A DNA stretch of 64,000 nucleotides. It comes from Myxococcus eversor (GTDB lineage Bacteria; Myxococcota; Myxococcia; Myxococcales; Myxococcaceae). The translations under genes and the position numbers were made by a program. Of this stretch, positions 1 to 64,000 are shown in pieces (the stretch's first letter is position 1; each line of letters starts with the position of its first letter). The notes under the pieces were generated by a model, which was not told where the DNA came from, ran no database searches, and worked only from the letters and a program-made list of their open reading frames with translations. Location: positions 186,001 to 250,000 of the forward strand of contig NZ_JAAIXY010000004.1 of NCBI RefSeq assembly GCF_010894455.1, written 5' to 3'.

Positions 1-5
1 TTCAT
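1..5 (-). CDS. Start codon of a divergent gene cut by the window edge
   Basis: An ATG on the minus strand occupies 5-3 and is preceded at 4-5 bases by a GGAAGGA Shine-Dalgarno-like stretch (about 10-16). Only one codon and part of the next lie in the window, so nothing can be said about the product. Its position back-to-back with a TetR gene, with an operator-like palindrome between them, is the usual layout for the regulated target. This is inference from position and ribosome-site only. Confidence 0.35.
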
Positions 6-42
6 GCGGTCCTTCCGGCTGGAGTGCGCATGATATCTAGTG

Positions 43-58
43 ACAGAAATATTTCTGT
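43..58. promoter_or_regulatory. Perfect 16-bp palindrome, likely TetR operator
   Basis: ACAGAAATATTTCTGT reads identically on both strands and lies in an AT-rich pocket of an otherwise GC-rich sequence, between the TetR gene at 121 and the presumed divergent start codon at 5. TetR regulators normally bind 15-20 bp palindromes in such intergenic regions. Autoregulation and control of the divergent gene are inferred. Confidence 0.6.
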
Positions 59-120
59 AAATGTAAGTTTGTTCCACGTTCGTTGCAGGGGATGGAGGCT
101 GGCGGTAGGGTCCCCCGAGG

Positions 121-750
121 ATGTCGAGCGAGCTGGGGTTGCGAGAGCGCAAGAAGCTGGAGACGCGGCGGCTGCTCGCGGAGGTGGCCACGCGGCTGTT
201 CGCGGAGCAGGGCTTCGACGCGGTGACAGTGGCGGACATCGCCGCGGCGGCCAACGTGTCGGACAAGACGGTCTTCAACTATTTCCCGACGAAGGAGGAC
301 CTGGTCCTCAACGGCCGGGAGGAGCAGGAGTCGGAGTTGCTCCGTGCGGTGCGGGAGCGCTCCGCGGCGGAGCCGGTGCTCGCGGTGGTTCGTCGCCACA
401 CGCTGGCCATCGCCGAGCGTCTGAACGCGCTTCCCGCCGAGCGGCGCGCCGCGTTCCGCAAGGTCATCCAGAGCACCCCGAGCGTGCATACCCGCATCCG
501 CCAGATGTCGCTCCAATCCGAGGAGCAGCTCGCGCAGATTCTCGCGGAGCAGACGGGCGCCTCGGCCGGAGACCCGACTCCGCGCGTCGTGGCGAGCATC
601 ATCGGCGTGCTGACTCGACTCGCCTACGGAGTCGGCGGAGGCCCGGCCGGCAAGCGCAGGAGCCACGCCGAGACGGTCGAGAGCATCGTCAATGCGTTCG
701 AGCTGTGCGAGCAGGGGCTGGCCGCGTATGGCGTCCGCACGCGGCCCTGA
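121..750 (+). CDS. TetR/AcrR family transcriptional regulator
   Basis: A 209-residue DNA-binding repressor of normal TetR size. The N-terminal helix-turn-helix is clear: residues about 15-60 carry RRLLAEVATRLFAEQGFDAV followed by VADIAAAANVSDKTVFNYF and TKEDLV, which is the canonical TetR HTH with the FNYFPTKEDL recognition-helix end. The C-terminal two thirds form the helical ligand and dimer domain, which does not reveal the ligand. The ATG at 121 places the HTH at the expected distance from the N-terminus. It probably binds the palindrome at 43-58 and controls itself and the divergent gene whose start codon is at 5. It converges with the sulfotransferase gene ending at 763. Confidence 0.9.
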   Translation: MSSELGLRERKKLETRRLLAEVATRLFAEQGFDAVTVADIAAAANVSDKTVFNYFPTKEDLVLNGREEQESELLRAVRERSAAEPVLAVVRRHTLAIAERLNALPAERRAAFRKVIQSTPSVHTRIRQMSLQSEEQLAQILAEQTGASAGDPTPRVVASIIGVLTRLAYGVGGGPAGKRRSHAETVESIVNAFELCEQGLAAYGVRTRP

Positions 751-762
751 GTCCGGGTCGGA

Positions 763-1773
763 TCAGCAGTGCTCGGCGGTGTCGCGCAGGCGCTCGGCTT
801 CGAGCGAGTCGTAGACCTCGCGAATCCAGCGTTCGGCCATGGTGCGGGAGGTGTCGGAGACAGTCCGCGCCTTGTCCTGGGTGTCATCCTCGAACTGCAC
901 CACGGGGTTCTTCGCATCGCGCGCGGCGGCGGCTGCCAGCAATTCCCGCTCGGAGGCCGTCGGCTCCAGCTTGAAGAGGTCCACGAGCTGGGACACGGCG
1001 CTGTCCTGGAGCTGGCGGTAGTTCAGCAGCCGTGCGGGACCCTGGCGTTCTCGGTATGCCCGCAGCCCCGCTTCGCACAGTCGTGCGAGCATCCGGGCAC
1101 CATACTCCTCCAGCGACAGCTCCGAGAGCGGCCTCGTGTCCAGGCCGACGCGCGCTGACTCCAGCACTCCGGGCAGCATGTGCGCGCCCCGGTGCTTCTG
1201 ATGCGAGGCCATGACCTCCACCGGGTCTCGATACAGGAACAGCCACGGCACTCCGGGAAACGCCTGCTGGAGCAGCGGCAGCTCCAGTACGTGCCATGCA
1301 TCCAGCTTGAGGAAGACGCCCTCTTCCTCGGGGTTCCGCCGTTGCCCGAGCGCCGAGACGACCGCGCGCAGCCACTCGATTCGCTGCGCGTCGGTGACGT
1401 GTCGAAGCCGCAGGTGCATGCGCAGGACGACATCCACGGGGCTCGCTTCAGACAGAACGATGTGGCGAGGCAGTGCGGCGAGGAGCTGCGCGAGCAACGT
1501 CGACCCACAGCGAGACATGTGGAACACGAGGCCCCTGACGGGCAACCCTGGCCGCACGGCCTGACGCGCCACCAGCGTCTCCATCGACGTCTGGTGTCGG
1601 AAGAGCAGGGCGAACGGGTTGCGGAGCCTGCGCTCCAGCGTCTCGTCGAAGAACGGGTCCGTGAAGCGCTTGTCGCCCAGGTGGCACCAGTCGACGCGAG
1701 GCACCTCCCCATCGACGTGGATGCGCGCGGGAATCCAGCCCTCCAGTCGCGCATCATCCGGCGCGAGGCTCAT
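763..1773 (-). CDS. Sulfotransferase family protein
   Basis: A 336-residue protein with both PAPS-binding signatures of sulfotransferases: the 5'-phosphosulfate loop FHMSRCGSTLLAQLL at residues 84-98 and the 3'-phosphate motif YRDPVEVMASHQ about 90 residues later. It should transfer sulfuryl from PAPS to a small-molecule or peptide acceptor; the acceptor is unknown. The ATG at 1773 overlaps the TGA of the Nif11-like gene in an ATGA junction, so it is translationally coupled to it. It is last in the trio hydroxylase, Nif11-like, sulfotransferase, which suggests that the small protein or its partner is the substrate or carrier. That functional link is inference. Confidence 0.85.
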   Translation of the reverse strand: MSLAPDDARLEGWIPARIHVDGEVPRVDWCHLGDKRFTDPFFDETLERRLRNPFALLFRHQTSMETLVARQAVRPGLPVRGLVFHMSRCGSTLLAQLLAALPRHIVLSEASPVDVVLRMHLRLRHVTDAQRIEWLRAVVSALGQRRNPEEEGVFLKLDAWHVLELPLLQQAFPGVPWLFLYRDPVEVMASHQKHRGAHMLPGVLESARVGLDTRPLSELSLEEYGARMLARLCEAGLRAYRERQGPARLLNYRQLQDSAVSQLVDLFKLEPTASERELLAAAAARDAKNPVVQFEDDTQDKARTVSDTSRTMAERWIREVYDSLEAERLRDTAEHC

Positions 1774-1976
1774 ACCCAATCTCCGAGCCAGCTCCGACGC
1801 GCGTCCCGGATGAGGTCCTTCAACTCCTCCGCACTGAAGTGACAGCCATGCTCCGCGCCCAGGCGGGTCGCCAGCGCGAGGAAGGCCGACACCTCCATCG
1901 GGGCTCGCAGCGCCTCCTGGAGCGTCAGGTCCTCCAGGACGCGTTGGCGGAAGCGCTCGAAGTCCTCACGCGACAC
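1770..1976 (-). CDS. Nif11-like small protein
   Basis: A 68-residue protein if it starts at the GTG at 1976 (an in-frame ATG at 2027 would add 17 residues). The body matches the Nif11 domain: SREDFERFRQRVLEDLTLQE at the start, then a central FLALATRLGAEHGCHFSAEE and the short last helix ELKDLIRDARRSWLGDWV. Nif11-type domains are best known as leader regions of ribosomally made peptides, recognised by modifying enzymes. Here there is no double-glycine cleavage motif and almost no sequence after the domain, so no obvious core peptide is visible. It overlaps the hydroxylase by 11 bases upstream and the sulfotransferase by 4 bases downstream. I chose the GTG because it puts the domain at the N-terminus; no start has a strong ribosome site. 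Confidence 0.7.
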   Translation of the reverse strand: MSREDFERFRQRVLEDLTLQEALRAPMEVSAFLALATRLGAEHGCHFSAEELKDLIRDARRSWLGDWV

Positions 1977-2565
1977 GGGCGCCGCCAGGAGCCATGGCCC
2001 GCTCGAAGACCTCACGGAGCCAGTCATCCACCACGCAGTCGAGCACCAGGTGCACGCGGTCCGTGTCCCCGAAGTTGTCCACGCGGTGGGGGAGGTTGAA
2101 GTTCAGGTACCAGCACTCGCCGGGCTGGAGGTCCACACGCTGGCCCGCGAGGACGAAGGCCACGTCGGGATGCGTGACGATGGGGATGTGGAGGCGCACC
2201 TCGCCATCCTCGAAGCCCAGGTTGTAGTCCGTGTGCTCGCGGATGTGCGCCCGCGCCGCGAGCTTCAACAGTCGCGCCGAGCCGATGGGACATTGGAACG
2301 CCGCGAGCGCCTCGCGAAACGCGGGGCAGCGCCCGAGCAGCGGTGTGTCCTCGTAGCTCTGCCGTGCCGTGGGGTCGGGGTAGAGCCGTCCCTCCATGCC
2401 ACCCACGGAGCGCAACGGCACGCCGCTCCAGTCGCCCTCGTAATAGCGGGTGTTGAAGTGCGGCACCCACGTCTCCGCGGGCAGTCGCGCCAGTTCGTCC
2501 CGCAGTCGCGCCGCATCGAAGGAGAGAGGCAGTCGGAGCCGATCGGGCACGGGTGAAGGGGCCAT
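1966..2565 (-). CDS. Aspartyl/asparaginyl beta-hydroxylase domain protein
   Basis: A 199-residue 2-oxoglutarate/Fe(II) oxygenase of the AspH family. The iron ligands are visible as HTDYNLGFEDGEVRLHIPI (HxD box) and later WYLNFNLPHRVDNFGDTDR (distal His of PH), followed by an Arg positioned for 2-oxoglutarate. The family hydroxylates Asp or Asn side chains in proteins or small molecules. The ATG at 2565 is preferred; a GTG at 2598, four bases after the stop of the GGDEF gene, is the alternative. The 3' end overlaps the Nif11-like gene. The order oxygenase, Nif11 domain, sulfotransferase suggests stepwise modification of one substrate. Confidence 0.85.
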   Translation of the reverse strand: MAPSPVPDRLRLPLSFDAARLRDELARLPAETWVPHFNTRYYEGDWSGVPLRSVGGMEGRLYPDPTARQSYEDTPLLGRCPAFREALAAFQCPIGSARLLKLAARAHIREHTDYNLGFEDGEVRLHIPIVTHPDVAFVLAGQRVDLQPGECWYLNFNLPHRVDNFGDTDRVHLVLDCVVDDWLREVFERAMAPGGARVA

Positions 2566-2601
2566 GTGGTGGAGTTCTACACCGTTCCCCTGTCCCACGG
2601 C

Positions 2602-4398
2602 TCAGGCCGGGGTGCCCGCCCTGGCTCGATGTTCGGCCTTCGCTCGCGCCAGGGCCGCGTGGGCTCGGGCCAGCGTCTCGCGAGGGTCCTCTTCACCCGC
2701 GACGGCCACCACTGCGCTGTGGAACTCGAAGGACCCGAGCTCCTCATGGAGCCGGGCGCGCACGGCCTCCGTGGCCTCGGCATCCTGGCCCGGCAGCGCC
2801 ACGAGTAGCGAGCCTCCCTCCCAGCGCACCGCGAAGCCGGTCGGCGCGCCCACGTCCTCCAGGCGCCGCGCCACGTCGCGCAGCGCGCTGTCTCCCACGT
2901 CGAATCCCTGCCGCAGGTTGAGCCGGCCCAGTCCCACCAAATCCACCAGGAGGATACCGCATGGCACGCCGTCTCGACGGCAGCGACCAATCTCCCGCAG
3001 CAGGCGCTCCTCGCCGACACGCCGCGTGGCCAACCCCGTGAGCGCATCCACGCGCAGCATTCGCTCACGGTCATCCCGGGGCGAGGTGCTCCCCAGCTCG
3101 GAGAGCGTGAGGAGCTGCGCGGTTCCGCCTGGAATGGGGAAGGGCCGGGCCACCCAGCGAATCCTTCGCGGACGTGGGTGTTCCAGCGAGAGCGTCAGGT
3201 GCAGTCCCCGGGAGGACTCCGACGCGAGGTCGAGCAGCAGTGAGCGGCCGGAGGGGTCCGCCGTCAGTCCCGCCACGTGCTGACGGAAGGCATCGAACGT
3301 CAGCTTTGGAATGGCCTCCTGCGGCAGGCCCAGCATTTCCGACAGCGCGGCGTTGCCCGCGAAGGGTTGCCGCCCGGGCGCCACCAGCAGTGTCGCCACG
3401 TCGAGCGCTTGGATGGCGTCGCGGATGTGCGCCAGCGCGGCGACCTCCGAGCGCGAAGGCTCCTGTCGCGAGCGCCCCAAGTCCCGGGCCTCCATCCGCG
3501 CACGGGACTTCAGCTCCAGGTCTCCCGCCACGCGTCGGGCCAGCTCACGCAGCGCGGCCAGGTCCTCCGTGCCGAGCACGAGGGGCCGCGTGTCGATGAC
3601 GCACAACGTGCCCAGGACCTCTCCACTCGGCGTCACCAGCGGCGCGCCCGCGTAGCTGCCGACGATGCCGTCGCGCACCAGCGGGTTGTCTCGAAACACC
3701 GGATGGCGCGTGGCGTCCGGGACGACCAGCGACTCGCGGCCCATCACCACGTGATGACAGAAGGCCCAATCCCGGGGCGTGCCCCTGTCTCGCGCGAGCG
3801 CATGCGGCAGCCCCACGTGCGCCTTGAACCACTGCCGGTCTCCCAGCACCAGCGTCAGCAGCGCCACGGGCACGGCGAAGGCCTGCGCCACCTCGGTGAC
3901 CAGCTCCTGGAGCTCCGTCTCGGGCGGGCCCTCGTCCACCAGTCGCATCGCTTCGATGCGCTCCAGTCGCTGGCGCTCGTCGTCCGTCGAACTCTCCGTG
4001 GGTGTGGAGGGCAGGGGGCGCTGGCCCGCGAGGACGCGACGCACGGTGTCCCGCACCGTCTCCACGGGTGCACGGCGGCTCAAGAGCGAGTGGATGCCCA
4101 GCGCGTCCTTGAGCTGCCACGCCCGCACGCGCAGCTCGTCGAACGCCGTCACCACCACCACCTGCGTGGCTTCCGCATCCTGGCGCTCGCGCAGCCAGGT
4201 CAACAGCGAGAAGCCATCCACGCGCGGCAGCGCCAGGTCCGTGAGGAGCAGGGCGGGGGCGCTGCGCTGTCGCACCACCTCCTGTGCCTCCGCGCCATCC
4301 CGAGCGAGGACACCCTCCAATCCCTCTCCGGCGACGAGGGCAAGCAGGCCAGCGGCTCGGTGCGGGTCAGGCTCGGCGATGAGGGCGTAGCGGGCCAT
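2602..4398 (-). CDS. Receiver-GAF protein with degenerate GGDEF domain
   Basis: A 598-residue multidomain signalling protein. Residues 1-120 are a response-regulator receiver (phosphoacceptor in LLLTDLALPRVDG), though the usual conserved Lys near its end is replaced in LLSRRAP. Residues about 160-300 are a GAF domain (WFKAHVGLP, DWAFCHHVVMG, FRDNPLV, GTLCVID). A PAS-like region follows, then a C-terminal diguanylate-cyclase fold (MLRVDALTGLATR). The signature GG[D/E]EF is replaced by WEGGSLLVALPG, so the catalytic acidic residues are missing. It is probably a regulatory or scaffold domain, not a c-di-GMP synthase. It ends 4-37 bases before the hydroxylase gene, depending on that start, so the two are probably co-transcribed. 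Confidence 0.85.
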   Translation of the reverse strand: MARYALIAEPDPHRAAGLLALVAGEGLEGVLARDGAEAQEVVRQRSAPALLLTDLALPRVDGFSLLTWLRERQDAEATQVVVVTAFDELRVRAWQLKDALGIHSLLSRRAPVETVRDTVRRVLAGQRPLPSTPTESSTDDERQRLERIEAMRLVDEGPPETELQELVTEVAQAFAVPVALLTLVLGDRQWFKAHVGLPHALARDRGTPRDWAFCHHVVMGRESLVVPDATRHPVFRDNPLVRDGIVGSYAGAPLVTPSGEVLGTLCVIDTRPLVLGTEDLAALRELARRVAGDLELKSRARMEARDLGRSRQEPSRSEVAALAHIRDAIQALDVATLLVAPGRQPFAGNAALSEMLGLPQEAIPKLTFDAFRQHVAGLTADPSGRSLLLDLASESSRGLHLTLSLEHPRPRRIRWVARPFPIPGGTAQLLTLSELGSTSPRDDRERMLRVDALTGLATRRVGEERLLREIGRCRRDGVPCGILLVDLVGLGRLNLRQGFDVGDSALRDVARRLEDVGAPTGFAVRWEGGSLLVALPGQDAEATEAVRARLHEELGSFEFHSAVVAVAGEEDPRETLARAHAALARAKAEHRARAGTPA

Positions 4399-4486
4399 GT
4401 TTCACGGATGCTGCCACGGATGGCGGCTCACCGGTTACAGGGCTCGCACCCGTCAGGTTGCCCGGGTGTCATCAGTTGAGGATGAC

Positions 4487-5905
4487 CTACCGGGACTCTC
4501 CTGGAGGAACGGGGGCTGCCTGGGGGTAGCGGACGAAGAGGCGACGCAGCGCGCCTCGCTGACGGCCCAGCTCCTCCGTGCGTGCCGCCGAGTCCACCAG
4601 CAGCATCAGCCCCAGCCCCACGCATGCCGGAATCAACGGAAGTACCCAGCCGAAGTCCGCCGCGAGCCAGCCCACCAGCCCGACGTGCAGCACGCCGAAC
4701 CCGAGCGCCGTCAGCGCCACGGCGCGCAGCGTGCGCGCGCGTCGACACCGCCAGCCGAAGAGCAACACCACCACCGCCGTCTCCAACAGGCCCGCCAGCG
4801 CCACGAGCCCCGACGAGCGCATCAGCCGCTCCGCGCGCAGGTTGTCCAATGCGAACGCGTGAATCTCCACGCCCGGCACCGCCACCTGTCCGGGGAGCGT
4901 GCTCTGGCCATGGAGCCCCGTCGCGGTGACTCCCACGAAGAGCGTCTTGCCTCGCAGCGCCAGGTCCAGTCCCACCGAGCGCGGATCCGCCTGGAGCACA
5001 TCCGCCAGGCTCACCCGGGGCAGCCAGTCCGGCGCGGGCAGGCGCATCAGCGGCGCGCCGTCGTCGACGGTCGCCCGACGCAGCAGGGACTCGAACTGTT
5101 CCGGCATCAGCCGCAGCGCGGTGGCGAGCGCCAGGGAGGGCCAGACGTGCCCGTCCACGCCGACGACGTAGGGATAGCGACGGATGACGCCATCCGAGTC
5201 CACCAACATGTTCAATGTGCCGCTGCCCTGCGCCGCCATCCGCAGCGGAGCGATGCTGCCAGCGACCTCCAGGGCCTGCAGTCGCAGCGAGTCCACGGGC
5301 AGCGGCAACGGCGAGCCGAGCGCCCCGTCCACGAGCGGCGGCATCATCGATACGTCCTCGGTGAGCGCGGCGGCGCCCAGGATGACGGTACCGTTCTCCG
5401 CGAGCGACTCCGCCAGCCGGGCATCCCCGTCCTGTGCATGCAGCCGTGCTTCCAGGTCCGCCACCAGCGCCGCGCCCGCGGGCTGGTCCGCGAGGCCCGA
5501 GTCGCGCAGCGCCCCCAGCACGTCCTCGCCCAACTCCAGCGCATCACGTGAGCCGGGCTGGTCGAACACCACGTCCACCGCCACCGCCGCGGGACGCTGG
5601 GCCGCCATCGCGCGAAAGGCCCGGGCCCACGTCGCGCGTGACAGCGGCCACCGCTCGCCCAGCGCGGACAGCGCCCGGTCATCCACCTCCACCAACACCA
5701 GGTCCGCGCTGCGCGGGACTCCCGGCAGGAGCCGACTCACGGCCTGGTCATACAGCGCGCGCTCGAACAGCCCTGGCGCGCCCCCCGTCACCGCCGTCAC
5801 GCCCGCCAGCGCGAGCCCCACCACTCCCGCCAGTCCTCGCCACATCGCGGGGGAAGGGCGAGGGAGGCGGACACCACGCGCGGGTGACTCGGGGCTCGGA
5901 GGCAT
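4487..5905 (-). CDS. CHASE2 domain membrane protein without output domain
   Basis: A 472-residue membrane protein. One N-terminal helix (about residues 24-43) is followed by a large extracytoplasmic CHASE2 sensor (LVLVEVDDRALSALGERWPL, AVAVDVVFDQPG, NMLVDSDGVIRRYP, GKTLFVGVTATGLHG). Three closely spaced C-terminal helices and a short cytoplasmic tail end the protein. CHASE2 sensors are normally fused to adenylate cyclase, kinase or GGDEF domains; here nothing follows the helices. It begins 8 bases after the FecR-domain gene, and FecR and CHASE2 domains often co-occur, so it probably senses an envelope condition together with the FecR and OmpA proteins encoded upstream. Confidence 0.85.
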   Translation of the reverse strand: MPPSPESPARGVRLPRPSPAMWRGLAGVVGLALAGVTAVTGGAPGLFERALYDQAVSRLLPGVPRSADLVLVEVDDRALSALGERWPLSRATWARAFRAMAAQRPAAVAVDVVFDQPGSRDALELGEDVLGALRDSGLADQPAGAALVADLEARLHAQDGDARLAESLAENGTVILGAAALTEDVSMMPPLVDGALGSPLPLPVDSLRLQALEVAGSIAPLRMAAQGSGTLNMLVDSDGVIRRYPYVVGVDGHVWPSLALATALRLMPEQFESLLRRATVDDGAPLMRLPAPDWLPRVSLADVLQADPRSVGLDLALRGKTLFVGVTATGLHGQSTLPGQVAVPGVEIHAFALDNLRAERLMRSSGLVALAGLLETAVVVLLFGWRCRRARTLRAVALTALGFGVLHVGLVGWLAADFGWVLPLIPACVGLGLMLLVDSAARTEELGRQRGALRRLFVRYPQAAPVPPGESR

Positions 5906-5913
5906 CAGTGGGC

Positions 5914-7089
5914 TCAGGGGCGGAGGTCGAACGCGAAGATCTTCGAGGGGAAGCCGATGAAACCATCAGCATCCACCGGAAGCACGCGCCAGAACCACTT
6001 GCCCGTGAGGTCCGTCGGCACGGTGAACGCCTGTCCTTGCGCGTCGTACGTGCGCACGCTCGCGGCGAAGTCCGCGGTCCGGCCCAGCTCCACGCGGTAC
6101 GTCTTCGCGCCCGCCACCGTGAACCACTCCAGCTTCGGCGGCGTGGTGAAGCTGCCTCCCCGCGGCCCGTTCAGCAGCGGCGCGGTGAGCAACGGCCGGG
6201 GTGCCTCCGGCGCGGCACCGGGCAGCACGCGGGAGCCGTGGCCTCCAGCCACCTCGACCTCGCCCAGGTCCGCGCCCAGCGCGACCTTGCCCTCGAGCGT
6301 CTCCAGGCGGCTGCCGCCGTCCTCTTGCGCCGACACGCGGAACTGCGTTCCCCGCACGCCTGCCACCGCGCCTCGCGTGCGCACCTCGAACACGGAGCCC
6401 TCGCCGCCCGGCGCGGCCACCGTCTCCACCGTGCCGCGCATCAGCTCCAGCCGCACCACGCGCTTCGAGTTCGCGCCCAGCTCGATGGCACCCAGGCGCA
6501 GCAGGCTGTCCGCCGTCACCCGCACCCGGCTGGTGTCCGCCAGCTCCAGCTCCGCGCTCGCGTCCTTGCTCGTCTGGAACAGCTCGCCCGTGTAGAGCGA
6601 GTCCCCTACGCCTCGGGGCCGCAGGCTGTCGGAGCCGGGGCCCGCGGAGACGTCTCCACTGGCCGCGCGCACCTGGGCCACGCGGGGCTGCGCGGGACGC
6701 TCGACGTAGGCGAGCTGGAGCTGGCCCGGCTCCCCCGGTACCGCCGGAGGTGCCACCGCGGACACGCGCGTGCGCGCCACGCCCGCGGACACCAGCACGT
6801 CCGCCGCGGCCTTCGCCACCGCGAGGCCCTGTCCATCCAATCGCTCCGCGTCCGGCAGCCGCGCGGCCACCGTCACCGAGCGGATGGCGGGTCGCGACGC
6901 GAGGGCCTCCGCCACGTGCTTCAAGCACGCCTCCGTCGCGGGACCCTTCGGCTCCAGCTTGCGTCCCAGCTCCACGCGGCCGTTGACGAAGCGCAGGCCG
7001 CCGCACGCGTCACCCTGTGCCGCGTCCTGGGCCCAGGCTTGGGAGCCCGACAGGGCGAACACCATCAGCCAGGGAAGGGTCCGAGTCAT
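5914..7089 (-). CDS. FecR domain periplasmic protein
   Basis: A 391-residue exported protein with a signal peptide cleaved after SGSQAWAQ. Residues about 150-280 form a FecR domain (VGDSLYTGELFQTSKDAS, RVTADSLLRLG, LELMRGTVETV, AVAGVRGTQFRVS, LEGKVALG). A C-terminal fibronectin-like region has WFTVAGAKTYRVELG and WFWRVLPVDADG. The segment around 45-125 (ACLKHVAEALASRPAIRSVT to RVSAVAPP) resembles a worn OmpA C-terminal domain like that of the upstream neighbour but lacks its key residues. The ATG overlaps the OmpA stop in an ATGA junction. FecR-type proteins bind ligands or envelope components; the ligand is unknown. Confidence 0.85.
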   Translation of the reverse strand: MTRTLPWLMVFALSGSQAWAQDAAQGDACGGLRFVNGRVELGRKLEPKGPATEACLKHVAEALASRPAIRSVTVAARLPDAERLDGQGLAVAKAAADVLVSAGVARTRVSAVAPPAVPGEPGQLQLAYVERPAQPRVAQVRAASGDVSAGPGSDSLRPRGVGDSLYTGELFQTSKDASAELELADTSRVRVTADSLLRLGAIELGANSKRVVRLELMRGTVETVAAPGGEGSVFEVRTRGAVAGVRGTQFRVSAQEDGGSRLETLEGKVALGADLGEVEVAGGHGSRVLPGAAPEAPRPLLTAPLLNGPRGGSFTTPPKLEWFTVAGAKTYRVELGRTADFAASVRTYDAQGQAFTVPTDLTGKWFWRVLPVDADGFIGFPSKIFAFDLRP

Positions 7090-8960
7090 GGCGTGGCCTC
7101 TTGCGCCGAGGGCTCGGCGGTCTTCACGATGTTGAACTCGACGCGGCGGTTGTTCTCCCGGCCCCTCGTCGTCGCATTGCTTTCCACCGGCTTCGCCTCG
7201 CCGTAACCCACCGCCTCCAGGCGCTCCGGCGCGGTGCCGGCCTTCACCAGGAACTCGCGCACGTTGTTCGCGCGGCGCTGCGACAGGTCCAGGTTGCTCG
7301 TGTCCGAGCCCTGGTCATCGGTGTGTCCCTCCACGCGCACCCGCTCCAGTTGCGGGTTCGCCTTGAGGACCGCGGACACCTGCGCGAGCAGGCTGTAGGA
7401 CTTGGGCAGGATGACGTCCTTGCCGGTGGCGAAGTAGACCTTCTCGAGGATGACGATGCGCGAGCCTTCCAGCCGCACGCTGGACTTGCCCTTGTCGGGG
7501 CACCCGTCCTCGTCCTTCACGCCGTTGATGGTCTCCGCTTCCAGCGGGCAGGCATCCACCGCGTCCGCCACGCCGTCGCGGTCATTGTCCAGGTCCGGGC
7601 AGCCGTCCGTGTCCTCGAAGCCGTCCATGTCCTCGGGCTCGGTGGGGCAGCGGTCCTCGGTGTCGATGAGCCCGTCGCCGTCGGTGTCCACCGCCGGAGG
7701 CGCCAGCGTCAGCGGGGTGCTCTGCGTCGGCGTGGAGCCGGTACCCGTGGGCGCGGTGTGCTCGTCCAGCGCGTCCGGGCAGCCATCCTCGTCCTGGTAG
7801 CCGTTGAACGTCTCCGGCTCGCCGGGGCACACGTCGGGGCCATCCAGGATGCCGTCGTTGTCGTCATCCGGGTCCAGGCAGTTGTCGTCGTCCTGGAAGC
7901 CATCGAAGTCCTCGGGCCCCAGCGCGCAATGGGACGGGGACGTGGCCGCGGGCGCCGAGGCAGTCCAGGCGAGTCCTCCGAGCAGGCGGAAGCCCGGCGT
8001 CCCGTAGCCTCGCGTGAGGCCCGGTCCCGCGCCCACGTGCGCCGACAGCTCCTTCGTGACGCGGTACTTCACCGCGCCGAGCGCCTCCAGTGGACGCTCC
8101 TCGGAGTTGGACTCCTTGAGCCCCAGCGCGCCCGCCAGCGTCGCGGCGACGGACAGCTTCTGCGTGAGTGGCACCTCCGCGCCCACGCCGTAGGTGAATT
8201 CATTGCCCACGCGCAGGTTGCGCAGCTGCTGCTCGCCGCGCAGATTCACGCCGACATTCGCCAGCAGGCGCAGCGAGCCTCCCACCCACTCGGCCGCGAG
8301 CCTCGGCTGGAAGGTGAGCCCCTTGGCGCCCAGGTAGTCCGCCGCGCCCGCCGTGGGCAGTGTCACCGGGGCGACGAGGGCCAGGTGCAGGCCGCCCTCC
8401 GTCGACAACAGCCTCAGCTTCGGCACCAGCCGCAGGTCACCCACGCCCGTGCCAGCGGCGCCGTTCGCCAGCGTGGGGGAGATGGCCGTCGCGGGCTGCG
8501 ACGTCGTCGTGGTGAGGGGCAGCGACACACCCAGCTCCACCCTGTCAAACAGGGCCACCGCTCCCATCAGGTCCACGGAGAGCTGACTGTCGACGATGCG
8601 ATACACGAACTCGTCGCGACGCGGATCCAACAGGTTGAGGGGATCCTCCGCGTAGTTGACCGACAGCCCCAGGTTCCAATCCAGGTGCTTGCCCACGCGC
8701 GCGCCATGCAGGCCGAGCACGTCGTAGGCGCCCGGCCCGGGCTTGTACTGCTGCACGTCGATGGCCTGGGAGGCCTGGACCTGCGCTCGGGCCGTGCCCG
8801 TCGTCAGGAGGAGGGCACCGAGCAGCGCCAGCGTCAGGGAACTTCCGACGTCAGCCGCGCGCCGCGCCAGGGTCCTCGTGCTCCGCCCGCGAGAGGCGGG
8901 AGGGAGGGGGTGAAAATGCACTCGCATGGCCCGACGGTGCCAGAAGGGCCTGGGCCACAT
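7086..8960 (-). CDS. OmpA family outer-membrane protein with thrombospondin type 3 repeats
   Basis: About 624 residues: a long n-region and signal peptide (LTLALLGALLLTTGTARAQ), a membrane beta-barrel-like half, then calcium-binding thrombospondin type 3 repeats (DPDDDNDGILDGPDVCPGEP, DTDGDGLIDTEDRCPTEP, DNDRDGVADAVDACPLEA), and a C-terminal OmpA domain with VRVEGHTDDQGSDTSNLDLS and RRANNVREFL plus the closing RENNRRVEF that binds peptidoglycan. The ATG at 8960 overlaps the preceding receiver gene's TGA by one base; an in-frame ATG at 8927 would give a shorter signal peptide. It links outer membrane to cell wall and is co-transcribed with the FecR and CHASE2 genes. Confidence 0.88.
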   Translation of the reverse strand: MWPRPFWHRRAMRVHFHPLPPASRGRSTRTLARRAADVGSSLTLALLGALLLTTGTARAQVQASQAIDVQQYKPGPGAYDVLGLHGARVGKHLDWNLGLSVNYAEDPLNLLDPRRDEFVYRIVDSQLSVDLMGAVALFDRVELGVSLPLTTTTSQPATAISPTLANGAAGTGVGDLRLVPKLRLLSTEGGLHLALVAPVTLPTAGAADYLGAKGLTFQPRLAAEWVGGSLRLLANVGVNLRGEQQLRNLRVGNEFTYGVGAEVPLTQKLSVAATLAGALGLKESNSEERPLEALGAVKYRVTKELSAHVGAGPGLTRGYGTPGFRLLGGLAWTASAPAATSPSHCALGPEDFDGFQDDDNCLDPDDDNDGILDGPDVCPGEPETFNGYQDEDGCPDALDEHTAPTGTGSTPTQSTPLTLAPPAVDTDGDGLIDTEDRCPTEPEDMDGFEDTDGCPDLDNDRDGVADAVDACPLEAETINGVKDEDGCPDKGKSSVRLEGSRIVILEKVYFATGKDVILPKSYSLLAQVSAVLKANPQLERVRVEGHTDDQGSDTSNLDLSQRRANNVREFLVKAGTAPERLEAVGYGEAKPVESNATTRGRENNRRVEFNIVKTAEPSAQEATP

Positions 8961-9334
8961 CAACGTGCCGCCAACAATTGCGAGACGTGGCGAGCCAGCG
9001 AGGGCAGGGGCTGCGGCTTGGGGAGCACCAGGTCCACCCCGAACTCCCGGGCCCGCGCCGTCAACTCCGGCGAGGCGAACGCCGTGAGCAGCACCACCCG
9101 CGTGTCCGGCGTGAAGCGGCGCACGAAATCCGCCAACACCAGACCTTCCTCGGATTGCGTGCCGCTCAACCGCAAGTCGCTGATGACCAGGTCGTAGCGG
9201 CCCGTCGTCATCAGCCCCAGCGCCTCATCCAGCGCCTGCGCCGAGTCCACGCGATACCCCGCGCTCGCGAAGAACTGACCCAGCACCCAGCACAGCGCGG
9301 ATTCGTCGTCGACGATGAGGAGGTTCTGGGACAC
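8960..9334 (-). CDS. Single-domain response regulator receiver
   Basis: A 124-residue stand-alone receiver (LLIVDDESALCWVLG, phosphoacceptor Asp in DLVISDLRLSG, conserved Thr in VVLLTAFAS, Lys in LVLPKPQP). It has no output domain, so it likely acts by protein contact or phosphotransfer. It starts at a GTG and is the first gene of the receiver-OmpA-FecR-CHASE2 cassette. A sigma-54-like promoter lies immediately upstream and would start the message about two bases before the GTG. The kinase and sigma-54 activator encoded just upstream are the obvious partners, by inference. Confidence 0.85.
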   Translation of the reverse strand: MSQNLLIVDDESALCWVLGQFFASAGYRVDSAQALDEALGLMTTGRYDLVISDLRLSGTQSEEGLVLADFVRRFTPDTRVVLLTAFASPELTARAREFGVDLVLPKPQPLPSLARHVSQLLAAR

Positions 9335-9335
9335 G

Positions 9336-9362
9336 CGCGGGCCGTGAGCAAGTCAGGGGCCA
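9336..9362 (-). promoter_or_regulatory. Sigma-54-like promoter of the OmpA/FecR/CHASE2 cassette
   Basis: On the minus strand TGGCCC, five bases, TTGCT (9362 down to 9347) matches the sigma-54 -24/-12 consensus TGGCAC-N5-TTGCA, with invariant GG and GC at correct spacing. The +1 would be near 9336, almost on the GTG at 9334, so the message would be leaderless. The NtrC-type activator ending at 9444 makes a sigma-54 promoter here plausible. Confidence 0.45.
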
Positions 9363-9443
9363 GGGGTCCATTTCACCCGGCCTCGCCGAGTTTTCCGGCA
9401 CTTGCGGGCCCACCTCCCTCCAACGGAGGCGGGGTTTTCCAGA

Positions 9444-10801
<1,358 letters not shown>

Positions 10802-10805
<4 letters not shown>

Positions 10806-12925
10806 GAGGCGAGAGAGTCCAGGTGCATGCTGACGGAAGGCGAGGACACCGCTGGTAGCAGCAGAGTGACTTCAGCGCCACCCTCCGGATGGTTGCGCAG
10901 GCGAATGACGCCCTGATGTTCCTCCAGGATGCGCTGGACGATGGACAACCCCAGTCCCGTGCCGCCCCGGCGCTTGCTGAAGAATGGCTCGAAGACGTGG
11001 GGCAGGTCCTCCTCGCGAAAGCCCGGCCCGCCGTCCCTCACGGTGCAGCGCACCCAGGCGCGGCCCTCCTCCTCCAACTGCGCGGTGGCCACCTTCACCG
11101 TGGTGCCCGCGGGCGAGTGCTGCACGGCGTTCTCCACCACGTTGCGGAAGACATGGAACAGCCGCCGCGAGTCCATGCGCACCGGCGGCAGGGTCTCCTC
11201 GAGCGTCCGTGTCACCGTCACGCGGGACTGCTCTCCGGTGAGCGCGCACGCGGCCAGCGCCTCCTCGACGACGGGCCGCACGGGACCCTCCACCCATTCG
11301 CCCCGGGTGGGGCGGCCATACTCGAACAGCTCCTGGGTGAGGTGGTTGAGGCGGCGCACCTCTCCGCGCAGCACGTCCAGGTAAGGGGCCATCTCCGTGC
11401 GGGCTCCGACGGTGGCCTCCACGGCGTCCACCACGGCGGAGATGGAGAAGAGCGGGTTTCTGACTTCGTGGGCCACGCCCGCGACGATGGCGCCCATCGC
11501 GGCCATCGTCTCGCTGCGGCGCAGGCTGGCCTGCAGCTCCAGCAGGCGCGTCACCTCGGTGGCGACGACGATGATGCGAGAGTCCTCTCCGCCCACTTCG
11601 TCCACCCACGCGGCGGACAGCTCCCACGTGCGACGCGAGCGCGCGTCCTTCACCTCGCGCGTGAGGCTGCCATGCGTGCGGCGGAGCTCCTCCACCAGCG
11701 GCAGCGTGCTGGACCACGGTGGCTCGCTGGCGACGGTGGACAGGGGCTGACCGGACGGGTCCAACCCGCCGAAGAGGATGCACGCGGCGGCGTTGAGGCG
11801 CTGGATGGTGCCGTCCGCGCCGAGGACGATGAGCGGCGAGGTGACGGCGTCGAACGTGCGGCGCCACTCCTGGGCGGAGCGACGGAAGCTCTCGTGGAGG
11901 CGCTGGCGCAGTTCGTCCGCGAGGTAGCGGTCGGTGATGTCGGTGACGACGCAGCCCACGTGCAGCTCGCCCTGGCTGTCCTTCGCGGAGGCCGCCGCGC
12001 GGCTGCGGACCCAGCGCACGCGGCCGTCGGCGCAGATGAGGCGGTGCTCCAGCTCCACCTCGGAGCCGGGCGCGAGCGACTCGATTCGGGCGCGGTAGCG
12101 AGCGCGGTCCTCGGGGTGGATCATCTCCGCCCACAGAGGCGGCGGGCCTCCGCCAGGGCCGGGCTCGGCGAAGGCCGAGGCGGGGTAGCCGGTGGTGCGC
12201 TCGATGACGGGCGTGCAATAGAACTCGCGCAGCGCGCCGTCGCGCAGCTTGCCGCCCCACAGGTAGTCAGGCAGCGAGCGCGTGAGGACGTCGAGGAGGC
12301 CCTCGTGTTCCTGGAGGCTCTGCTCGGCGCGCATGCGCTCGGTCAGCTCCGAGAGCGCGGCGATGACGCCGAGCACCTCGCCGCCAGCGCCTCGCACGCG
12401 CGAGTAGCTGCCGAACCAGAAGCGGGGCTCGCCCGGCGCGGCGGGAGTCTCCACCTCCAGGCAGGTGTCCTGGACGGGCGCGTCCGTCTCCAGCGCGCGT
12501 TGGAGCCGCGGCGCGAGCATCCGCCCCAGCGCCGGCATCACCTCCGTCACGTGACGGCCCAGGTGTCCGCCCGCGGGCAGGCCGTTCATCGCGGCGAGGG
12601 CCGCGTTGACGTGGATGTAGCGCAGGTTGCGGTCGAAGAAGGCGAAGCCCACGGGCGTGACGTCCATGATGGCGTCGCGCAGGGCGCTGGAGTCACCGGC
12701 GCTGCGCAGGGCGGCGTCGCGCTCGCGGCGGGTGCGTTCCCGGGCGTGCGCGAGCAGCAGCGCGGGCGTGCCGGCGCAAGCCATGACAAGCGCCGCGGTG
12801 GAGAGGACGCGGGGAAGGGGACTCGCCGCATCCGCGCTGGCCCACGCCCATTCTATGAGGGCGGCGAGCGCGGTGGCCATGAGGACGGCCAGCAGCATCT
12901 GACGACGGGTGGGGAACTCGTGCAT
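10802..12925 (-). CDS. PAS-domain membrane histidine kinase
   Basis: A 707-residue sensor kinase. Two membrane helices near the N-terminus (about residues 9-28 and 41-62) are followed by three PAS regions (VTPVGFAFFDRNLRYIHVNA; EFYCTPVIERTTGYPASAF; TSPLIVLGADGTIQRLNAAA), a HisKA domain with phosphoacceptor His in GVAHEVRNPLFS near residue 485, and an HATPase with N box FRNVVENAVQHS and G box GGTGLGLSIVQR. Its stop overlaps the NtrC gene start in ATGA. It is predicted to phosphorylate that regulator. The signal is not deducible. Confidence 0.93.
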
Positions 12926-13044
12926 GGGGGTGTGAGGAGCGCGAGCCTAACCGGAATCGCGCTCGGCACCGCGCCGCCAGGCCTGGGGACGGGTGCCTCC
13001 GTCGTTCGGTGAGCAAGGGGGCGGGTCCTCCGCGCCCGCCAGGC

Positions 13045-13728
13045 TCACGCGGGACCCGGCTGCTCCTGGTGCATCCCCGACTCGCGCGCCGCGCGCTCCA
13101 GCAGGGCCCGCACCTCTTCGTCGGAGGTCTGCTCGAACTGTCGATACCAGAGGCCCACCGCGAAGAACGGCTCCGGGGTCCGCGCGCACACCGTCTCGTC
13201 CGCCAGCGCTTCAATCGACTCGCACGTCTCCAGCGGTGCCACGGGCACGGCGACGATGATGCGAGTGGGACCCAGCTGACGGAGCGCTGTCACCGCGGCG
13301 CGCATGGAGGAGCCGGTGGCGAGTCCATCGTCCACGAGGATGACGTTGCGTCCGCGCACGTCCAGCGCGGGCCTGCCCTGACGGTAGTGGGCCTCGCGAC
13401 GCCGCAGCTCCAGGCTCTCTCGCTCGGCGACCTCGTCGATCTGCTCAGGGAGGATGCCCGCCTCGTCAATCACCTCGGGGTTGAGCACGCGCACGCCGCC
13501 GGTGGCGATGGCGCCCATCGCGAGCTCCTCGTGACCGGGAGTCCCCAGCTTGCGGACGATGAACACATCCAGGGGCGCGCCCAGCATCCGTGCCACCTCG
13601 TAGCCCACGGGGACGCCGCCGCGTGGCAGGGCCAACACCCGCGTGTTCGGGCGATGGCCATGATGCGCGAGACGCTCCGCGAGGACTCGGCCCGCGGTGA
13701 AGCGGTCCTGGAACAGAGGGCCTTGCAT
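13045..13728 (-). CDS. Phosphoribosyltransferase family protein
   Basis: A 227-residue type I phosphoribosyltransferase. The PRPP loop is VILVDDGLATGSSMRAAV, and the N-terminal TRVLALPRGGVPVGYEVARM with VFIVRKLGTPGHEELAMGAI is typical of the stand-alone family often found near stress genes and hydrolases. The acceptor base is unknown. The ATG at 13728 is chosen because AAGGAG lies six bases upstream; a longer in-frame start at 13773 lacks such a site. Confidence 0.85.
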   Translation of the reverse strand: MQGPLFQDRFTAGRVLAERLAHHGHRPNTRVLALPRGGVPVGYEVARMLGAPLDVFIVRKLGTPGHEELAMGAIATGGVRVLNPEVIDEAGILPEQIDEVAERESLELRRREAHYRQGRPALDVRGRNVILVDDGLATGSSMRAAVTALRQLGPTRIIVAVPVAPLETCESIEALADETVCARTPEPFFAVGLWYRQFEQTSDEEVRALLERAARESGMHQEQPGPA

Positions 13729-13909
13729 GTGAAGCTCCTTGTCGGCTGCCTCCTGGCACATCTCTCCCGGCAAAGCTGGCCACGAAGCGCGCGGGAGAAT
13801 CGGTCCGCCCCGCTCACCGCTCGTCGGACGAGCAGGGCAAGGGCCTCCCGAGGTCCGCCCGTCGGGAGCGCCTTCGCGAGGGGCTCCCGGCGGGACGGCC
13901 GCCTGGCGG

Positions 13910-14197
13910 TCAGGGGGCCTTGGTGCCGGAGTCGCTCGCGATGATGGTGGGCATGCCCCCCGGCTGCCCTGGAGGCGGTGGGTCGTGGATGCCCGGAGGG
14001 GTGATGTCCGGCGGGAGCGGCGGCTCGATTTCCGGTGGATTGCGCTGAGGAGGCTCCTCCTCGGGCGGTTGCCGGCCTGGCGGCTCCCGCTGGGGCGTCC
14101 TCGGGTCGGGCTCCTTTACCGGGTTGTTGGGTGTCGGCTCGCGCGTGGGCGGCAGTGGCGTGGGCAATCCGGGAATCGGCGGTTGCTGCGTCGGCAT
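13910..14197 (-). CDS. Proline-rich small protein of unknown function
   Basis: A 95-residue low-complexity protein, about one third proline, rich in PP, EP and TP pairs, with no membrane segment or known domain. The ATG at 14197 has AGGAG ten bases upstream. It ends GGMPTIIASDSGTKAP. It could be a disordered linker-like protein. Codon usage agrees with a real gene but low complexity limits confidence. The 181 bases between it and the phosphoribosyltransferase show nothing recognisable. Confidence 0.5.
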   Translation of the reverse strand: MPTQQPPIPGLPTPLPPTREPTPNNPVKEPDPRTPQREPPGRQPPEEEPPQRNPPEIEPPLPPDITPPGIHDPPPPGQPGGMPTIIASDSGTKAP

Positions 14198-14430
14198 GCG
14201 TGGGGTGCTCCTGAAGAGGTCGTCTATCCGCCCGCTCAACCTGTGCACGCCCGGGCAGGCGGGCACCGCCCCGGACAGGTCTCAAGCAGGGCCTTGGGCC
14301 CTCATGGGCTCAGGGGTGGCGAGCGTCCCCTCGGGGCCTGGAGCCTCCGTCCCGTGGCTGCTGCACCGCGGCACGAGCGCCTTCACGTTCCCCGGATGGG
14401 GTTCATCGAAAATCGAACAGGAGGCACGAC

Positions 14431-15612
14431 ATGAAGGCAGCCATTTGGGGGCTCGGGGGGCTGGGGGTGGGCGTGGGGTTGATGTACTGGACGGATCCGC
14501 GCAGTGGCCGGTGGCGCAGGTCGCACCTGCAAGGCAAGGCGGTGCACGCCGCCCACGAAGCTGGAAGCGCGGCGGGTGTCGTGAAGAGGGATCTGGCCCA
14601 GCGCTCACGGGGCCTGTTCCTGGAGTCCATCGGCCGGTTCCGCTCCGAGACGGTGGACGACGTGACGCTCGCCGAGCGCGTCCGCTCCGCGCTGGGCCGC
14701 GTGTGCTCGCATCCGGGCTCCGTGAAGGTGGCCGCGCGCGATGGCGTGGTGTCACTGGAGGGCTCCATCCTGCTCGAGGAGCTCAAGCGCGTGGTGCCGT
14801 TCATCCGGCGCGTGCGCGGGGTGCGCGGCGTGGAGAACCGGCTGCTGCCCTTCGCGGACTCGACGCGTCGGTCCGAGCTTCAGGGCGGGCGCGCGCGGGG
14901 GGGACCGTCGCGGACCTTCGGCCCGGCGCATTGGTCTCCTTCCGCGCGGTTCTTCGGCGCGCTCGGGGCCCTGTCGCTCGCGTCGGGAGCCATCCAGCGG
15001 CGCGGCATCCTCGGGGGGTTGCTCGGCGCGGGAGGTCTGGTGTTGGGGCTGCGCGCGCTCAGCAATCTGGACCTGCGGAGTCTCACCGGCCTCGGCGTGG
15101 GACCCCGCGCCATCACCCTGCACAAGGACATCACGGTGAACGCGCCGGTGGAGGAGGTCTTCGCGTTCTGGGACGCGATGCAGAACTTCCCTCGCTTCAT
15201 GACGCACGTGGATGAGCTTCGCGTCGACACCGAGGGCCGCTCGCACTGGAAGGTGAAGGGCCCCGCGGGTCTCCACTTCGAATGGCAGGCCGTCGTCACG
15301 CAGCGCGTGCCCGGCAAGCTGCTCGCATGGAAGAGCGTGCAGGGCACGTCCGTGGAGAACGCGGGTGTCATCCACTTCGAGCCCACGCCGAAGGGCGGCA
15401 CGCGGGTGGACATCCGCCTCTCGTACAACCCGCCCGCGGGCGCCATCGGCCATGCCTTCGCGCGCATGCTGGGCGTGGACCCGAAGCGGCAGATGGATGA
15501 TGACCTGCTGCGCCTGAAGTCCCTGTTGGAGCGAGGCAAGGCCACGGGGCGAGAGACGGTGACGCGCGAGTCCCTGTCGACAGGGCGCGGTCGACCGTCG
15601 CTGATGCACTGA
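14431..15612 (+). CDS. BON and SRPBCC domain membrane protein
   Basis: A 393-residue protein starting with a glycine-rich hydrophobic helix (residues 3-20). Residues about 75-135 form a BON domain ([39 protein letters not shown]), which binds phospholipid or other envelope material. Two more hydrophobic stretches (about 175-215) precede a SRPBCC/polyketide-cyclase-like domain ([35 protein letters not shown]). AGGAGG lies seven bases before the ATG. This architecture is common in proteins tied to osmotic or envelope stress; the ligand of the SRPBCC cavity is unknown. Confidence 0.85.
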
Positions 15613-15663
15613 GGCCCCGCTCGGAGGGAGGGCGGGCGGCCGGGTCGCCAGCTCCCGCGGGAT

Positions 15664-15704
15664 TTGCGCACCCCCGGCTCCGCGTCGATGGGTGCGCAAT
15701 TCTT
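15664..15704. terminator. Ten-bp inverted repeat, terminator or operator
   Basis: TTGCGCACCC (15664-15673) and GGGTGCGCAA (15690-15699) are perfect inverted copies separated by 16 bases, followed by TTCTT. It lies 51 bases after the BON-SRPBCC stop and 108 bases before the globin kinase start, so it could end the first message or be a regulator site for the second. Confidence 0.5.
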
Positions 15705-15806
15705 GCGCGCACCGGGGCCGTTTCGCCCCCGTGTGACTGGCGTGGTGCTTGCTTCGGAGTTCCTCCTCCGATGCGGGGCGAGCGGTTAATCTCGGGCCCT
15801 GAAACC

Positions 15807-17000
15807 ATGGCGGAAACCTTGTTCGAGGAGCTGAAGCGGTACGTGGGCTTTGGAGCGCGGGACGAGCAGTCACTCGTCGGCCTCCACGCCATCGCGCATC
15901 CGCATTTCCCCCGCATCGCTCGCGTCTTCTACGACCGCATCCTGGAGCACGAGGGCGCGCGTCGGGCCCTGGAGGGCGGCGAGAGTCAGGTGGGGCACCT
16001 GCGCGGCACGTTGCAGGTGTGGATGGACCAGCTCCTGCGGGGCCCATGGGACGAGGCGTACTACGCCCTGCGCTGCCGCATCGGCCGGATGCACGTGCGC
16101 ATCTCCCTGCCGCAGCACTACATGTTCGGCGCGATGAATGTGCTGCGCCAGGAGCTCAACGCCATCATCGACTCGGCGTACCTGGACCAGCCGGAGACGC
16201 TGCACGGCGCCCGCGCGGCGCTGGGGCGCATCCTGGACCTGGAGCTGGCCATCATGCTCCACACGTATCGCGAGGACCTGCTCGCGCAGCAGGCGCGCCA
16301 CGAGCGACTGGCGACCTTCGGCCAACTGGTGGGCTCCATCGGCCACGAGCTGCGCAACCCGCTGGGCGTCATCGAGACCTCGCTCTACATCCTGCGCAGC
16401 CGCGCGGGTCCGTCGATTGACGAGCGCACGACGAAGCACCTGGACCGCATCGGCGAGCAGGTGGGCATCGCCAACCACATCGTGTCCGACCTGCTGGACA
16501 TGATTCGGGACCGGCCGCTGCAACGCCAGGAGGTCTGGCTGGACGAGGTCTGGCAGGAGGCCCTCAAGGCCGTGGCCCGGCCGGACCTGGTCCGCGTCAC
16601 CGCGGAGGGACTGGTGGCGCTGCCGCCGGTGCATGGAGACGCCGGGCAGCTGCGCCAAGTGTTCGTCAACCTCTTGGAAAACGCGGTGCAGGCGCTGGAG
16701 GAGTCGGGTGGCGACGTGACGCTCATCGGCGCCACACGCGAGTCCGGTGGGGTGGAGTTGGTGCTGGAGGACTCGGGGCCGGGCGTCAGCGACGTCATTC
16801 GAGGACGCCTCTTCGAGCCGCTGATGACCACGAAGGCGCGGGGCATCGGCCTGGGCCTGCCGCTCGTCCGGCGCATCCTGGAGCGGCATGGCGGCACCAT
16901 CACCTACGCGCCGCGCGCGGGGGCCGGAGCCCGCTTCGTGATTCAGCTTCCCAGCACGCCCGAGGAGGGGCCCCATGCGCCATTACCTCCTGCTGGATGA
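15807..17000 (+). CDS. Globin-coupled histidine kinase (heme oxygen/redox sensor)
   Basis: A 397-residue soluble kinase. Residues about 1-160 are a sensor globin: Tyr42 in ARVFYDRIL and proximal-His candidate His96 in [12 protein letters not shown] correspond, with a constant offset of three, to distal Tyr45 and proximal His99 of AfGcHK from Anaeromyxobacter. The HisKA phosphoacceptor is His180 in [13 protein letters not shown] (His183 in AfGcHK), and an HATPase follows ([21 protein letters not shown]). It should bind heme and let the iron or gas state set kinase activity. The ATG at 15807 is preferred over one at 15771 because it gives the AfGcHK-like N-terminus. It overlaps the next gene by 26 bases. 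Confidence 0.92.
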
Positions 17001-17688
17001 CAACCGGGCGCTGGCGGAGAACCTGGCGGAGATCCTCCGGGACGAGGGCCACCAGGCCACCGTCGTCGTCTCCGGTGACGAGGCGCTGCGCGAAGTGGGC
17101 ACCACGCGCTTCGACGCGCTGGTGACGGACATGCGCATGCCCGGCATGAGCGGCGCGGACGCGGTGCGCCGCATCCGGCGGGTGGACCCGGGCCTGGCCG
17201 CGGTGGTGATGACGGCCTATCCCCGCGAGGACGATTTGGAGACGGCGCGGCGGGAGGGCCTGCTCGCGGTGTTGCCCAAGCCCGTGCCCATCTCCATGCT
17301 GATGGGCCTGCTGGCGAGTGCGCGGCGCGACGGGCTGGTGGTGGTGGCGGAGGATGACCCGGCGCTGAGCGACAACCTCTCCGAGGTGCTGCGCGCGCGG
17401 GGTTTTTCATGTGTGACGGTGGCGTCGGTGCTGGACGCGGACCTGCTCTCGTGCGCGGCGCCCTTCGCGGCGCTGGTGGACCTGCGCATGCCCGGCGGGC
17501 CCGACGGCGAGACGCTCCGGAGGCTGCGCGCGCGCTATCCGAGCCTGCCCACCTTCGTCATGACGGCGTGGCCGGACCTGGCTCCGCTGGACGTGGGCGT
17601 GGAGGTCTTCTCCAAGCCCTTCGACACGGGAGCGCTCATCGGCGCGTTGGAGTCGAAGTACGCCGAGCGCCCCGAGGCCCGGCCATGA
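16975..17688 (+). CDS. Double-receiver response regulator, partner of the globin kinase
   Basis: A 237-residue protein made of two receiver domains and nothing else. Phosphoacceptors are Asp52 ([11 protein letters not shown]) and Asp169 ([11 protein letters not shown]), the same two positions reported for the AfGcHK response regulator; KP follows in VLPKPVP and FSKPFD. It should accept phosphate from the globin kinase on one or both Asp. No DNA-binding output exists, so the signal probably moves on to the third gene. The start overlaps the kinase and the stop overlaps the hybrid kinase (ATGA). Confidence 0.9.
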
Positions 17689-18791
17689 CCGAGCCCACGG
17701 CCCAGCCTCCCTCTCGCGTCCTCGTCGTGGACGACAACGCGGCGTTTCTCGACAACCTGGGGGAGTTGCTAGGGGACGCAGGCTACGCGGTTCATGCGGC
17801 GTCGACGTGTCGGGGGGCGCGGGAGAAGGCGCGCGAGGGCTTCGACGTGGCGCTGGTGGACCTGCGCCTGCCGGATGGTGACGGGACGGCGCTGGCGGCG
17901 GAGCTGAAGGTGGGTGCGCCGGACTCCGAAGTCGTGCTGCTCACGGGCTTCGCCACGCTGGAGACGGCGGTGGCGGCGGTGCGCGCGGGGGCGTGTGCGT
18001 ACTTGATGAAGCCATGCGCGCCGCGCGAGTTGCTCCTCACGCTGGAGCAGGCGATGCGACAGGTGCGGCTGCACGCGGAGAAGCGCGAGCTGGCGCGGCG
18101 CGCGCAGGTGACGGAGAAGCTGGCCGCCGTGGGGACGATGACGGCGGGGTTGTCGCACGAGATTCGCAACCCGCTCAACGCAGCCGCGCTCCAATTATCC
18201 GTGCTGGAGCGTCGCGTGCGCAGGCTGCCCGACGGACAGCAGGGCGCGCTCCTGGAGCCGTTGCTGCTGGTGCGCGACGAGATTCGCCGGTTGGACCACA
18301 TCCTGGAGGACTTCCTCCAGTTCGCCCGTCCCCGGGAGTTCCGCCCCGGCTCCGTGGACGTGAAGGCGCTGGTGCGCCGCGTGGTGGACCTCTTGAGCAG
18401 TCAGGCCGAGACGCGGAAGGTGACGCTGTCGCACGTCATTCCGGAGGCGACGTTGCCCGCGCTGTCCGGCGAAGAGGAGCGACTGAGGCAGGTGCTCATC
18501 AACCTGTGCCTCAACGCGCTGGAGTCCACGCCCGCGCAAGGCCGGGTGACGTTGACTGTCGGCGCGGAGGAGGGGCGGGTGCGGCTCACGGTGGACGACA
18601 CGGGCCCGGGCGTCCCGGAGGCGGTGAGGGACCGCATCTTCGAGCCCTTCTTCACCACGAAGGTCCAGGGCTCCGGGCTGGGGCTCCCCATCGTCCACGC
18701 CATCGTCACGCAGCACGGCGGGACGCTGGAGGTGGGCACGGCGCCCGGAGGGGGCGCTCGCTTCCTGCTGCGGTTGCCGGTGGCGCGGTAG
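17685..18791 (+). CDS. Receiver-histidine kinase hybrid
   Basis: A 368-residue soluble protein with an N-terminal receiver ([15 protein letters not shown], Asp in [15 protein letters not shown] in YLMKPCAP) followed by HisKA ([14 protein letters not shown]) and HATPase ([23 protein letters not shown]). The ATG overlaps the preceding stop in ATGA. The order receiver then kinase suggests that phosphorylation of the receiver, perhaps through the upstream double receiver, tunes the kinase. No membrane segment is visible. Its downstream regulator is not in this operon. Confidence 0.9.
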
Positions 18792-18831
18792 GGAAGGCCC
18801 GCGCCGCACCGGCGTCACCCGCTGGAGAGGT

Positions 18832-20730
18832 TCAGAAGCCCAGCGGAGGAGCCGCGAGGCTGGACGCGGAGACGCTCGCGCAGAGGATGCAGGCGCTCTG
18901 GTTGGAGCCGTCCGCGCGCTTGCCCGGCTTGTCCGCGCTGGCGACCTGACGCCGCTCGTCCATGCCACCACCGGGCTCGTTGGTGAACCAGATGTCGAAC
19001 TCGTAGTGCACGGGCACGGGCTTGCCATCGAGCGTCGCGGGCTCGTAGCGCCACGTGGTGAGCGCGCGGATGACGCCCTCCTCCAGGCCGGAGAGCCCCT
19101 GGAGCGACTTGCAGTCGGTGACGGAGCCCTCGGCGGTGATGGTGCAGCGGGTGACGACCGCGCCCTTGGGGACTGCGGACATGCGCGAGCGCATGTGCTG
19201 GGTCAGGTCCGCGAAGTGCATCCTGCTCCCGGACAGGAAGCGGGGCGGGGTGATGCCGGGGCCGAGCGCGAAGACGCCGTCTTGCGCGGGCCTGGGCGTG
19301 GTGGCCACGGGGACCGGCGTCGGGAGGGGCTGCTCCACCTGGGGAGGAGCCTCGGCCACCTCGACGGGGGCGACAGGCGCGCTCTCCAGGGCGATGGCGG
19401 GAGCCGCCGGCTCCACGTCCAGCGAATAGGGCGTCCGGGGCAGCTCCGTGCGGACGATGCTCTGTGTGTCCGGGATGAGCAGGGGGCGCGGGCCCGGCTC
19501 ACGCACCTTCTTCGGCGGGGCCTTGAGGGTGGGGGTGCGGACCGGCCGGCCCACGGTGGAGGAGATGGCGACGGGCAGGACACGCGGCAGGGGCGCGACG
19601 AGCGGCCGGTGGATGGGTGGCTCGTCCACAGCGAAGGCCCGCTCATGGCTCGGGGCGGAAGGGGCCTCGGCGGACACGGTGTCGAGATCGCCGGGCGTCA
19701 CGGCCATCGCCGGCAAGGGGACCTGAGAAGTTCCCAGCGCGAGGGCGAGCGCGGCGCCGCCCAGTCCACTGACCAGCCGCCAGGACCTGCGCGGGGCATG
19801 CGGCTCCGGCATGGCCAGCAGGCGGCGGATGCGTCCGAGCAGCGAGCCTCCATCCGCGCCGAGCGCGAGCAGGGAGGACGGCGGCGCGCGAAGCTGCTCG
19901 ATGTGCGCGAGCGCGCGCGCATAGAGGAAGGCGTCTCCGCACGACTGCACGGCGAGGTCATCCGCGCAGTGCTCGCGCTCCTCGCGGATGCGGTGCGACA
20001 GCCACCAGACGGCGGGATGGTAGAAGAGGAAGGTCTCCACCAGCGCCTGGAGCAGGTTGACCAGGTAGTCATGCCGCTGGATGTGCGCGAGCTCGTGCGC
20101 GAGCACCGCCTCCAGTTGCGAGGGAGTCAGTCCGGCGATGGCACCCGCGGGGACGAGGATGAGCGGACGCCACAGGCCGATGACCTGGGGCACATCGACG
20201 CGAGCGGAGGCCAGCAGTCGCACGGGGCGCGTCAGGCGCAGCCGCGCGAGCGCTTGCGTCAGGGCCTCACGCCAGGCGGGCGCGGGCTCCTGGGTGTGCA
20301 GTCGGGACAGCCGCTGGGCCGCGTACCAGGAGATGAGCATCCGGGCGGACAGCAGCAGCACGCCGCAGCACCAGGCCGGCAGGAGCCACGGCCGCAACAG
20401 CTCCAGCCAGGACGCCCCGGCCGCCACCGTCGCGGGCTCGGCCACGGTCTCCAGCGTGGTGCCCGGAGGCAGCGTCGCGGACAGGAGCGTCTGCGCGGAC
20501 ACTCCACCCGCCATGGGAGTCGCGGTGTCCGTCGTCCCCATCAGCGCGCCGAGGAACGTGGCGAGCGGTAGCAGTGCCATGGTCAGCAGGCCCAGACAGG
20601 CGACCGCGTAGCGGCCCCGCGCCGAGCGACGCGACATCAAGGCGAGCAGCCCCGCGACCACCAGCGCCACCGCCGCGCCTTGCCATGCGAAGGCGAGCAG
20701 GGCTTGTTCCAGTGAGTCCAGCACGTCCAT
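18832..20730 (-). CDS. BlaR1-like M56 metallopeptidase with TonB C-terminal domain
   Basis: A 632-residue membrane protein. The N-terminal half has four helices and an M56 zinc peptidase with LAHELAHIQRHDY and the third ligand in REEREHCADDLAVQ. In BlaR1 such a protease inactivates the BlaI repressor. Instead of a penicillin-sensor domain there is a proline-rich linker (residues about 330-510) and a TonB C-terminal domain (VVTRCTITAEGSVTDCKSLQ, LTTWRYEPATLDGKPVPVHY). It overlaps the BlaI gene (ATG at 20730 shares a base with TGA; a GTG at 20733 is also possible). It is probably the sensor-protease of the BlaI switch; the inducer is unknown. Confidence 0.9.
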   Translation of the reverse strand: MDVLDSLEQALLAFAWQGAAVALVVAGLLALMSRRSARGRYAVACLGLLTMALLPLATFLGALMGTTDTATPMAGGVSAQTLLSATLPPGTTLETVAEPATVAAGASWLELLRPWLLPAWCCGVLLLSARMLISWYAAQRLSRLHTQEPAPAWREALTQALARLRLTRPVRLLASARVDVPQVIGLWRPLILVPAGAIAGLTPSQLEAVLAHELAHIQRHDYLVNLLQALVETFLFYHPAVWWLSHRIREEREHCADDLAVQSCGDAFLYARALAHIEQLRAPPSSLLALGADGGSLLGRIRRLLAMPEPHAPRRSWRLVSGLGGAALALALGTSQVPLPAMAVTPGDLDTVSAEAPSAPSHERAFAVDEPPIHRPLVAPLPRVLPVAISSTVGRPVRTPTLKAPPKKVREPGPRPLLIPDTQSIVRTELPRTPYSLDVEPAAPAIALESAPVAPVEVAEAPPQVEQPLPTPVPVATTPRPAQDGVFALGPGITPPRFLSGSRMHFADLTQHMRSRMSAVPKGAVVTRCTITAEGSVTDCKSLQGLSGLEEGVIRALTTWRYEPATLDGKPVPVHYEFDIWFTNEPGGGMDERRQVASADKPGKRADGSNQSACILCASVSASSLAAPPLGF

Positions 20731-21122
20731 CACTTCCCCCGCCTCTCGTGCTCGTCGAGCAGCTTCCGGATCTCCGCCAGCTCTTCCGCGGAGGCCCGCT
20801 TCATCGAAAGCGCCTGGGCCACGACGGTGGACGCCGAGCCGCCGAAGGCCCGGTCCATCAAGTCCCGCAGCAAATCCCGCTGCGTGCGCTTCTGGCTCAG
20901 GGCCGCTTCGTAGACATGGGTGCGCTCGCTCTCGTCGCGCTGGACGAGCCCCTTCTCCGTCATGTTCTGGAGGAGCTTGAGGACCGTGGTGTAGCCGGTG
21001 TCCTTGTCCTGCGTGTCCCGGAGCGACTCATGCACCCGACGCACGGTGCTGGGCCCCAACTGCCAGAGGACTCGGAGGATGGCCAGCTCGGCGCGTGTCG
21101 GCTGCGGTGGAACGGGCATCAT
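20730..21122 (-). CDS. blaI: BlaI/MecI/CopY family repressor
   Basis: A 130-residue winged-helix repressor: LTRAEL-type start (PTRAELAILRVLWQLGPSTV), recognition part DTGYTTVLKLLQNMTEKGLV, and a helical C-terminal dimer and cleavage region. Family members dimerise on paired palindromes and are inactivated by proteolysis by the M56 partner, encoded directly downstream with overlapping codons. Two ACGAC-N4-GTCGT palindromes sit in its promoter. Predicted transcription starts essentially at the ATG at 21122 (a second ATG follows at 21119), so the message may be leaderless. Confidence 0.92.
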   Translation of the reverse strand: MMPVPPQPTRAELAILRVLWQLGPSTVRRVHESLRDTQDKDTGYTTVLKLLQNMTEKGLVQRDESERTHVYEAALSQKRTQRDLLRDLMDRAFGGSASTVVAQALSMKRASAEELAEIRKLLDEHERRGK

Positions 21123-21129
21123 TCACGAA

Positions 21130-21158
21130 AGTATTACGACGTGCGTCGTAACTGTCAA
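21130..21158 (-). promoter_or_regulatory. Housekeeping promoter of blaI
   Basis: On the minus strand TTGACA (21158-21153), a 17-base spacer and AATACT (21135-21130) form a good -35/-10 pair. The +1 would fall near 21123, adjacent to the blaI ATG. The spacer carries one of the two operators, so bound BlaI would block polymerase. Confidence 0.7.
21134..21151. promoter_or_regulatory. BlaI operator 1
   Basis: TTACGACGTGCGTCGTAA is a perfect inverted repeat (7-bp arms, GTGC centre) lying between the -35 and -10 of blaI. Its centre is 22 bp from operator 2, two helical turns, as expected for cooperative BlaI dimers. Confidence 0.7.
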
Positions 21159-21171
21159 CGACGGACGTCGT
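21158..21171. promoter_or_regulatory. BlaI operator 2
   Basis: ACGACGGACGTCGT repeats the ACGAC-N4-GTCGT core of operator 1 and touches the first base of the -35 element. The outer bases are less symmetrical than in operator 1. Confidence 0.65.
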
Positions 21172-21224
21172 AGATGCCCGCGATGGAACACCGCGTCGCG
21201 CGGAGGGAGGTGTTGGCCCTGGCG

Positions 21225-22646
<1,422 letters not shown>

Positions 22647-22668
22647 GGGTGGGGGCTCGGAGGCGGGG

Positions 22669-23190
22669 TCAGGGGAGGGCGATGCTCACGAGGGGCTTCG
22701 CGAGAGGAGCGTCGGGCGCGGCGCGGGGGCTCGCGGCGCGGGCATGCCACGTCTCGACGACGGCCTCGATGCGCGGCGTTATCTGGATGACGGAGCTGGG
22801 GAAGCAGTGGGCGGGCAGCTCGGAGAAGATGAGCCGCACCACCTCCGCGTCCAGGTCCGTGGCGACGGCCACATGGGGACGCACGATGAGGTCGGTGAGG
22901 TGCGGCGGCTGGCCGGGCCCGCCCACGACGCGCGCCACCGCGCAGCTCTGGTAGAAGAGGACGTTGACGTCCGCCTCGCGCGCCCTCTCCAGGAACGCCA
23001 GCAGCGTGCGTCCCTCCACCGCGCCCACCAGCAGCGTCTCCGGAGCCCAGCGTCCGTCCTCCGTCGCGCCGGGCTCGACGAGCGGCAGACCGATGGGCAC
23101 GGGAGGCGCCCGGTCGCTCGTCAGCACGGCACCCCGCTCGCCTTGCCAATACAGACGCGTTTCGTACTCAGTGATGGTCACGGACGTCAT
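22669..23190 (-). CDS. OsmC-like family protein
   Basis: A 173-residue protein of OsmC/Ohr fold type: an N-terminal strand motif TEYETRLYWQGERGAVLTSD, central helix APETLLVGAVEGRTLLAFLE, then HCFPSSVIQITPRIEAVV. OsmC/Ohr peroxidases use two Cys; the second (AHCFPSS) is present but the central-helix position has no Cys, so peroxidase activity is doubtful. AAGGAG is five bases before the ATG. It is probably co-transcribed with the NtrC gene 22 bases downstream. A longer reading frame continues upstream but is not supported by a ribosome site. Confidence 0.75.
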   Translation of the reverse strand: MTSVTITEYETRLYWQGERGAVLTSDRAPPVPIGLPLVEPGATEDGRWAPETLLVGAVEGRTLLAFLERAREADVNVLFYQSCAVARVVGGPGQPPHLTDLIVRPHVAVATDLDAEVVRLIFSELPAHCFPSSVIQITPRIEAVVETWHARAASPRAAPDAPLAKPLVSIALP

Positions 23191-23309
23191 GGGCGCTCCT
23201 TCCGCCGGGCCCTGTTCCGGCATTGCCCTTTCAACCCGTGTGCCGCGGAGGTGCTTCATGGTGGACCGGGGATTCACCCTCCAGCCCCGGACGGGCGAGC
23301 GAGGGTAAC

Positions 23310-24722
23310 TCATGGAAGCCCGAAGAGCCGTAGCACCGTGGGGCCCGTCAAGCTGACCAGCAGACAACCGGCCAACATGAGGGGAAGCCCCAACTTGAGC
23401 AACTCGGTGGTGTCGAGTCCCTCGCCCGCGGCCATGGCGTTGGGCGGGGTGCTGATGGCGAAGGGGATGCCGAACGAGCACCCCATGGCGACGAGGATGG
23501 GCGTGGACGCGGAGGGCTCCACGCTCAGGGCCAGGGGCATGAGCAGCGCGGCGGTGCCGGTGTTGCTCATCAGCGCGGACAGCCCCGCCGCGACGACGAC
23601 GAGCGCCCCCAAGCGGGCCTCGCGAGGCCACGCCTCCAGCCGGGCGCCATCGAGTGCGTGGGCGACGAGGCCGGAGTGTTCCAGCAGTCTTCCCAGCGCG
23701 AGGCCACCGGCGATGAGCAGCATCGTGGACCAGTCGAGTCGTCCCAGGTCCTCGCGCTTGAGCAGTCCGGTGCCGAACAGCAGCGCGGTGGCACCGAGGG
23801 CCACCACCGGTGCGGGCACGCCGTGCAGCGGCTCCGTCAGCCAGGCCACCACGCAGGCGGCGCTCACCGCGAGCACCCGTCGACCGGAGCTGTCGAGCAT
23901 GCGGGCTGGCTGTGCGGGCAAGGTCAGCAGGCCGCGCATGGGGAAGCGCAGCAGCACGAGGCCGAAGCCCAGGAGCAACATGAGGAGGGTGAGGGGCAGG
24001 GCAAAGGCCATCCAGCCCGCGAAGGTGACGTGTGCGTGAGCGCTGGCGGCGGAGACCGCGAGGGCGTTGGGGCCGCTGCCCACGGGCGTCGCCATTCCGC
24101 CCAGGTTCGCGCCCAGCGCCACGCCCGCGAGCAGGGCCGGTCGCAGCGGAGCGCCCGGAGGCGAGGCGAGCAGCAGGGGCCTCAGCGCGGCGAGCATCAT
24201 CGCCGCCGCGGCCACGTTGGACATCCACATGGAGAGGAAGGCCACGCCGCCCATCACCAGCAGGAGCAGCAGCCGGGGCCGGCCTCGCGACAGGCGGACG
24301 ACATGCCGGGCCACGGCGGAGTCGAGGCCGTGCCGCATGGCCGCCACCTCCAGCGTGAAGCCTCCGAGGAACAGGATGAGCACCGGGTCCGAGCACCAGG
24401 CGAGCACGGACGACAGCCGATACTCCGAACCCAGGGGACCGAGGACCACGGGGGTGGCGCCCAAGAGGAGCAGGGTGGGCACGAAAGGAGGAACCAGCTC
24501 CGTGAGCCACAGCACCAGGCACACGCCGGCCACCAGCACCGTGCGCGACGCGACGTCTCCTTGCACGCCGAAGCCCGCGAGTCCCGCCACCGCGCCGAGT
24601 CCCACCAGCGCCAGCACGGGCCGCGTCCAACGACGTGGCGACGAGGGCGGAGGAGTCGCCTGGAGAGGCGAGGGGAGCAGGGCCTCTGCGTCATCGCTTG
24701 TCGTGGCGAGAGGGGAAGTCAT
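23310..24722 (-). CDS. DASS/SLC13 family anion:Na+ symporter
   Basis: A 470-residue protein with about twelve membrane helices. It carries the two inverted SNT-type signatures of divalent anion/sodium symporters: MWMSNVAAAAMMLAAL around residue 165 and LMSNTGTAALLMPLAL around 390, which form the substrate and sodium sites in the family. Substrates could be dicarboxylates, sulfate or phosphate; sequence alone does not decide. The N-terminal 30 residues are a soluble proline-rich extension. Upstream lies the 50-bp tandem-repeat region. Confidence 0.85.
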   Translation of the reverse strand: MTSPLATTSDDAEALLPSPLQATPPPSSPRRWTRPVLALVGLGAVAGLAGFGVQGDVASRTVLVAGVCLVLWLTELVPPFVPTLLLLGATPVVLGPLGSEYRLSSVLAWCSDPVLILFLGGFTLEVAAMRHGLDSAVARHVVRLSRGRPRLLLLLVMGGVAFLSMWMSNVAAAAMMLAALRPLLLASPPGAPLRPALLAGVALGANLGGMATPVGSGPNALAVSAASAHAHVTFAGWMAFALPLTLLMLLLGFGLVLLRFPMRGLLTLPAQPARMLDSSGRRVLAVSAACVVAWLTEPLHGVPAPVVALGATALLFGTGLLKREDLGRLDWSTMLLIAGGLALGRLLEHSGLVAHALDGARLEAWPREARLGALVVVAAGLSALMSNTGTAALLMPLALSVEPSASTPILVAMGCSFGIPFAISTPPNAMAAGEGLDTTELLKLGLPLMLAGCLLVSLTGPTVLRLFGLP

Positions 24723-24753
24723 GCGGAGGGCTCGTCACGGAGGTCAGGGAGAG

Positions 24754-24887
24754 GGCAACAAGGGAAGGTGTCTCAGCGCTATCTCACTCACGCGAACGTG
24801 AGCGGCAACAGAGGAAGGCGTCTTGGCGCCGCCTCGCTCAGGCGGATGTGCGCGGCGAGAGCGGAAGGTGTCTTGGCGCACCTGCTC
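24754..24887. repeat. 50-bp tandem repeat, 2.7 copies
   Basis: Copies begin at 24754 (GGCAACAAGGGAAGGTGTCT), 24804 (GGCAACAGAGGAAGGCGTCT) and 24854 (GGCGAGAGCGGAAGGTGTCT), exactly 50 bases apart, the third being partial. The period is not a multiple of three, which argues against a coding repeat. The first copy contains the hairpin CTCACG-CGAA-CGTGAG. It lies in the 396-base region between the DASS transporter start and the CBS gene stop; I see nothing else in that region. Confidence 0.75.
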
Positions 24888-25118
24888 TTGTTTCGGCTGC
24901 CGGGCAGCGAGACTCGGCGCCCGGAGTGGGTGAGGCAGCCAACGGAGTGTCATGGACAGGGCCTCGGCGCCGAATCACGGCGTTGGCGGTTCCGCCGAGT
25001 TCTTCCGGCGGAGGCGGCACTCGAGCCGTCCCCCACCACCGTTGCCGAAGAAACGGCGCAAGGAGCAACAATCCTCCGCGCCCGCCATCCAGGAGAGTGG
25101 CGCGAGGCGACCCCGCGC

Positions 25119-25550
25119 TCAGGCGTTGAATTCCCTGGCCAGCTCGCGGCGGTCCTTGTCCTCGATGAGGTGCTGCGCGTAGCGCACCAGATCCGCCTCG
25201 GTGATGATTCCGAGCAGCGCGCCGTCCTGCCCGACGACGGGAAGGCATCCGAACTTGTTGCGCAGCATCATCACCACCGCATCGCGCAGGGACGCATCGG
25301 GGGGCACCGTCGTCACGTCGCGGGTCATGATGTCGGCCGCCCACAGCGGCTGCGCGGCCGGGTCAGACGCATGCGTTGCCGCGGCCCGGAGCAGGTCGCG
25401 GTGGGTGATGAGGCCCACGAGCTTTCCCTGCCGGAGGACAGGCAGGTGCCGGATGCGGTGCAGGCGCAGCAGCTCCTCCGCCTTGCCCAGGTTCTGCGTC
25501 TCCTTGAGCGTGACCACCTCACGGGTCATCAGTTCGCCGACGATCTGCAT
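25119..25550 (-). CDS. CBS domain pair protein
   Basis: A 143-residue protein made of two CBS domains: residues 1-60 (VGELMTREVVTLKETQNLGK, HRIRHLPVLRQGKLVGLITH) and 75-130 (ADIMTRDVTTVPPDASLRDA, GCLPVVGQDGALLGIITEAD). Stand-alone CBS pairs bind adenosyl ligands such as AMP, ATP or SAM and act as energy sensors on partner proteins. A GGGAGAG stretch precedes the ATG at 25550. It is divergent from the thiC riboswitch; no partner enzyme is evident. Confidence 0.9.
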   Translation of the reverse strand: MQIVGELMTREVVTLKETQNLGKAEELLRLHRIRHLPVLRQGKLVGLITHRDLLRAAATHASDPAAQPLWAADIMTRDVTTVPPDASLRDAVVMMLRNKFGCLPVVGQDGALLGIITEADLVRYAQHLIEDKDRRELAREFNA

Positions 25551-25747
25551 GTGTGGGGCTCTCCCGGTCCTGGATTGAACTCTCCGGGAGGCCATTGCAC
25601 GGCGGAGGCCAGCCCGGCTTCCCTCGGGCCGCTGCGATTCCCGCGCCCCGCGCGCGCAAGCTTTGCGCCTCCATGGGGTGTCCCGCATTCCTTGCGCGTG
25701 GGGGTGTTCACTGGAGCGCGCCCACCCCTGGCCTCCGGGTGGGTTGA

Positions 25748-27808
<2,061 letters not shown>

Positions 27809-27948
27809 GCCAGGCAACCCGAAATCGAGGGCGTCAAACGACCCGTTACATCACCTGTCCGAGACGTGACAATGAGAGTGGGTGCATGTCATGTTAGGGA
27901 GGCATGGGCGCGGCGTTCGCGCCCTCGATTATCTGGAGGGGATACTTC

Positions 27949-28338
27949 ATGGAGACTCCGCCGCGGGAGCAAATGGGTTCGTACATCACCGGCGCGCCGA
28001 TGCCGACCCAGGATGAGAAGACGATGGGGCTGATCGCCCACATGGGAACCATCCTGGCCAACTTCGTGGGCCTGGGCTTCGCGGTTCCGCTGGTGCTGAT
28101 GCTGACCAAGGGCAAGGAGTCGTCCTTTGTTCGCGAGCACTCGGTGGAGTCGCTGAACTTCCAGATCACCCTCTTCATCGCCGGCCTCGTGGGCGTGGCC
28201 ACGTCGTGTATCGGCATCGGCCTGGTGCTGCTGCCCATCGTCGGCATCCTGGCGCTGGTGTTCGGCATCATCGGCGGGCTGAAGGCGAACGAGGGTCAGT
28301 TGTACAAGTACCCGTTCGCCATCCGGTTGGTGAAGTAG
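27949..28338 (+). CDS. DUF4870 membrane protein
   Basis: A 129-residue small membrane protein matching DUF4870: KTMGLIAHMGTILANFVGLG, SSFVREHSVESLNFQITLFI and a long hydrophobic stretch VLLPIVGILALVFGIIGGLK, giving three or four helices. The family role is unknown. The ATG at 27949 has GGAGGGG seven bases upstream; an earlier in-frame start at 27904 has none. A small hairpin (27906-27924) lies in the leader. A pair of terminator hairpins follows the gene. Confidence 0.85.
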   Translation: METPPREQMGSYITGAPMPTQDEKTMGLIAHMGTILANFVGLGFAVPLVLMLTKGKESSFVREHSVESLNFQITLFIAGLVGVATSCIGIGLVLLPIVGILALVFGIIGGLKANEGQLYKYPFAIRLVK

Positions 28339-28352
28339 TCGGCCGCGGCGCC

Positions 28353-28424
28353 GGCTCCCCTCGGGGAGCCTGGAGCCACTCGGGCGGGCCTTGCGCGAGC
28401 GCGTGGGCCCGCCCGTCGTCTTTC
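28353..28424. terminator. Bidirectional terminator hairpins between DUF4870 and moaA genes
   Basis: GGCTCCC-CTCG-GGGAGCC (28353-28370) is a perfect stem. It is followed by GGGCGGGCC (28382-28390) pairing with GGCCCGCCC (28406-28414) and then GTCGTCTTTCC. The two convergent genes end on either side (28338 and 28441). Confidence 0.75.
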
Positions 28425-28440
28425 CGGCGTGACGCGCGGC

Positions 28441-29454
28441 TCAGCCGCCGATGCCCATCATCGACAGCAGCGTGGCGCCGTTGCCGGGCTCGGTGAAGCG
28501 GTGGCCCTCGGGCTTGTCGCCCAGGGCGCCGCGGATGGCTCGGGCCAGCTCCACGTCGGTGGCTCCGCCGCGGATGAGCTGGTGCAGCGGCGCCTGCGCG
28601 CGGCCCCCCAGGCAGCTTCGCAGGTCGCCATTCGACGCCACGCGCACGCGGTTGCACCCGCCGCAGAAGTTCTGCGTCAACGGGGAGATGAAGCCCACGC
28701 GGCCCCCGGGCGCCCTCCAGTAGCGCGCGGGACCGGACGTCACGGAGTCGGCGGCGGCGCCTGCCTCCTCGGGCTCGGCGGAGAGGTCCAGGCCCTCGGC
28801 GCGCAGCCGCTCCATCAGCTCGGCGGTGGGCACCGGGACGCCCTGGCCAAAGGGCATCAGCTCGATGAAGCGCGGGGTGATGCCGCGTGCGTGCGCGTAC
28901 TCCACCAGCGCGCGGGCCTCGCCGTCATTCACGCCCCGCATCACCACGACGTTGAGCTTGAGCGAGGCGTAGTGGGAGGCCGCCGCCGCGTCGATGCCTC
29001 GGAGGATGGCGTCGAAGTCACCCTGCTTGGAGATGCGGCGGAAGGTCTCCGGCGACAGCGTGTCCAGGCTGAGGTTGAGCTGGTCGACCCCCGCCTCGCG
29101 CAGCGGGCTGGCCAGGGCCTCCAGATGGCTGGCGTTGGTGGTGATGGCCAGGTGCCGCACGCCGGGGAGGGTGGCGATGCGGCGGGCGATGTCCAGGATG
29201 TCCGGACGCAGGAGCGGCTCGCCCCCGGTGAGGCGCACGCGGCGGATGCCCAGCGCTGCGAAGATGCTGGCGATGCGTCCCAGCTCCTCCGCGTTCAACA
29301 GGTCCTTCTTGCCACCCCAGGACGCGGGCGAGCAGTACGCGCAGCGGAAGTTGCAGCGGTCCGTGATGCTCAGCCGCAGGTACGTCATCCGACGCCCCTG
29401 CGCATCCAGCAAGGGCGGGGCGAGCGGATCCGTCTGGAGGGCGGGCGTCGTCAC
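28441..29454 (-). CDS. moaA: GTP 3',8-cyclase MoaA
   Basis: A 337-residue radical SAM enzyme for the first step of molybdenum cofactor synthesis. The N-terminal SAM cluster is CNFRCAYC (CX3CX2C) in SITDRCNFRCAYCSP. The second cluster binds at FCGGCNRVRVASNGDLRSCL. The protein ends SMMGIGG, the conserved double-Gly tail needed for activity. It starts at a GTG and lies 64 bases after the HD-GYP gene on the same strand. MoeA is encoded 21 kb away in the window. Confidence 0.97.
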   Translation of the reverse strand: MTTPALQTDPLAPPLLDAQGRRMTYLRLSITDRCNFRCAYCSPASWGGKKDLLNAEELGRIASIFAALGIRRVRLTGGEPLLRPDILDIARRIATLPGVRHLAITTNASHLEALASPLREAGVDQLNLSLDTLSPETFRRISKQGDFDAILRGIDAAAASHYASLKLNVVVMRGVNDGEARALVEYAHARGITPRFIELMPFGQGVPVPTAELMERLRAEGLDLSAEPEEAGAAADSVTSGPARYWRAPGGRVGFISPLTQNFCGGCNRVRVASNGDLRSCLGGRAQAPLHQLIRGGATDVELARAIRGALGDKPEGHRFTEPGNGATLLSMMGIGG

Positions 29455-29518
29455 GGGCGGCCTGACTTCATAACAGCCGCTCGGGGGACGTTCATCTCAA
29501 TCCCCCGGCGTGAGGGCC

Positions 29519-30772
29519 TCAGCCCTCGCTGCCCGTCGCCGAGCGGATGACGGGTGGTGCCTTCACCTCGGCGGACTCGCTCGGGGTGGCGCGCGGGGCG
29601 GAGACGGGGGCGGAAGAAGGCTCCGGGTCGTCGTCCAGGTCCGTCAGCCGCGCCAGCTCCGCTTCGGCCTCGTTCGCCTCGGCCTCGGCCACGGGGAGAT
29701 TCAGCTTCCTGAGCGCCATCTCCTCCTTGATGCGGATGAGGCCGTCCTCGCCGATGTCCAGGAAGGCCCGGACGACTTCCGGGTCGAACTGGGTGTTGGC
29801 GCAGCGGCGGATCTCCTGGATGGCGTTCGCGAAGGAGGTGCCCTTGCGGTACGGCCGGTCGCTCGTCATCGCGTCCAGCGTGTCCGCCACGGCGAAGATG
29901 CGCGCGCCGATGTGGATCTCCTGACGCTGGAGGTTGCGCGGGTAGCCCGCGCCATCCCAGCGCTCCTGGTGGGACAGGACGATGGAGGACGGCGTGGAGA
30001 GGAAGGGGATGGCTTGAATCATCTGGAAGCCGATCTCCGGATGCTTGCGCATCTCCAGCCACTCGTCGGGGGTGAGCTTGCCCGGCTTGAGCAGCACCGC
30101 GTCCGGCACGCCAATCTTGCCGATGTCGTGCAGGAGCGCGCCGCGGCCAATCTCCTCCAGTTCCTTGCCGCCGATGCCCATGCGCCCGGCGATGGCGGAC
30201 GTGTAGCTGACCACGCGCAGCGAGTGGTCGCTCGTCTCGTGCTCGCGCGCGTCCAGCGCGGCCACCAGCGCCAGCAGCGTGTTCTGGTAGGTGTTGGCGA
30301 TGTTGTGGAGCGCGCTGCGCAGCTCCGCGGTCCTGTCGCGGACCTTGCGCTCCAACTTCTTCTGGTAGCGCTTGCGGGCCATCTCGATGCGGCGCTTGGC
30401 GAGCGCGCGCTCGATGGCTCGGATGAGGTCGGTGAGCTTGGGTGGCTTGAGCAGGTAGTCCACCGCGCCCCGGCGCAGGCAGTCCACCGCGGACTCCGTG
30501 TCGCCATAGCCGGTGAGCATGATGACGGACGTGTCCGGCAGTCGCTCCCGCAGGTTCTCCAGCAACCAGAGGCCGTCCTTGCCCGGCATCTTCATGTCGC
30601 TGATGACGAGCGGCGTGTCCTCCTCGCCAGCCACGTCCAGCGCCATCTCGGCGCCGCTCGCGACGACGCAGTTGTAGCCCTCTTCACGCAGGAGGACGGA
30701 GATGACGTCTCGGACGGAGTCGTCATCGTCGACGATGAGGATTCGGGGTGGGGCAGGGGGGATGGCTTCCAC
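29519..30772 (-). CDS. HD-GYP response regulator (c-di-GMP phosphodiesterase family)
   Basis: A 417-residue protein. Residues about 1-130 are a receiver (ILIVDDDDSVRD, Asp in LVISDMKMPGKDG, KPPK at the end). A coiled-coil linker (RKRYQKKLERKVRDRTAELR) leads to an HD-GYP domain with HETSDHSLRV, ALLHDIGKIGVP, MRKHPEIGF and HQERWDGAGYP. The usual HHE is HQE here; GYP is intact. A disordered acidic tail of about 70 residues ends it. It should hydrolyse c-di-GMP when phosphorylated. The GTG at 30772 is preferred over longer in-frame starts because the upstream 60 bases are AT-rich and promoter-like. Confidence 0.85.
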   Translation of the reverse strand: MEAIPPAPPRILIVDDDDSVRDVISVLLREEGYNCVVASGAEMALDVAGEEDTPLVISDMKMPGKDGLWLLENLRERLPDTSVIMLTGYGDTESAVDCLRRGAVDYLLKPPKLTDLIRAIERALAKRRIEMARKRYQKKLERKVRDRTAELRSALHNIANTYQNTLLALVAALDAREHETSDHSLRVVSYTSAIAGRMGIGGKELEEIGRGALLHDIGKIGVPDAVLLKPGKLTPDEWLEMRKHPEIGFQMIQAIPFLSTPSSIVLSHQERWDGAGYPRNLQRQEIHIGARIFAVADTLDAMTSDRPYRKGTSFANAIQEIRRCANTQFDPEVVRAFLDIGEDGLIRIKEEMALRKLNLPVAEAEANEAEAELARLTDLDDDPEPSSAPVSAPRATPSESAEVKAPPVIRSATGSEG

Positions 30773-30938
30773 GGCGGGAGATTCTAAAGGTTTCCGGGTT
30801 TCAATGGCGAATGAGTCAGGGAAATTACCACCTTCCTCCACTTGCAGGTTGACAGTCCAGTGCGCTGGTCCGGAAGACGACCCTGGGAGGGAGGGCGACC
30901 GGGCAGGCGCGGACGCACTCTGGGAGGAAGTCGAGCGT

Positions 30939-32057
30939 TCAGGCCCGGGCCCGGGCACCCGCGCGGTCGTACCGGAAGGGTGCCAGGTCCAGGGTGGCCC
31001 GCTCTCCGAGGACGGCCTCGGCCACGAGCTTCGCGGTGATGGGAGCCAGGAGGATGCCGTTGCGGAAGTGTCCGGTGGCGAGAAAGAGGCCCGGGGTAGG
31101 CCCCTCCCCGAGGTAGGGCCGCTTGTCCTCCGTCCAGGGGCGGAAGCCGGCCCACGTCTCGGTGATGGGGGCGGAGCCGAGCTCCGGACACAGCTCCAGG
31201 ACCATGTCGAGGATGCGGGCCAGCCCCGCGGCCGTCACCTGCTTGTCGAAGCCCACCATCTCCATGGTGCTGCCGGCGATGATGCGGCCGTCCGCGCGGG
31301 GGACGACGTAGCCCTTCTCCGACGTGAGGATGTGCTGGAGCAGCGGCAGGCGCGTCTGGAGCTGGATCATCTGCCCGCGCGCGGGACGCACGGCCTTCGC
31401 CTCCACGCCCGCGCCCTGGACGAGGGACGACCACGAACCCGCGGCGAGCACCACCGCGTCCGCGCGCAGCACCTCGCCATCCAGGTCCACGCCCGCCGCG
31501 CGGCCCGCTTCGTGGACGATGCCGCGCACGTAGCCGCTTCGAAACCCGGCGCCCACGCGCGCGGCGGCCATCGTCAAGGCGCGGACGAGGAGCCGATTGT
31601 CCACTTGATGATCATCCGGGAAGTGGGCGGCGGCCACGGCCTTCGTGGACAGGCGCGGCTCCAGCGCGCGGGCCTGGGCGCCATCGAGCACCTCCGCGCG
31701 AAGGCCCTGCGCGCGTTGCCACAGCACGGTGGCTTCGAGGTGCCGCACCGCTTCGTCGCTGAAGGCGACCTTGAGGACGCCGCTGGGGCGGTAGGCGATG
31801 TCGACGCCGGACAGTTCGCGCAGCTCCTCGGCGAAGGCGGGGTAGAGGGCGAGGCTTCGCAGGCACAGGTCGAGGAAGGGACCGGGGCCGTCGGATTCCA
31901 TCTGCGGGGCGAGCATTCCCGCGGCGGCGCTGCTGGCCTCGGCGCCGGGGATGGAGCGCTCCAGCACGGTGACGCGCGCGCCCGCCTGCCGAAGCCGCAG
32001 GGCGATGCCGCAGCCCATGATGCCCCCGCCCACGATGATGACGTCCGAGACTCGCAT
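30939..32057 (-). CDS. thiO: Glycine oxidase ThiO-type FAD oxidoreductase
   Basis: A 372-residue DAO-family flavoenzyme: FAD motif DVIIVGGGIMGCGIALRLRQ at residues 5-24, the ThiO-like SSAAAGMLAPQME, and C-terminal GHFRNGILLAPITAKL typical of glycine oxidase. ThiO makes dehydroglycine for the thiazole half of thiamine in organisms without ThiH. AGGAAAG precedes the ATG. It is divergent from the histidine operon, with about 100 bases between. Other amine oxidases share the fold, so the substrate is by family. Confidence 0.85.
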   Translation of the reverse strand: MRVSDVIIVGGGIMGCGIALRLRQAGARVTVLERSIPGAEASSAAAGMLAPQMESDGPGPFLDLCLRSLALYPAFAEELRELSGVDIAYRPSGVLKVAFSDEAVRHLEATVLWQRAQGLRAEVLDGAQARALEPRLSTKAVAAAHFPDDHQVDNRLLVRALTMAAARVGAGFRSGYVRGIVHEAGRAAGVDLDGEVLRADAVVLAAGSWSSLVQGAGVEAKAVRPARGQMIQLQTRLPLLQHILTSEKGYVVPRADGRIIAGSTMEMVGFDKQVTAAGLARILDMVLELCPELGSAPITETWAGFRPWTEDKRPYLGEGPTPGLFLATGHFRNGILLAPITAKLVAEAVLGERATLDLAPFRYDRAGARARA

Positions 32058-32124
32058 GGGCTTCTTTCCTGCTCGTCCCGTCGAGGGTTTGCAAGCAACT
32101 TGGACCTCGGTTCGAGAGGTCGGG

Positions 32125-32153
32125 TTGACGGCGAGGGGCCCTTGCCATTACTC
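32125..32153 (+). promoter_or_regulatory. Promoter of the histidine operon
   Basis: TTGACG (32125-32130), 16-17 bases, then ATTACT/TTACTC (32147-32153) gives a recognisable -35/-10 pair. The +1 is expected near 32160, directly before the leader-peptide GTG at 32162. Confidence 0.6.
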
Positions 32154-32161
32154 ATGGGGCC

Positions 32162-32254
32162 GTGCGTCTCTCTTCCGTGCATCCCCATCATGCGCATCAT
32201 CGGCTCGGCCCCGACGGGACCGTTCGCCACGCGCATGCCTGGGTGAGCCACTAG
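32162..32254 (+). CDS. hisL: Histidine operon leader peptide
   Basis: A 30-codon reading frame (GTG at 32162, TAG at 32252) translating to a peptide with eight histidines. Five are packed into HPHHAHH at residues 7-13, the others at 23, 25 and 30. It lies between a promoter and an intrinsic terminator upstream of hisG, exactly as expected for attenuation: ribosomes stall at His codons when charged tRNA-His is scarce and let an antiterminator form. The frame is shorter than usual gene finders report. The start is near the predicted +1, so it may be translated leaderless. Confidence 0.8.
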   Translation: MRLSSVHPHHAHHRLGPDGTVRHAHAWVSH

Positions 32255-32291
32255 ACGCACCACCCTCCCGGCACCTGCCGCAGCGAATGAA

Positions 32292-32320
32292 GGCCCGTCC
32301 CCCCCGGACGGGCCTTTTTT
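32292..32320 (+). terminator. Attenuator terminator of the histidine operon
   Basis: GGCCCGTCC (32292-32300) pairs perfectly with GGACGGGCC (32306-32314), followed by six T (32315-32320), 51 bases before hisG. The 5' arm could alternatively pair through CCCGTC with GACGGG at 32213-32218 inside the leader-peptide coding region, giving a candidate antiterminator. Confidence 0.9.
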
Positions 32321-32370
32321 CGTTTGCGCGCGGCCCTTCGATTCCCCCGCAACCCCCCGTAGGTCCAACC

Positions 32371-33231
32371 ATGTTGCTGAAGATCGCTCTTCCCAACAAA
32401 GGCCGCCTTTCCGAAGAGGTTCGTGAGCTTTTCAACGATGCGGGCCTGGAGGTGCGCGGCAGAGGAGAGCGCGCACTCACCGCGTCGCTCGGTGGCGAGT
32501 TCGAGGCCATCTTCGTGCGCGCCCAGGACATCCCGGAGTTCGTCGCGGACGGCGCGGCGCACGCGGGTGTCACGGGATGGGATTTGGTGAACGAGGCGGG
32601 GCGTGAGCTCGAACACCTGATGGACCTGGAGTTCGGCAGGTGTCGGCTCGTCGTGGCGGCGCGCGAGGAGAGCGGAATCACCCAGGCCAGCGATGTCCGC
32701 GACGGCATGCGCGTGGCGTCGTGCTTCCCCCGGCTGACGCAGGACTACTTCGCGAAGCGGGGGCAGCGCATCACCGTGGTCCCCGTCTCGGGAGCGGCGG
32801 AGATTGCTCCGCACCTGGGCATCGCGGACCTCGTGGTGGACCTGACGTCCACGGGCTCCACGCTGAAGATGAACGGGCTGCGCGAGGTGGCCACGGTGCT
32901 GGAGTCCAGCGCGCGACTGGTCTCCAGCAACTCGAACGTCCCGGAGGCGCGCAAGCGGCTGGACGAATTGAAGCTGGCGCTGGGCTCGGTGCTCGCGGCG
33001 CGCGGCAAGCGCTACCTGATGGCCAACGTGCCTCGGGATGTCCTCACCGAGGTCCGGGAGGTTCTTCCCGGCCTCAATGGCCCCACGGTGGTGGACGTGC
33101 TGGGCGGAGGGATGTTCGTCGCCGTGCACGCGGTGGTGCCGGCGAAGACCATCTACCGCACCGTCAACGCGCTGAAGGCGCTGGGTGCCGAGGGCATCCT
33201 CGTCACCCGCATCGAAAGGCTGGTGGCGTGA
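32371..33231 (+). CDS. hisG: ATP phosphoribosyltransferase HisG, long form
   Basis: A 286-residue first enzyme of histidine synthesis, joining ATP and PRPP. The start LLKIALPNKGRLSEEVRELF and the PRPP-site region DLVVDLTSTGSTLKMNGLRE are diagnostic. The length and C-terminal regulatory domain (VVPAKTIYRTVNALKALGAE) show the long form that is inhibited by histidine and needs no HisZ. It is the first gene after the attenuator and its TGA shares a base with the hisD ATG. Confidence 0.97.
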   Translation: MLLKIALPNKGRLSEEVRELFNDAGLEVRGRGERALTASLGGEFEAIFVRAQDIPEFVADGAAHAGVTGWDLVNEAGRELEHLMDLEFGRCRLVVAAREESGITQASDVRDGMRVASCFPRLTQDYFAKRGQRITVVPVSGAAEIAPHLGIADLVVDLTSTGSTLKMNGLREVATVLESSARLVSSNSNVPEARKRLDELKLALGSVLAARGKRYLMANVPRDVLTEVREVLPGLNGPTVVDVLGGGMFVAVHAVVPAKTIYRTVNALKALGAEGILVTRIERLVA

Positions 33232-34538
33232 TGACGCCGCTTCCTTCGTTCCTTCGCTATCGAGGCCCCCTGGCCAGCCTGTCCCTGGAGGACCGGCGCC
33301 GGCTGTTGGACCGAGGCGGAGATGTGGACACGCGCATCTCCGCGCGAGTGCGGGAGCTCATCGCCAAGGTCCGGCTGGATGGGGACTGGGCGCTCTTCGA
33401 GATGGCGCGCCAGTTCGACCGCGCGGAGCTCGTCTCGCTGGAGGTGCCTCGGGCGCGCTGTGAGCAGGCGCTCGAATCGTTGGACCCGTCGCTGGCGCGG
33501 GCCCTGGCGCGCGCGGCGCGGAACATCGCGAAGGCGCACGAGGCACAGAAGCCTCGCGCGGTGGAGGTGGAGACCGAGCCGGGCGTGCTCGTGGGCCGCA
33601 GGCCGGACCCGTTGGGTCGGGTGGGCGTGTATGCGCCGGGGGGCAGGGCGGTGTACCCGAGCAGCGTGTTGATGGGTGTGGTGCCGGCGAAGGTCGCGGG
33701 TGTGGGGGAGGTCATCGTCTGCTCGCCTCCGGGGCCGGACGGACTGCCCCACGCGAGCGTGCTGGCGGCGGCGGTGCTGGCGGGCGCGGACCGCGTCTTC
33801 GCGCTGGGGGGAGCGGGCGCGGTGGCGGCCATGGCGTACGGCACGGAGAGCGTTCCCCGCGTGGACCGCATCGTCGGGCCGGGCAATGCGTACGTGGCGG
33901 AGGCGAAGCTCCAGGTGGTGGGCGCGGTGGCCATCGAAGCACCCGCGGGGCCGAGCGAAATCCTGGTCGTCGCGGACGAGACGGCGAGCCCGGACGCGGT
34001 GGCGAGGGAGATGCTGGCGCAGGCGGAGCACGACCCGGACGCGGCCTGCGTGACGGTGGCGCTGGGCGAGGGCATGGCGGACGCCATCTCCGAGCAGGTG
34101 CGGCGTCTGTCGCTGGAGGCGAAGCGGCAGGAGATTGTCACTTCGGCGCTGCGCTCACGAGGGGCCGTGCTGAGCGTGACGTCGCTGGAGGAGGCGTGGC
34201 CCTTCGTGGCGGACTTCGCGCCGGAGCACCTGTTGCTCGCCACCGCGTCGCCCTCGGTGGACCTCGCGCGCGTGCGCAACGCGGGGACCGTCTTCCTCGG
34301 GGAGCGCTCCTCGGTGGCCTACGGCGACTACATGACGGGCTCCAACCACGTGCTGCCCACGGCGGGACTGGCGAGGGCCTACTCGGGATTGAACCTCCTC
34401 GACTTCTACCGGTGGACCACCTACCAGCGCGTGGAGCGCGCCGCGTCCCAGGCGATGGCGGAGGACGTGGGCCTGCTGGCGGACAGCGAGGGACTCTTCG
34501 CGCACGCGGACGCCGCGCGGGCATGGAGGCTCGAGTGA
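33231..34538 (+). CDS. hisD: Histidinol dehydrogenase HisD
   Basis: A 435-residue zinc enzyme that oxidises histidinol to histidine in two NAD steps. Family blocks are clear: GRVGVYAPGGRAVYPSSVLM, AMAYGTESVPRVDRIVGPGN, AGPSEILVVADETA, QAEHDPDAACVTV and SVAYGDYMTGSNHVLPTAG, with the Gln-His pair of AQAEHD and later His residues as zinc and catalytic residues. It overlaps hisG by one base and hisC by four (or sixteen with the alternative start). Confidence 0.97.
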   Translation: MTPLPSFLRYRGPLASLSLEDRRRLLDRGGDVDTRISARVRELIAKVRLDGDWALFEMARQFDRAELVSLEVPRARCEQALESLDPSLARALARAARNIAKAHEAQKPRAVEVETEPGVLVGRRPDPLGRVGVYAPGGRAVYPSSVLMGVVPAKVAGVGEVIVCSPPGPDGLPHASVLAAAVLAGADRVFALGGAGAVAAMAYGTESVPRVDRIVGPGNAYVAEAKLQVVGAVAIEAPAGPSEILVVADETASPDAVAREMLAQAEHDPDAACVTVALGEGMADAISEQVRRLSLEAKRQEIVTSALRSRGAVLSVTSLEEAWPFVADFAPEHLLLATASPSVDLARVRNAGTVFLGERSSVAYGDYMTGSNHVLPTAGLARAYSGLNLLDFYRWTTYQRVERAASQAMAEDVGLLADSEGLFAHADAARAWRLE

Positions 34539-35575
34539 TTCCCTCGCGTGCGTCCTTCCGGGACATTCCGCTGTATTCGCCAGCGAAGCGGCCCTGTCGC
34601 GTGGACCTGAGCGACAACACCAACCTCTTCGGCGTGCCACCCGCGGCGGCGCGAGTGCTGCGTGAGTCCGCCGTGGAGTCGCTGTCGCGCTATCCCCGGG
34701 GCTATGCACCCGACCTGCGCGGAGCCCTGGCCGAGCAGCTCGGCGTGGGGCCCGAGTGGGTGACGACGGGCTGTGGCTCCGACGACGTCCTCGACAGCGC
34801 CCTGCGTGCATTCCTGGAGCCGGGCGAGCTGCTCGCGTTCCAGGACCCGACGTTCGTGATGATGCCGCTGTTCGCGCAGGTGAACGGACTGCGGACGGTG
34901 GCGGTGCCCCTGCGCGCGGACTTCGACGTGGAGCCCGAGTGGTTGGTGTCCACGGAGGCGAAGGTCATCTACCTGTGCTCGCCGAACAATCCCACGGGCA
35001 CGGTGCTGTCGCGCGCGGCGGTGGAGCGCGTGGTGGAGCGCGCGCCGGGGCTGGTCATCATCGACGAGGCGTATGCCGACTTCGCGCGCGGGCCCGGATT
35101 CATGGACCTGGCGCGCACGAGGACCAACGTGCTGGTGACGCGCACGTTCTCGAAGGCCTTCGGGCTCGCGGGGATGCGAGTGGGCTGGGGCGTGGGACAC
35201 CCGAAGCTCGTGGCCGAAGTCGAGAAGGCGCGGGGCCCGTACAAGCTCACCACGCTCGCGGAGTCGATGGCCGTGGCCACGCTGCGCGAGGACTCGGGCT
35301 GGGTGCGCGCTCGGGTGGAGGAGGCGGTGGCCAACCGGGAGCGCCTGCGGGGCGAACTGGTGGCGATGGGACTGAAGCCGCTGCCTTCGGAGGGCAACTT
35401 CCTGATGGTGCCATTGCCCGGAGCGCCGGGAGTGGCGGAGCGGATGCGGGAGCGCGACGTGAATGTGCGGGCCTTCCAGGGGCTGACCGGAATCGGAGAT
35501 GCGCTCCGAATCGGCAGTGCTCCCTGGCCCCTGATGGAGACGGCGCTGGTGGCGCTGCGGGAGTCCTTGCGATGA
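34535..35575 (+). CDS. hisC: Histidinol-phosphate aminotransferase HisC
   Basis: A 346-residue PLP enzyme, fold type I. PLP-binding Lys lies in RTFSKAFGLAGMRVGW, with LCSPNNPTGTVLS and VIIDEAYADFA upstream. I chose the GTG at 34535: GGAGG sits five bases before it and it forms a GTGA overlap with the hisD stop; an ATG at 34523 would add four residues. Length and motifs are normal. Confidence 0.95.
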   Translation: MIPSRASFRDIPLYSPAKRPCRVDLSDNTNLFGVPPAAARVLRESAVESLSRYPRGYAPDLRGALAEQLGVGPEWVTTGCGSDDVLDSALRAFLEPGELLAFQDPTFVMMPLFAQVNGLRTVAVPLRADFDVEPEWLVSTEAKVIYLCSPNNPTGTVLSRAAVERVVERAPGLVIIDEAYADFARGPGFMDLARTRTNVLVTRTFSKAFGLAGMRVGWGVGHPKLVAEVEKARGPYKLTTLAESMAVATLREDSGWVRARVEEAVANRERLRGELVAMGLKPLPSEGNFLMVPLPGAPGVAERMRERDVNVRAFQGLTGIGDALRIGSAPWPLMETALVALRESLR

Positions 35576-36165
35576 GAGTCACCTTGTTCGACTACGGCGC
35601 TGGAAACATCCACTCGCTGGCCAAGGCGTTGGCCACGGCGGAGGGAGTCGACGTTCGCGTGGAGGTGGACCCGGCGCGGGCGGTGGACACGGAGGTTCTC
35701 GTGCTGCCCGGTGTGGGGGCCTTCGGTGCCGCGGCGGCGCGACTGGCTCCCGGGCGCGAGGTGATGCGTTCGGCCCTGGAGCGGGGCCTGCCGTGCCTGG
35801 GCATCTGCCTGGGCATGCAGCTTCTCTTCGATTCGAGTGACGAGGGAGAAGGTCAGGGCCTGGGCTACTTCCCCGGGCGGGTGACGCGGCTTGCGGCACG
35901 TCGAGTCCCCCAGATTGGCTGGAACCAGGTGGACGAAGACAGCACGTTGTCCGGCGCGAAGCTGGACACCGTGTACTACGCGCACAGCTTCGTCTGCCGC
36001 GCGGAGGATGCGTCCGTCGTGACGGGGTGGACGACGCACGAGGAGGACCGTTTCCCCGCCGTCGTCCGGCGCGGCCGGGTGGTGGGCGTGCAGTTCCACC
36101 CGGAGAAGTCCTCGTCCTCGGGCGTGGCCTTCGTGCGGGCCTTCTTGCGCGAGGTGGCGTCATGA
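35572..36165 (+). CDS. hisH: Imidazole glycerol phosphate synthase glutaminase subunit HisH
   Basis: A 197-residue class I amidotransferase that feeds ammonia to HisF. The nucleophile Cys is in PCLGICLGMQLLF, and the His-Glu pair is in VVGVQFHPEKSSSSG. The N-terminal VTLFDYGAGNIHSLAKAL is typical. It joins hisC and hisA through ATGA overlaps. Its partner hisF is three genes downstream. Confidence 0.97.
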   Translation: MRVTLFDYGAGNIHSLAKALATAEGVDVRVEVDPARAVDTEVLVLPGVGAFGAAAARLAPGREVMRSALERGLPCLGICLGMQLLFDSSDEGEGQGLGYFPGRVTRLAARRVPQIGWNQVDEDSTLSGAKLDTVYYAHSFVCRAEDASVVTGWTTHEEDRFPAVVRRGRVVGVQFHPEKSSSSGVAFVRAFLREVAS

Positions 36166-36878
36166 GGGCGATTCCGGCCATCGACTTGCGCGAAGGCGCC
36201 TGCGTGCAGCTCGTCGGGGGCTCGTATGACGACGAACGCGTGCGCGTGAAGGACCCGCTGGACGCGCTGCTGCGGTGGCGTGCCTTCGGCTTCCGCGCCT
36301 TCCATGTCGTCGACCTGGATGCGGCGCTGGGAAAGGGTTCCAACGCGGACGTCGTGACGAGACTCACCGCGCATGAACCGGGGCTCACCTTCACGGTGGG
36401 CGGTGGCGTGAGGGAACTGGAGAAGGTGGAGGCCCTGCTGGAGGGGGGCGCCTCCGCGGTGGTGGTGGGGACTCGGGCCATCGAGGATCCGGCGTGGCTG
36501 GCGGAGGTCGCCAGGCGCTATCCCGGACGCGTGGTGGTGGCCGCCGACGTGCGAGGCCGCGAGGTGGTGACGCGAGGTTGGACGGCGGGCAGTGGCAGGA
36601 CGGTGGGGGACGTGCTCGCGACGTTGGACCCGCTGCCGCTTGGAGGGTTGTTGGTGACGGCGGTCCACAAGGAGGGGCAGCTCGAAGGCGTGGACCTGGC
36701 GCTGATGCGGGAGGTGGTGGTGCGCAGCCGCCACCGGCTCTACGCGTCGGGCGGGGTGACGACGTTGGAGGACTTGAGGGCGCTGGCCTCGGTGGGGGCG
36801 TACGGGGCGGTCATCGGCATGGCGCTGTACACGGGACGACTGGATGCGCGCGACGTCGCGCGGGAGTTCGCGGAATGA
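36162..36878 (+). CDS. hisA: ProFAR isomerase HisA
   Basis: A 238-residue beta/alpha-barrel that isomerises ProFAR to PRFAR. It begins AIPAIDLREGACVQLVGG with the catalytic Asp in AIDLR, and has the phosphate-site stretches FTVGGGVREL and LYASGGVTTLEDL. It overlaps both neighbours by four bases. It is specific for HisA rather than HisF by its start and length. Confidence 0.95.
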   Translation: MRAIPAIDLREGACVQLVGGSYDDERVRVKDPLDALLRWRAFGFRAFHVVDLDAALGKGSNADVVTRLTAHEPGLTFTVGGGVRELEKVEALLEGGASAVVVGTRAIEDPAWLAEVARRYPGRVVVAADVRGREVVTRGWTAGSGRTVGDVLATLDPLPLGGLLVTAVHKEGQLEGVDLALMREVVVRSRHRLYASGGVTTLEDLRALASVGAYGAVIGMALYTGRLDARDVAREFAE

Positions 36879-37411
36879 CCACCGTCACTCGGGAGACGAA
36901 GGAGACGCAGGTCCGTGTGGAGCTGTCCCTGGGCAAGGGCGCCACGCAGGTGGACACGGGGCTCAAGTTCTTCGACCACATGCTCGCGACCTTCGCGCGC
37001 TACGCGGGGCTCGACTTGAAGCTTCACGCGCGGGGTGACCTCACGCACCACTTGATGGAGGACGTGGCGATTACGTTGGGCACGGCGGTGCAGCGAGTGA
37101 TTCCGGCGACGGCGGCGCGGTTCGCGGAGCGCACGCTCCCCATGGACGACGCGCTCGTGCAGGCGTGTCTCGATGCGGGCGGACGGTTCTTCTACCAGGG
37201 GCCGCTGAAGAACCGGCTCTACGAGCACTGGATGCGGTCGTTCTGCGAGCACGCGAAGGTGACGTTGCACCTGCGGGTGTTGAGAGGGAAGGACAGCCAC
37301 CACGTCACCGAGGCGGCGTTCAAGGCGCTGGGGCTCGCGTTGCGCGATGCGATGGTGGACTCCGGCACCGTGTTCAGCATGAAGGGCTCCGTGGCCCTGG
37401 AGGTGCTCTGA
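36875..37411 (+). CDS. hisB: Imidazoleglycerol-phosphate dehydratase HisB
   Basis: A 178-residue monofunctional dehydratase. Metal-binding boxes are [29 protein letters not shown] and [17 protein letters not shown]. The usual HHTVED reads HHLMED, keeping the metal-binding His pair, Glu and Asp. It is slightly shorter than the typical 195-residue enzyme, without an apparent gap in the active site. No phosphatase domain is fused; histidinol phosphatase is supplied by hisN. It overlaps hisA (ATGA) and hisF (one base). Confidence 0.95.
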
Positions 37412-38172
37412 TGCTGACCCGACGACTCATCGTGTGTCTGGATGTGAAGGGCGGCCGGGTGGTGAAGGGCGTGCGCTTCGAGGGACTCCGCGACGTGGGA
37501 GACCCGGTGGAGCTGGCCTTGCGCTACGAGCAGGAGGGCGCGGACGAGGTGACGTTCCTCGACATCTCCGCGAGCAACGAGGAGCGGGACACGCTCCTGG
37601 ACCTGGTGCGGCGCACGGCGGAGCGGCTGTTCATTCCGTTGACCGTGGGAGGCGGAGTGCGCACGGCCGACGATGTGGGCCGAGCGCTTCGGGCGGGCGC
37701 GGACAAGGTGAGCATCAACTCGGCGGCGGTGGCTCGGCCCGAGGTGCTCACGGAGTGCGCGGAGCGCTTCGGTGCGCAGTGCGTGGTGGCGAGCATCGAT
37801 GCGCGAAAGGATGGCTCGGGCTGGCGTGTCCATACGCACGGGGGGCGCAAGCCCACGGAGCTGGAGGCGGTGGCATGGGCTCGCGAGTGCGTGGCGCGCG
37901 GCGCGGGCGAAGTGCTGCTCACCAGCATCGACCAGGATGGAGCGCGCTCTGGCTATGACCTGGAGCTGACGCGCGCGGTGGCGGACGCGGTGGATGTGCC
38001 CGTCATCGCCTCTGGCGGCGCGGGCAATGCGGAGCACGTGCGTGAAGGACTCACGCGTGGCGGCGCGGACGCGGCGCTGGTGGCGGGCATCCTCCACGAT
38101 GGGCTCACCACGGTGGGTGCCATCAAGTCGCTGCTCCGCGAGAGCGGCCTTCCGATTCGGAGCACGACATGA
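37411..38172 (+). CDS. hisF: Imidazole glycerol phosphate synthase cyclase subunit HisF
   Basis: A 253-residue beta/alpha-barrel cyclase. It starts [20 protein letters not shown] with catalytic Asp in CLDVK, and has ITVGGGV-type [25 protein letters not shown], and the second catalytic Asp in [15 protein letters not shown]. It works with HisH to form IGP and AICAR. The stop overlaps hisN in ATGA. Confidence 0.97.
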
Positions 38173-38951
38173 CGACGAGCGCACAAGGATTGATGCAGGC
38201 CGCCGCGGAAGTCGCGCGCAAGGCAGGAGACGTGGCGCTGGGCTACTTCCGGAGCGGCATCGCCGTGGACACCAAGAGCGACGGCACACCCGTCACCGTC
38301 GCGGACCGCACGGCCGAGAAGACCGCGCGAGAATGGCTCGAGGCCCGCTTCCCGGACGACGGCATCCTCGGGGAAGAGTTCGGAGAGACGCGGCCGGGTG
38401 CTCAGCGTCGCTGGATCCTGGACCCCATCGACGGAACCAAGACCTTCATCCGAGGCGTTCCACTGTGGGGCACCCTCGTGGCCCTGGCGGAAGGGGAGCG
38501 CATCCTCGTGGGCGCCGCATACTTCCCCGCCGTGAACGAACTGCTCGTGGCCGCACCCGGGCAGGGGTGTTTCTGGAACGACCAGCGCGCGAAGGTGTCC
38601 GAGCAGGCCGACCTCTCCCGCGCGGTGGTGCTCACCACCGACGAGCGCTTCCGCCAGTACCCCGAGCGCGGTGATGCCTGGCGTCGCTTCACCCTCGACG
38701 CCGCCATCTCCCGGACCTGGGGCGACTGCTACGGATATCTCTTGGTGGCCACCGGCCGTGCCGAGGTCATGGTCGACGAGCTGCTCTCACCCTGGGATGC
38801 CGCCGCGCTCCAGCCCATCATCGACGAGGCCGGAGGCGTCTTCACCGATTGGACGGGGCGACGAACCTCATTCGGCGGCAACGGCATCGCCACCAACGCG
38901 GCCCTGGCCCGTGTCACCCGCGAGCGCCTGGGCGCGACGGAGGTCGAATGA
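38169..38951 (+). CDS. hisN: Histidinol-phosphatase, inositol-monophosphatase type
   Basis: A 260-residue Mg-dependent phosphatase. Metal motifs are GILGEEFGE and [20 protein letters not shown], and the C-terminal [17 protein letters not shown] completes the site. The family also includes inositol monophosphatases, but the position inside the his operon, overlapping hisF and hisIE, and the absence of a phosphatase domain on HisB make histidinol phosphatase the clear reading. Confidence 0.92.
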
Positions 38952-39580
38952 ACCTGGACCTGGACCGACTCGACTTCACCAAGGGCGGTGGACTGGTGAC
39001 GGTGGTGACGCAGGACGCGCGCACCGGTGACGTGCTGATGGTGGCGCACGCGGACCGCGAGGCCCTGGAGCGCACGCTCGCCACGGGACAGATGCACTAC
39101 CGCTCGCGCACGCGCGGGCTCTGGCACAAGGGCGCCACCAGCGGGAACACACAGCAGGTGGTGTCCCTTCGCGCCGACTGCGACGGAGACGCGGTGCTGG
39201 CCCGCGTCGAGAAAGCAGGTCCCGCCTGTCACACCGGCGACGTGACGTGCTTCGGTCCCGGAAGCGAGGACGCACTGGCCTCTCTCGATGCCACCCTCGC
39301 CGAACGCGCCGCCCGCCCCGATGCCCCAGGCGAGAAACCCAGCTACACACGCCGCCTGCTCGCGGACCGCAACCTGCGCCTCAAGAAGCTGGGCGAAGAA
39401 GCCGCGGAGCTGGTGACGGCTTGCGCGGATTCGGACGCCGGACGCGCGGCCGAGGAGGCAGCCGATCTCCTCTACCACCTGCTCGTCGCGGTGAGGCCGC
39501 TCGGACTTTCCTTGGAAGACGTGAAGGCTGTCCTCGCCCGTCGTGCCGCGAAGCCTCCGCTTCCCGGCAATGCTGGATGA
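38948..39580 (+). CDS. hisI: Bifunctional PR-AMP cyclohydrolase / PR-ATP pyrophosphatase HisIE
   Basis: A 210-residue fusion. Residues 1-115 are HisI ([20 protein letters not shown], Asp-rich [10 protein letters not shown] for metal, [10 protein letters not shown]). Residues about 125-210 are HisE ([33 protein letters not shown]). It does steps 2 and 3. It is the last gene of the operon and overlaps hisN by four bases. No clear terminator follows; the next 272 bases up to 39852 hold no recognisable element. Confidence 0.95.
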
Positions 39581-39852
39581 GGAAGTCTCACCTCGCGTGA
39601 AGAGGACACGGGCTCTCAGGGCAATCCACGTATCAAACCCCGTTTTCAGCCCGTGTCAGCGTCGACCCAGATGGATTTCTCCGTCACGGCTGCATCCGGA
39701 CAGCAGGGCCGCGACGGAGGAGTGATTGCGTGCAGCAGTGACTCTCTTCAACGAAAGGAGTGTTCCTGCTACACATCCAGACGCGCGGCGCTGTGGAGAA
39801 CGCCGGCCGGGCGCTTCTTGGAATCGAAACCGTCCGCCTCACCGGAGGCATC

Positions 39853-40305
39853 GTGAACGGCCCCACCACGTACAAGGCAGAGCTCATCGACCGAGTCATC
39901 TTCTCCCGCTGGCAGAATCCTCCGACCAAGGAGGACGTGGCGGCGATGCTGGCTCAGATGGAGGAGGCCTCGACGCGGCTCAACTCGCGTCTCATCTACA
40001 TCGGTTCCGTGAGCCCGAAGTCCAAGGTTCCCGACGCGAACGAGCGCACCATCCTCAACAACTTCCTCGTCGACGCGAGGAAGACGTGTGTCGAGCAGGC
40101 GTGGCTCATCTACGAGGGCACGGACCTGCAGCACAACCTCCAGCGCGTCATCATCTCCGGCGTGCTCATCCTCACCCGGACGTTCGACAACTTCCTCTCG
40201 GTCGCGAAGTCGGGCGAGTCCATCGTCAAGGACGTCAGCGCCGTCCTGAAGAAGGATGCGGCGCCCATCTTCCAACTCGCCAAGGACCGCGGTCTGGTCG
40301 CCTGA
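39853..40305 (+). CDS. Conserved-looking protein of unknown function
   Basis: About 150 residues if started at the GTG at 39853, which has GGAGG four bases upstream; a GTG at 39760 would add 31 residues but has its purine run touching the codon. The protein is alpha/beta in character: YKAELIDRVIFSRWQNPPTK, an amphipathic helix EDVAAMLAQMEEASTRLNSR, a strand LIYIGSVSP, and VEQAWLIYEGTDLQHNLQRV. No Cys or metal motif and no signal peptide. It vaguely suggests a STAS-like or roadblock-like fold; I do not assign a function. It converges with the gene at 40317. Confidence 0.7.
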   Translation: MNGPTTYKAELIDRVIFSRWQNPPTKEDVAAMLAQMEEASTRLNSRLIYIGSVSPKSKVPDANERTILNNFLVDARKTCVEQAWLIYEGTDLQHNLQRVIISGVLILTRTFDNFLSVAKSGESIVKDVSAVLKKDAAPIFQLAKDRGLVA

Positions 40306-40316
40306 CCCCCCGGCGC

Positions 40317-41456
40317 TCAGCGCGCGCCGAGGATCTCCAACTCGAGGAGCTTGCCGTCCGCGCTCTCGGGGAACACGCTGACCGCGTCCACATCCACCAG
40401 GGGCGCGGCGGGGTTGCAGGTCTCCCACTCGCCCGTGCCTCGGAACCGGCACACGGTGGGATTGACGAACGAGAAGCCCCCTTCCGGATCATTCAAGCCC
40501 ACGCCCTTCGGCGTGCGGACGATGGCTCTCAAGGTGCCCGGCCCCTGGGCTCGGATGCGGAACCCCATCAGGTGCTTGAGCGTGGGCGCGTAGCCCGCGC
40601 GCAGCGCTCCATCCGCCGACCAGCGGTCGCCTCGCGTCGCGTTGCTCACCGCCACGCCCGTGACGATATCGCCGTCGAACGCCTGGAGCGCGGGCTGGGC
40701 CCCCAGGAGTTGATCCGGTTTCACGGGCGCTGACTCCACCGGCTTCGCGCTGGCCGCGGTGAGCAGCGCCGGGGCCTGGGCGCCTTGCTGCGCGGCGGCG
40801 GCGCGCAGCACCGACAGGGGCAGCAGCTCCGGGCCCTGGCACCGGGACACCAGCCCGTCCACGAGGGTGCGCACGGTGGGGGGAAGGTTGACCTCCGCCT
40901 GGGCCGCGGGCGCGAGCCCCAGTCGGGCGAGGGTGTCACAGGCCGCCGGAAGGGCCGGCCCGGCGTGATCCATGCTCCACTGGAGCTCGGGGATGTTCGG
41001 CGGCTGACCGATGGCCGTCTCCAGGAGCGCTCGGGACACGGTCTGCGCGCAGGCGTTGACGTTCGGGGGGCAGTGCTCGCAGAGCGAGGCGAGCAGTCCC
41101 CGCAACGGAGTATCCGCCCCCTGGGAGAAGGGCGCGCGGGCGACCAGGGCGGTCCCCAGCTCACAGGTGCGTGGCGGCGGCGTGGCGCAGGCGTCCAGCC
41201 TCTTGCGGGCCTCGGCCAGGGTGGCGGGCTCCTCGGGAGCGCGCAGGGCGGCGTCCAGGGCGCGCTCCACCTGGCGGCATTCGGGGGAGGGGGCCGGCGC
41301 GGAGGGAGCGGCCGGGGCGGCGGTGGTGGCCTGGGCGGGAGGGCGCGCGGGCGGGGCCTCGGACGTTTCATCCTGGTGCGTCACGCACCACAGCCGGGAG
41401 AAGGCGATCAACGCCACGAGCATCAGCAGGAGGGTCCTGAGCGGGAAACGGCGCAC
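40317..41456 (-). CDS. Membrane-anchored protein of unknown function
   Basis: A 379-residue protein with one N-terminal helix (PLRTLLLMLVALIAFSRLWC) and a proline/alanine-rich linker. A Cys-rich helical section of about 200 residues follows (CRQVERALDAAL, CEHCPPNVNACAQTVSRALL), then a C-terminal beta-rich domain from about 255 (FDGDIVTGVAVSNATRGDRW, FRIRAQGPGTLRAIVRTPKG, VCRFRGTGEWETC). The start GTG at 41456 has AAGGAG seven bases upstream. The C-terminal part resembles carbohydrate- or ligand-binding jelly rolls, without a firm family. The frame stays open far upstream across the lpd and lipA region, but that is an antisense artefact. Confidence 0.7.
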   Translation of the reverse strand: MRRFPLRTLLLMLVALIAFSRLWCVTHQDETSEAPPARPPAQATTAAPAAPSAPAPSPECRQVERALDAALRAPEEPATLAEARKRLDACATPPPRTCELGTALVARAPFSQGADTPLRGLLASLCEHCPPNVNACAQTVSRALLETAIGQPPNIPELQWSMDHAGPALPAACDTLARLGLAPAAQAEVNLPPTVRTLVDGLVSRCQGPELLPLSVLRAAAAQQGAQAPALLTAASAKPVESAPVKPDQLLGAQPALQAFDGDIVTGVAVSNATRGDRWSADGALRAGYAPTLKHLMGFRIRAQGPGTLRAIVRTPKGVGLNDPEGGFSFVNPTVCRFRGTGEWETCNPAAPLVDVDAVSVFPESADGKLLELEILGAR

Positions 41457-41537
41457 GAGCAATCTCCTTGATTCCAACCGGGAGCGGGGGTTATCAGCCC
41501 CACCGGGTTCCATCCGCAAATAATGACGGAGGCGTGC

Positions 41538-42935
41538 GTGGCTGAGACGTTCGACGTGGTGATCATCGGTTCGGGCCCTGGCGGCTACGTGGGTGCCATC
41601 CGCGCGGGGCAACTCGGGCTGAAGACGGCCATCATCGAGAAGGACAAGCGTCTGGGCGGTACCTGCCTCCACCGCGGGTGCATCCCCACCAAGTCCCTCC
41701 TGTGGACGGCGGAGTTGTTCCACCACGTCAAGGAGGCGGGGGACTTCGGCATCGACCTGTCGAGCCCGACGATCAACTGGCCGAACGCGATGAAGCACAA
41801 GGACAAGGTCGTCACCAAGGGTGCCAACGGCATCGACTTCTTGATGAAGAAGAACAAGGTGACGGTCATCAAGGGCCACGGCCGCATCGCCGGCAAGGGC
41901 AAGGTGGAAGTCACCGCCGAGGATGGCTCCAAGCAGGTCCTGGACGCGAAGAACATCATCATCGCGACGGGCTCGGTGCCCAAGTCCCTGCCGAACGTGC
42001 CGGTGGACCACAAGCGCGTGCTCAACAGCGACTCCATCCTGCAGATCGACCGCATCCCCAAGAGCATCATCGTCCTGGGCGCGGGCGCGGTCGGCTGTGA
42101 GTTCGCCTCCGTCTTCAACCACGTGGGCAGCAAGACCTCCATCGTGGAGTACCTGCCCGCGCTGCTCCCCATCGAGGACGCGGACATCTCCAAGGAGCTG
42201 GAGAAGATCTTCCGTCGTCGCGGCATCGACGTGCACACCGGCTCCGCGGTGGAGAAGGTGGAGCACACGGCGGATGGCGTGCGCGTCACCATGAAGGTGG
42301 GCAACGAGACCAAGACGCTGGAGGCGGAGATCCTCCTGTCCGCCGTCGGCCGCTCGCCCGTCACGGAGGACGTGGGCCTGGACAAGACGTCCATCAAGAC
42401 CGAGCGCGGCTACATCAAGGTCGACACCATGCTGCGCACCAGCGAGCCCAACGTCTACGCGGTGGGCGACGTCATCCCCACGCCGATGCTCGCCCACATG
42501 GCCAGCGCCGAGTGCGTGCTCGCGGTGGAGCACATCGCCGGGAAGAACCCGCAGCCCATCAACTACGACCTCACCCCGTCCGCCACGTACTGCTACCCCG
42601 AGGTCGCCTCGGTGGGCCTGACGGAGAAGAAGGCGAAGGAGCGCGGCTACGACGTCAAGATCGGCAATGCCCCGTTCGGCGCGGTGACGAAGGCGGCCAT
42701 CACCAACGAGGCCACCGGCCTCATCAAGATCGTCTCCGACAAGAAGTACGACGAGGTGCTGGGCATCCACATCATCGGGCCGCACGCCACGGAGCTGCTC
42801 GCCGAGGCCTGCGTCGCGCTGAAGCTGGAGATCACCACCGAGGAGCTGGCGGGCACCATCCACGCCCACCCGACGCTCTCGGAGATCGTCCACGAGGGCG
42901 CCGAGGCCACGCTGGGCCACCCGCGCCACTTCTAG
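41538..42935 (+). CDS. lpdA: Dihydrolipoyl dehydrogenase (E3)
   Basis: A 465-residue flavoprotein disulfide reductase that reoxidises lipoyl groups of 2-oxoacid dehydrogenases. FAD motif VVIIGSGPGGYVGAIRAGQL, redox disulfide GGTCLHRGCIPTKSLL, NAD motif IIVLGAGAVGCEFASVF, and the C-terminal His-Glu pair HAHPTLSEIVHEGAE are all intact. GTG at 41538 with GGAGG five bases upstream is preferred to the ATG at 41523. A strong terminator follows, so lipA has its own transcription unit. Confidence 0.96.
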   Translation: MAETFDVVIIGSGPGGYVGAIRAGQLGLKTAIIEKDKRLGGTCLHRGCIPTKSLLWTAELFHHVKEAGDFGIDLSSPTINWPNAMKHKDKVVTKGANGIDFLMKKNKVTVIKGHGRIAGKGKVEVTAEDGSKQVLDAKNIIIATGSVPKSLPNVPVDHKRVLNSDSILQIDRIPKSIIVLGAGAVGCEFASVFNHVGSKTSIVEYLPALLPIEDADISKELEKIFRRRGIDVHTGSAVEKVEHTADGVRVTMKVGNETKTLEAEILLSAVGRSPVTEDVGLDKTSIKTERGYIKVDTMLRTSEPNVYAVGDVIPTPMLAHMASAECVLAVEHIAGKNPQPINYDLTPSATYCYPEVASVGLTEKKAKERGYDVKIGNAPFGAVTKAAITNEATGLIKIVSDKKYDEVLGIHIIGPHATELLAEACVALKLEITTEELAGTIHAHPTLSEIVHEGAEATLGHPRHF

Positions 42936-42951
42936 GCCGCGTGTGAGTCCT

Positions 42952-43012
42952 GGGCTCCTCATGGGAGCCCGCTCGGGCCGTCCCGGAGCCGCGTCTCCGA
43001 GGACGGCCTTTT
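42952..43012 (+). terminator. Intrinsic terminator after lpdA
   Basis: A first stem GGGCTCC/GGAGCCC (42952-42970) is followed by a long hairpin in which GGCCGTCC (42976-42983) pairs with GGACGGCC (43001-43008), extended by CGGAG/CTCCG, then TTTT. Confidence 0.9.
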
Positions 43013-43232
43013 CGTGTCCGGGCGCTCGGAAGCACGGGTGGACGCCTGGGGAGCGGGCCCGCTGGAAGGAGCCGGGGTGGGCCGGCCCGAGGCGCTCCCC
43101 AGGGCTGCCCGGCCACGTCGGGAGCATTAGTAGGAAGACGACGCGCGCGAAGGGCCCGCCAGAGCTGACGCCTCGCGTTAGAGGCTTCAGGCTTGAACGT
43201 CTTCCGCCCAAACCATAGAAGGCCCGCGACCC

Positions 43233-44162
43233 ATGGCGACTCCTGATCGGTTCCCGCTGCCCCAGGTGACTGAGACCACCCGCAAGCCGGACTGGCTGAA
43301 GGTCCGCCTGCCGCACGGCGAAGGGTACGAGCGGGTCAAGGCCATCGTGAAGCGCACGAAGCTGGCCACCGTCTGCGAGGAGGCCCGCTGCCCGAACATC
43401 GCCGAGTGCTGGGGTGGTGGCACGGCCACGGTGATGTTGATGGGCGAGGTGTGCACGCGCGCGTGCCGCTTCTGCCACGTGAAGGTGGGGGCGCCCCCGC
43501 CGTTGGACCCGATGGAGCCCATCCACCTGGCCCAGGCCGTCAAGGAGATGGACCTGGAGTACATCGTCGTCACGTCGGTGAACCGGGATGACCGGCCGGA
43601 CGGCGGCGCCAGCCACTTCGCCTCCGCCATCCGCGAGCTGCGCCGGGAGAGCCCGCGCACCATCGTCGAGGTGCTCATCCCCGACTTCAAGGGCGTGGAG
43701 CAGGACCTGGCCACGGTGGCCGAGGCGAAGCCGCACGTCGTCGCCCACAACGTGGAGACGGTGGAGCGCCTCACCCCGACGGTGAGAGACCGCCGCGCGA
43801 AGTACGCCCAGTCGCTCAAGGTGCTCGAGTATTTGAAGAACCGTCCGGAGGGCCTCTACACGAAGACGTCCGTCATGGTGGGCCTGGGCGAGACGGACGC
43901 GGAGCTGGAGCAGACCTTCAAGGACCTGCGCGAGGTGGGCGTGGACGTGCTCACGCTGGGCCAGTACCTGCAGCCCTCGCAGTACCACCTGCGGGTGGAG
44001 CGCTTCGTCACCCCGGCGCAGTTCGAGTCGTACAAGAAGCTGGCCGAGTCCTACGGCTTCCTCTACGTGGCCGCGGGTCCGCTGGTGCGCTCCAGCTACC
44101 GCGCCGCCGAGTTCTTCATGAAGGGCCTGATGGAGCGCGAGCGCCTCGAGCGGCTCGGCTGA
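43233..44162 (+). CDS. lipA: Lipoyl synthase LipA
   Basis: A 309-residue radical SAM enzyme inserting two sulfurs into octanoyl groups. The auxiliary cluster is CEEARCPNIAECWG (CX4CX5C) and the SAM cluster is CTRACRFCHV (CX3CX2C). The C-terminal Ser of VRSSYRAAEF is the auxiliary-cluster ligand seen in the family. AGAAGG lies ten bases before the ATG. The E2 gene, a lipoyl acceptor, starts 56 bases after it. Confidence 0.97.
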   Translation: MATPDRFPLPQVTETTRKPDWLKVRLPHGEGYERVKAIVKRTKLATVCEEARCPNIAECWGGGTATVMLMGEVCTRACRFCHVKVGAPPPLDPMEPIHLAQAVKEMDLEYIVVTSVNRDDRPDGGASHFASAIRELRRESPRTIVEVLIPDFKGVEQDLATVAEAKPHVVAHNVETVERLTPTVRDRRAKYAQSLKVLEYLKNRPEGLYTKTSVMVGLGETDAELEQTFKDLREVGVDVLTLGQYLQPSQYHLRVERFVTPAQFESYKKLAESYGFLYVAAGPLVRSSYRAAEFFMKGLMERERLERLG

Positions 44163-44218
44163 CCGGGCCTCCATTCGTGGCTTGACGCAACCCCCGTTCC
44201 TCTCGGAAAGACACCCCC

Positions 44219-45475
44219 ATGGCAACCTTCGAATTCAAGCTCCCCGACCTCGGTGAAGGCGTGATGGAGGGCGAGCTGGTCAAGTGGCACGTCAAGGCTG
44301 GCGACGTCGTCAAGGAAGACCAGGTGCTCGCCGAGGTGATGACGGACAAGGCCACCGTCACCGTCCCCAGCCCGAAGGCCGGGCGCGTCGTGTCGACGCA
44401 CGGCAAGGAAGGGGACATCGCGAAGGTGCACCACCCCCTCGTCACGCTGGAGATCGAGGGTGCGGCTCCCGCGCAGGCCTCGGGCCATGGCGCTCCGGCG
44501 CAGGCGGCGGCTCCCGCGCAGGCCCAGGCGGCGGCTCCGGCCGCGGGGGCCTCGGCGCAGGCCTCGAAGGTGCTGGCCACGCCGGTGACCCGGCGCATGG
44601 CGCGCGAGCACGGGCTGGACCTGGCGGCCATCCCCGGCAGCGGTCCGCAGGGACGGGTGACGAAGGCGGACGTGGTGGCGGCGCTGGAGGGTGGCGGGGA
44701 GCAGAAGAACGTGGTGGCGGCTCCGGCGCAGGCGCGTCCGGCGGCGCCGGCCGTGTCGTCGGGTCGGGCGGACGAGCGCGTTCCCTTGCGCGGCCTTCGC
44801 AAGAAGATCGCCGAGAAGATGGTGCGCTCGAAGTTCACGATGCCGCACTTCGCCTTCGTGGAGGAGGTGGACGCGACGGACCTGGTCGCGCTGCGCACCC
44901 GGCTCAACGCGCAGCTCGCGGCGTCGGGTGACACGACGAAGCTGAACTACCTGCCGTTCATCATCAAGGCGACCATCGCCGCGCTGAAGAAGTTCCCGCA
45001 CCTGAACGCCAACTTCGACGAGGCGGCGCAGGAGCTGGTGGTGCGTGGCGAGTACAACATCGGCATGGCGGTGGCGACGCCGGACGGCCTCACGGTGGCG
45101 GTGGTGAAGGACGCGGACCGGTTGACGCTGGCGGAGATTGCTCGCGAGACGGCGCGGCTGGGCGCGGCGGCCAAGGAGCGCAAGCTGACGCTGGCGGAGA
45201 TGACGGGCGGAACCTTCACCATCACCTCGCTGGGGCAGAGCGGCGGCCTGTTCGCCACGCCCATCATCAACCACCCCGAGGTGGGCATCATGGGCGTGCA
45301 CAAGCTCAAGAAGCGCCCGGCCGTGGTGAAGGATCAGATCGTCATCCGCGACATGATGAACCTGTCGCTCTCGTGCGATCACCGCGTCATCGACGGCTCG
45401 GTGGCCGCGGACTTCGTCTACGAAGTCATCAAGTACCTGGAGAAGCCGGACCTGCTGTTCCTCGCCATGGCGTGA
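44219..45475 (+). CDS. 2-oxo acid dehydrogenase E2 (dihydrolipoyl acyltransferase)
   Basis: A 418-residue E2 with one lipoyl domain (lipoyl-Lys in VMTDKATVTVPSP near residue 44), an Ala/Pro/Gln-rich hinge with repeats of APAQA, a peripheral subunit-binding domain (ATPVTRRMAREHGLDLAAIP) and the catalytic core ending in SLSCDHRVIDGSVAADF with the acyltransferase His and Asp. It may serve pyruvate or branched-chain 2-oxoacids; no E1 gene is adjacent to decide. Neighbours are the E3, LipA and LipB genes, so this is a lipoate-metabolism neighbourhood. Confidence 0.93.
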   Translation: MATFEFKLPDLGEGVMEGELVKWHVKAGDVVKEDQVLAEVMTDKATVTVPSPKAGRVVSTHGKEGDIAKVHHPLVTLEIEGAAPAQASGHGAPAQAAAPAQAQAAAPAAGASAQASKVLATPVTRRMAREHGLDLAAIPGSGPQGRVTKADVVAALEGGGEQKNVVAAPAQARPAAPAVSSGRADERVPLRGLRKKIAEKMVRSKFTMPHFAFVEEVDATDLVALRTRLNAQLAASGDTTKLNYLPFIIKATIAALKKFPHLNANFDEAAQELVVRGEYNIGMAVATPDGLTVAVVKDADRLTLAEIARETARLGAAAKERKLTLAEMTGGTFTITSLGQSGGLFATPIINHPEVGIMGVHKLKKRPAVVKDQIVIRDMMNLSLSCDHRVIDGSVAADFVYEVIKYLEKPDLLFLAMA

Positions 45476-45492
45476 GGTCGCGCCGAGCGGGG

Positions 45493-45518
45493 CCCGGGCG
45501 GGAGGCTCGTCCGGGTTT
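45493..45518 (+). terminator. Weak terminator-like hairpin after the E2 gene
   Basis: CCCGGGCG (45493-45500) pairs with CGTCCGGG (45508-45515) with one G-U pair, loop of seven, followed by TTT. The T run is short. Confidence 0.45.
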
Positions 45519-45638
45519 CGGGGGCCGGGAAGGCCCCTGGGCCGCCGGGGAGAGGGCTGACCGCTCGCCGGGCATTCCGTCCGGCGGTATGCGTCGAGGC
45601 CGGGCGGTGGTCCACCAAGACGGTTAGGCTCTGTCCGT

Positions 45639-47456
45639 ATGGCCGAGAACCCTCGCGAGCTGATCCGCGCCGCGCAGTCCGCCGAGCTGCGGGGTGATGT
45701 GACTCGCGCCGTGGAGTGCCTGCTCAAGGCGGCGGCGCACTACCGGAGCGCGGGCAATGCTCCCCGAGCGCTCCAGTTGCTGCGCCATGCGCGCCGGCTG
45801 GACATGAGCCGCCTGGACATCCTCGAAGCGGTGAATCGCCTGGAAGGGATGGCGGAGACGGCGTCGTCCTCGGAGGACGAGGACTCCGGGTTGGCGGATG
45901 AGTTGGTTCGCTCCGTCGAGGCAGTGCCGCTCCCGGAACTCGCTCTTCGGCAACGGCTGATGGAAGAGGCGTTGCGCGACGTGGAGTCCCAGCCTCCGAC
46001 GAAGTCCCCCGAGCTCGCGGCCTGGGTGTTGGACACGGAGGTGAGCGAAGACCTCCAGAGGCTGGAGGCCCAGCTTGTTCGCGTCGCGGCCTCCGTGGCG
46101 CCAGGGCCTTCCGAGGGGCACGGTCCTTCGGTGGCTCGGGAGGCTCCGTCCTTCCGCGCTTCGGAGTTCGTGCGTGCGGAGCGCCCACGTGGCGCCGTGG
46201 ATGAGCAGCTCTTCGAGACGGCATGGAGGCCAGGAGGGGCGGAAGGGGAGGAGTCCTTCGGTGGAGGCCTGATGCTCACGCCGTTGGGGCAGGCCGACGT
46301 GCGTGTCTTGGACTCGGATGGGGAGGTCGCCGCTACGCAGGTGTCGGAGGAAGTCACGCCGAGGCGCCGGCGCGGACCGCGCATCATCGAGCGGGGACCC
46401 ACGCGCGCGGACGCGGCGCTGGATGCCTGGTGCTCGTTCTGTTGCCGCCCTCGCGCGGAAGTTGGCGACCTGGTCGCGGGACCTGCCGGGGCCTTCATCT
46501 GCAAGGCGTGTCTGACGGAATCCACCTCGCTGCTCGGGGACGTGAGCCCCGTGCCTCGTCCGGTGGAACAGCCGCGTTCACCGGTGCGCTCCGAGCCGGA
46601 GGTGGAGTTCGTGGGTTCGTCGGTACGCTCCGAGCCCGCGATGGGGCTCGTCGAGCTGCCACGTTCGTCGGTGCGCTCCGTGCCTGCGGTGCAGTCCGTG
46701 GGGCCGCCGAGTTCGCAGGTGCGCTCCGAGTCCGCGATGGAGTTCGTGGGTCAGCCCGACGTCCGTGTCGCGCTGGAGCGAGCGCTTCAATCGGGTGGTC
46801 GCTGCATCTTGCTCGTGGGCGCCGAGGGTTGGGGGAAGAGCACTCTCCTCCATTCACTCCAGCGTCAGCACAGAGGAGTCATCATCCCGGTGGCCTCGCT
46901 CGGAGAGGCTGCATTGGCCTCGTCCGTATCGACGGTGGCCTCGCTCGCGGATGGCGCATCGGCCTCGCCCGTGTTCATCGAGGACGTGGAGCGCCTGGGC
47001 TCTGAAGAGGCTTTATTCCTCTCCACCTTCCTGTCTCGTGAGGCGCGACCGTGCGTGGTGCTCAGCGCGCGAGGACTCGCCGCCGAGCCGGGGAAGCTCC
47101 TCCTGCGCGGAGGCGAGGAGTGCCTCTCCGTGCCCACGACGGAGGCCCTGTCGCGCACGGTGCGCGGGCTCATCCCCGTGAGCATCCTGGAGCACGTCCA
47201 GGTGCTGCTCTGCCTGCGTCAGCCCACGCGCGCGGACTACGTGGAGATGGCCCGCGCGCGACTCGCGCTGCGTGAGCCCAAGACAGTGCTGTCCGACAGC
47301 ATCCTCACGGCCTTCGCCGCCGAGGCCGAGCGCTCACCCCGCGCCGGCCACGAGCTGCGGGCCCTCCTCCAGCGGGTTCCCCCAGGTACGTGGGAACTCG
47401 AGAACGTGACGAAGCCGACGCCCCCTCGAAAGGGCCGGCGGAAGGGAACGTCGTGA
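45639..47456 (+). CDS. P-loop protein with ClpX-type zinc finger and TPR-like N-terminus
   Basis: A 605-residue protein of unfamiliar architecture. Residues 1-60 look like a helical TPR-type hairpin (AAQSAELRGDVTRAVECLLK). A disordered acidic region follows. Residues 265-291 are a zinc finger CSFC-x19-CKAC very like the ClpX N-terminal zinc-binding domain (AGPAGAFICKACL). Then four imperfect SSVRSEPAMEFVG repeats (about 313-371). An ATPase-like region comes next with Walker A VGAEGWGKSTLL at 394-404 and Walker B-like SPVFIEDVERL. No ClpP-binding loop or AAA+ sensor motifs were recognised. Its stop overlaps the lipB start (GTGA), so the two are translationally coupled. Confidence 0.75.
   Translation: MAENPRELIRAAQSAELRGDVTRAVECLLKAAAHYRSAGNAPRALQLLRHARRLDMSRLDILEAVNRLEGMAETASSSEDEDSGLADELVRSVEAVPLPELALRQRLMEEALRDVESQPPTKSPELAAWVLDTEVSEDLQRLEAQLVRVAASVAPGPSEGHGPSVAREAPSFRASEFVRAERPRGAVDEQLFETAWRPGGAEGEESFGGGLMLTPLGQADVRVLDSDGEVAATQVSEEVTPRRRRGPRIIERGPTRADAALDAWCSFCCRPRAEVGDLVAGPAGAFICKACLTESTSLLGDVSPVPRPVEQPRSPVRSEPEVEFVGSSVRSEPAMGLVELPRSSVRSVPAVQSVGPPSSQVRSESAMEFVGQPDVRVALERALQSGGRCILLVGAEGWGKSTLLHSLQRQHRGVIIPVASLGEAALASSVSTVASLADGASASPVFIEDVERLGSEEALFLSTFLSREARPCVVLSARGLAAEPGKLLLRGGEECLSVPTTEALSRTVRGLIPVSILEHVQVLLCLRQPTRADYVEMARARLALREPKTVLSDSILTAFAAEAERSPRAGHELRALLQRVPPGTWELENVTKPTPPRKGRRKGTS
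46573..46751 (+). repeat. Imperfect in-frame repeats inside the zinc-finger ATPase gene
   Basis: Four copies of a unit containing GTGCGCTCCGAG or a close variant (near 46583, 46625, 46670 and 46718) encode VRSEP/VRSVP/VRSES followed by AMEFVG-like residues. Unit length varies from about 39 to 48 bases, always in frame. Confidence 0.6.
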
Positions 47457-48538
47457 ACACCATCACCGTCTACCGGCTCGGCCGGGTCGAGTACGAGGAC
47501 GGCCTCAACCTGATGCGCCTCTTCGGCGATTCACGTCGAGAAGGACTCAGCGGCGACGTGCTGCTCCTGCTCGAACACCCACCCATCCTGACGCTGGGCC
47601 GGGGCGCGAAGCGGGAGAACATCACCGCCTCCGATGCGAGCCTCTCCGCCGAGGACGTGAATGTCTTCGAGACCAATCGGGGCGGCGACGTCACGTACCA
47701 CGGGCCCGGACAGATTGTCGGCTACCCCATCTTCCTGCTCCCGGAGTCGCGCCGCGATGTCCGCCGCTACGTGCGCGACGTGGAGCGCTCCATCATGGAG
47801 GTGCTGGCCGAGTGGGGCATCACCGCGGGCCCCATCCCCAAGTGGCCCGGTGTCTGGATTGGTGAAGACGGCGCGCCCGACACGCGGAAGATCGCCGCCA
47901 TCGGTGTCCACCTGTCCCGGTGGCTCACGACGCACGGCTTCGCGCTCAACGTGAACACGAAGATGGAGCACTTCCGCTTCATCGTGCCCTGTGGAATCCG
48001 CGAGGCCGGCGTCACGTCCATGCAGCGCGAGCGTGGCAGCCCGGTCCCCGTCCCCGACGTGGAAGAGGCGCTCGCCCGGAGCTTCTGCGCGGTGTTCGAC
48101 AGCGAGCGCGTGGATGCGCCGCCGCCCCTGCGCACCGTCAGCATCGCCGTCGTCCGAGGCCACGGTCCGGAGGCGCGCGTGCTGCTCGGGCGACGTCGCC
48201 CCGAGCGCGGCGGCTTCTGGCAGATCCTCACCGGCCGCGTTGAAGTAGGGGAGTCACCTGCCCAGGCAGCCAGCCGCGAACTGGAGGAGGAGACGGGCCT
48301 GCGGCTCCCCACGGAGGACCTGGCCTACCGCCATTCCTTCGCCATCGGCGAGACGCTGCCTCCCGTCATCGCCGAGGAGAGCGCCTTCGCCGTGCACGCC
48401 CCGCCGGACGCCGAGGTCCGTCTGGGGCCCGAGCACGAGGCCTTCGAGTGGGTGGACGTGCCCACCGCGCTGGAGCGCCTGCCCTTCGTCGGGCTGCGCG
48501 AAGCGGTGAAGCGCGCGGTGTCGTGGCGCGGCGCCTGA
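47453..48538 (+). CDS. lipB: Octanoyltransferase LipB fused to a NUDIX hydrolase domain
   Basis: A 361-residue two-domain protein. Residues 1-215 are LipB, which moves octanoyl from ACP to lipoyl domains: HPPILTLGRGAKRENI, RGGDVTYHGPGQIVGYP, RKIAAIGVHLSRW with the conserved Lys, and the catalytic Cys in VPCGIREAGVTSM. Residues about 225-361 are a NUDIX domain: FWQILTGRVEVGESPAQAAS followed by RELEEETGLRL, the Nudix box. Typical LipB is about 210-240 residues, so the NUDIX half is an added domain. The GTG at 47453 overlaps the preceding stop. The substrate of the NUDIX half is unknown; lipA, E2 and E3 genes lie upstream. Confidence 0.9.
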   Translation: MNTITVYRLGRVEYEDGLNLMRLFGDSRREGLSGDVLLLLEHPPILTLGRGAKRENITASDASLSAEDVNVFETNRGGDVTYHGPGQIVGYPIFLLPESRRDVRRYVRDVERSIMEVLAEWGITAGPIPKWPGVWIGEDGAPDTRKIAAIGVHLSRWLTTHGFALNVNTKMEHFRFIVPCGIREAGVTSMQRERGSPVPVPDVEEALARSFCAVFDSERVDAPPPLRTVSIAVVRGHGPEARVLLGRRRPERGGFWQILTGRVEVGESPAQAASRELEEETGLRLPTEDLAYRHSFAIGETLPPVIAEESAFAVHAPPDAEVRLGPEHEAFEWVDVPTALERLPFVGLREAVKRAVSWRGA

Positions 48539-48559
48539 GGCCGCGTCCACGTCGCGCGG

Positions 48560-49414
48560 TTACAGCTTGAGGACCATCGCTTCCTTGGCGGCGATGGCCT
48601 CCGGGCGGTGCTTGCGCACCTGCCGCAGCAGCTTGTCCATGGCCGCGTCGTCGCGCCCCGGGTCGTGGTGGAAGAGCACCAGCGTCTTCACCTGCGCGGC
48701 ATCCGCGGCGGCCACGGCGGCCTGCCACGTGGAGTGGCCCCAGCCCGTGCGCGCCGGTCCACAGCGGCCGTGGTACTCGTCCTCCGTGTACATGGAGTCG
48801 TAGATGAGCAGGTCCGCGCCTCGCGCGAACTCGAACATCACCGGGTCCAACTCGCTGCCGTGCTCCACGTCCGTGGCGTACACCACGGAGCGACCCCCGC
48901 ACTCCACGCGGTACCCCAGGCTGCCTCCCGGGTGGTTCAGCTCCAGCCACCGCACCTCGGCCGGGCCAATCTGGAGCGTCCCTCCCGGTGACAAGTCCCT
49001 GTAGGTGAGCTTCGCGCGGAAGGCTCCCTCCGCCGTCACCGGGAAGTAGGGCTGCACCATCTGCCCGCTCAGCAGCTCCCGCGTGGTGCGCCCGTTGCGC
49101 GACGGACCGTTCACGGTCAGCTCGCTCGTCGGAATGAAGATGGGCGCGAAGAAGGGAAGGCCCTGCAGGTGGTCGTAGTGGTAGTGCGAGATGAAGATGT
49201 TGCCGCGCACCGGCCCCGCGCCTGGCGTGAGCAGCGAATCGCCCAGCGCCCGCGCTCCCGAGCCCAGGTCGAAGATCAGCAGCTCGTCCCCACACCGCAC
49301 CTCCACGCACGGCGTGTTGCCGCCATAGCGCCTGGTCTGCGGACCGGGGGAGGGGATGGAGCCTCGCACTCCCCAGAAGCGCACCTCGAAGGGCACGCGG
49401 GCCTGATTGCGCAC
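48560..49414 (-). CDS. MBL-fold metal-dependent hydrolase
   Basis: About 284 residues. The family start FWGVRGSIPSPGPQTRRYGG and the metal motif ISHYHYDHLQG (HXHXDH) are clear, with further ligands in ELNHPGG, YATDVEHG, and HHDPGRDD. Members act as phosphodiesterase-like or phosphonate-type hydrolases; the substrate here is unknown. The GTG at 49414 is preferred, 31 bases after ribA; a TTG at 49492 inside ribA would add 26 basic residues. It converges with lipB-NUDIX. Confidence 0.85.
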   Translation of the reverse strand: MRNQARVPFEVRFWGVRGSIPSPGPQTRRYGGNTPCVEVRCGDELLIFDLGSGARALGDSLLTPGAGPVRGNIFISHYHYDHLQGLPFFAPIFIPTSELTVNGPSRNGRTTRELLSGQMVQPYFPVTAEGAFRAKLTYRDLSPGGTLQIGPAEVRWLELNHPGGSLGYRVECGGRSVVYATDVEHGSELDPVMFEFARGADLLIYDSMYTEDEYHGRCGPARTGWGHSTWQAAVAAADAAQVKTLVLFHHDPGRDDAAMDKLLRQVRKHRPEAIAAKEAMVLKL

Positions 49415-49445
49415 GACGGCGTTGCGCCGCCGCGCTGGCGTCTTC

Positions 49446-50120
49446 TCAGCCGGCCTTGGCTTCCGTGTCGTCGTCCTCGGCGAAGAGCTCAATCAGGTGC
49501 CCCGTACGCTCGCGCTTCGTCCTCAAATAGTCGAGGTTATGCGGATTGTGCTCGGTCCGGGAAGGGATTCGACGCAGGACGGGAATGCCTTCCTCCACCA
49601 TCCCCGCGATCTTCAGGGGGTTGTTGGTGATGAGGTCCACCGAGCGTACGTCCAGCGAGCGCAGCATCTCCGCCGCGATGTCGTAGCTGCGCAAATCATC
49701 CGCGAAGCCGAGCTGACGGTTCGCCTCGTACGTGTCCAGCCCCTTGGCCTGGAGGGCGTACGCCTTGATCTTGTTCCCCAGGCCGATGCCCCGGCCCTCC
49801 TGACGCAGGTACAGCACCACGCCCAGCTTCTGCTGGGTGATGAAGTCCAGCGCCCGGTCCAACTGCTCGCGGCAGTCGCACTTCAGGCTGCCAAAGACTT
49901 CGCTCGTCAGGCACTCGGAGTGGATTCGCACCGGCACCCCCTCCACGCCCGACACGTTGCCCGCGACCAGCGCCACGTGCTCCCGGCCATTGCGGCGGTC
50001 CCTGAACACGATGGTCCGCAAGGGACCCCGCTGCGTGGGGATTTCCGCTTCCGAGAACCGCTCGAGGTGCTGCGTGGGCTTACGGGTCGGAAGAACCTGG
50101 GGTGAGCGAATGTCCGACAT
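49446..50120 (-). CDS. ribA: GTP cyclohydrolase II RibA
   Basis: A 224-residue enzyme opening GTP in riboflavin synthesis. Zinc-binding Cys are in HSECLTSEVFGSLKCDCREQ; GTP contacts are in YLRQEGRGIGLGNKIKAYAL and VDLITNNPLKIAGM. It is monofunctional: no DHBP synthase (RibB) domain is fused. A promoter with an inverted repeat lies upstream; I see no FMN riboswitch. It may be co-transcribed with the downstream MBL gene. Confidence 0.96.
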   Translation of the reverse strand: MSDIRSPQVLPTRKPTQHLERFSEAEIPTQRGPLRTIVFRDRRNGREHVALVAGNVSGVEGVPVRIHSECLTSEVFGSLKCDCREQLDRALDFITQQKLGVVLYLRQEGRGIGLGNKIKAYALQAKGLDTYEANRQLGFADDLRSYDIAAEMLRSLDVRSVDLITNNPLKIAGMVEEGIPVLRRIPSRTEHNPHNLDYLRTKRERTGHLIELFAEDDDTEAKAG

Positions 50121-50149
50121 GTTGTTTCAGTCTCCAGATGCGAAGCACC

Positions 50150-50179
50150 CTGTTAGGTGCCCCCATGAGCGCAAGTCAA
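50150..50179 (-). promoter_or_regulatory. Promoter of ribA with overlapping inverted repeat
   Basis: On the minus strand TTGACT (50179-50174), 18 bases, then TAACAG (50155-50150). The -10 lies in the loop of GCACC-CTGTTA-GGTGC (50145-50160), which may be a regulator site. Confidence 0.5.
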
Positions 50180-50234
50180 GGCGGACTCACCTGACGTTCA
50201 CCCGAAGAGATGCACGACGGGCGACTCCGGTTTC

Positions 50235-51467
50235 TCAAGCCCCCCAGGAGAGCGGTAGCAATTCCACCGCGTCCCCATGAGACAAGCTGCTGGCTTCCCG
50301 GCCAAAGTGCAGCAGATGCGTGGCCGCCGCCGCTGAACGGAGCACGCCCGACGTCTGCGTGGCCAGGGGGCGGGCCCAGAGGTTGCCATCCCTCCAGGCG
50401 GCCGTCACCCGGACGAAATGCGCCAGCCCCGGAGGCTTGGACAGCCGACCGTCCAGGCGCCCGGGAACCCGCGCGGGCTCCACGTCCAGGTGGCCGAGCA
50501 GTCGGCGGATCGCCGGCCTGACGAACAGCTCGAACGTCACCAGCGACGAGGTGGGGTTGCCGGGCAGCCCGAAGAACAGGGTGCTGCCGCGCTTGCCCAC
50601 CACCAACGGCTTGCCGGGCTTGATGGCCACGCGCCACAGGTGCTGCTGCACGCCGATGGCGGCGAGGACCTCCTTCACGTAGTCGCGCTCGCCCACGGAC
50701 ACGCCCGCGCTGGTGAGCACCACGTCGAAGCCCTGGGCCCGCGCCAGGAACTCCCCCACGGAGTCGCGGGTGTCCTGGGCGATGCCCAACAGGGACGGCT
50801 GCCCTCCCGCGCGGCGGACCGCCAGGGCCAGGGACGGGGCGTTGGTGTCGACGATGCGGCCCCGGGGCGGCTCGTCGGCGCGGCACAGCTCGTCGCCGGT
50901 GGAGAGGATGGCCACCCGGGGGGCGCGTGGGACGGGCGCGGACAGGATGCCCTGGGCCCAGAGCATCCCCAGCTCGGGGATGCCCAGCGGCGTGCCCCGG
51001 GCGAGCAGCAGCGCCCCTTCCTTCGCGTCCTCGCCCCGAGGCCTCACGTGCTGGCCCGGCTCCACGGCCTCCAGGATGTCCACCTGATCCGCGCCCCCGT
51101 CCGGCACCGGCCGGGCCCGCTCGCGCATGACCACGGCGTCCGCGCCCTGGGGGAGGGGAGCGCCGGTCATGATCCGCACGCAGGTGCCCGGGCGGACCTC
51201 CTGGCGTGGCGTGCCTCCCGCGTAGACGGTCTCCAACACCGGCAGTCTCACCGGCAGCGGGCCCGCCAGGTCCTCGGCGCGCACCGCGTAGCCGTCCATC
51301 GCCGAGTTGTCCCAGGGTGGCAGCGTCCGCTGGGCGAGCACGTCCTCCGCGAGCGTCCGGCCCAGGCCATCATCGAGGGCCAGCCACTCGGCGGACAGGG
51401 GCGTGGCCAGGGCCAGAACCCGGGCTCGGGCCTCGTCTTCCGGAAGCAGCGTCGCGGCGTCGTTCAT
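50235..51467 (-). CDS. moeA: Molybdopterin molybdenumtransferase MoeA
   Basis: About 410 residues. MoeA inserts molybdate into adenylylated molybdopterin. The blocks LPPWDNSAMDGYAVRAEDL, VRIMTGAPLPQGADAVVM, VAILSTGDEL, RIVDTNAPSLALAV, LTSAGVSVGERDYVKEVL and FGLPGNPTSSLVTFELFVRP are diagnostic. The start is uncertain among ATGs at 51467 and 51476 and a GTG at 51494; I took the one matching the usual N-terminus. It is divergent from the H1-like gene at 51643, and lies 114 bases upstream of ribA on the same strand. Confidence 0.94.
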   Translation of the reverse strand: MNDAATLLPEDEARARVLALATPLSAEWLALDDGLGRTLAEDVLAQRTLPPWDNSAMDGYAVRAEDLAGPLPVRLPVLETVYAGGTPRQEVRPGTCVRIMTGAPLPQGADAVVMRERARPVPDGGADQVDILEAVEPGQHVRPRGEDAKEGALLLARGTPLGIPELGMLWAQGILSAPVPRAPRVAILSTGDELCRADEPPRGRIVDTNAPSLALAVRRAGGQPSLLGIAQDTRDSVGEFLARAQGFDVVLTSAGVSVGERDYVKEVLAAIGVQQHLWRVAIKPGKPLVVGKRGSTLFFGLPGNPTSSLVTFELFVRPAIRRLLGHLDVEPARVPGRLDGRLSKPPGLAHFVRVTAAWRDGNLWARPLATQTSGVLRSAAAATHLLHFGREASSLSHGDAVELLPLSWGA

Positions 51468-51524
51468 GAGCGTCATCTTCAGCCCGGTTCGCACCGAAAG
51501 TCCGAGAGAAAATCAAGTGTTAGT

Positions 51525-51553
51525 TTGACAGCCCACCTGATCATCGTTACAAG
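51525..51553 (+). promoter_or_regulatory. Promoter of the H1-like/chagasin-like gene
   Basis: TTGACA (51525-51530), 17 bases, TACAAG (51548-51553). Good consensus match in an AT-richer intergenic stretch between divergent genes. Confidence 0.65.
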
Positions 51554-51642
51554 CTTCAATCATCGCGAAGCCTGCCAGTCCTCCTGGGGGTGGCGTGGCA
51601 ACCCGTTGAAAGTACACGGGAACTCTCAAGGAGACAGCGTCG

Positions 51643-53073
51643 ATGGCCAAGCCCAAGTCCGGGGCCAAGAAGGCGACTCCCGCTGGAAAGACTGGCGCGA
51701 AGTCCGCCGCGAAGAAGGATAAATCCGCCCGGCTGGACCTGATCAAGAACGCGTCCAAGCGGGTCGCTACTTCGACGACGAAGGTGGTGAAGGCGGTCGC
51801 GGAGTCAGTAGCGAAGGGCGTGAAGGGTTCATCGAAGAAGGCGGCCGTCGAGACCGCTCCCGACAAGGAGAAGGTCGTCGAAAAGGACAAGGCTGTCGAG
51901 AAGGAGAAGGCCGCTGACAAGGCGCCTTCCAAGAAGTCAGCGGCGAAGCCCGCTCCCGCGGCGAAGTCCGCCACGGCGAAGCAGGCCGCCGCTCCCGCCG
52001 CGAAGACTCCCGCTGGGACGAAGGGCGCGTCGGGCAAGGGCTCCAAGTCCTCCGCTCCCGCGGTGCCCGCCGTGGAGAAGCCGAAGCCGCGCGCCACCAA
52101 GCTGCCGCCCCCGGGCGAGCCGCTCACCAAGCGTGAAATGGAGCAGCTGCTGACCGCCGGAGAGGGCCGTGGCGTGATGGGCGAGGGCAGCCTCAAGGGC
52201 CGCCTGGTCGTCCTCAACGAAATGCCCAACCTGGTGGTGGTGGGACGCGACAAGCGAGAGCTCACCTTCCTGCTCCAGGGGCCGGATCAGGAGGTCCTCC
52301 CGGCCTACGTGAATCACAAGGTCTCCGTCAGCGGGATGATCCGCAAGACGACCAACCACGGCGGCGTGGTGGACGTGCGCAAGTACTCCGCCAAGAAGCC
52401 GGAGGCGGAAGTCGTCGAGGCGCCGCCCGCGGACACCGAGCCCCGGCTGCGCTACCTGTCGCCCGGCGAGGTCTCCATGGTGACGGCGGCCGGCATGGGC
52501 GCGGGCATCAAGGGCTTCGCGGCCGTGCGCGGAAATCTGGAGATGAACGGCGAGGAGTTCATCCTCGTCGTCTCCAACGGCGGCACCCGCCAGCAGGTGT
52601 CCTTCCTCATCGAGGGGAAGGCCGCCGTGAAGAGCCTGCGCAAGAACGTGGGCCACACGCTGCAGGTCATGGGCGTGGTGGACAAGCTCTCCGGCTGGGG
52701 TGGTCGCATCATCGCGGAGAACGTGGAGCCGCGGCCGTCGGAAGCGCGCGCGGTGTCTCGCGATGAGATGGAGATGGTCCACATCGAGGGCGAGGTGCCC
52801 ACGTCCGTGGACGTGAGGCTCAACCACGGCCTCACCGTGCGCCTGCCCGAGCAGCCTGGGTTCACCTGGGCCATCGAGCCCACGGCGGCCAAGCGCGTGG
52901 GCCTGCGCGAAGCCAATTTCGAGCCGGTTCCCAGCGGCGGTCCGGCGACCCGCGAGTTTTTCTTCACTCCCCGTAACCCGGGGACTTTCGAGGTGGAGTT
53001 CTTCCTGGCCAAGGCGCTGACGCCGGGCCTGGTGGATCGCTCCTTCAAGATCAACGTCACGGTCAAGCCCTGA
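51643..53073 (+). CDS. Protein with histone-H1-like N-terminus and chagasin-like C-terminus
   Basis: A 476-residue protein in three parts. Residues 1-150 are lysine, alanine and proline rich (GAKKATPAGKTGAKSAAKKD, EKDKAVEKEKAADKAPSKKS), like histone H1 tails, and predicted disordered. Residues about 155-375 contain two similar beta-rich segments (REMEQLLTAGEGRGVMGEGS, LKGRLVVLNEMPNLVVVGRD; then GEVSMVTAAGMGAGIKGFAA, VRGNLEMNGEEFILVVSNGG) that look like duplicated OB-type domains. Residues about 380-476 resemble chagasin I42 inhibitors (LTVRLPEQPGFTWAI, ATREFFFTPRNPGTFEVEFF). There is no signal peptide. It could bind nucleic acid and a partner protein; no function is assigned. A stable hairpin follows. 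Confidence 0.75.
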   Translation: MAKPKSGAKKATPAGKTGAKSAAKKDKSARLDLIKNASKRVATSTTKVVKAVAESVAKGVKGSSKKAAVETAPDKEKVVEKDKAVEKEKAADKAPSKKSAAKPAPAAKSATAKQAAAPAAKTPAGTKGASGKGSKSSAPAVPAVEKPKPRATKLPPPGEPLTKREMEQLLTAGEGRGVMGEGSLKGRLVVLNEMPNLVVVGRDKRELTFLLQGPDQEVLPAYVNHKVSVSGMIRKTTNHGGVVDVRKYSAKKPEAEVVEAPPADTEPRLRYLSPGEVSMVTAAGMGAGIKGFAAVRGNLEMNGEEFILVVSNGGTRQQVSFLIEGKAAVKSLRKNVGHTLQVMGVVDKLSGWGGRIIAENVEPRPSEARAVSRDEMEMVHIEGEVPTSVDVRLNHGLTVRLPEQPGFTWAIEPTAAKRVGLREANFEPVPSGGPATREFFFTPRNPGTFEVEFFLAKALTPGLVDRSFKINVTVKP

Positions 53074-53082
53074 AGAACGTCG

Positions 53083-53107
53083 CTTCCCGGAGGAAGGCTC
53101 CGGGAAG
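53083..53107. terminator. Ten-bp hairpin after the H1-like gene
   Basis: CTTCCCGGAG (53083-53092) and CTCCGGGAAG (53098-53107) are perfect inverted copies with a five-base loop. No T run follows, so it may be a terminator aided by other factors or a message-stabilising hairpin. Confidence 0.5.
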
Positions 53108-53184
53108 CAGTCGGTTGCCGGGGGGTTCCCGCCCGGCCGCTTCGGGCTTACCCGTTCCCGTAGCGGCCGAGCCGCGACCCCACC

Positions 53185-56100
53185 GTGAGCATTTCTTCAG
53201 ACCTTCTCCAGCAGATCCTCTCCGAAGCCGACCACCCGCTGGGCATCAAGGAGCTCCTGCGACTCGCGGGCCTGCACCCTGGCCAGCAGACCGAGCTCAA
53301 GCGCTCCCTCCGGGAGCTGGTACGCCAAGGCCAGGCCGTCAAAGAGGGCAAGCGCTTCCTGCGCCCCGGTCCTCCCCCTGACGGCGGCCCGCCCGTGCCT
53401 CCGCCTGTCGTGCCGGAGGTCGCCGCCGTGCATGCGGACCCCCGGCCCCGTCATGAGCGGGCCCGTCCTCAGGACCCCCCCACGCGCGAGCGCCTCACGG
53501 GCCATGGTGCCCGAGGCCAGGAAGGCGGCTTCAAGGGCCGTGCTCCCGACGCCCGTGGCGCACGCGACTCCGGCCGCACGGACGGCGGCCGAGGGCGCGA
53601 GCGCCGTGACTTCAACAAGCAGGGTTCTTCACGCCGTGAAGAGGGCCGTGAGCGCTTCGGCCATCGAGGCCCGCGTCGCCCGGCCTTCGGCGAGGTGCTG
53701 GACACGGTGGAGGGCGTCCTCCACGTCCACCGCGACGGCTTCGGCTTCGTGCATCCCGTGGGAGGGGAGGGCGAGAACATCTTCCTGCCCCCGGCCGAGG
53801 CGCAGCGCGCGCTCGACAATGACCGGGTGGTGGTGGAGGTGGCGGGTCGGCCCGGCCGGTACGAGGGGCGCCTGGTGCGCGTCGTCGACCGTCGCCGCGA
53901 ACTGGCGGTAGGCGTCTACACGACGCAGGGCCGCCACGCGCTGGTGCTGCCCACCGACACCAGCCTTCCCGGTCCCATCCGCGTGCCTCAGACGCAGATG
54001 GCGCAGGAGGGGGACCTGGTGAAGGTGCGCCTGGGCGTGGGCGCGAACCTGTTGGAGCCGGGACGCGGGCTCTTCGGCGAAGTGGCCGGCTCGCTCGGCA
54101 AGCCGGGGACTCCGAGCTCCGAGGTGATTGGCATCGCCTACTCGCAGGGCTTCTCGGATGAGTTCCCTCCGGAGGTCATGGACGAGGCGGACCGCTACGC
54201 CGTGACGGTGTCGGCGGAGGAGGCGAGCGGGGAGGAGCGCAAGGATTTGCGCTCGATGCAGTTGGTCACCATCGACGGTGAGGACGCGCGCGACTTCGAC
54301 GACGCGGTGTACGTGGAGGACCTCGCGGGCGGTTGGCGGTTGGTGGTCGCCATCGCGGACGTGACGCACTACGTGCGTGAGCGCAGCGCGCTGGATGCGG
54401 AGGCCTTGCGCCGCGCGACGTCCGTGTACCTGCCGGACCGCGTGCTGCCCATGCTGCCGGAGCGGCTCAGCAACGGCATCTGCTCCCTGAAGCCGGACGA
54501 AGACCGGATGTGCATGGTGGCGGACATGACGTTCGACGCCCAGGGCCAGCGGCGCTCGTCCACGTTGTACCCGGCGGTGATGCGCAGCGCGGCGCGCTGC
54601 ACGTACAACGAGGTGCAGGACGTCCTTGATGGCAAGAGCGTGCCGCACCGTGATGCCTTCAAGCCGCACTTCGAGAAGATGATGTCGCTGGCCCGCGCGC
54701 TGATGAAGATGCGCAAGGAGCGGGGCGCCATCGACTTCGACATTCCCGAGCACAAGGTGGTGCTGGGCAAGGATGGCCTGCCCGAGCGCATGGACAAGCG
54801 CGAGCGCAAGGACAGCCACCGGCTCATCGAGGAGTGCATGCTCGCCGCCAACGAGGCGGTGGCGCGCTTCTTCCAGGACGAGGGCCTGCCCACGGTGTAC
54901 CGGTTCCATGGCGAGCCGGACCCGGAGAAGCTGGCCGCCTTCGGGGCGCTGGCACAGGCGTATGGCTTCAAGCTGCAAATCGATGATGGCGTGTCCTCGA
55001 AGGAACTGGATGCGTTCATCAGTCAGCTCGCGGGTCACCCGGAGCAGCGGGCGCTGAACCAGCTCCTGCTGCGTTCGATGATGCAGGCCGTGTACACGCC
55101 GTCGAAGGTGGGCCACTACGGGCTCGCGGCGGAGCACTACCTGCACTTCACCTCGCCCATCCGGCGCTATCCGGACCTGTTGGTGCATCGGTTGTTGAAG
55201 GCGCACTGGGCACGACAGGGACGCAAGCCGTCGCTGGCGATGTTGGACCGCGAGGAGGAGAAGCTGGAGGACATGGCGATGCAGTGCTCCGACAGGGAGC
55301 GCGCGGCCATGCAGGTGGAGCGGGAGGTGGTGTCCTTCTACGCGACCCTGATGATGAAGGACCGGGTCGGCGAGGAGTTCGCGGCCACCGTGGCGGCCAT
55401 CACCGACTTCGGGTTCTTCGTCGAGCTGGACGCCGAGCACGTCGAGGGTCTGGTGAAGGCGGAGACGCTGGGGCCGGGCTCGAAGCTGGACAAGCAGACG
55501 CACTCGCTCGTGTATCCGAACGGGCGGCGCGTGCGCGTGGGACAGAAGCTCCGCGTGCGGCTGTTGTCGGCGAACCCGACGGCGCGGAAGATCGACTTCG
55601 ACGCGCTCCAGTTCGAGGGCGAGGCGCCGTTGACGCGCCATGAGGGCGGCGCGGCCGCGCGTCGTCGCCCCGAGGCTCGCGAGCAGCAGCTGCCGTATGG
55701 CAAGCCCAAGCCGGGCAAGCCGGGACAGTGGGAGCGCGACACGAGCAAGGGCGCACCGGCTCGTTCCTGGGCCGCGCGTGAGGAGCCGTCGCGTCCTCGA
55801 GGGCGCTTCGTGCGAGAAGGGCGTCGCGAAGAGGCCGCCGTGCCTTCGCGCGGCGAGCCCACGTTCAAGAAGCCCTGGAAGGACGACGCGGCGAAGACGC
55901 AATCCGGTCCTCGGTCCGCGGGGGATGCGCAGGGGCCGAAGCGACGGATGTTCGTGCGGCCGGAGCAGGGGGCGGGCTCGGATGTGAGCAGCGTGCCCGT
56001 ACAGGAGGCACAGGACGTCCGCGAGGAGGTTGTGCCCGAGGTGCCTGCCACGCCGACGTGGTCGGAGCCTGACGCGAGCGAGAGCGCGGGGTCGTCACCG

Positions 56101-57144
56101 CATCCCGGGTTCGACCGGCTGCGTGCGTTGGCCTCGCAGGGCCAGCCCCCGAAGAAGGGTGGCCGGCCTTCGCAGCCGCAGTCGCGGCACGGGCATGGCG
56201 GACATGGAGGCAAGCCTTCGTCGAAGGATTCTCGCTTCAACCGCCCCGCGTCCGTCATCGTGCCTCCGAAGCCGCCCGCCGAGGTGAAGCCCGAGTTCGC
56301 GCCGGAGAACTGGCAGCCTTCCGTTCCGCCCGAGCCTCCGGCGAAGCCGCCGGTTCGCGAGCAGTTGGAGCCCGTCGCGCGTTCGACGCCCGAGGTGGTG
56401 GTGGCGCGGACGGCGGAGATTCCTTCGAAGCCGCCCGAGCGTTTGCCGACTCCGGCTGAAACGGTCATCGCTCCGCCTGCGGCCCAGTCGCCGGTGGCTC
56501 GGCCCGCCGTGGTCTCCACTCAGTCAGGACCCGAGAGCGTCACGTCGGCGCCCGAGAAGGCACCGGCTCGTGTGAAGCGTGCGGCCGCCGTCAAGCGCGG
56601 TGTGGCCACGGCAACCGCGAGCGCTGCCTCGACGAAGGCGGCGTCCAAGGTCGCCCCGGCATCGCGTCAGCCGAGCGCGAAACCGAAGACGATGTCTGAT
56701 GCCACGTCGGCGTCGCGCACTCCGACCGCGAAACCGAAGGCTGCGCCCCGTGTGGCGTCGGGCACTTCGACCGCGAAACCGAAGGCGGTGGGGAAGAAGT
56801 CCCCCACGCTGACGCCCGCGAAGCGAGTTGCCTCGGGCAAGGCACCTGTGAAGAAGGCCGCTCCCGCGAAGCCGTCACTCGCCAAGTCGCCCAAGGCCCA
56901 GCCGCCGAAGACCAAGGCGTCCAATGCCAAGTCGCCCAAGGCAAAGGCGTCCACGGCCCAGGTGGCCAAGGCGAAGACTGCAAAGGCCTCGGCGCCCAAG
57001 TCCCAGGCGAAAGCGCTGAAGGCAAAGCCCGTGAAGGCTACTGCCGCAAAGGCGAAGTCGCCCGCGAGCCATGCGAAGCGCCCTGCCAAGGCCTCCACGA
57101 CGTCGACGTCGGCGGGCAAGGGGAAGGGGCGCGCGAAGCGCTGA
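53185..57144 (+). CDS. rnr: Ribonuclease R with a 500-residue histone-like tail
   Basis: A 1319-residue protein; usual RNase R is 700-850. Residues 1-60 are the N-terminal helix-turn-helix (LLQQILSEADHPLGIKELLR), 61-165 a disordered RG-rich insert, about 170-330 cold-shock domains (VHRDGFGFVHPVGG), about 350-720 the RNB nuclease with Asp cluster in TIDGEDARDFDDAVYVED and YLHFTSPIRRYPDLLVHRLL, and about 729-810 an S1 domain (TVAAITDFGFFVELDAEHVE). All nuclease motifs are intact. The rest is disordered: first RG/KP rich, then from about 1110 runs of AKPKA, AKSPKAKAS and similar, like histone H1. The start is a GTG. Its last codons form the first unit of a downstream DNA repeat. Confidence 0.92.
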   Translation: MSISSDLLQQILSEADHPLGIKELLRLAGLHPGQQTELKRSLRELVRQGQAVKEGKRFLRPGPPPDGGPPVPPPVVPEVAAVHADPRPRHERARPQDPPTRERLTGHGARGQEGGFKGRAPDARGARDSGRTDGGRGRERRDFNKQGSSRREEGRERFGHRGPRRPAFGEVLDTVEGVLHVHRDGFGFVHPVGGEGENIFLPPAEAQRALDNDRVVVEVAGRPGRYEGRLVRVVDRRRELAVGVYTTQGRHALVLPTDTSLPGPIRVPQTQMAQEGDLVKVRLGVGANLLEPGRGLFGEVAGSLGKPGTPSSEVIGIAYSQGFSDEFPPEVMDEADRYAVTVSAEEASGEERKDLRSMQLVTIDGEDARDFDDAVYVEDLAGGWRLVVAIADVTHYVRERSALDAEALRRATSVYLPDRVLPMLPERLSNGICSLKPDEDRMCMVADMTFDAQGQRRSSTLYPAVMRSAARCTYNEVQDVLDGKSVPHRDAFKPHFEKMMSLARALMKMRKERGAIDFDIPEHKVVLGKDGLPERMDKRERKDSHRLIEECMLAANEAVARFFQDEGLPTVYRFHGEPDPEKLAAFGALAQAYGFKLQIDDGVSSKELDAFISQLAGHPEQRALNQLLLRSMMQAVYTPSKVGHYGLAAEHYLHFTSPIRRYPDLLVHRLLKAHWARQGRKPSLAMLDREEEKLEDMAMQCSDRERAAMQVEREVVSFYATLMMKDRVGEEFAATVAAITDFGFFVELDAEHVEGLVKAETLGPGSKLDKQTHSLVYPNGRRVRVGQKLRVRLLSANPTARKIDFDALQFEGEAPLTRHEGGAAARRRPEAREQQLPYGKPKPGKPGQWERDTSKGAPARSWAAREEPSRPRGRFVREGRREEAAVPSRGEPTFKKPWKDDAAKTQSGPRSAGDAQGPKRRMFVRPEQGAGSDVSSVPVQEAQDVREEVVPEVPATPTWSEPDASESAGSSPHPGFDRLRALASQGQPPKKGGRPSQPQSRHGHGGHGGKPSSKDSRFNRPASVIVPPKPPAEVKPEFAPENWQPSVPPEPPAKPPVREQLEPVARSTPEVVVARTAEIPSKPPERLPTPAETVIAPPAAQSPVARPAVVSTQSGPESVTSAPEKAPARVKRAAAVKRGVATATASAASTKAASKVAPASRQPSAKPKTMSDATSASRTPTAKPKAAPRVASGTSTAKPKAVGKKSPTLTPAKRVASGKAPVKKAAPAKPSLAKSPKAQPPKTKASNAKSPKAKASTAQVAKAKTAKASAPKSQAKALKAKPVKATAAKAKSPASHAKRPAKASTTSTSAGKGKGRAKR

Positions 57145-57436
57145 GGTTCGGCGTTCGCTCTCATCCTCGCGTCGGCCGCCATGCGCGGAAGATGCGCGCG
57201 AAGCGCTGAGGTTCGGCGTTCGCGCGCATCCGCGCGTCGGCTGCCGTGCGCCGAAGAGGTGCGCGAAGCGCCGAGGTTCGGTGTTTGCGCGCATCCCCTC
57301 GTCGGCCACCATCGGCGCATGAAGCGCTGAGGTTCGGCGTTCGCTTGCATCCCTGCGTCCGCAGGCAGATTCGGACGGAGCGTGAGCTCGCGAAGCGCTG
57401 AGGTCCGGAGTTCGCGCGCATCCGCGCGTCAGATGG
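57131..57436. repeat. Five-copy imperfect tandem palindromic repeat
   Basis: The core GAAGCGCTGAGGTTCGGCGT recurs with small changes at 57135, 57200, 57265, 57321 and 57392 (spacing 65, 65, 56, 71). In the best unit GCGCGAA (57196-57202) and TTCGCGC (57219-57225) form a stem. The first copy includes the last codons and stop of rnr. Translations of the three minus frames look repetitive only because of the DNA repeat. The rest of the 422-base gap to 57566 shows nothing else. Confidence 0.85.
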
Positions 57437-57566
57437 AAATCACCAGACCGGGAGCGCAGGGCGCGTCGCGAGTGAATTTTTCCCCGGGGACGTCGTCCCG
57501 AGCGTGCCGTGCTGATGGACCTTCGGTGTCCTCGGCCAGGCATCCTGCTCAGCCCCCGGAGATGAC

Positions 57567-58394
57567 ATGTATTCGCGCGCCCTCGTTTCAGCCCTCGTTG
57601 TGTTCGCCTTCGCCGGTTGTGCGGGCATGACCATGACCACGACCTCGACGGGACTCGACGGCAAGACGACCGTACGCAGCTCCGACCCGGCGGAGCAGGC
57701 TCGTATCGACGCGAGGGAGCGTGAGAATGAGGACTACGCCAAGGCCATCGCCGAAGCGCCTCGGCGCTCGCCTCAGGCTCCCATCCAGGTCGCCGTGTTC
57801 GAGACGACCGTCGCCGAAGCGCTCTCCAAGTCACTCGACCGGAAGCAGTTCGACGAATCTCTCCGGCGCGAACTCTCCGCCGACCCGCTGTTGCGCATCG
57901 TGGCGGTGACGGGCCTGTCTGGCAGCGCGACGCGAGTCGGTGCGTCGGACGAGGAGCGCATCTCCGCCGCCCGCGAGAAGGGCATCTCTCCGGATGTGTG
58001 GATCCTTCCGCATGTCATGCTGGAGGACGCGGTGGGGACGAGTGGCGGGAAGCTCGTCTCGATGAAGGCCTTCACGCTTCGCAGTGGCGTGGTGTCCGCC
58101 TACGGCACCGGCACGTCGAGGCCCGAGGCGCAGGGCTCCATCTTCCAGAACGCGCAGGTGGTGGCGGGCGCCGCGATGAAGATTCGTGCCGCCGTCGTGG
58201 GGGAACTCGGGCCCAACCTGCCCGACCGCGAAGCAGTGGCCGGACTGCAGAGGGCACGGCAGCAGAAGGCGGCGGACTCCATCGCGGAGCAGGCCGGCAT
58301 CCTTCCCGAGGACGACACGGCGACCCGGATGAGGAAGCTCATGGACCTGGCGAAGCAGCCCAAGCAGCCGGCGCAGTCGTCCGTGCAGGAGTAG
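57567..58394 (+). CDS. Lipoprotein of unknown function
   Basis: A 275-residue lipoprotein: signal peptide with lipobox VFAFAGC, so Cys18 would be lipidated. The mature part starts with a Thr-rich segment (GMTMTTTSTGLDGKTTVRSS), then an alpha/beta domain (PIQVAVFETTVAEALSKSLD, LLRIVAVTGLSG, ISPDVWILPHVMLEDAVG, KAFTLRSGVVSAYGTGTSRP) reminiscent of the CsgG/LpoB-type envelope proteins that report strand-loop repeats, but the match is loose. GGAG lies seven bases before the ATG. It begins after the repeat array. Confidence 0.75.
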   Translation: MYSRALVSALVVFAFAGCAGMTMTTTSTGLDGKTTVRSSDPAEQARIDARERENEDYAKAIAEAPRRSPQAPIQVAVFETTVAEALSKSLDRKQFDESLRRELSADPLLRIVAVTGLSGSATRVGASDEERISAAREKGISPDVWILPHVMLEDAVGTSGGKLVSMKAFTLRSGVVSAYGTGTSRPEAQGSIFQNAQVVAGAAMKIRAAVVGELGPNLPDREAVAGLQRARQQKAADSIAEQAGILPEDDTATRMRKLMDLAKQPKQPAQSSVQE

Positions 58395-58500
58395 GCCTCA
58401 CCCGTCGGGATGCCCATCCCCAACGCCACACCGCCCCTCATTTCCACCGAGGGGCTTCCCGGAGCGCTATAACGCTCACGGTTCAACTCGAGGAGTCTCC

Positions 58501-58722
58501 GTGGGAATCATCCGGTTGGTGGGAGTGATGCTCGCCGTCGCGGGCGGCGTGTTGCTGTGGACGGGGCTGAATGCGCGCGAGTCGCTGACCGAGCGCGCGA
58601 CGCAGGTCATCACGGGCAAGTACAGCGAGAACACCACGCTGTACATCGCTGGCGGTGGCGCCGCGCTGGCGGGCGGCATCCTCCTCGCGCTGTTCGGAGG
58701 CGGCTCGCGCAAGCGTCGCTAG
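58501..58722 (+). CDS. DUF3185 small membrane protein
   Basis: A 73-residue protein with two helices (IIRLVGVMLAVAGGVLLWTG and LYIAGGGAALAGGILLALFG) joined by NARESLTERATQVITGKYSE, the DUF3185 layout. The basic tail SRKRR marks the cytoplasmic side. The GTG at 58501 has GAGGAG five bases upstream. A TATAAC element at about 58468 could be its -10. Function unknown. It converges with the MgtC/DUF4010 gene. Confidence 0.85.
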   Translation: MGIIRLVGVMLAVAGGVLLWTGLNARESLTERATQVITGKYSENTTLYIAGGGAALAGGILLALFGGGSRKRR

Positions 58723-58746
58723 CCACGGACCGACTCCCCCCAAGGC

Positions 58747-60027
58747 TCAAGGGAGCAGCGCGCCGATTCGGGTCTGGACGAAGGCCCCGGCCAGTCCCAG
58801 GGCGAACACCGCGCCGAGCGCCCAGCCCAGTCGCACGGTGAGCGCCCGTTGCCCGGAGACGCGTGCCACCACCACGAAGCTGACGGCGGCGCTCGCGAGT
58901 GACGCGATGGTGGCGCCGACTCCCGCGGTGGTCGGTGACAGCGACCCATGTGAACTCAGTGACGCGGCCGAGGCCACCGCCGACGCGCTCGACACCAGTC
59001 CTCCCAGCGCGCTCACCGCATAGAAACCCGCGTGGCCCAACAGGCTCTGTCCCACCGTGCCCACCACCTGGAAGAAGAGCAACATCGCGCCGAACTTGAG
59101 CGCGGACTTGAGCGAGAAGGGGCTCTCCAGGGGCAACGACGGCGCGGCGCCCGCGCTGCTCGGGGCCTGGCGAACCCTCACCAGCGCGAGCCCCATGCTC
59201 GACAGCAGGATGAGCGAGAGCGGCACCACGGAGTTCACCATCGCGCGATACGACAGGATGCCGAGCAGGACGGCATTGCGCAGCGCCATCGCCGCCGTGG
59301 CCAGCATGACGCCTCGGTACGCGACGTCCTGGAGCCGTCCGTCTGTCTCCTTCACGCGATGGGCCAGCTCCGTCACCGTGACGGTGCTGTTGACGAGTCC
59401 GCCCAGGAACCCCGTCACCTCCACGCCGCGCGTTCCGAAGAGCTTGAGCAACACGTAGTTCACGAACCCCATCGCCGCGACGAGGATGACCGTCACCCAC
59501 GCGACGCGAGGCACGATGAGCCCCCAGGGGTCCACGGGCTCGGTCGGCAACACCGGGTAGATGGCGAAGGCGAGGATGGCCAGCAGGATGGCCGAGCGCA
59601 GCTCCTCTGCGGTGATCTTGCTGCTGAAGCCCGCCAGCCGCTCCTTCCACGTGAGCAACCCCGCGCTCGTCACGGCCACCGCCGCGGGCGTCACCACATG
59701 TCCCAGGCCACACAGCACTCCCGTGAAGCCGGTGACGAGCAGCGCGGCGGAGGTGGTCAGCTCCGCGCCCTCGTTCGCGCGCAGCGACTGCCAGTTCAGG
59801 AAGCCCACCAACACGCCCAGCAGGGCCACCGCGGTGATGGCGAACGGAGTGCCCAGCAGCCCGCCCATGGCACCCAGCAGCGATGCGAAGCCGAAGGTGC
59901 GCAACCCGGCCTCCTTGCCACGCCACTCACGCTCCAACCCCACGAACAGGCCCACCCCCAAGGCCAGCGTCAAGCGCATCAACGTCTCGAGCGGCGGCCA
60001 CGCAACGGCCGGCGGAAGTCCTTCCAT
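58747..60027 (-). CDS. MgtC/SapB and DUF4010 membrane protein
   Basis: A 426-residue membrane protein with about eleven helices. The N-terminal MgtC/SapB domain shows LALGVGLFVGLEREWRGKEA, LRTFGFASLLGAMGG and LTTSAALLVTGFTGVLCGLG; the rest is a DUF4010 transport-like domain with LFGTRGVEVTGFLGGLVNST and GLVSSASAVASAASLS. The family is linked to Mg2+ homeostasis or small-solute transport without firm function. The ATG at 60027 gives the usual N-terminus; a longer frame to 60132 overlaps the aquaporin gene. It lies 34 bases downstream of the aquaporin on the same strand. Confidence 0.85.
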   Translation of the reverse strand: MEGLPPAVAWPPLETLMRLTLALGVGLFVGLEREWRGKEAGLRTFGFASLLGAMGGLLGTPFAITAVALLGVLVGFLNWQSLRANEGAELTTSAALLVTGFTGVLCGLGHVVTPAAVAVTSAGLLTWKERLAGFSSKITAEELRSAILLAILAFAIYPVLPTEPVDPWGLIVPRVAWVTVILVAAMGFVNYVLLKLFGTRGVEVTGFLGGLVNSTVTVTELAHRVKETDGRLQDVAYRGVMLATAAMALRNAVLLGILSYRAMVNSVVPLSLILLSSMGLALVRVRQAPSSAGAAPSLPLESPFSLKSALKFGAMLLFFQVVGTVGQSLLGHAGFYAVSALGGLVSSASAVASAASLSSHGSLSPTTAGVGATIASLASAAVSFVVVARVSGQRALTVRLGWALGAVFALGLAGAFVQTRIGALLP

Positions 60028-60061
60028 CAAGGGGGTGCCTCTCCTTCGTGGAGCGAAGTCT

Positions 60062-61144
60062 TCAAGTGGTGTGGCGCGGCGCCTCGTGCGCGGCGTCGCC
60101 GACGGCATGCAGCCGGGACCATCCCCGCTCACGCAACAGATGCTGGATGGGTTCTCGCAGCGATGCCCGGAGGCGCTGCATGGCGTCCGGAGTCCCGTCT
60201 TCGCTCACGGACACCCGCCAGGAGGTGCCCCCGCCCACCAGTGGCGGCGCCTCCTCACCGGGCAGGATGAGTCGCACCACGAGCGGCGGCGGCCCGTGCG
60301 CATCGCCTTCACCTGTGGCGCCATCCACCGTGGCCCGAGCCCGGTCCCCAGCGGAGAGGCCATTGAAGACGGTGACGGCCTGCTCGGCCACGGTGGGGCG
60401 CGAGCATTGGAAGATGACGCGCCAGGGGCGGCGCGCGGGTTTCTCCGTGGGCATCATCAGCCAACGGAAGAGCAGCACGGCGAGCGTGGCGCCGAGCATC
60501 TGCGCGGCGACGAAGGACTCGACATCCATCGCATGCAGGGCACTGGCGCGGGTGCTCACCGCGCGCGCGAGGATGAGCGCGGGATTGGCGAGCGAGCGTG
60601 AATCGGTGAACCAGACGGTGGCGGCGACATAGCTGGCGACGACCAGGGGCGTGGCGGACGGACGGCCGCGCACGCACCCTCGGACCACCACCAGCAGGCC
60701 GAACGTGGCGACCAGCTCCGTGAGGAACTGGGAGGAGCTGGCGGAAGGCGCGCGCGTCGCGATGAGCAGGGGCTCGCCGCACATGAGATGCGCCACCAGC
60801 CGTCCGACCAGACCCCCGCCGAGCTGGGCGAGCACGTAGCGAGGCACGTCCTTCCACGGCGTGCCGTCCTCCAGCGCGTCCGCGAAGGTGAGGGCGGGAT
60901 TGAAGTGCGCCCCGGACAACGGCTGGAGCACCAGCGTGAGGCAGGCGAGGACGGCGCCCGCGGCCAGGGACATGAAGAGGCGCCCGTCGGTGGCGCTCAC
61001 ACCCAGGTGCTCCGCGCCGTGGTGGGCGCCCTCGAGTGCCACCACGAGCAGCCCGCAGCCGAGCGCTTCGACCGCGAGCCGGCGGGGCCGGTTCAGGCGC
61101 CCCGTGCCGGACGATGTCGTCGTGGATGGAAGTGCACCCGTCAT
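60062..61144 (-). CDS. Aquaporin (MIP family) with ArsC-like C-terminal extension
   Basis: A 360-residue protein. Residues about 20-230 are a six-helix aquaporin with two NPA loops, SGAHFNPALTFADAL and SRSLANPALILARA. The remaining 130 residues are cytoplasmic and resemble a low-molecular-weight phosphatase/arsenate reductase (RVIFQCSRPTVAEQAVTVFN, then LRASLREPIQHLLRERG). The active-site CX5R signature is lost: there is no Arg after CSRPTVA. Aquaporin-ArsC fusions that export arsenite are known, so this may be an inactivated or altered version. GGAGG lies eight bases before the ATG. Confidence 0.8.
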   Translation of the reverse strand: MTGALPSTTTSSGTGRLNRPRRLAVEALGCGLLVVALEGAHHGAEHLGVSATDGRLFMSLAAGAVLACLTLVLQPLSGAHFNPALTFADALEDGTPWKDVPRYVLAQLGGGLVGRLVAHLMCGEPLLIATRAPSASSSQFLTELVATFGLLVVVRGCVRGRPSATPLVVASYVAATVWFTDSRSLANPALILARAVSTRASALHAMDVESFVAAQMLGATLAVLLFRWLMMPTEKPARRPWRVIFQCSRPTVAEQAVTVFNGLSAGDRARATVDGATGEGDAHGPPPLVVRLILPGEEAPPLVGGGTSWRVSVSEDGTPDAMQRLRASLREPIQHLLRERGWSRLHAVGDAAHEAPRHTT

Positions 61145-61303
61145 CGCCTGACCCTCCAGCGGATCTCCCACCCTATGCCTCGACGAAAGGGTCGTCAAAG
61201 CCGAGCGCGAGGGTTCGCGCGAATGCCGACGAGCAGACAGACGGGCTCGCTCGCGGGGGCTCGGACGTCTCCGTCACCGAGCCCCCACGAGGTGTCCGCG
61301 AGG

Positions 61304-62155
61304 CTACGCGTTCAGCGCCGCGGCGTGATGCCGCAGGTGGTCCTCCATGAACGTGGAGATGAAGTAGTAGCCGTGGTCATACCCATCATGGATGCGCAGC
61401 GTGAGCGGCTGCCCCGTGGCGTCGCAGGCCTCCTTCAGCAGCTCCGGCTTGAGCTGCTCCTGGAGGAACTTGTCGCCCGTGCCCTGGTCCACCAGCAGCG
61501 GGGGAAGCCGCGTCTTCGCGGAGCGGATGAGCTCCGTGGCGTCGTACTCGCGCCACGTGGCCGTGTCCTCTCCCAGGTAGCCCTTGAACGCCTTCTGTCC
61601 CCAGGGCACGCGCATGGGCGCGACGATGGGCGCGAAGGCGGACACGGAGCGGTAGCGCTCCGGATTGCGCAGCGCGCACACCAGCGCGCCATGGCCTCCC
61701 ATGGAGTGCCCGAAGATGCCCTGGCGGTCCTCCCGGGCGGGGAAGTGCTCGGCGATGAGCGCGGGCAATTCCCGGGTGACGTACGTACCCATGCGGTAGC
61801 GCGCGGACCAGGGCGCCTGGGTGGCGTCCAGGTAGAAACCCGCGCCCACGCCGAAGTCCCACGCCGCATCCTCGCCGGGATAACCCGCGCCTCGCGGACT
61901 GGTATCGGGGGCCACCAGCATCACCCCCAGCTCGGAGGCCACGCGCTGCGCACCCCCCTTGATGAGGAAGGTGTCCTCCGTGCACGTGAGGCCGGCGAGG
62001 TAGTAGAGCACCGGCACCTTGCGCTCCCGCGCCTGCGGCGGAACGAAGACACCGAAGCGCATCTCACCCCCGCACGCCTCGGACCCGTGCTTGTAGAAGC
62101 CGACGGTGCCGTCGAAGCAGCGGTGCTGGCTCAGCAGTGTGGGGGCCGCCGTCAT
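61304..62155 (-). CDS. fghA: S-formylglutathione hydrolase
   Basis: A 283-residue esterase D-type alpha/beta hydrolase that releases formate from S-formylglutathione. Nucleophile Ser is in GIFGHSMGGHGALV; catalytic Asp and His lie in LLVDQGTGDKFL and GYDHGYYFISTFMEDHL. The substrate-family block LYYLAGLTCTEDTFLIKGGA is intact. The ATG overlaps the adhC stop (ATGA). Together they oxidise formaldehyde to formate with glutathione. Confidence 0.96.
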   Translation of the reverse strand: MTAAPTLLSQHRCFDGTVGFYKHGSEACGGEMRFGVFVPPQARERKVPVLYYLAGLTCTEDTFLIKGGAQRVASELGVMLVAPDTSPRGAGYPGEDAAWDFGVGAGFYLDATQAPWSARYRMGTYVTRELPALIAEHFPAREDRQGIFGHSMGGHGALVCALRNPERYRSVSAFAPIVAPMRVPWGQKAFKGYLGEDTATWREYDATELIRSAKTRLPPLLVDQGTGDKFLQEQLKPELLKEACDATGQPLTLRIHDGYDHGYYFISTFMEDHLRHHAAALNA

Positions 62156-63264
62156 GAGTACTTCACCACGCTGCGGATGGACTCGCCCCGGTGCATCAGG
62201 TCGAAGCCCTGGTTGATGTCCTCCAGCTTCAGCGTGTGGGTGATGAGGTCGTCGACGTTGATCTTCCCGTTCATGTACCAGTCGACAATCTGGGGCACGT
62301 CCGTCCGGCCGCGCGCGCCGCCGAACGCGCTGCCCTTCCACACGCGCCCCGTGACGAGCTGGAACGGACGCGTCTTGATCTCCTGCCCGGCTCCCGCCAC
62401 GCCGATGACGATGCTCTCGCCCCAGCCCCGGTGGCAGCACTCGAGCGCCTGGCGCATCGTGTTCACGTTGCCGATGCACTCGAAGCTGTAGTCCGCGCCG
62501 CCGTTCGTCAGGTTGACGAGGTAGGGCACCAGGTCCCCCTCGACTTCCTTCGGGTTGACGAAGTGGGTGAGGCCGAACTTCTCCGCCATCGCCTTGCGCG
62601 CGGGGTTGATGTCCACGCCGACAATCTGGTCAGCGCCCACCATGCGCGCGGCCTGCACCACGTTGAGGCCGATTCCACCGAGCCCGAAGACGACGACGCG
62701 CGCGCCCGCCTCCACCTTCGCCGTGTACACCACCGCGCCGATGCCCGTCGTCACGCCGCAGCCGATGTAGCAGACCTTGTCGAACGGGGCGTCCTCGCGA
62801 ATCTTCGCGACCGCTATCTCCGGCAGCACCGTGAACTGCGCGAAGGTCGACGTGCCCATGTAGTGGTGCACGCTCTGCTTGCCCAGCCGGAAGCGACTGG
62901 TGCCGTCCGGCATCAGCCCCTTGCCCTGCGTCGCGCGGATGGCCGTACACAGGTTCGTCTTGCGCGACAGGCACGACTTACACTGCCGACACTCCGGCGT
63001 GTACAGCGGGATGACGTGGTCGCCCTTGCGCAGCGTCGTCACGCCCGGCCCCACGTCCACCACCACGCCCGCGCCCTCGTGCCCGAGGATGGCGGGGAAC
63101 AAGCCCTCCGGGTCCTGCCCGGAGAGCGTGAACTCGTCCGTGTGGCAGATGCCGGTGGCCTTCAGCTCGATGAGCACCTCTCCCGCCTTGGGCCCCTCGA
63201 GGTGAACCGTCTCGATGCTCAACGGCTTTCCTGCCTCGAGCGCCACCGCCGCGCGCACGTCCAT
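62152..63264 (-). CDS. adhC: S-(hydroxymethyl)glutathione dehydrogenase (class III ADH)
   Basis: A 370-residue zinc alcohol dehydrogenase. Catalytic zinc ligands are in KATGICHTDEFTLSG and ILGHEGAGVVVDVG; structural zinc ligands in PLYTPECRQCKSCLSRKTNL. NAD motif is VFGLGGIGLNVVQAARMVGA. The full-length match to glutathione-dependent formaldehyde dehydrogenases and the fghA partner fix the substrate. GGAGG is eight bases before the ATG at 63264. Confidence 0.96.
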   Translation of the reverse strand: MDVRAAVALEAGKPLSIETVHLEGPKAGEVLIELKATGICHTDEFTLSGQDPEGLFPAILGHEGAGVVVDVGPGVTTLRKGDHVIPLYTPECRQCKSCLSRKTNLCTAIRATQGKGLMPDGTSRFRLGKQSVHHYMGTSTFAQFTVLPEIAVAKIREDAPFDKVCYIGCGVTTGIGAVVYTAKVEAGARVVVFGLGGIGLNVVQAARMVGADQIVGVDINPARKAMAEKFGLTHFVNPKEVEGDLVPYLVNLTNGGADYSFECIGNVNTMRQALECCHRGWGESIVIGVAGAGQEIKTRPFQLVTGRVWKGSAFGGARGRTDVPQIVDWYMNGKINVDDLITHTLKLEDINQGFDLMHRGESIRSVVKYS

Positions 63265-63310
63265 ACACGAGCCTCCCTGTGAAGTTTGAGGCCCCAGCGT
63301 AATGCGCGCG

Positions 63311-63325
63311 GTGCCCCCGGGGCAC
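63311..63325. promoter_or_regulatory. Palindrome upstream of adhC
   Basis: GTGCCCCCGGGGCAC is a perfect 7-bp inverted repeat with one central base, centred 54 bases before the adhC ATG. It could be a formaldehyde-responsive operator; its role is not shown by sequence alone. Confidence 0.3.
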
Positions 63326-63365
63326 GACGGAATCACCGCGTGACGCCCAGGAAACGCTTCTGCTG

Positions 63366-63412
63366 GCCGAGAAAAGAAGAAGGGCCTGGAACCGGTGCGC
63401 GGTTCCAGGCCC
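63366..63412 (-). terminator. Intrinsic terminator of the TPR gene
   Basis: GGGCCTGGAACC (63382-63393) pairs perfectly with GGTTCCAGGCCC (63401-63412). Read on the minus strand it is followed by TTCTTCTTTTC. It lies 25 bases after the stop at 63437. Confidence 0.92.
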
Positions 63413-63436
63413 TGGAGCTTCAGGAAGGCGAGGGGA

Positions 63437-64000
63437 CTACGGCGTGCCCGCCGCGGCCTGGGCCTTGGTGGCCTTCTGCGCCTCGCTGAACTTCTTGGTC
63501 ATGTCCGCGAACTGGACCTGGAAGTCGTCCATGCGCTTCTGGTGCTCGGCGGCGCGGGCGTTCGCCTCGGCGACGACGGCCGGGTCCTTCGCGTTCTCGG
63601 CGGCCTCCGACAGCGCCATCTCCTTCTGCTGCCGCTCGTACTCCATGAGGCGGCCCATCACCACGCGCTTGTTGAGGTACGTGTTGGCGTGGTTGGGGTT
63701 GATGGCGATGACCTGGTCGTAATAGTTGAGCGACTTCTCCAGGTCGGCCTTGACGATGGGCGCCGCCATGGAGCGCGCGCCACCGCGCTGGGCGTAGATC
63801 TCCGCGATCCACCCGAGGGACGCATCGTCCTTCGGCTCCAGCTTCAGGGCCTCGTTGAAGTACTTCTCGGCCGATTCCGTGGCGCCGCCCTGCATGTTCA
63901 TGCTGGCGAGCGTCCGGTACGTCTCGGCCCTCTCCGCCGGCGTGGTCTTCATCTCGAGGATCTTCAGGACGGCCTCGCTGGCCTTGTCGGTCTCCCCGAG
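63437..64000 (-). CDS. TPR repeat protein, C-terminal part
   Basis: At least 187 residues, open to the window edge, so the N-terminus is missing. TPR helices are clear: AERAETYRTLASMNMQGGAT, AEKYFNEALKLEPKDDASLG, LEKSLNYYDQVIAINPNHAN, each with the alternating small residues and Pro32-like turn of the repeat. A C-terminal coiled-coil helix rich in Ala, Glu and Lys follows (EMALSEAAENAKDPAVVAEA). It likely scaffolds protein complexes; partner unknown. An internal ATG at 63952 exists, but the frame continues with TPR-like sequence upstream of it. Confidence 0.85.
   Translation of the reverse strand, partial: LGETDKASEAVLKILEMKTTPAERAETYRTLASMNMQGGATESAEKYFNEALKLEPKDDASLGWIAEIYAQRGGARSMAAPIVKADLEKSLNYYDQVIAINPNHANTYLNKRVVMGRLMEYERQQKEMALSEAAENAKDPAVVAEANARAAEHQKRMDDFQVQFADMTKKFSEAQKATKAQAAAGTP

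Follow-up and report, generated by a model that had tools for sequence, protein, structure and literature searches.

The his locus and its leader

The 64 kb stretch of DNA analysed here, called the window throughout, belongs to an assembly of 11.4 Mb and carries a Myxococcus hisGDCHAB operon. Ahead of the operon, positions 32125-32320 hold a promoter, a leader open reading frame (ORF) and a terminator, in that order. The first gene, hisG, encodes the long form with a C-terminal domain, scoring above the cut-offs of both TIGR00070 and TIGR03455, and its product is 98% identical to HisG of M. qinghaiensis. The remaining genes were assigned by NCBIfam matches: hisD and hisH exceed their own cut-offs, and hisC, hisA and hisB each have their own family as best match, at scores below the curated cut-offs. 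The features, all on the plus strand, are:

32125-32130, plus strand: -35 element TTGACG, its first T 37 nt before the leader GTG
32148-32155, plus strand: weak -10-like block TTACTCAT, with TACTCA at 32149-32154 and an 18-nt spacer
32162-32254, plus strand: leader ORF of 30 codons, MRLSSVHPHHAHHRLGPDGTVRHAHAWVSH, with eight His; GTG start at 32162, stop TAG at 32252-32254
32162-32169, plus strand: 5' strand of the closing stem, GTGCGTCT, in the start-codon region (minimum-energy fold)
32180-32200, plus strand: regulatory His codons 7, 9, 10, 12 and 13 (HPHHAHH), as judged from conservation and ribosome-footprint folding
32185-32195, plus strand: 5' strand of the outer stem, within the His-block codons, CCA at 32185-32187 and CATGCGC at 32189-32195
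32206-32222, plus strand: inner 1:2 hairpin (anti-antiterminator), CGGCCC at 32206-32211, loop CGAC, GGG at 32216-32218, bulged A at 32219, CCG at 32220-32222
32213-32221, plus strand: antiterminator segment 2, GACGGG(A)CC, with the GACGGG core at 32213-32218
32231-32242, plus strand: 3' strand of the outer stem, GCGCATG at 32231-32237 and TGG at 32240-32242
32253-32260, plus strand: 3' strand of the closing stem, AGACGCAC, overlapping the last two bases of the stop codon
32290-32320, plus strand: intrinsic terminator, AAGGCCCGTCC at 32290-32300, loop CCCCC, GGACGGGCCTT at 32306-32316, T run to 32320
32292-32299, plus strand: antiterminator segment 3, GGCCCGTC, within the 5' arm of the terminator
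32371-33231, plus strand: hisG, first gene of the operon, ATG at 32371
33228-37411, plus strand: hisD, hisC, hisH, hisA and hisB

The leader peptide and its conservation in Myxococcaceae

An earlier note had described a 30-codon leader with eight His codons, five of them in seven residues, and a reading of the window agrees with it. The block reads HPHHAHH, and the window leader holds no enteric-type run of seven consecutive His codons. Nowhere else in the 64 kb window, read in all six frames, do seven codons include five or more His, and no such place arose in 4000 sequences of 313 nt generated by a first-order Markov model. All eight His codons are present, but only five of them (codons 7, 9, 10, 12 and 13) lie where a stalled ribosome would matter.

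A hisG match was found in 73 of 96 Myxococcaceae genomes, leaving 23 without, and a His-rich leader ORF lies upstream in 71 of the 73. The hisG of all 71 is at least 66% identical to that of the window; the two cases lacking a leader are distant hisG matches, with 36 and 33% identity. The 71 leader-to-terminator sequences include 69 distinct ones, every one of which has at least five His in seven codons, the maximum in any seven codons being six. The His codons and the terminator, whose conservation the earlier note had made one touchstone of its reading, are both conserved in relatives when the hisG upstream regions are aligned. We regard this conservation as the decisive control; a terminator by itself is weaker evidence.

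The mode of change supports translation of the block. Codons were compared pairwise over 50 distinct regions of 54 nt around the end of the His block. Where they differ by a single base inside the block, 81% of the differences are synonymous in frame 0, compared with 4% and 10% in frames 1 and 2. Downstream of the block, the same 50 regions give 27% in frame 0 versus 65% in frame 2, which fits selection on the RNA, and not on the protein, in that part.

Promoter and start of translation

The earlier note had also called a promoter, and it is the conserved spacing that upholds this call. A TTGA- or TTGC-type -35 element has its first T 35-38 nt before the start codon in all 71 Myxococcaceae leaders, against 163 of 1420 control positions, and 61 of 64 Gemmatimonadota leaders have a -35-like motif 34-40 nt upstream of the start (control, 49 of 1267). 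The -10 element is poor and a generic sigma-70 consensus scan returned no promoters, so that the call draws on conservation and spacing. Of the Myxococcaceae leaders, 62 start with GTG and 9 with ATG, and Shine-Dalgarno-like tetramers are rare, being present in 4 of 71 Myxococcaceae and 4 of 64 Gemmatimonadota leaders.

The distance from the -35 element to the start codon, combined with a normal spacer, places the transcription start at the start codon or about two bases from it. Deduced from this spacing, the 5' untranslated region would be 0-2 nt long, and the leader is probably leaderless. In the part of one survey that was available (PMC3160421), leaderless genes were detected in 8 of 33 delta-Proteobacteria genomes, where they average 15.8%; on those figures the idea is not a strange one for this group.

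Mutually exclusive pairings

Three pairings that use common segments exclude one another in the leader RNA: an inner hairpin, an antiterminator and a terminator. The window terminator has 11 pairs and no mismatches, followed by six T at 32315-32320, the first two of which are also paired. The perfect terminator with six T that had been noticed before hisG is thus real in the window, and it recurs in all 71 Myxococcaceae leaders; in alignment A2, 100% of its cells are paired, with two pairs changed on both sides. A terminator search on the window found one, compared with 0.5 expected in shuffles.

The antiterminator proposed earlier, GACGGG with CCCGTC, stands with a nearly invariant core, except that CCCGTC lies at 32294-32299, one base later than had been given. 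The six core pairs are present in 66-67 of the 67-68 scorable sequences, and a two-pair extension, its outermost pair unformed in 18, occurs in part of the Myxococcaceae only. Covariation of the core within Myxococcaceae was absent, observed and shuffled values being equal, because the core hardly varies. Exchanging the partners among genomes was non-discriminating for the same invariance, with a mean run of 6.45 for own partners, 6.43 for exchanged and 5.76 for base-shuffled ones.

When the Myxococcaceae leaders are folded locally, the segment 2 GGG pairs with upstream bases in 70 of 71. In alignment A2, 79.3% of the inner-hairpin cells pair and no pair is changed on both sides, a low figure due in part to a one-column shift of some rows. 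Such shifted rows are probably also why RNAalifold, run on the 69-row alignment, displayed the outer stem and predicted just two of the inner-hairpin pairs.

The outer stem joins CATGCGC in the His block to GCGCATG, and this pairing is why the peptide tail looks conserved. Compensating changes were seen by eye: the Ala codon GCG has become CTG in one relative (L125), with the distal strand altered to match, and CAT has become CAC in two others (L126 and L127), again with a matching distal change. Beyond the earlier description, many relatives have an extra stem between the start-codon region and bases around or after the stop codon. In the window, the pairing of GTGCGTCT with AGACGCAC closes the minimum-energy fold of the full leader. 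This closing stem is not universal: its longest run is 3-8 pairs, and at least six pairs including the start codon form in 41 of 71 Myxococcaceae leaders. For the closing and outer stems, own partners beat exchanged ones in both groups, with none of 200 permutations as good, though these tests ignore sequence relatedness and may be inflated. The fold of the full-length leader has z = -6.56, none of 200 shuffles being as stable; folded only to the terminator loop, it has z = -1.28, with 19 of 200 shuffles as stable and therefore not clearly beyond shuffles, so the terminator supplies much of the full-length value.

Dependence of the fold on ribosome position

A 30-nt ribosome footprint was masked codon by codon, and the transcript was folded up to the terminator loop. 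In the window, the antiterminator probability reaches 0.99-1.0 when any of His codons 7, 9, 10, 12 and 13 occupies the A site, drops to 0.78 at codon 14 and 0.02 at codon 15, and stays at or below 0.03 from there to the stop (0 for codons 23 and 25, 0.03 for codon 30 and 0.01 for the stop itself); it is 0.0 without a ribosome. The last three His codons appear, in this model, to fall outside the regulatory range. A ribosome on codons 2-6 favours the antiterminator too (0.85-0.99). At full-length equilibrium, the terminator prevails at all ribosome positions (0.98-1.0), so the switch must be kinetic, the antiterminator forming before segment 4 is made.

The same test was applied to the Myxococcaceae and Gemmatimonadota leaders, with start codons revised in 13 leaders of both groups together. 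The mean over the core His codons exceeds both the stop and the no-ribosome values by more than 0.3 in 58 of 71 Myxococcaceae leaders; at least one contrast holds in 67, none is reversed, and the two-sided contrast fails in 13. Three deep lineages (L124, L128 and L129) score P = 0, with no switch by automatic segment choice. In these three, the automatic search took segments other than those read by eye, which give GTCGGG/CCCGAC in L124 and L129 and the five pairs TCGGG/CCCGA in L128. A simpler switch score is passed by 57 of 71 real leaders, compared with 15, 15, 17 and 17 of 71 under random synonymous recoding. In Gemmatimonadota the test is weak, with both contrasts in 13 of 63 leaders, at least one in 40 of 63 and one reversed. 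Counting any pairing of a terminator arm with the leader was tried as a measure of switching and discarded as unspecific.

Distribution beyond the Myxococcaceae leaders

Searched with a covariance model that was trained on 29 leaders, 73 of 179 Myxococcota genomes give a match at E <=0.001. These are the same 71 Myxococcaceae genomes, one further Myxococcaceae genome (G021, 4.0e-4) and one genome of another family of the order, which has a partial match to the leader model (G117:C1:312031-312134, E 7.9e-6). A second match, partial and no better than 2.7e-4, is present in five genomes, the source genome among them. The 35 hisG matches from other families of the order are 35-42% identical, and most end at about residue 190-215; this low identity and early end suggest, at the level of sequence, a different, short HisG in those families. 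The hisG in a record titled Comamonas sp. KCTC 72670 (L014) is Myxococcus-like, with 85% identity, and the name of the record is probably wrong.

A similar leader occurs in a second phylum. Among the Gemmatimonadota, a hisG match was found in 221 of 295 genomes, many of them distant. The upstream regions taken numbered 70, from 30 top loci and 40 picked ones, all with hisG of 57% identity or more; two were too short. Of the 68 long-type hisG genes that remained, 64 are preceded by a leader with at least four His in eight codons, and 63 of these 64 leaders have a terminator. The Myxococcaceae model finds a site upstream of hisG in three of four non-myxobacterial genomes, one from Eisenbacteria and two from Gemmatimonadota (E values 7.7e-11, 3.9e-8 and 1.6e-4, the third genome having a better partial match elsewhere); the fourth gave weak partial matches only. 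The order hisG-hisD-hisC-hisH is common to the loci read, as far as each reaches, with hisD not found in L026 and hisC not found in L040 and L052.

Two observations concern single loci. In one Gemmatimonadota metagenome-assembled genome (L039), the end of the terminator, the T run and the flank stand in three tandem copies upstream of hisG. At three loci with spirochaete hisG (L055-L057), a short leader carries four or five His codons; that of L055 has the sequence AAGGAG between the promoter-like motif and the start, so that this his leader does not look leaderless.

In a HisG tree the Myxococcaceae are placed among the Gemmatimonadota, and an AU test mildly rejects a single clade of Gemmatimonadota (p = 0.030, for a group chosen after the tree was seen). 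The rows of the tree were gathered by similarity to the window hisG, and its starred branches do not force the placement. For these reasons, a transfer of the his operon between Gemmatimonadota and Myxococcaceae is suggested by the tree as a lead, and not as a result.

Proposed mechanism and alternative explanations

The element is very probably a ribosome-mediated transcription attenuator of the his operon, as predicted from comparison and modelled folding, and the design is a compact three-segment switch, not the enteric his layout. The ribosome-mediated, near-leaderless his attenuator envisaged in the earlier note is thus supported by the comparative and folding evidence, as a prediction. 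The parts, their conservation, the coding frame, the spacing, the exclusive pairings and the dependence of the fold on ribosome position are all computed. From these we infer that initiation is leaderless, that the element responds to histidine and that transcripts end prematurely in the cell.

Transcription would begin at, or within about two bases of, the GTG, and a ribosome would load on the 5' end without a Shine-Dalgarno site. When charged histidyl-tRNA is plentiful, the ribosome would pass the His block and reach the TAG, where the inner hairpin CGGCCC/GGGACCG could form and sequester GACGGG. The arm GGCCCGTCC would then be free to pair with GGACGGGCC, and RNA polymerase would stop before hisG. 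When histidyl-tRNA is short, the ribosome would stall on codons 7-13, covering the 5' strands of the outer and inner stems; the emerging CCCGTC would pair with GACGGG, the terminator would come too late, and hisGDCHAB would be transcribed. If the leader is not translated, it would fold on itself (closed, in the window, by the start region and the bases flanking the stop), making termination the default.

A bolder reading, which we hold to be improbable though worth stating, is that the leaderless start is itself part of the switch, so that the element would read both histidyl-tRNA charging and competence for leaderless initiation, and would have passed between Gemmatimonadota and Myxococcaceae together with the his operon, as a single self-contained unit. 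Once the stop-codon region is made, GTGCGTCT would fold onto AGACGCAC and lock an unloaded transcript in the terminating state, allowing no later loading.

The same attenuator could instead have its leader translated from a longer 5' untranslated region or from another start, and would then not be leaderless. The -10 element is weak, the leaderless start comes from spacing and not from a mapped 5' end, and in several relatives the open frame extends upstream as far as a TTG or GTG that lies at the -35 element or ahead of it. We nevertheless consider this unlikely, given a -35-to-start distance of 35-38 nt in 71 of 71 leaders and of 34-40 nt in 61 of 64 Gemmatimonadota leaders, the interchange of GTG (62) and ATG (9) at the start position, and Shine-Dalgarno-like motifs in as few as 4/71 and 4/64 leaders.

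Further from the attenuator is a structured RNA that senses something other than ribosome position, such as a riboswitch or a protein-binding leader, in which the His-rich ORF would be incidental. Such an RNA could account for the strong full-length structure (z = -6.56, terminator included) and for the RNA-like conservation after the His block (27% synonymous in frame 0, 65% in frame 2), but it leaves unexplained why amino-acid constraint acts on the block in one frame only and why the core His codons sit just where a stalled ribosome would free segment 2; with the leader matching no Rfam riboswitch or T-box family, we give this explanation very little weight. Least probable of all, to the point of being nearly negligible, is a degenerate or decorative leader, in effect a plain terminator or intergenic remnant without regulation. 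In its favour, the case for regulation is computed and not measured; against it, the leader is conserved across Myxococcaceae and a second phylum, change in the His block is mostly synonymous, and the computed switch is lost on synonymous recoding.

Relation to known attenuators

Ribosome-mediated his attenuation is classical in enteric bacteria, where the his leader has a multi-segment A-F layout. The Rfam family His_leader, of the enteric type known from Escherichia coli and Salmonella, is presumably RF00514. In trp- and leu-type attenuators there are 1:2, 2:3 and 3:4 alternatives, with the regulatory codons inside or next to segment 1. The window resembles these three-segment attenuators in its 1:2, 2:3 and 3:4 alternatives and in the placing of codons in or by segment 1; it differs in responding, presumably, to histidine and in that the start-codon region pairs after the stop in the window and in many relatives.

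With the enteric his leader it shares a His-codon peptide before the his operon, a terminator with an antiterminator and presumably the same signal, but it has one antiterminator and one inner hairpin. The enteric leader peptide has 18 amino acids with seven consecutive His, according to the available part of PMC3896937, whereas the window has HPHHAHH in 30 amino acids and no evident ribosome-binding site. At the gathering score, no Rfam family matched the leader in the window and 20 loci, His_leader and T-box included. Relaxing the search to E = 5 gave nine leader matches, among which His_leader and T-box are absent; all nine lie far below their gathering scores and were taken as chance.

If the his leader is leaderless, its ORF would begin at the transcription start, as those of actinobacterial and rhizobial leaderless leaders do. 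Leader ORFs at the transcription start are described in the parts available of three papers (PMC8079986, PMC5784534, PMC7298713) for Streptomyces lividans trpL1, leuL1, leuL2, ilvL, metL and thrL, for the ilvB leader of Corynebacterium diphtheriae and for Sinorhizobium meliloti trpL; the same parts report no leaderless histidine leader. A survey of Actinobacteria, as far as its text was available, gives no conserved RNA structure before histidine operons (PMC1262725). Attenuators for his genes have been proposed in Firmicutes, namely in the Bacillus cereus group, in Peptostreptococcaceae and Lutispora, and in Erysipelotrichales (PMC9413887, available part). These are similar in having a short leader with tandem His codons and a terminator with an antiterminator before his genes, and dissimilar in belonging to other lineages and in having, in the part available, three to five His in a row. 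The string 'Myxococc' is absent from the main text of PMC9413887, and as a word start from PMC2965389 and PMC4833913. Among the open-access matches listed, judged by titles and the starts of abstracts, no his attenuator was described in myxobacteria or Gemmatimonadota; most subscription papers and the 2004 proteobacterial survey by Vitreschak and colleagues lie outside that scope.

The mechanism is therefore known in kind, and what is new is probably the compact, apparently leaderless histidine version. Its occurrence is new as well: it is found in 71 of 71 Myxococcaceae genomes whose hisG is close, and in most Gemmatimonadota operons that were examined. Textbook his attenuation is thereby placed, in a form absent from Rfam, in two groups for which the open-access papers listed describe no such regulation. 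With its apparent leaderlessness, the element would allow one to ask, in a natural system, whether ribosomes that begin on a bare 5' end couple to RNA polymerase closely enough to control termination in Gram-negatives. Myxobacterial genetics gains a candidate control element that responds to histidine, and RNA annotation a new family.

Other amino-acid operons and neighbouring genes

A short-ORF scan upstream of five other amino-acid operon loci of the same genome gave no convincing leader. The one ORF with Trp, in L138, has no -35-like motif ahead of it. In this genome, the matches to the ilvB and leuA families (L132-L140) do not reach the curated cut-offs, a result in keeping with the auxotrophy of Myxococcus xanthus for branched-chain amino acids.

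The gene thiO, encoding glycine oxidase ThiO (TIGR02352 above cut-off), lies on the minus strand at 30939-32057 and is divergent from the his leader. A TPP riboswitch (RF00059, 74.2 bits) is found on the plus strand at 25777-25887, a few kb from thiO, and it is the only Rfam match in the window at the gathering score. Downstream of the operon, an ORF like those of the inositol-monophosphatase type occupies positions 38169-38951 on the plus strand, flanked by hisF-like and hisIE-like ORFs recognized by eye; from its sequence, it is a candidate histidinol-phosphate phosphatase.
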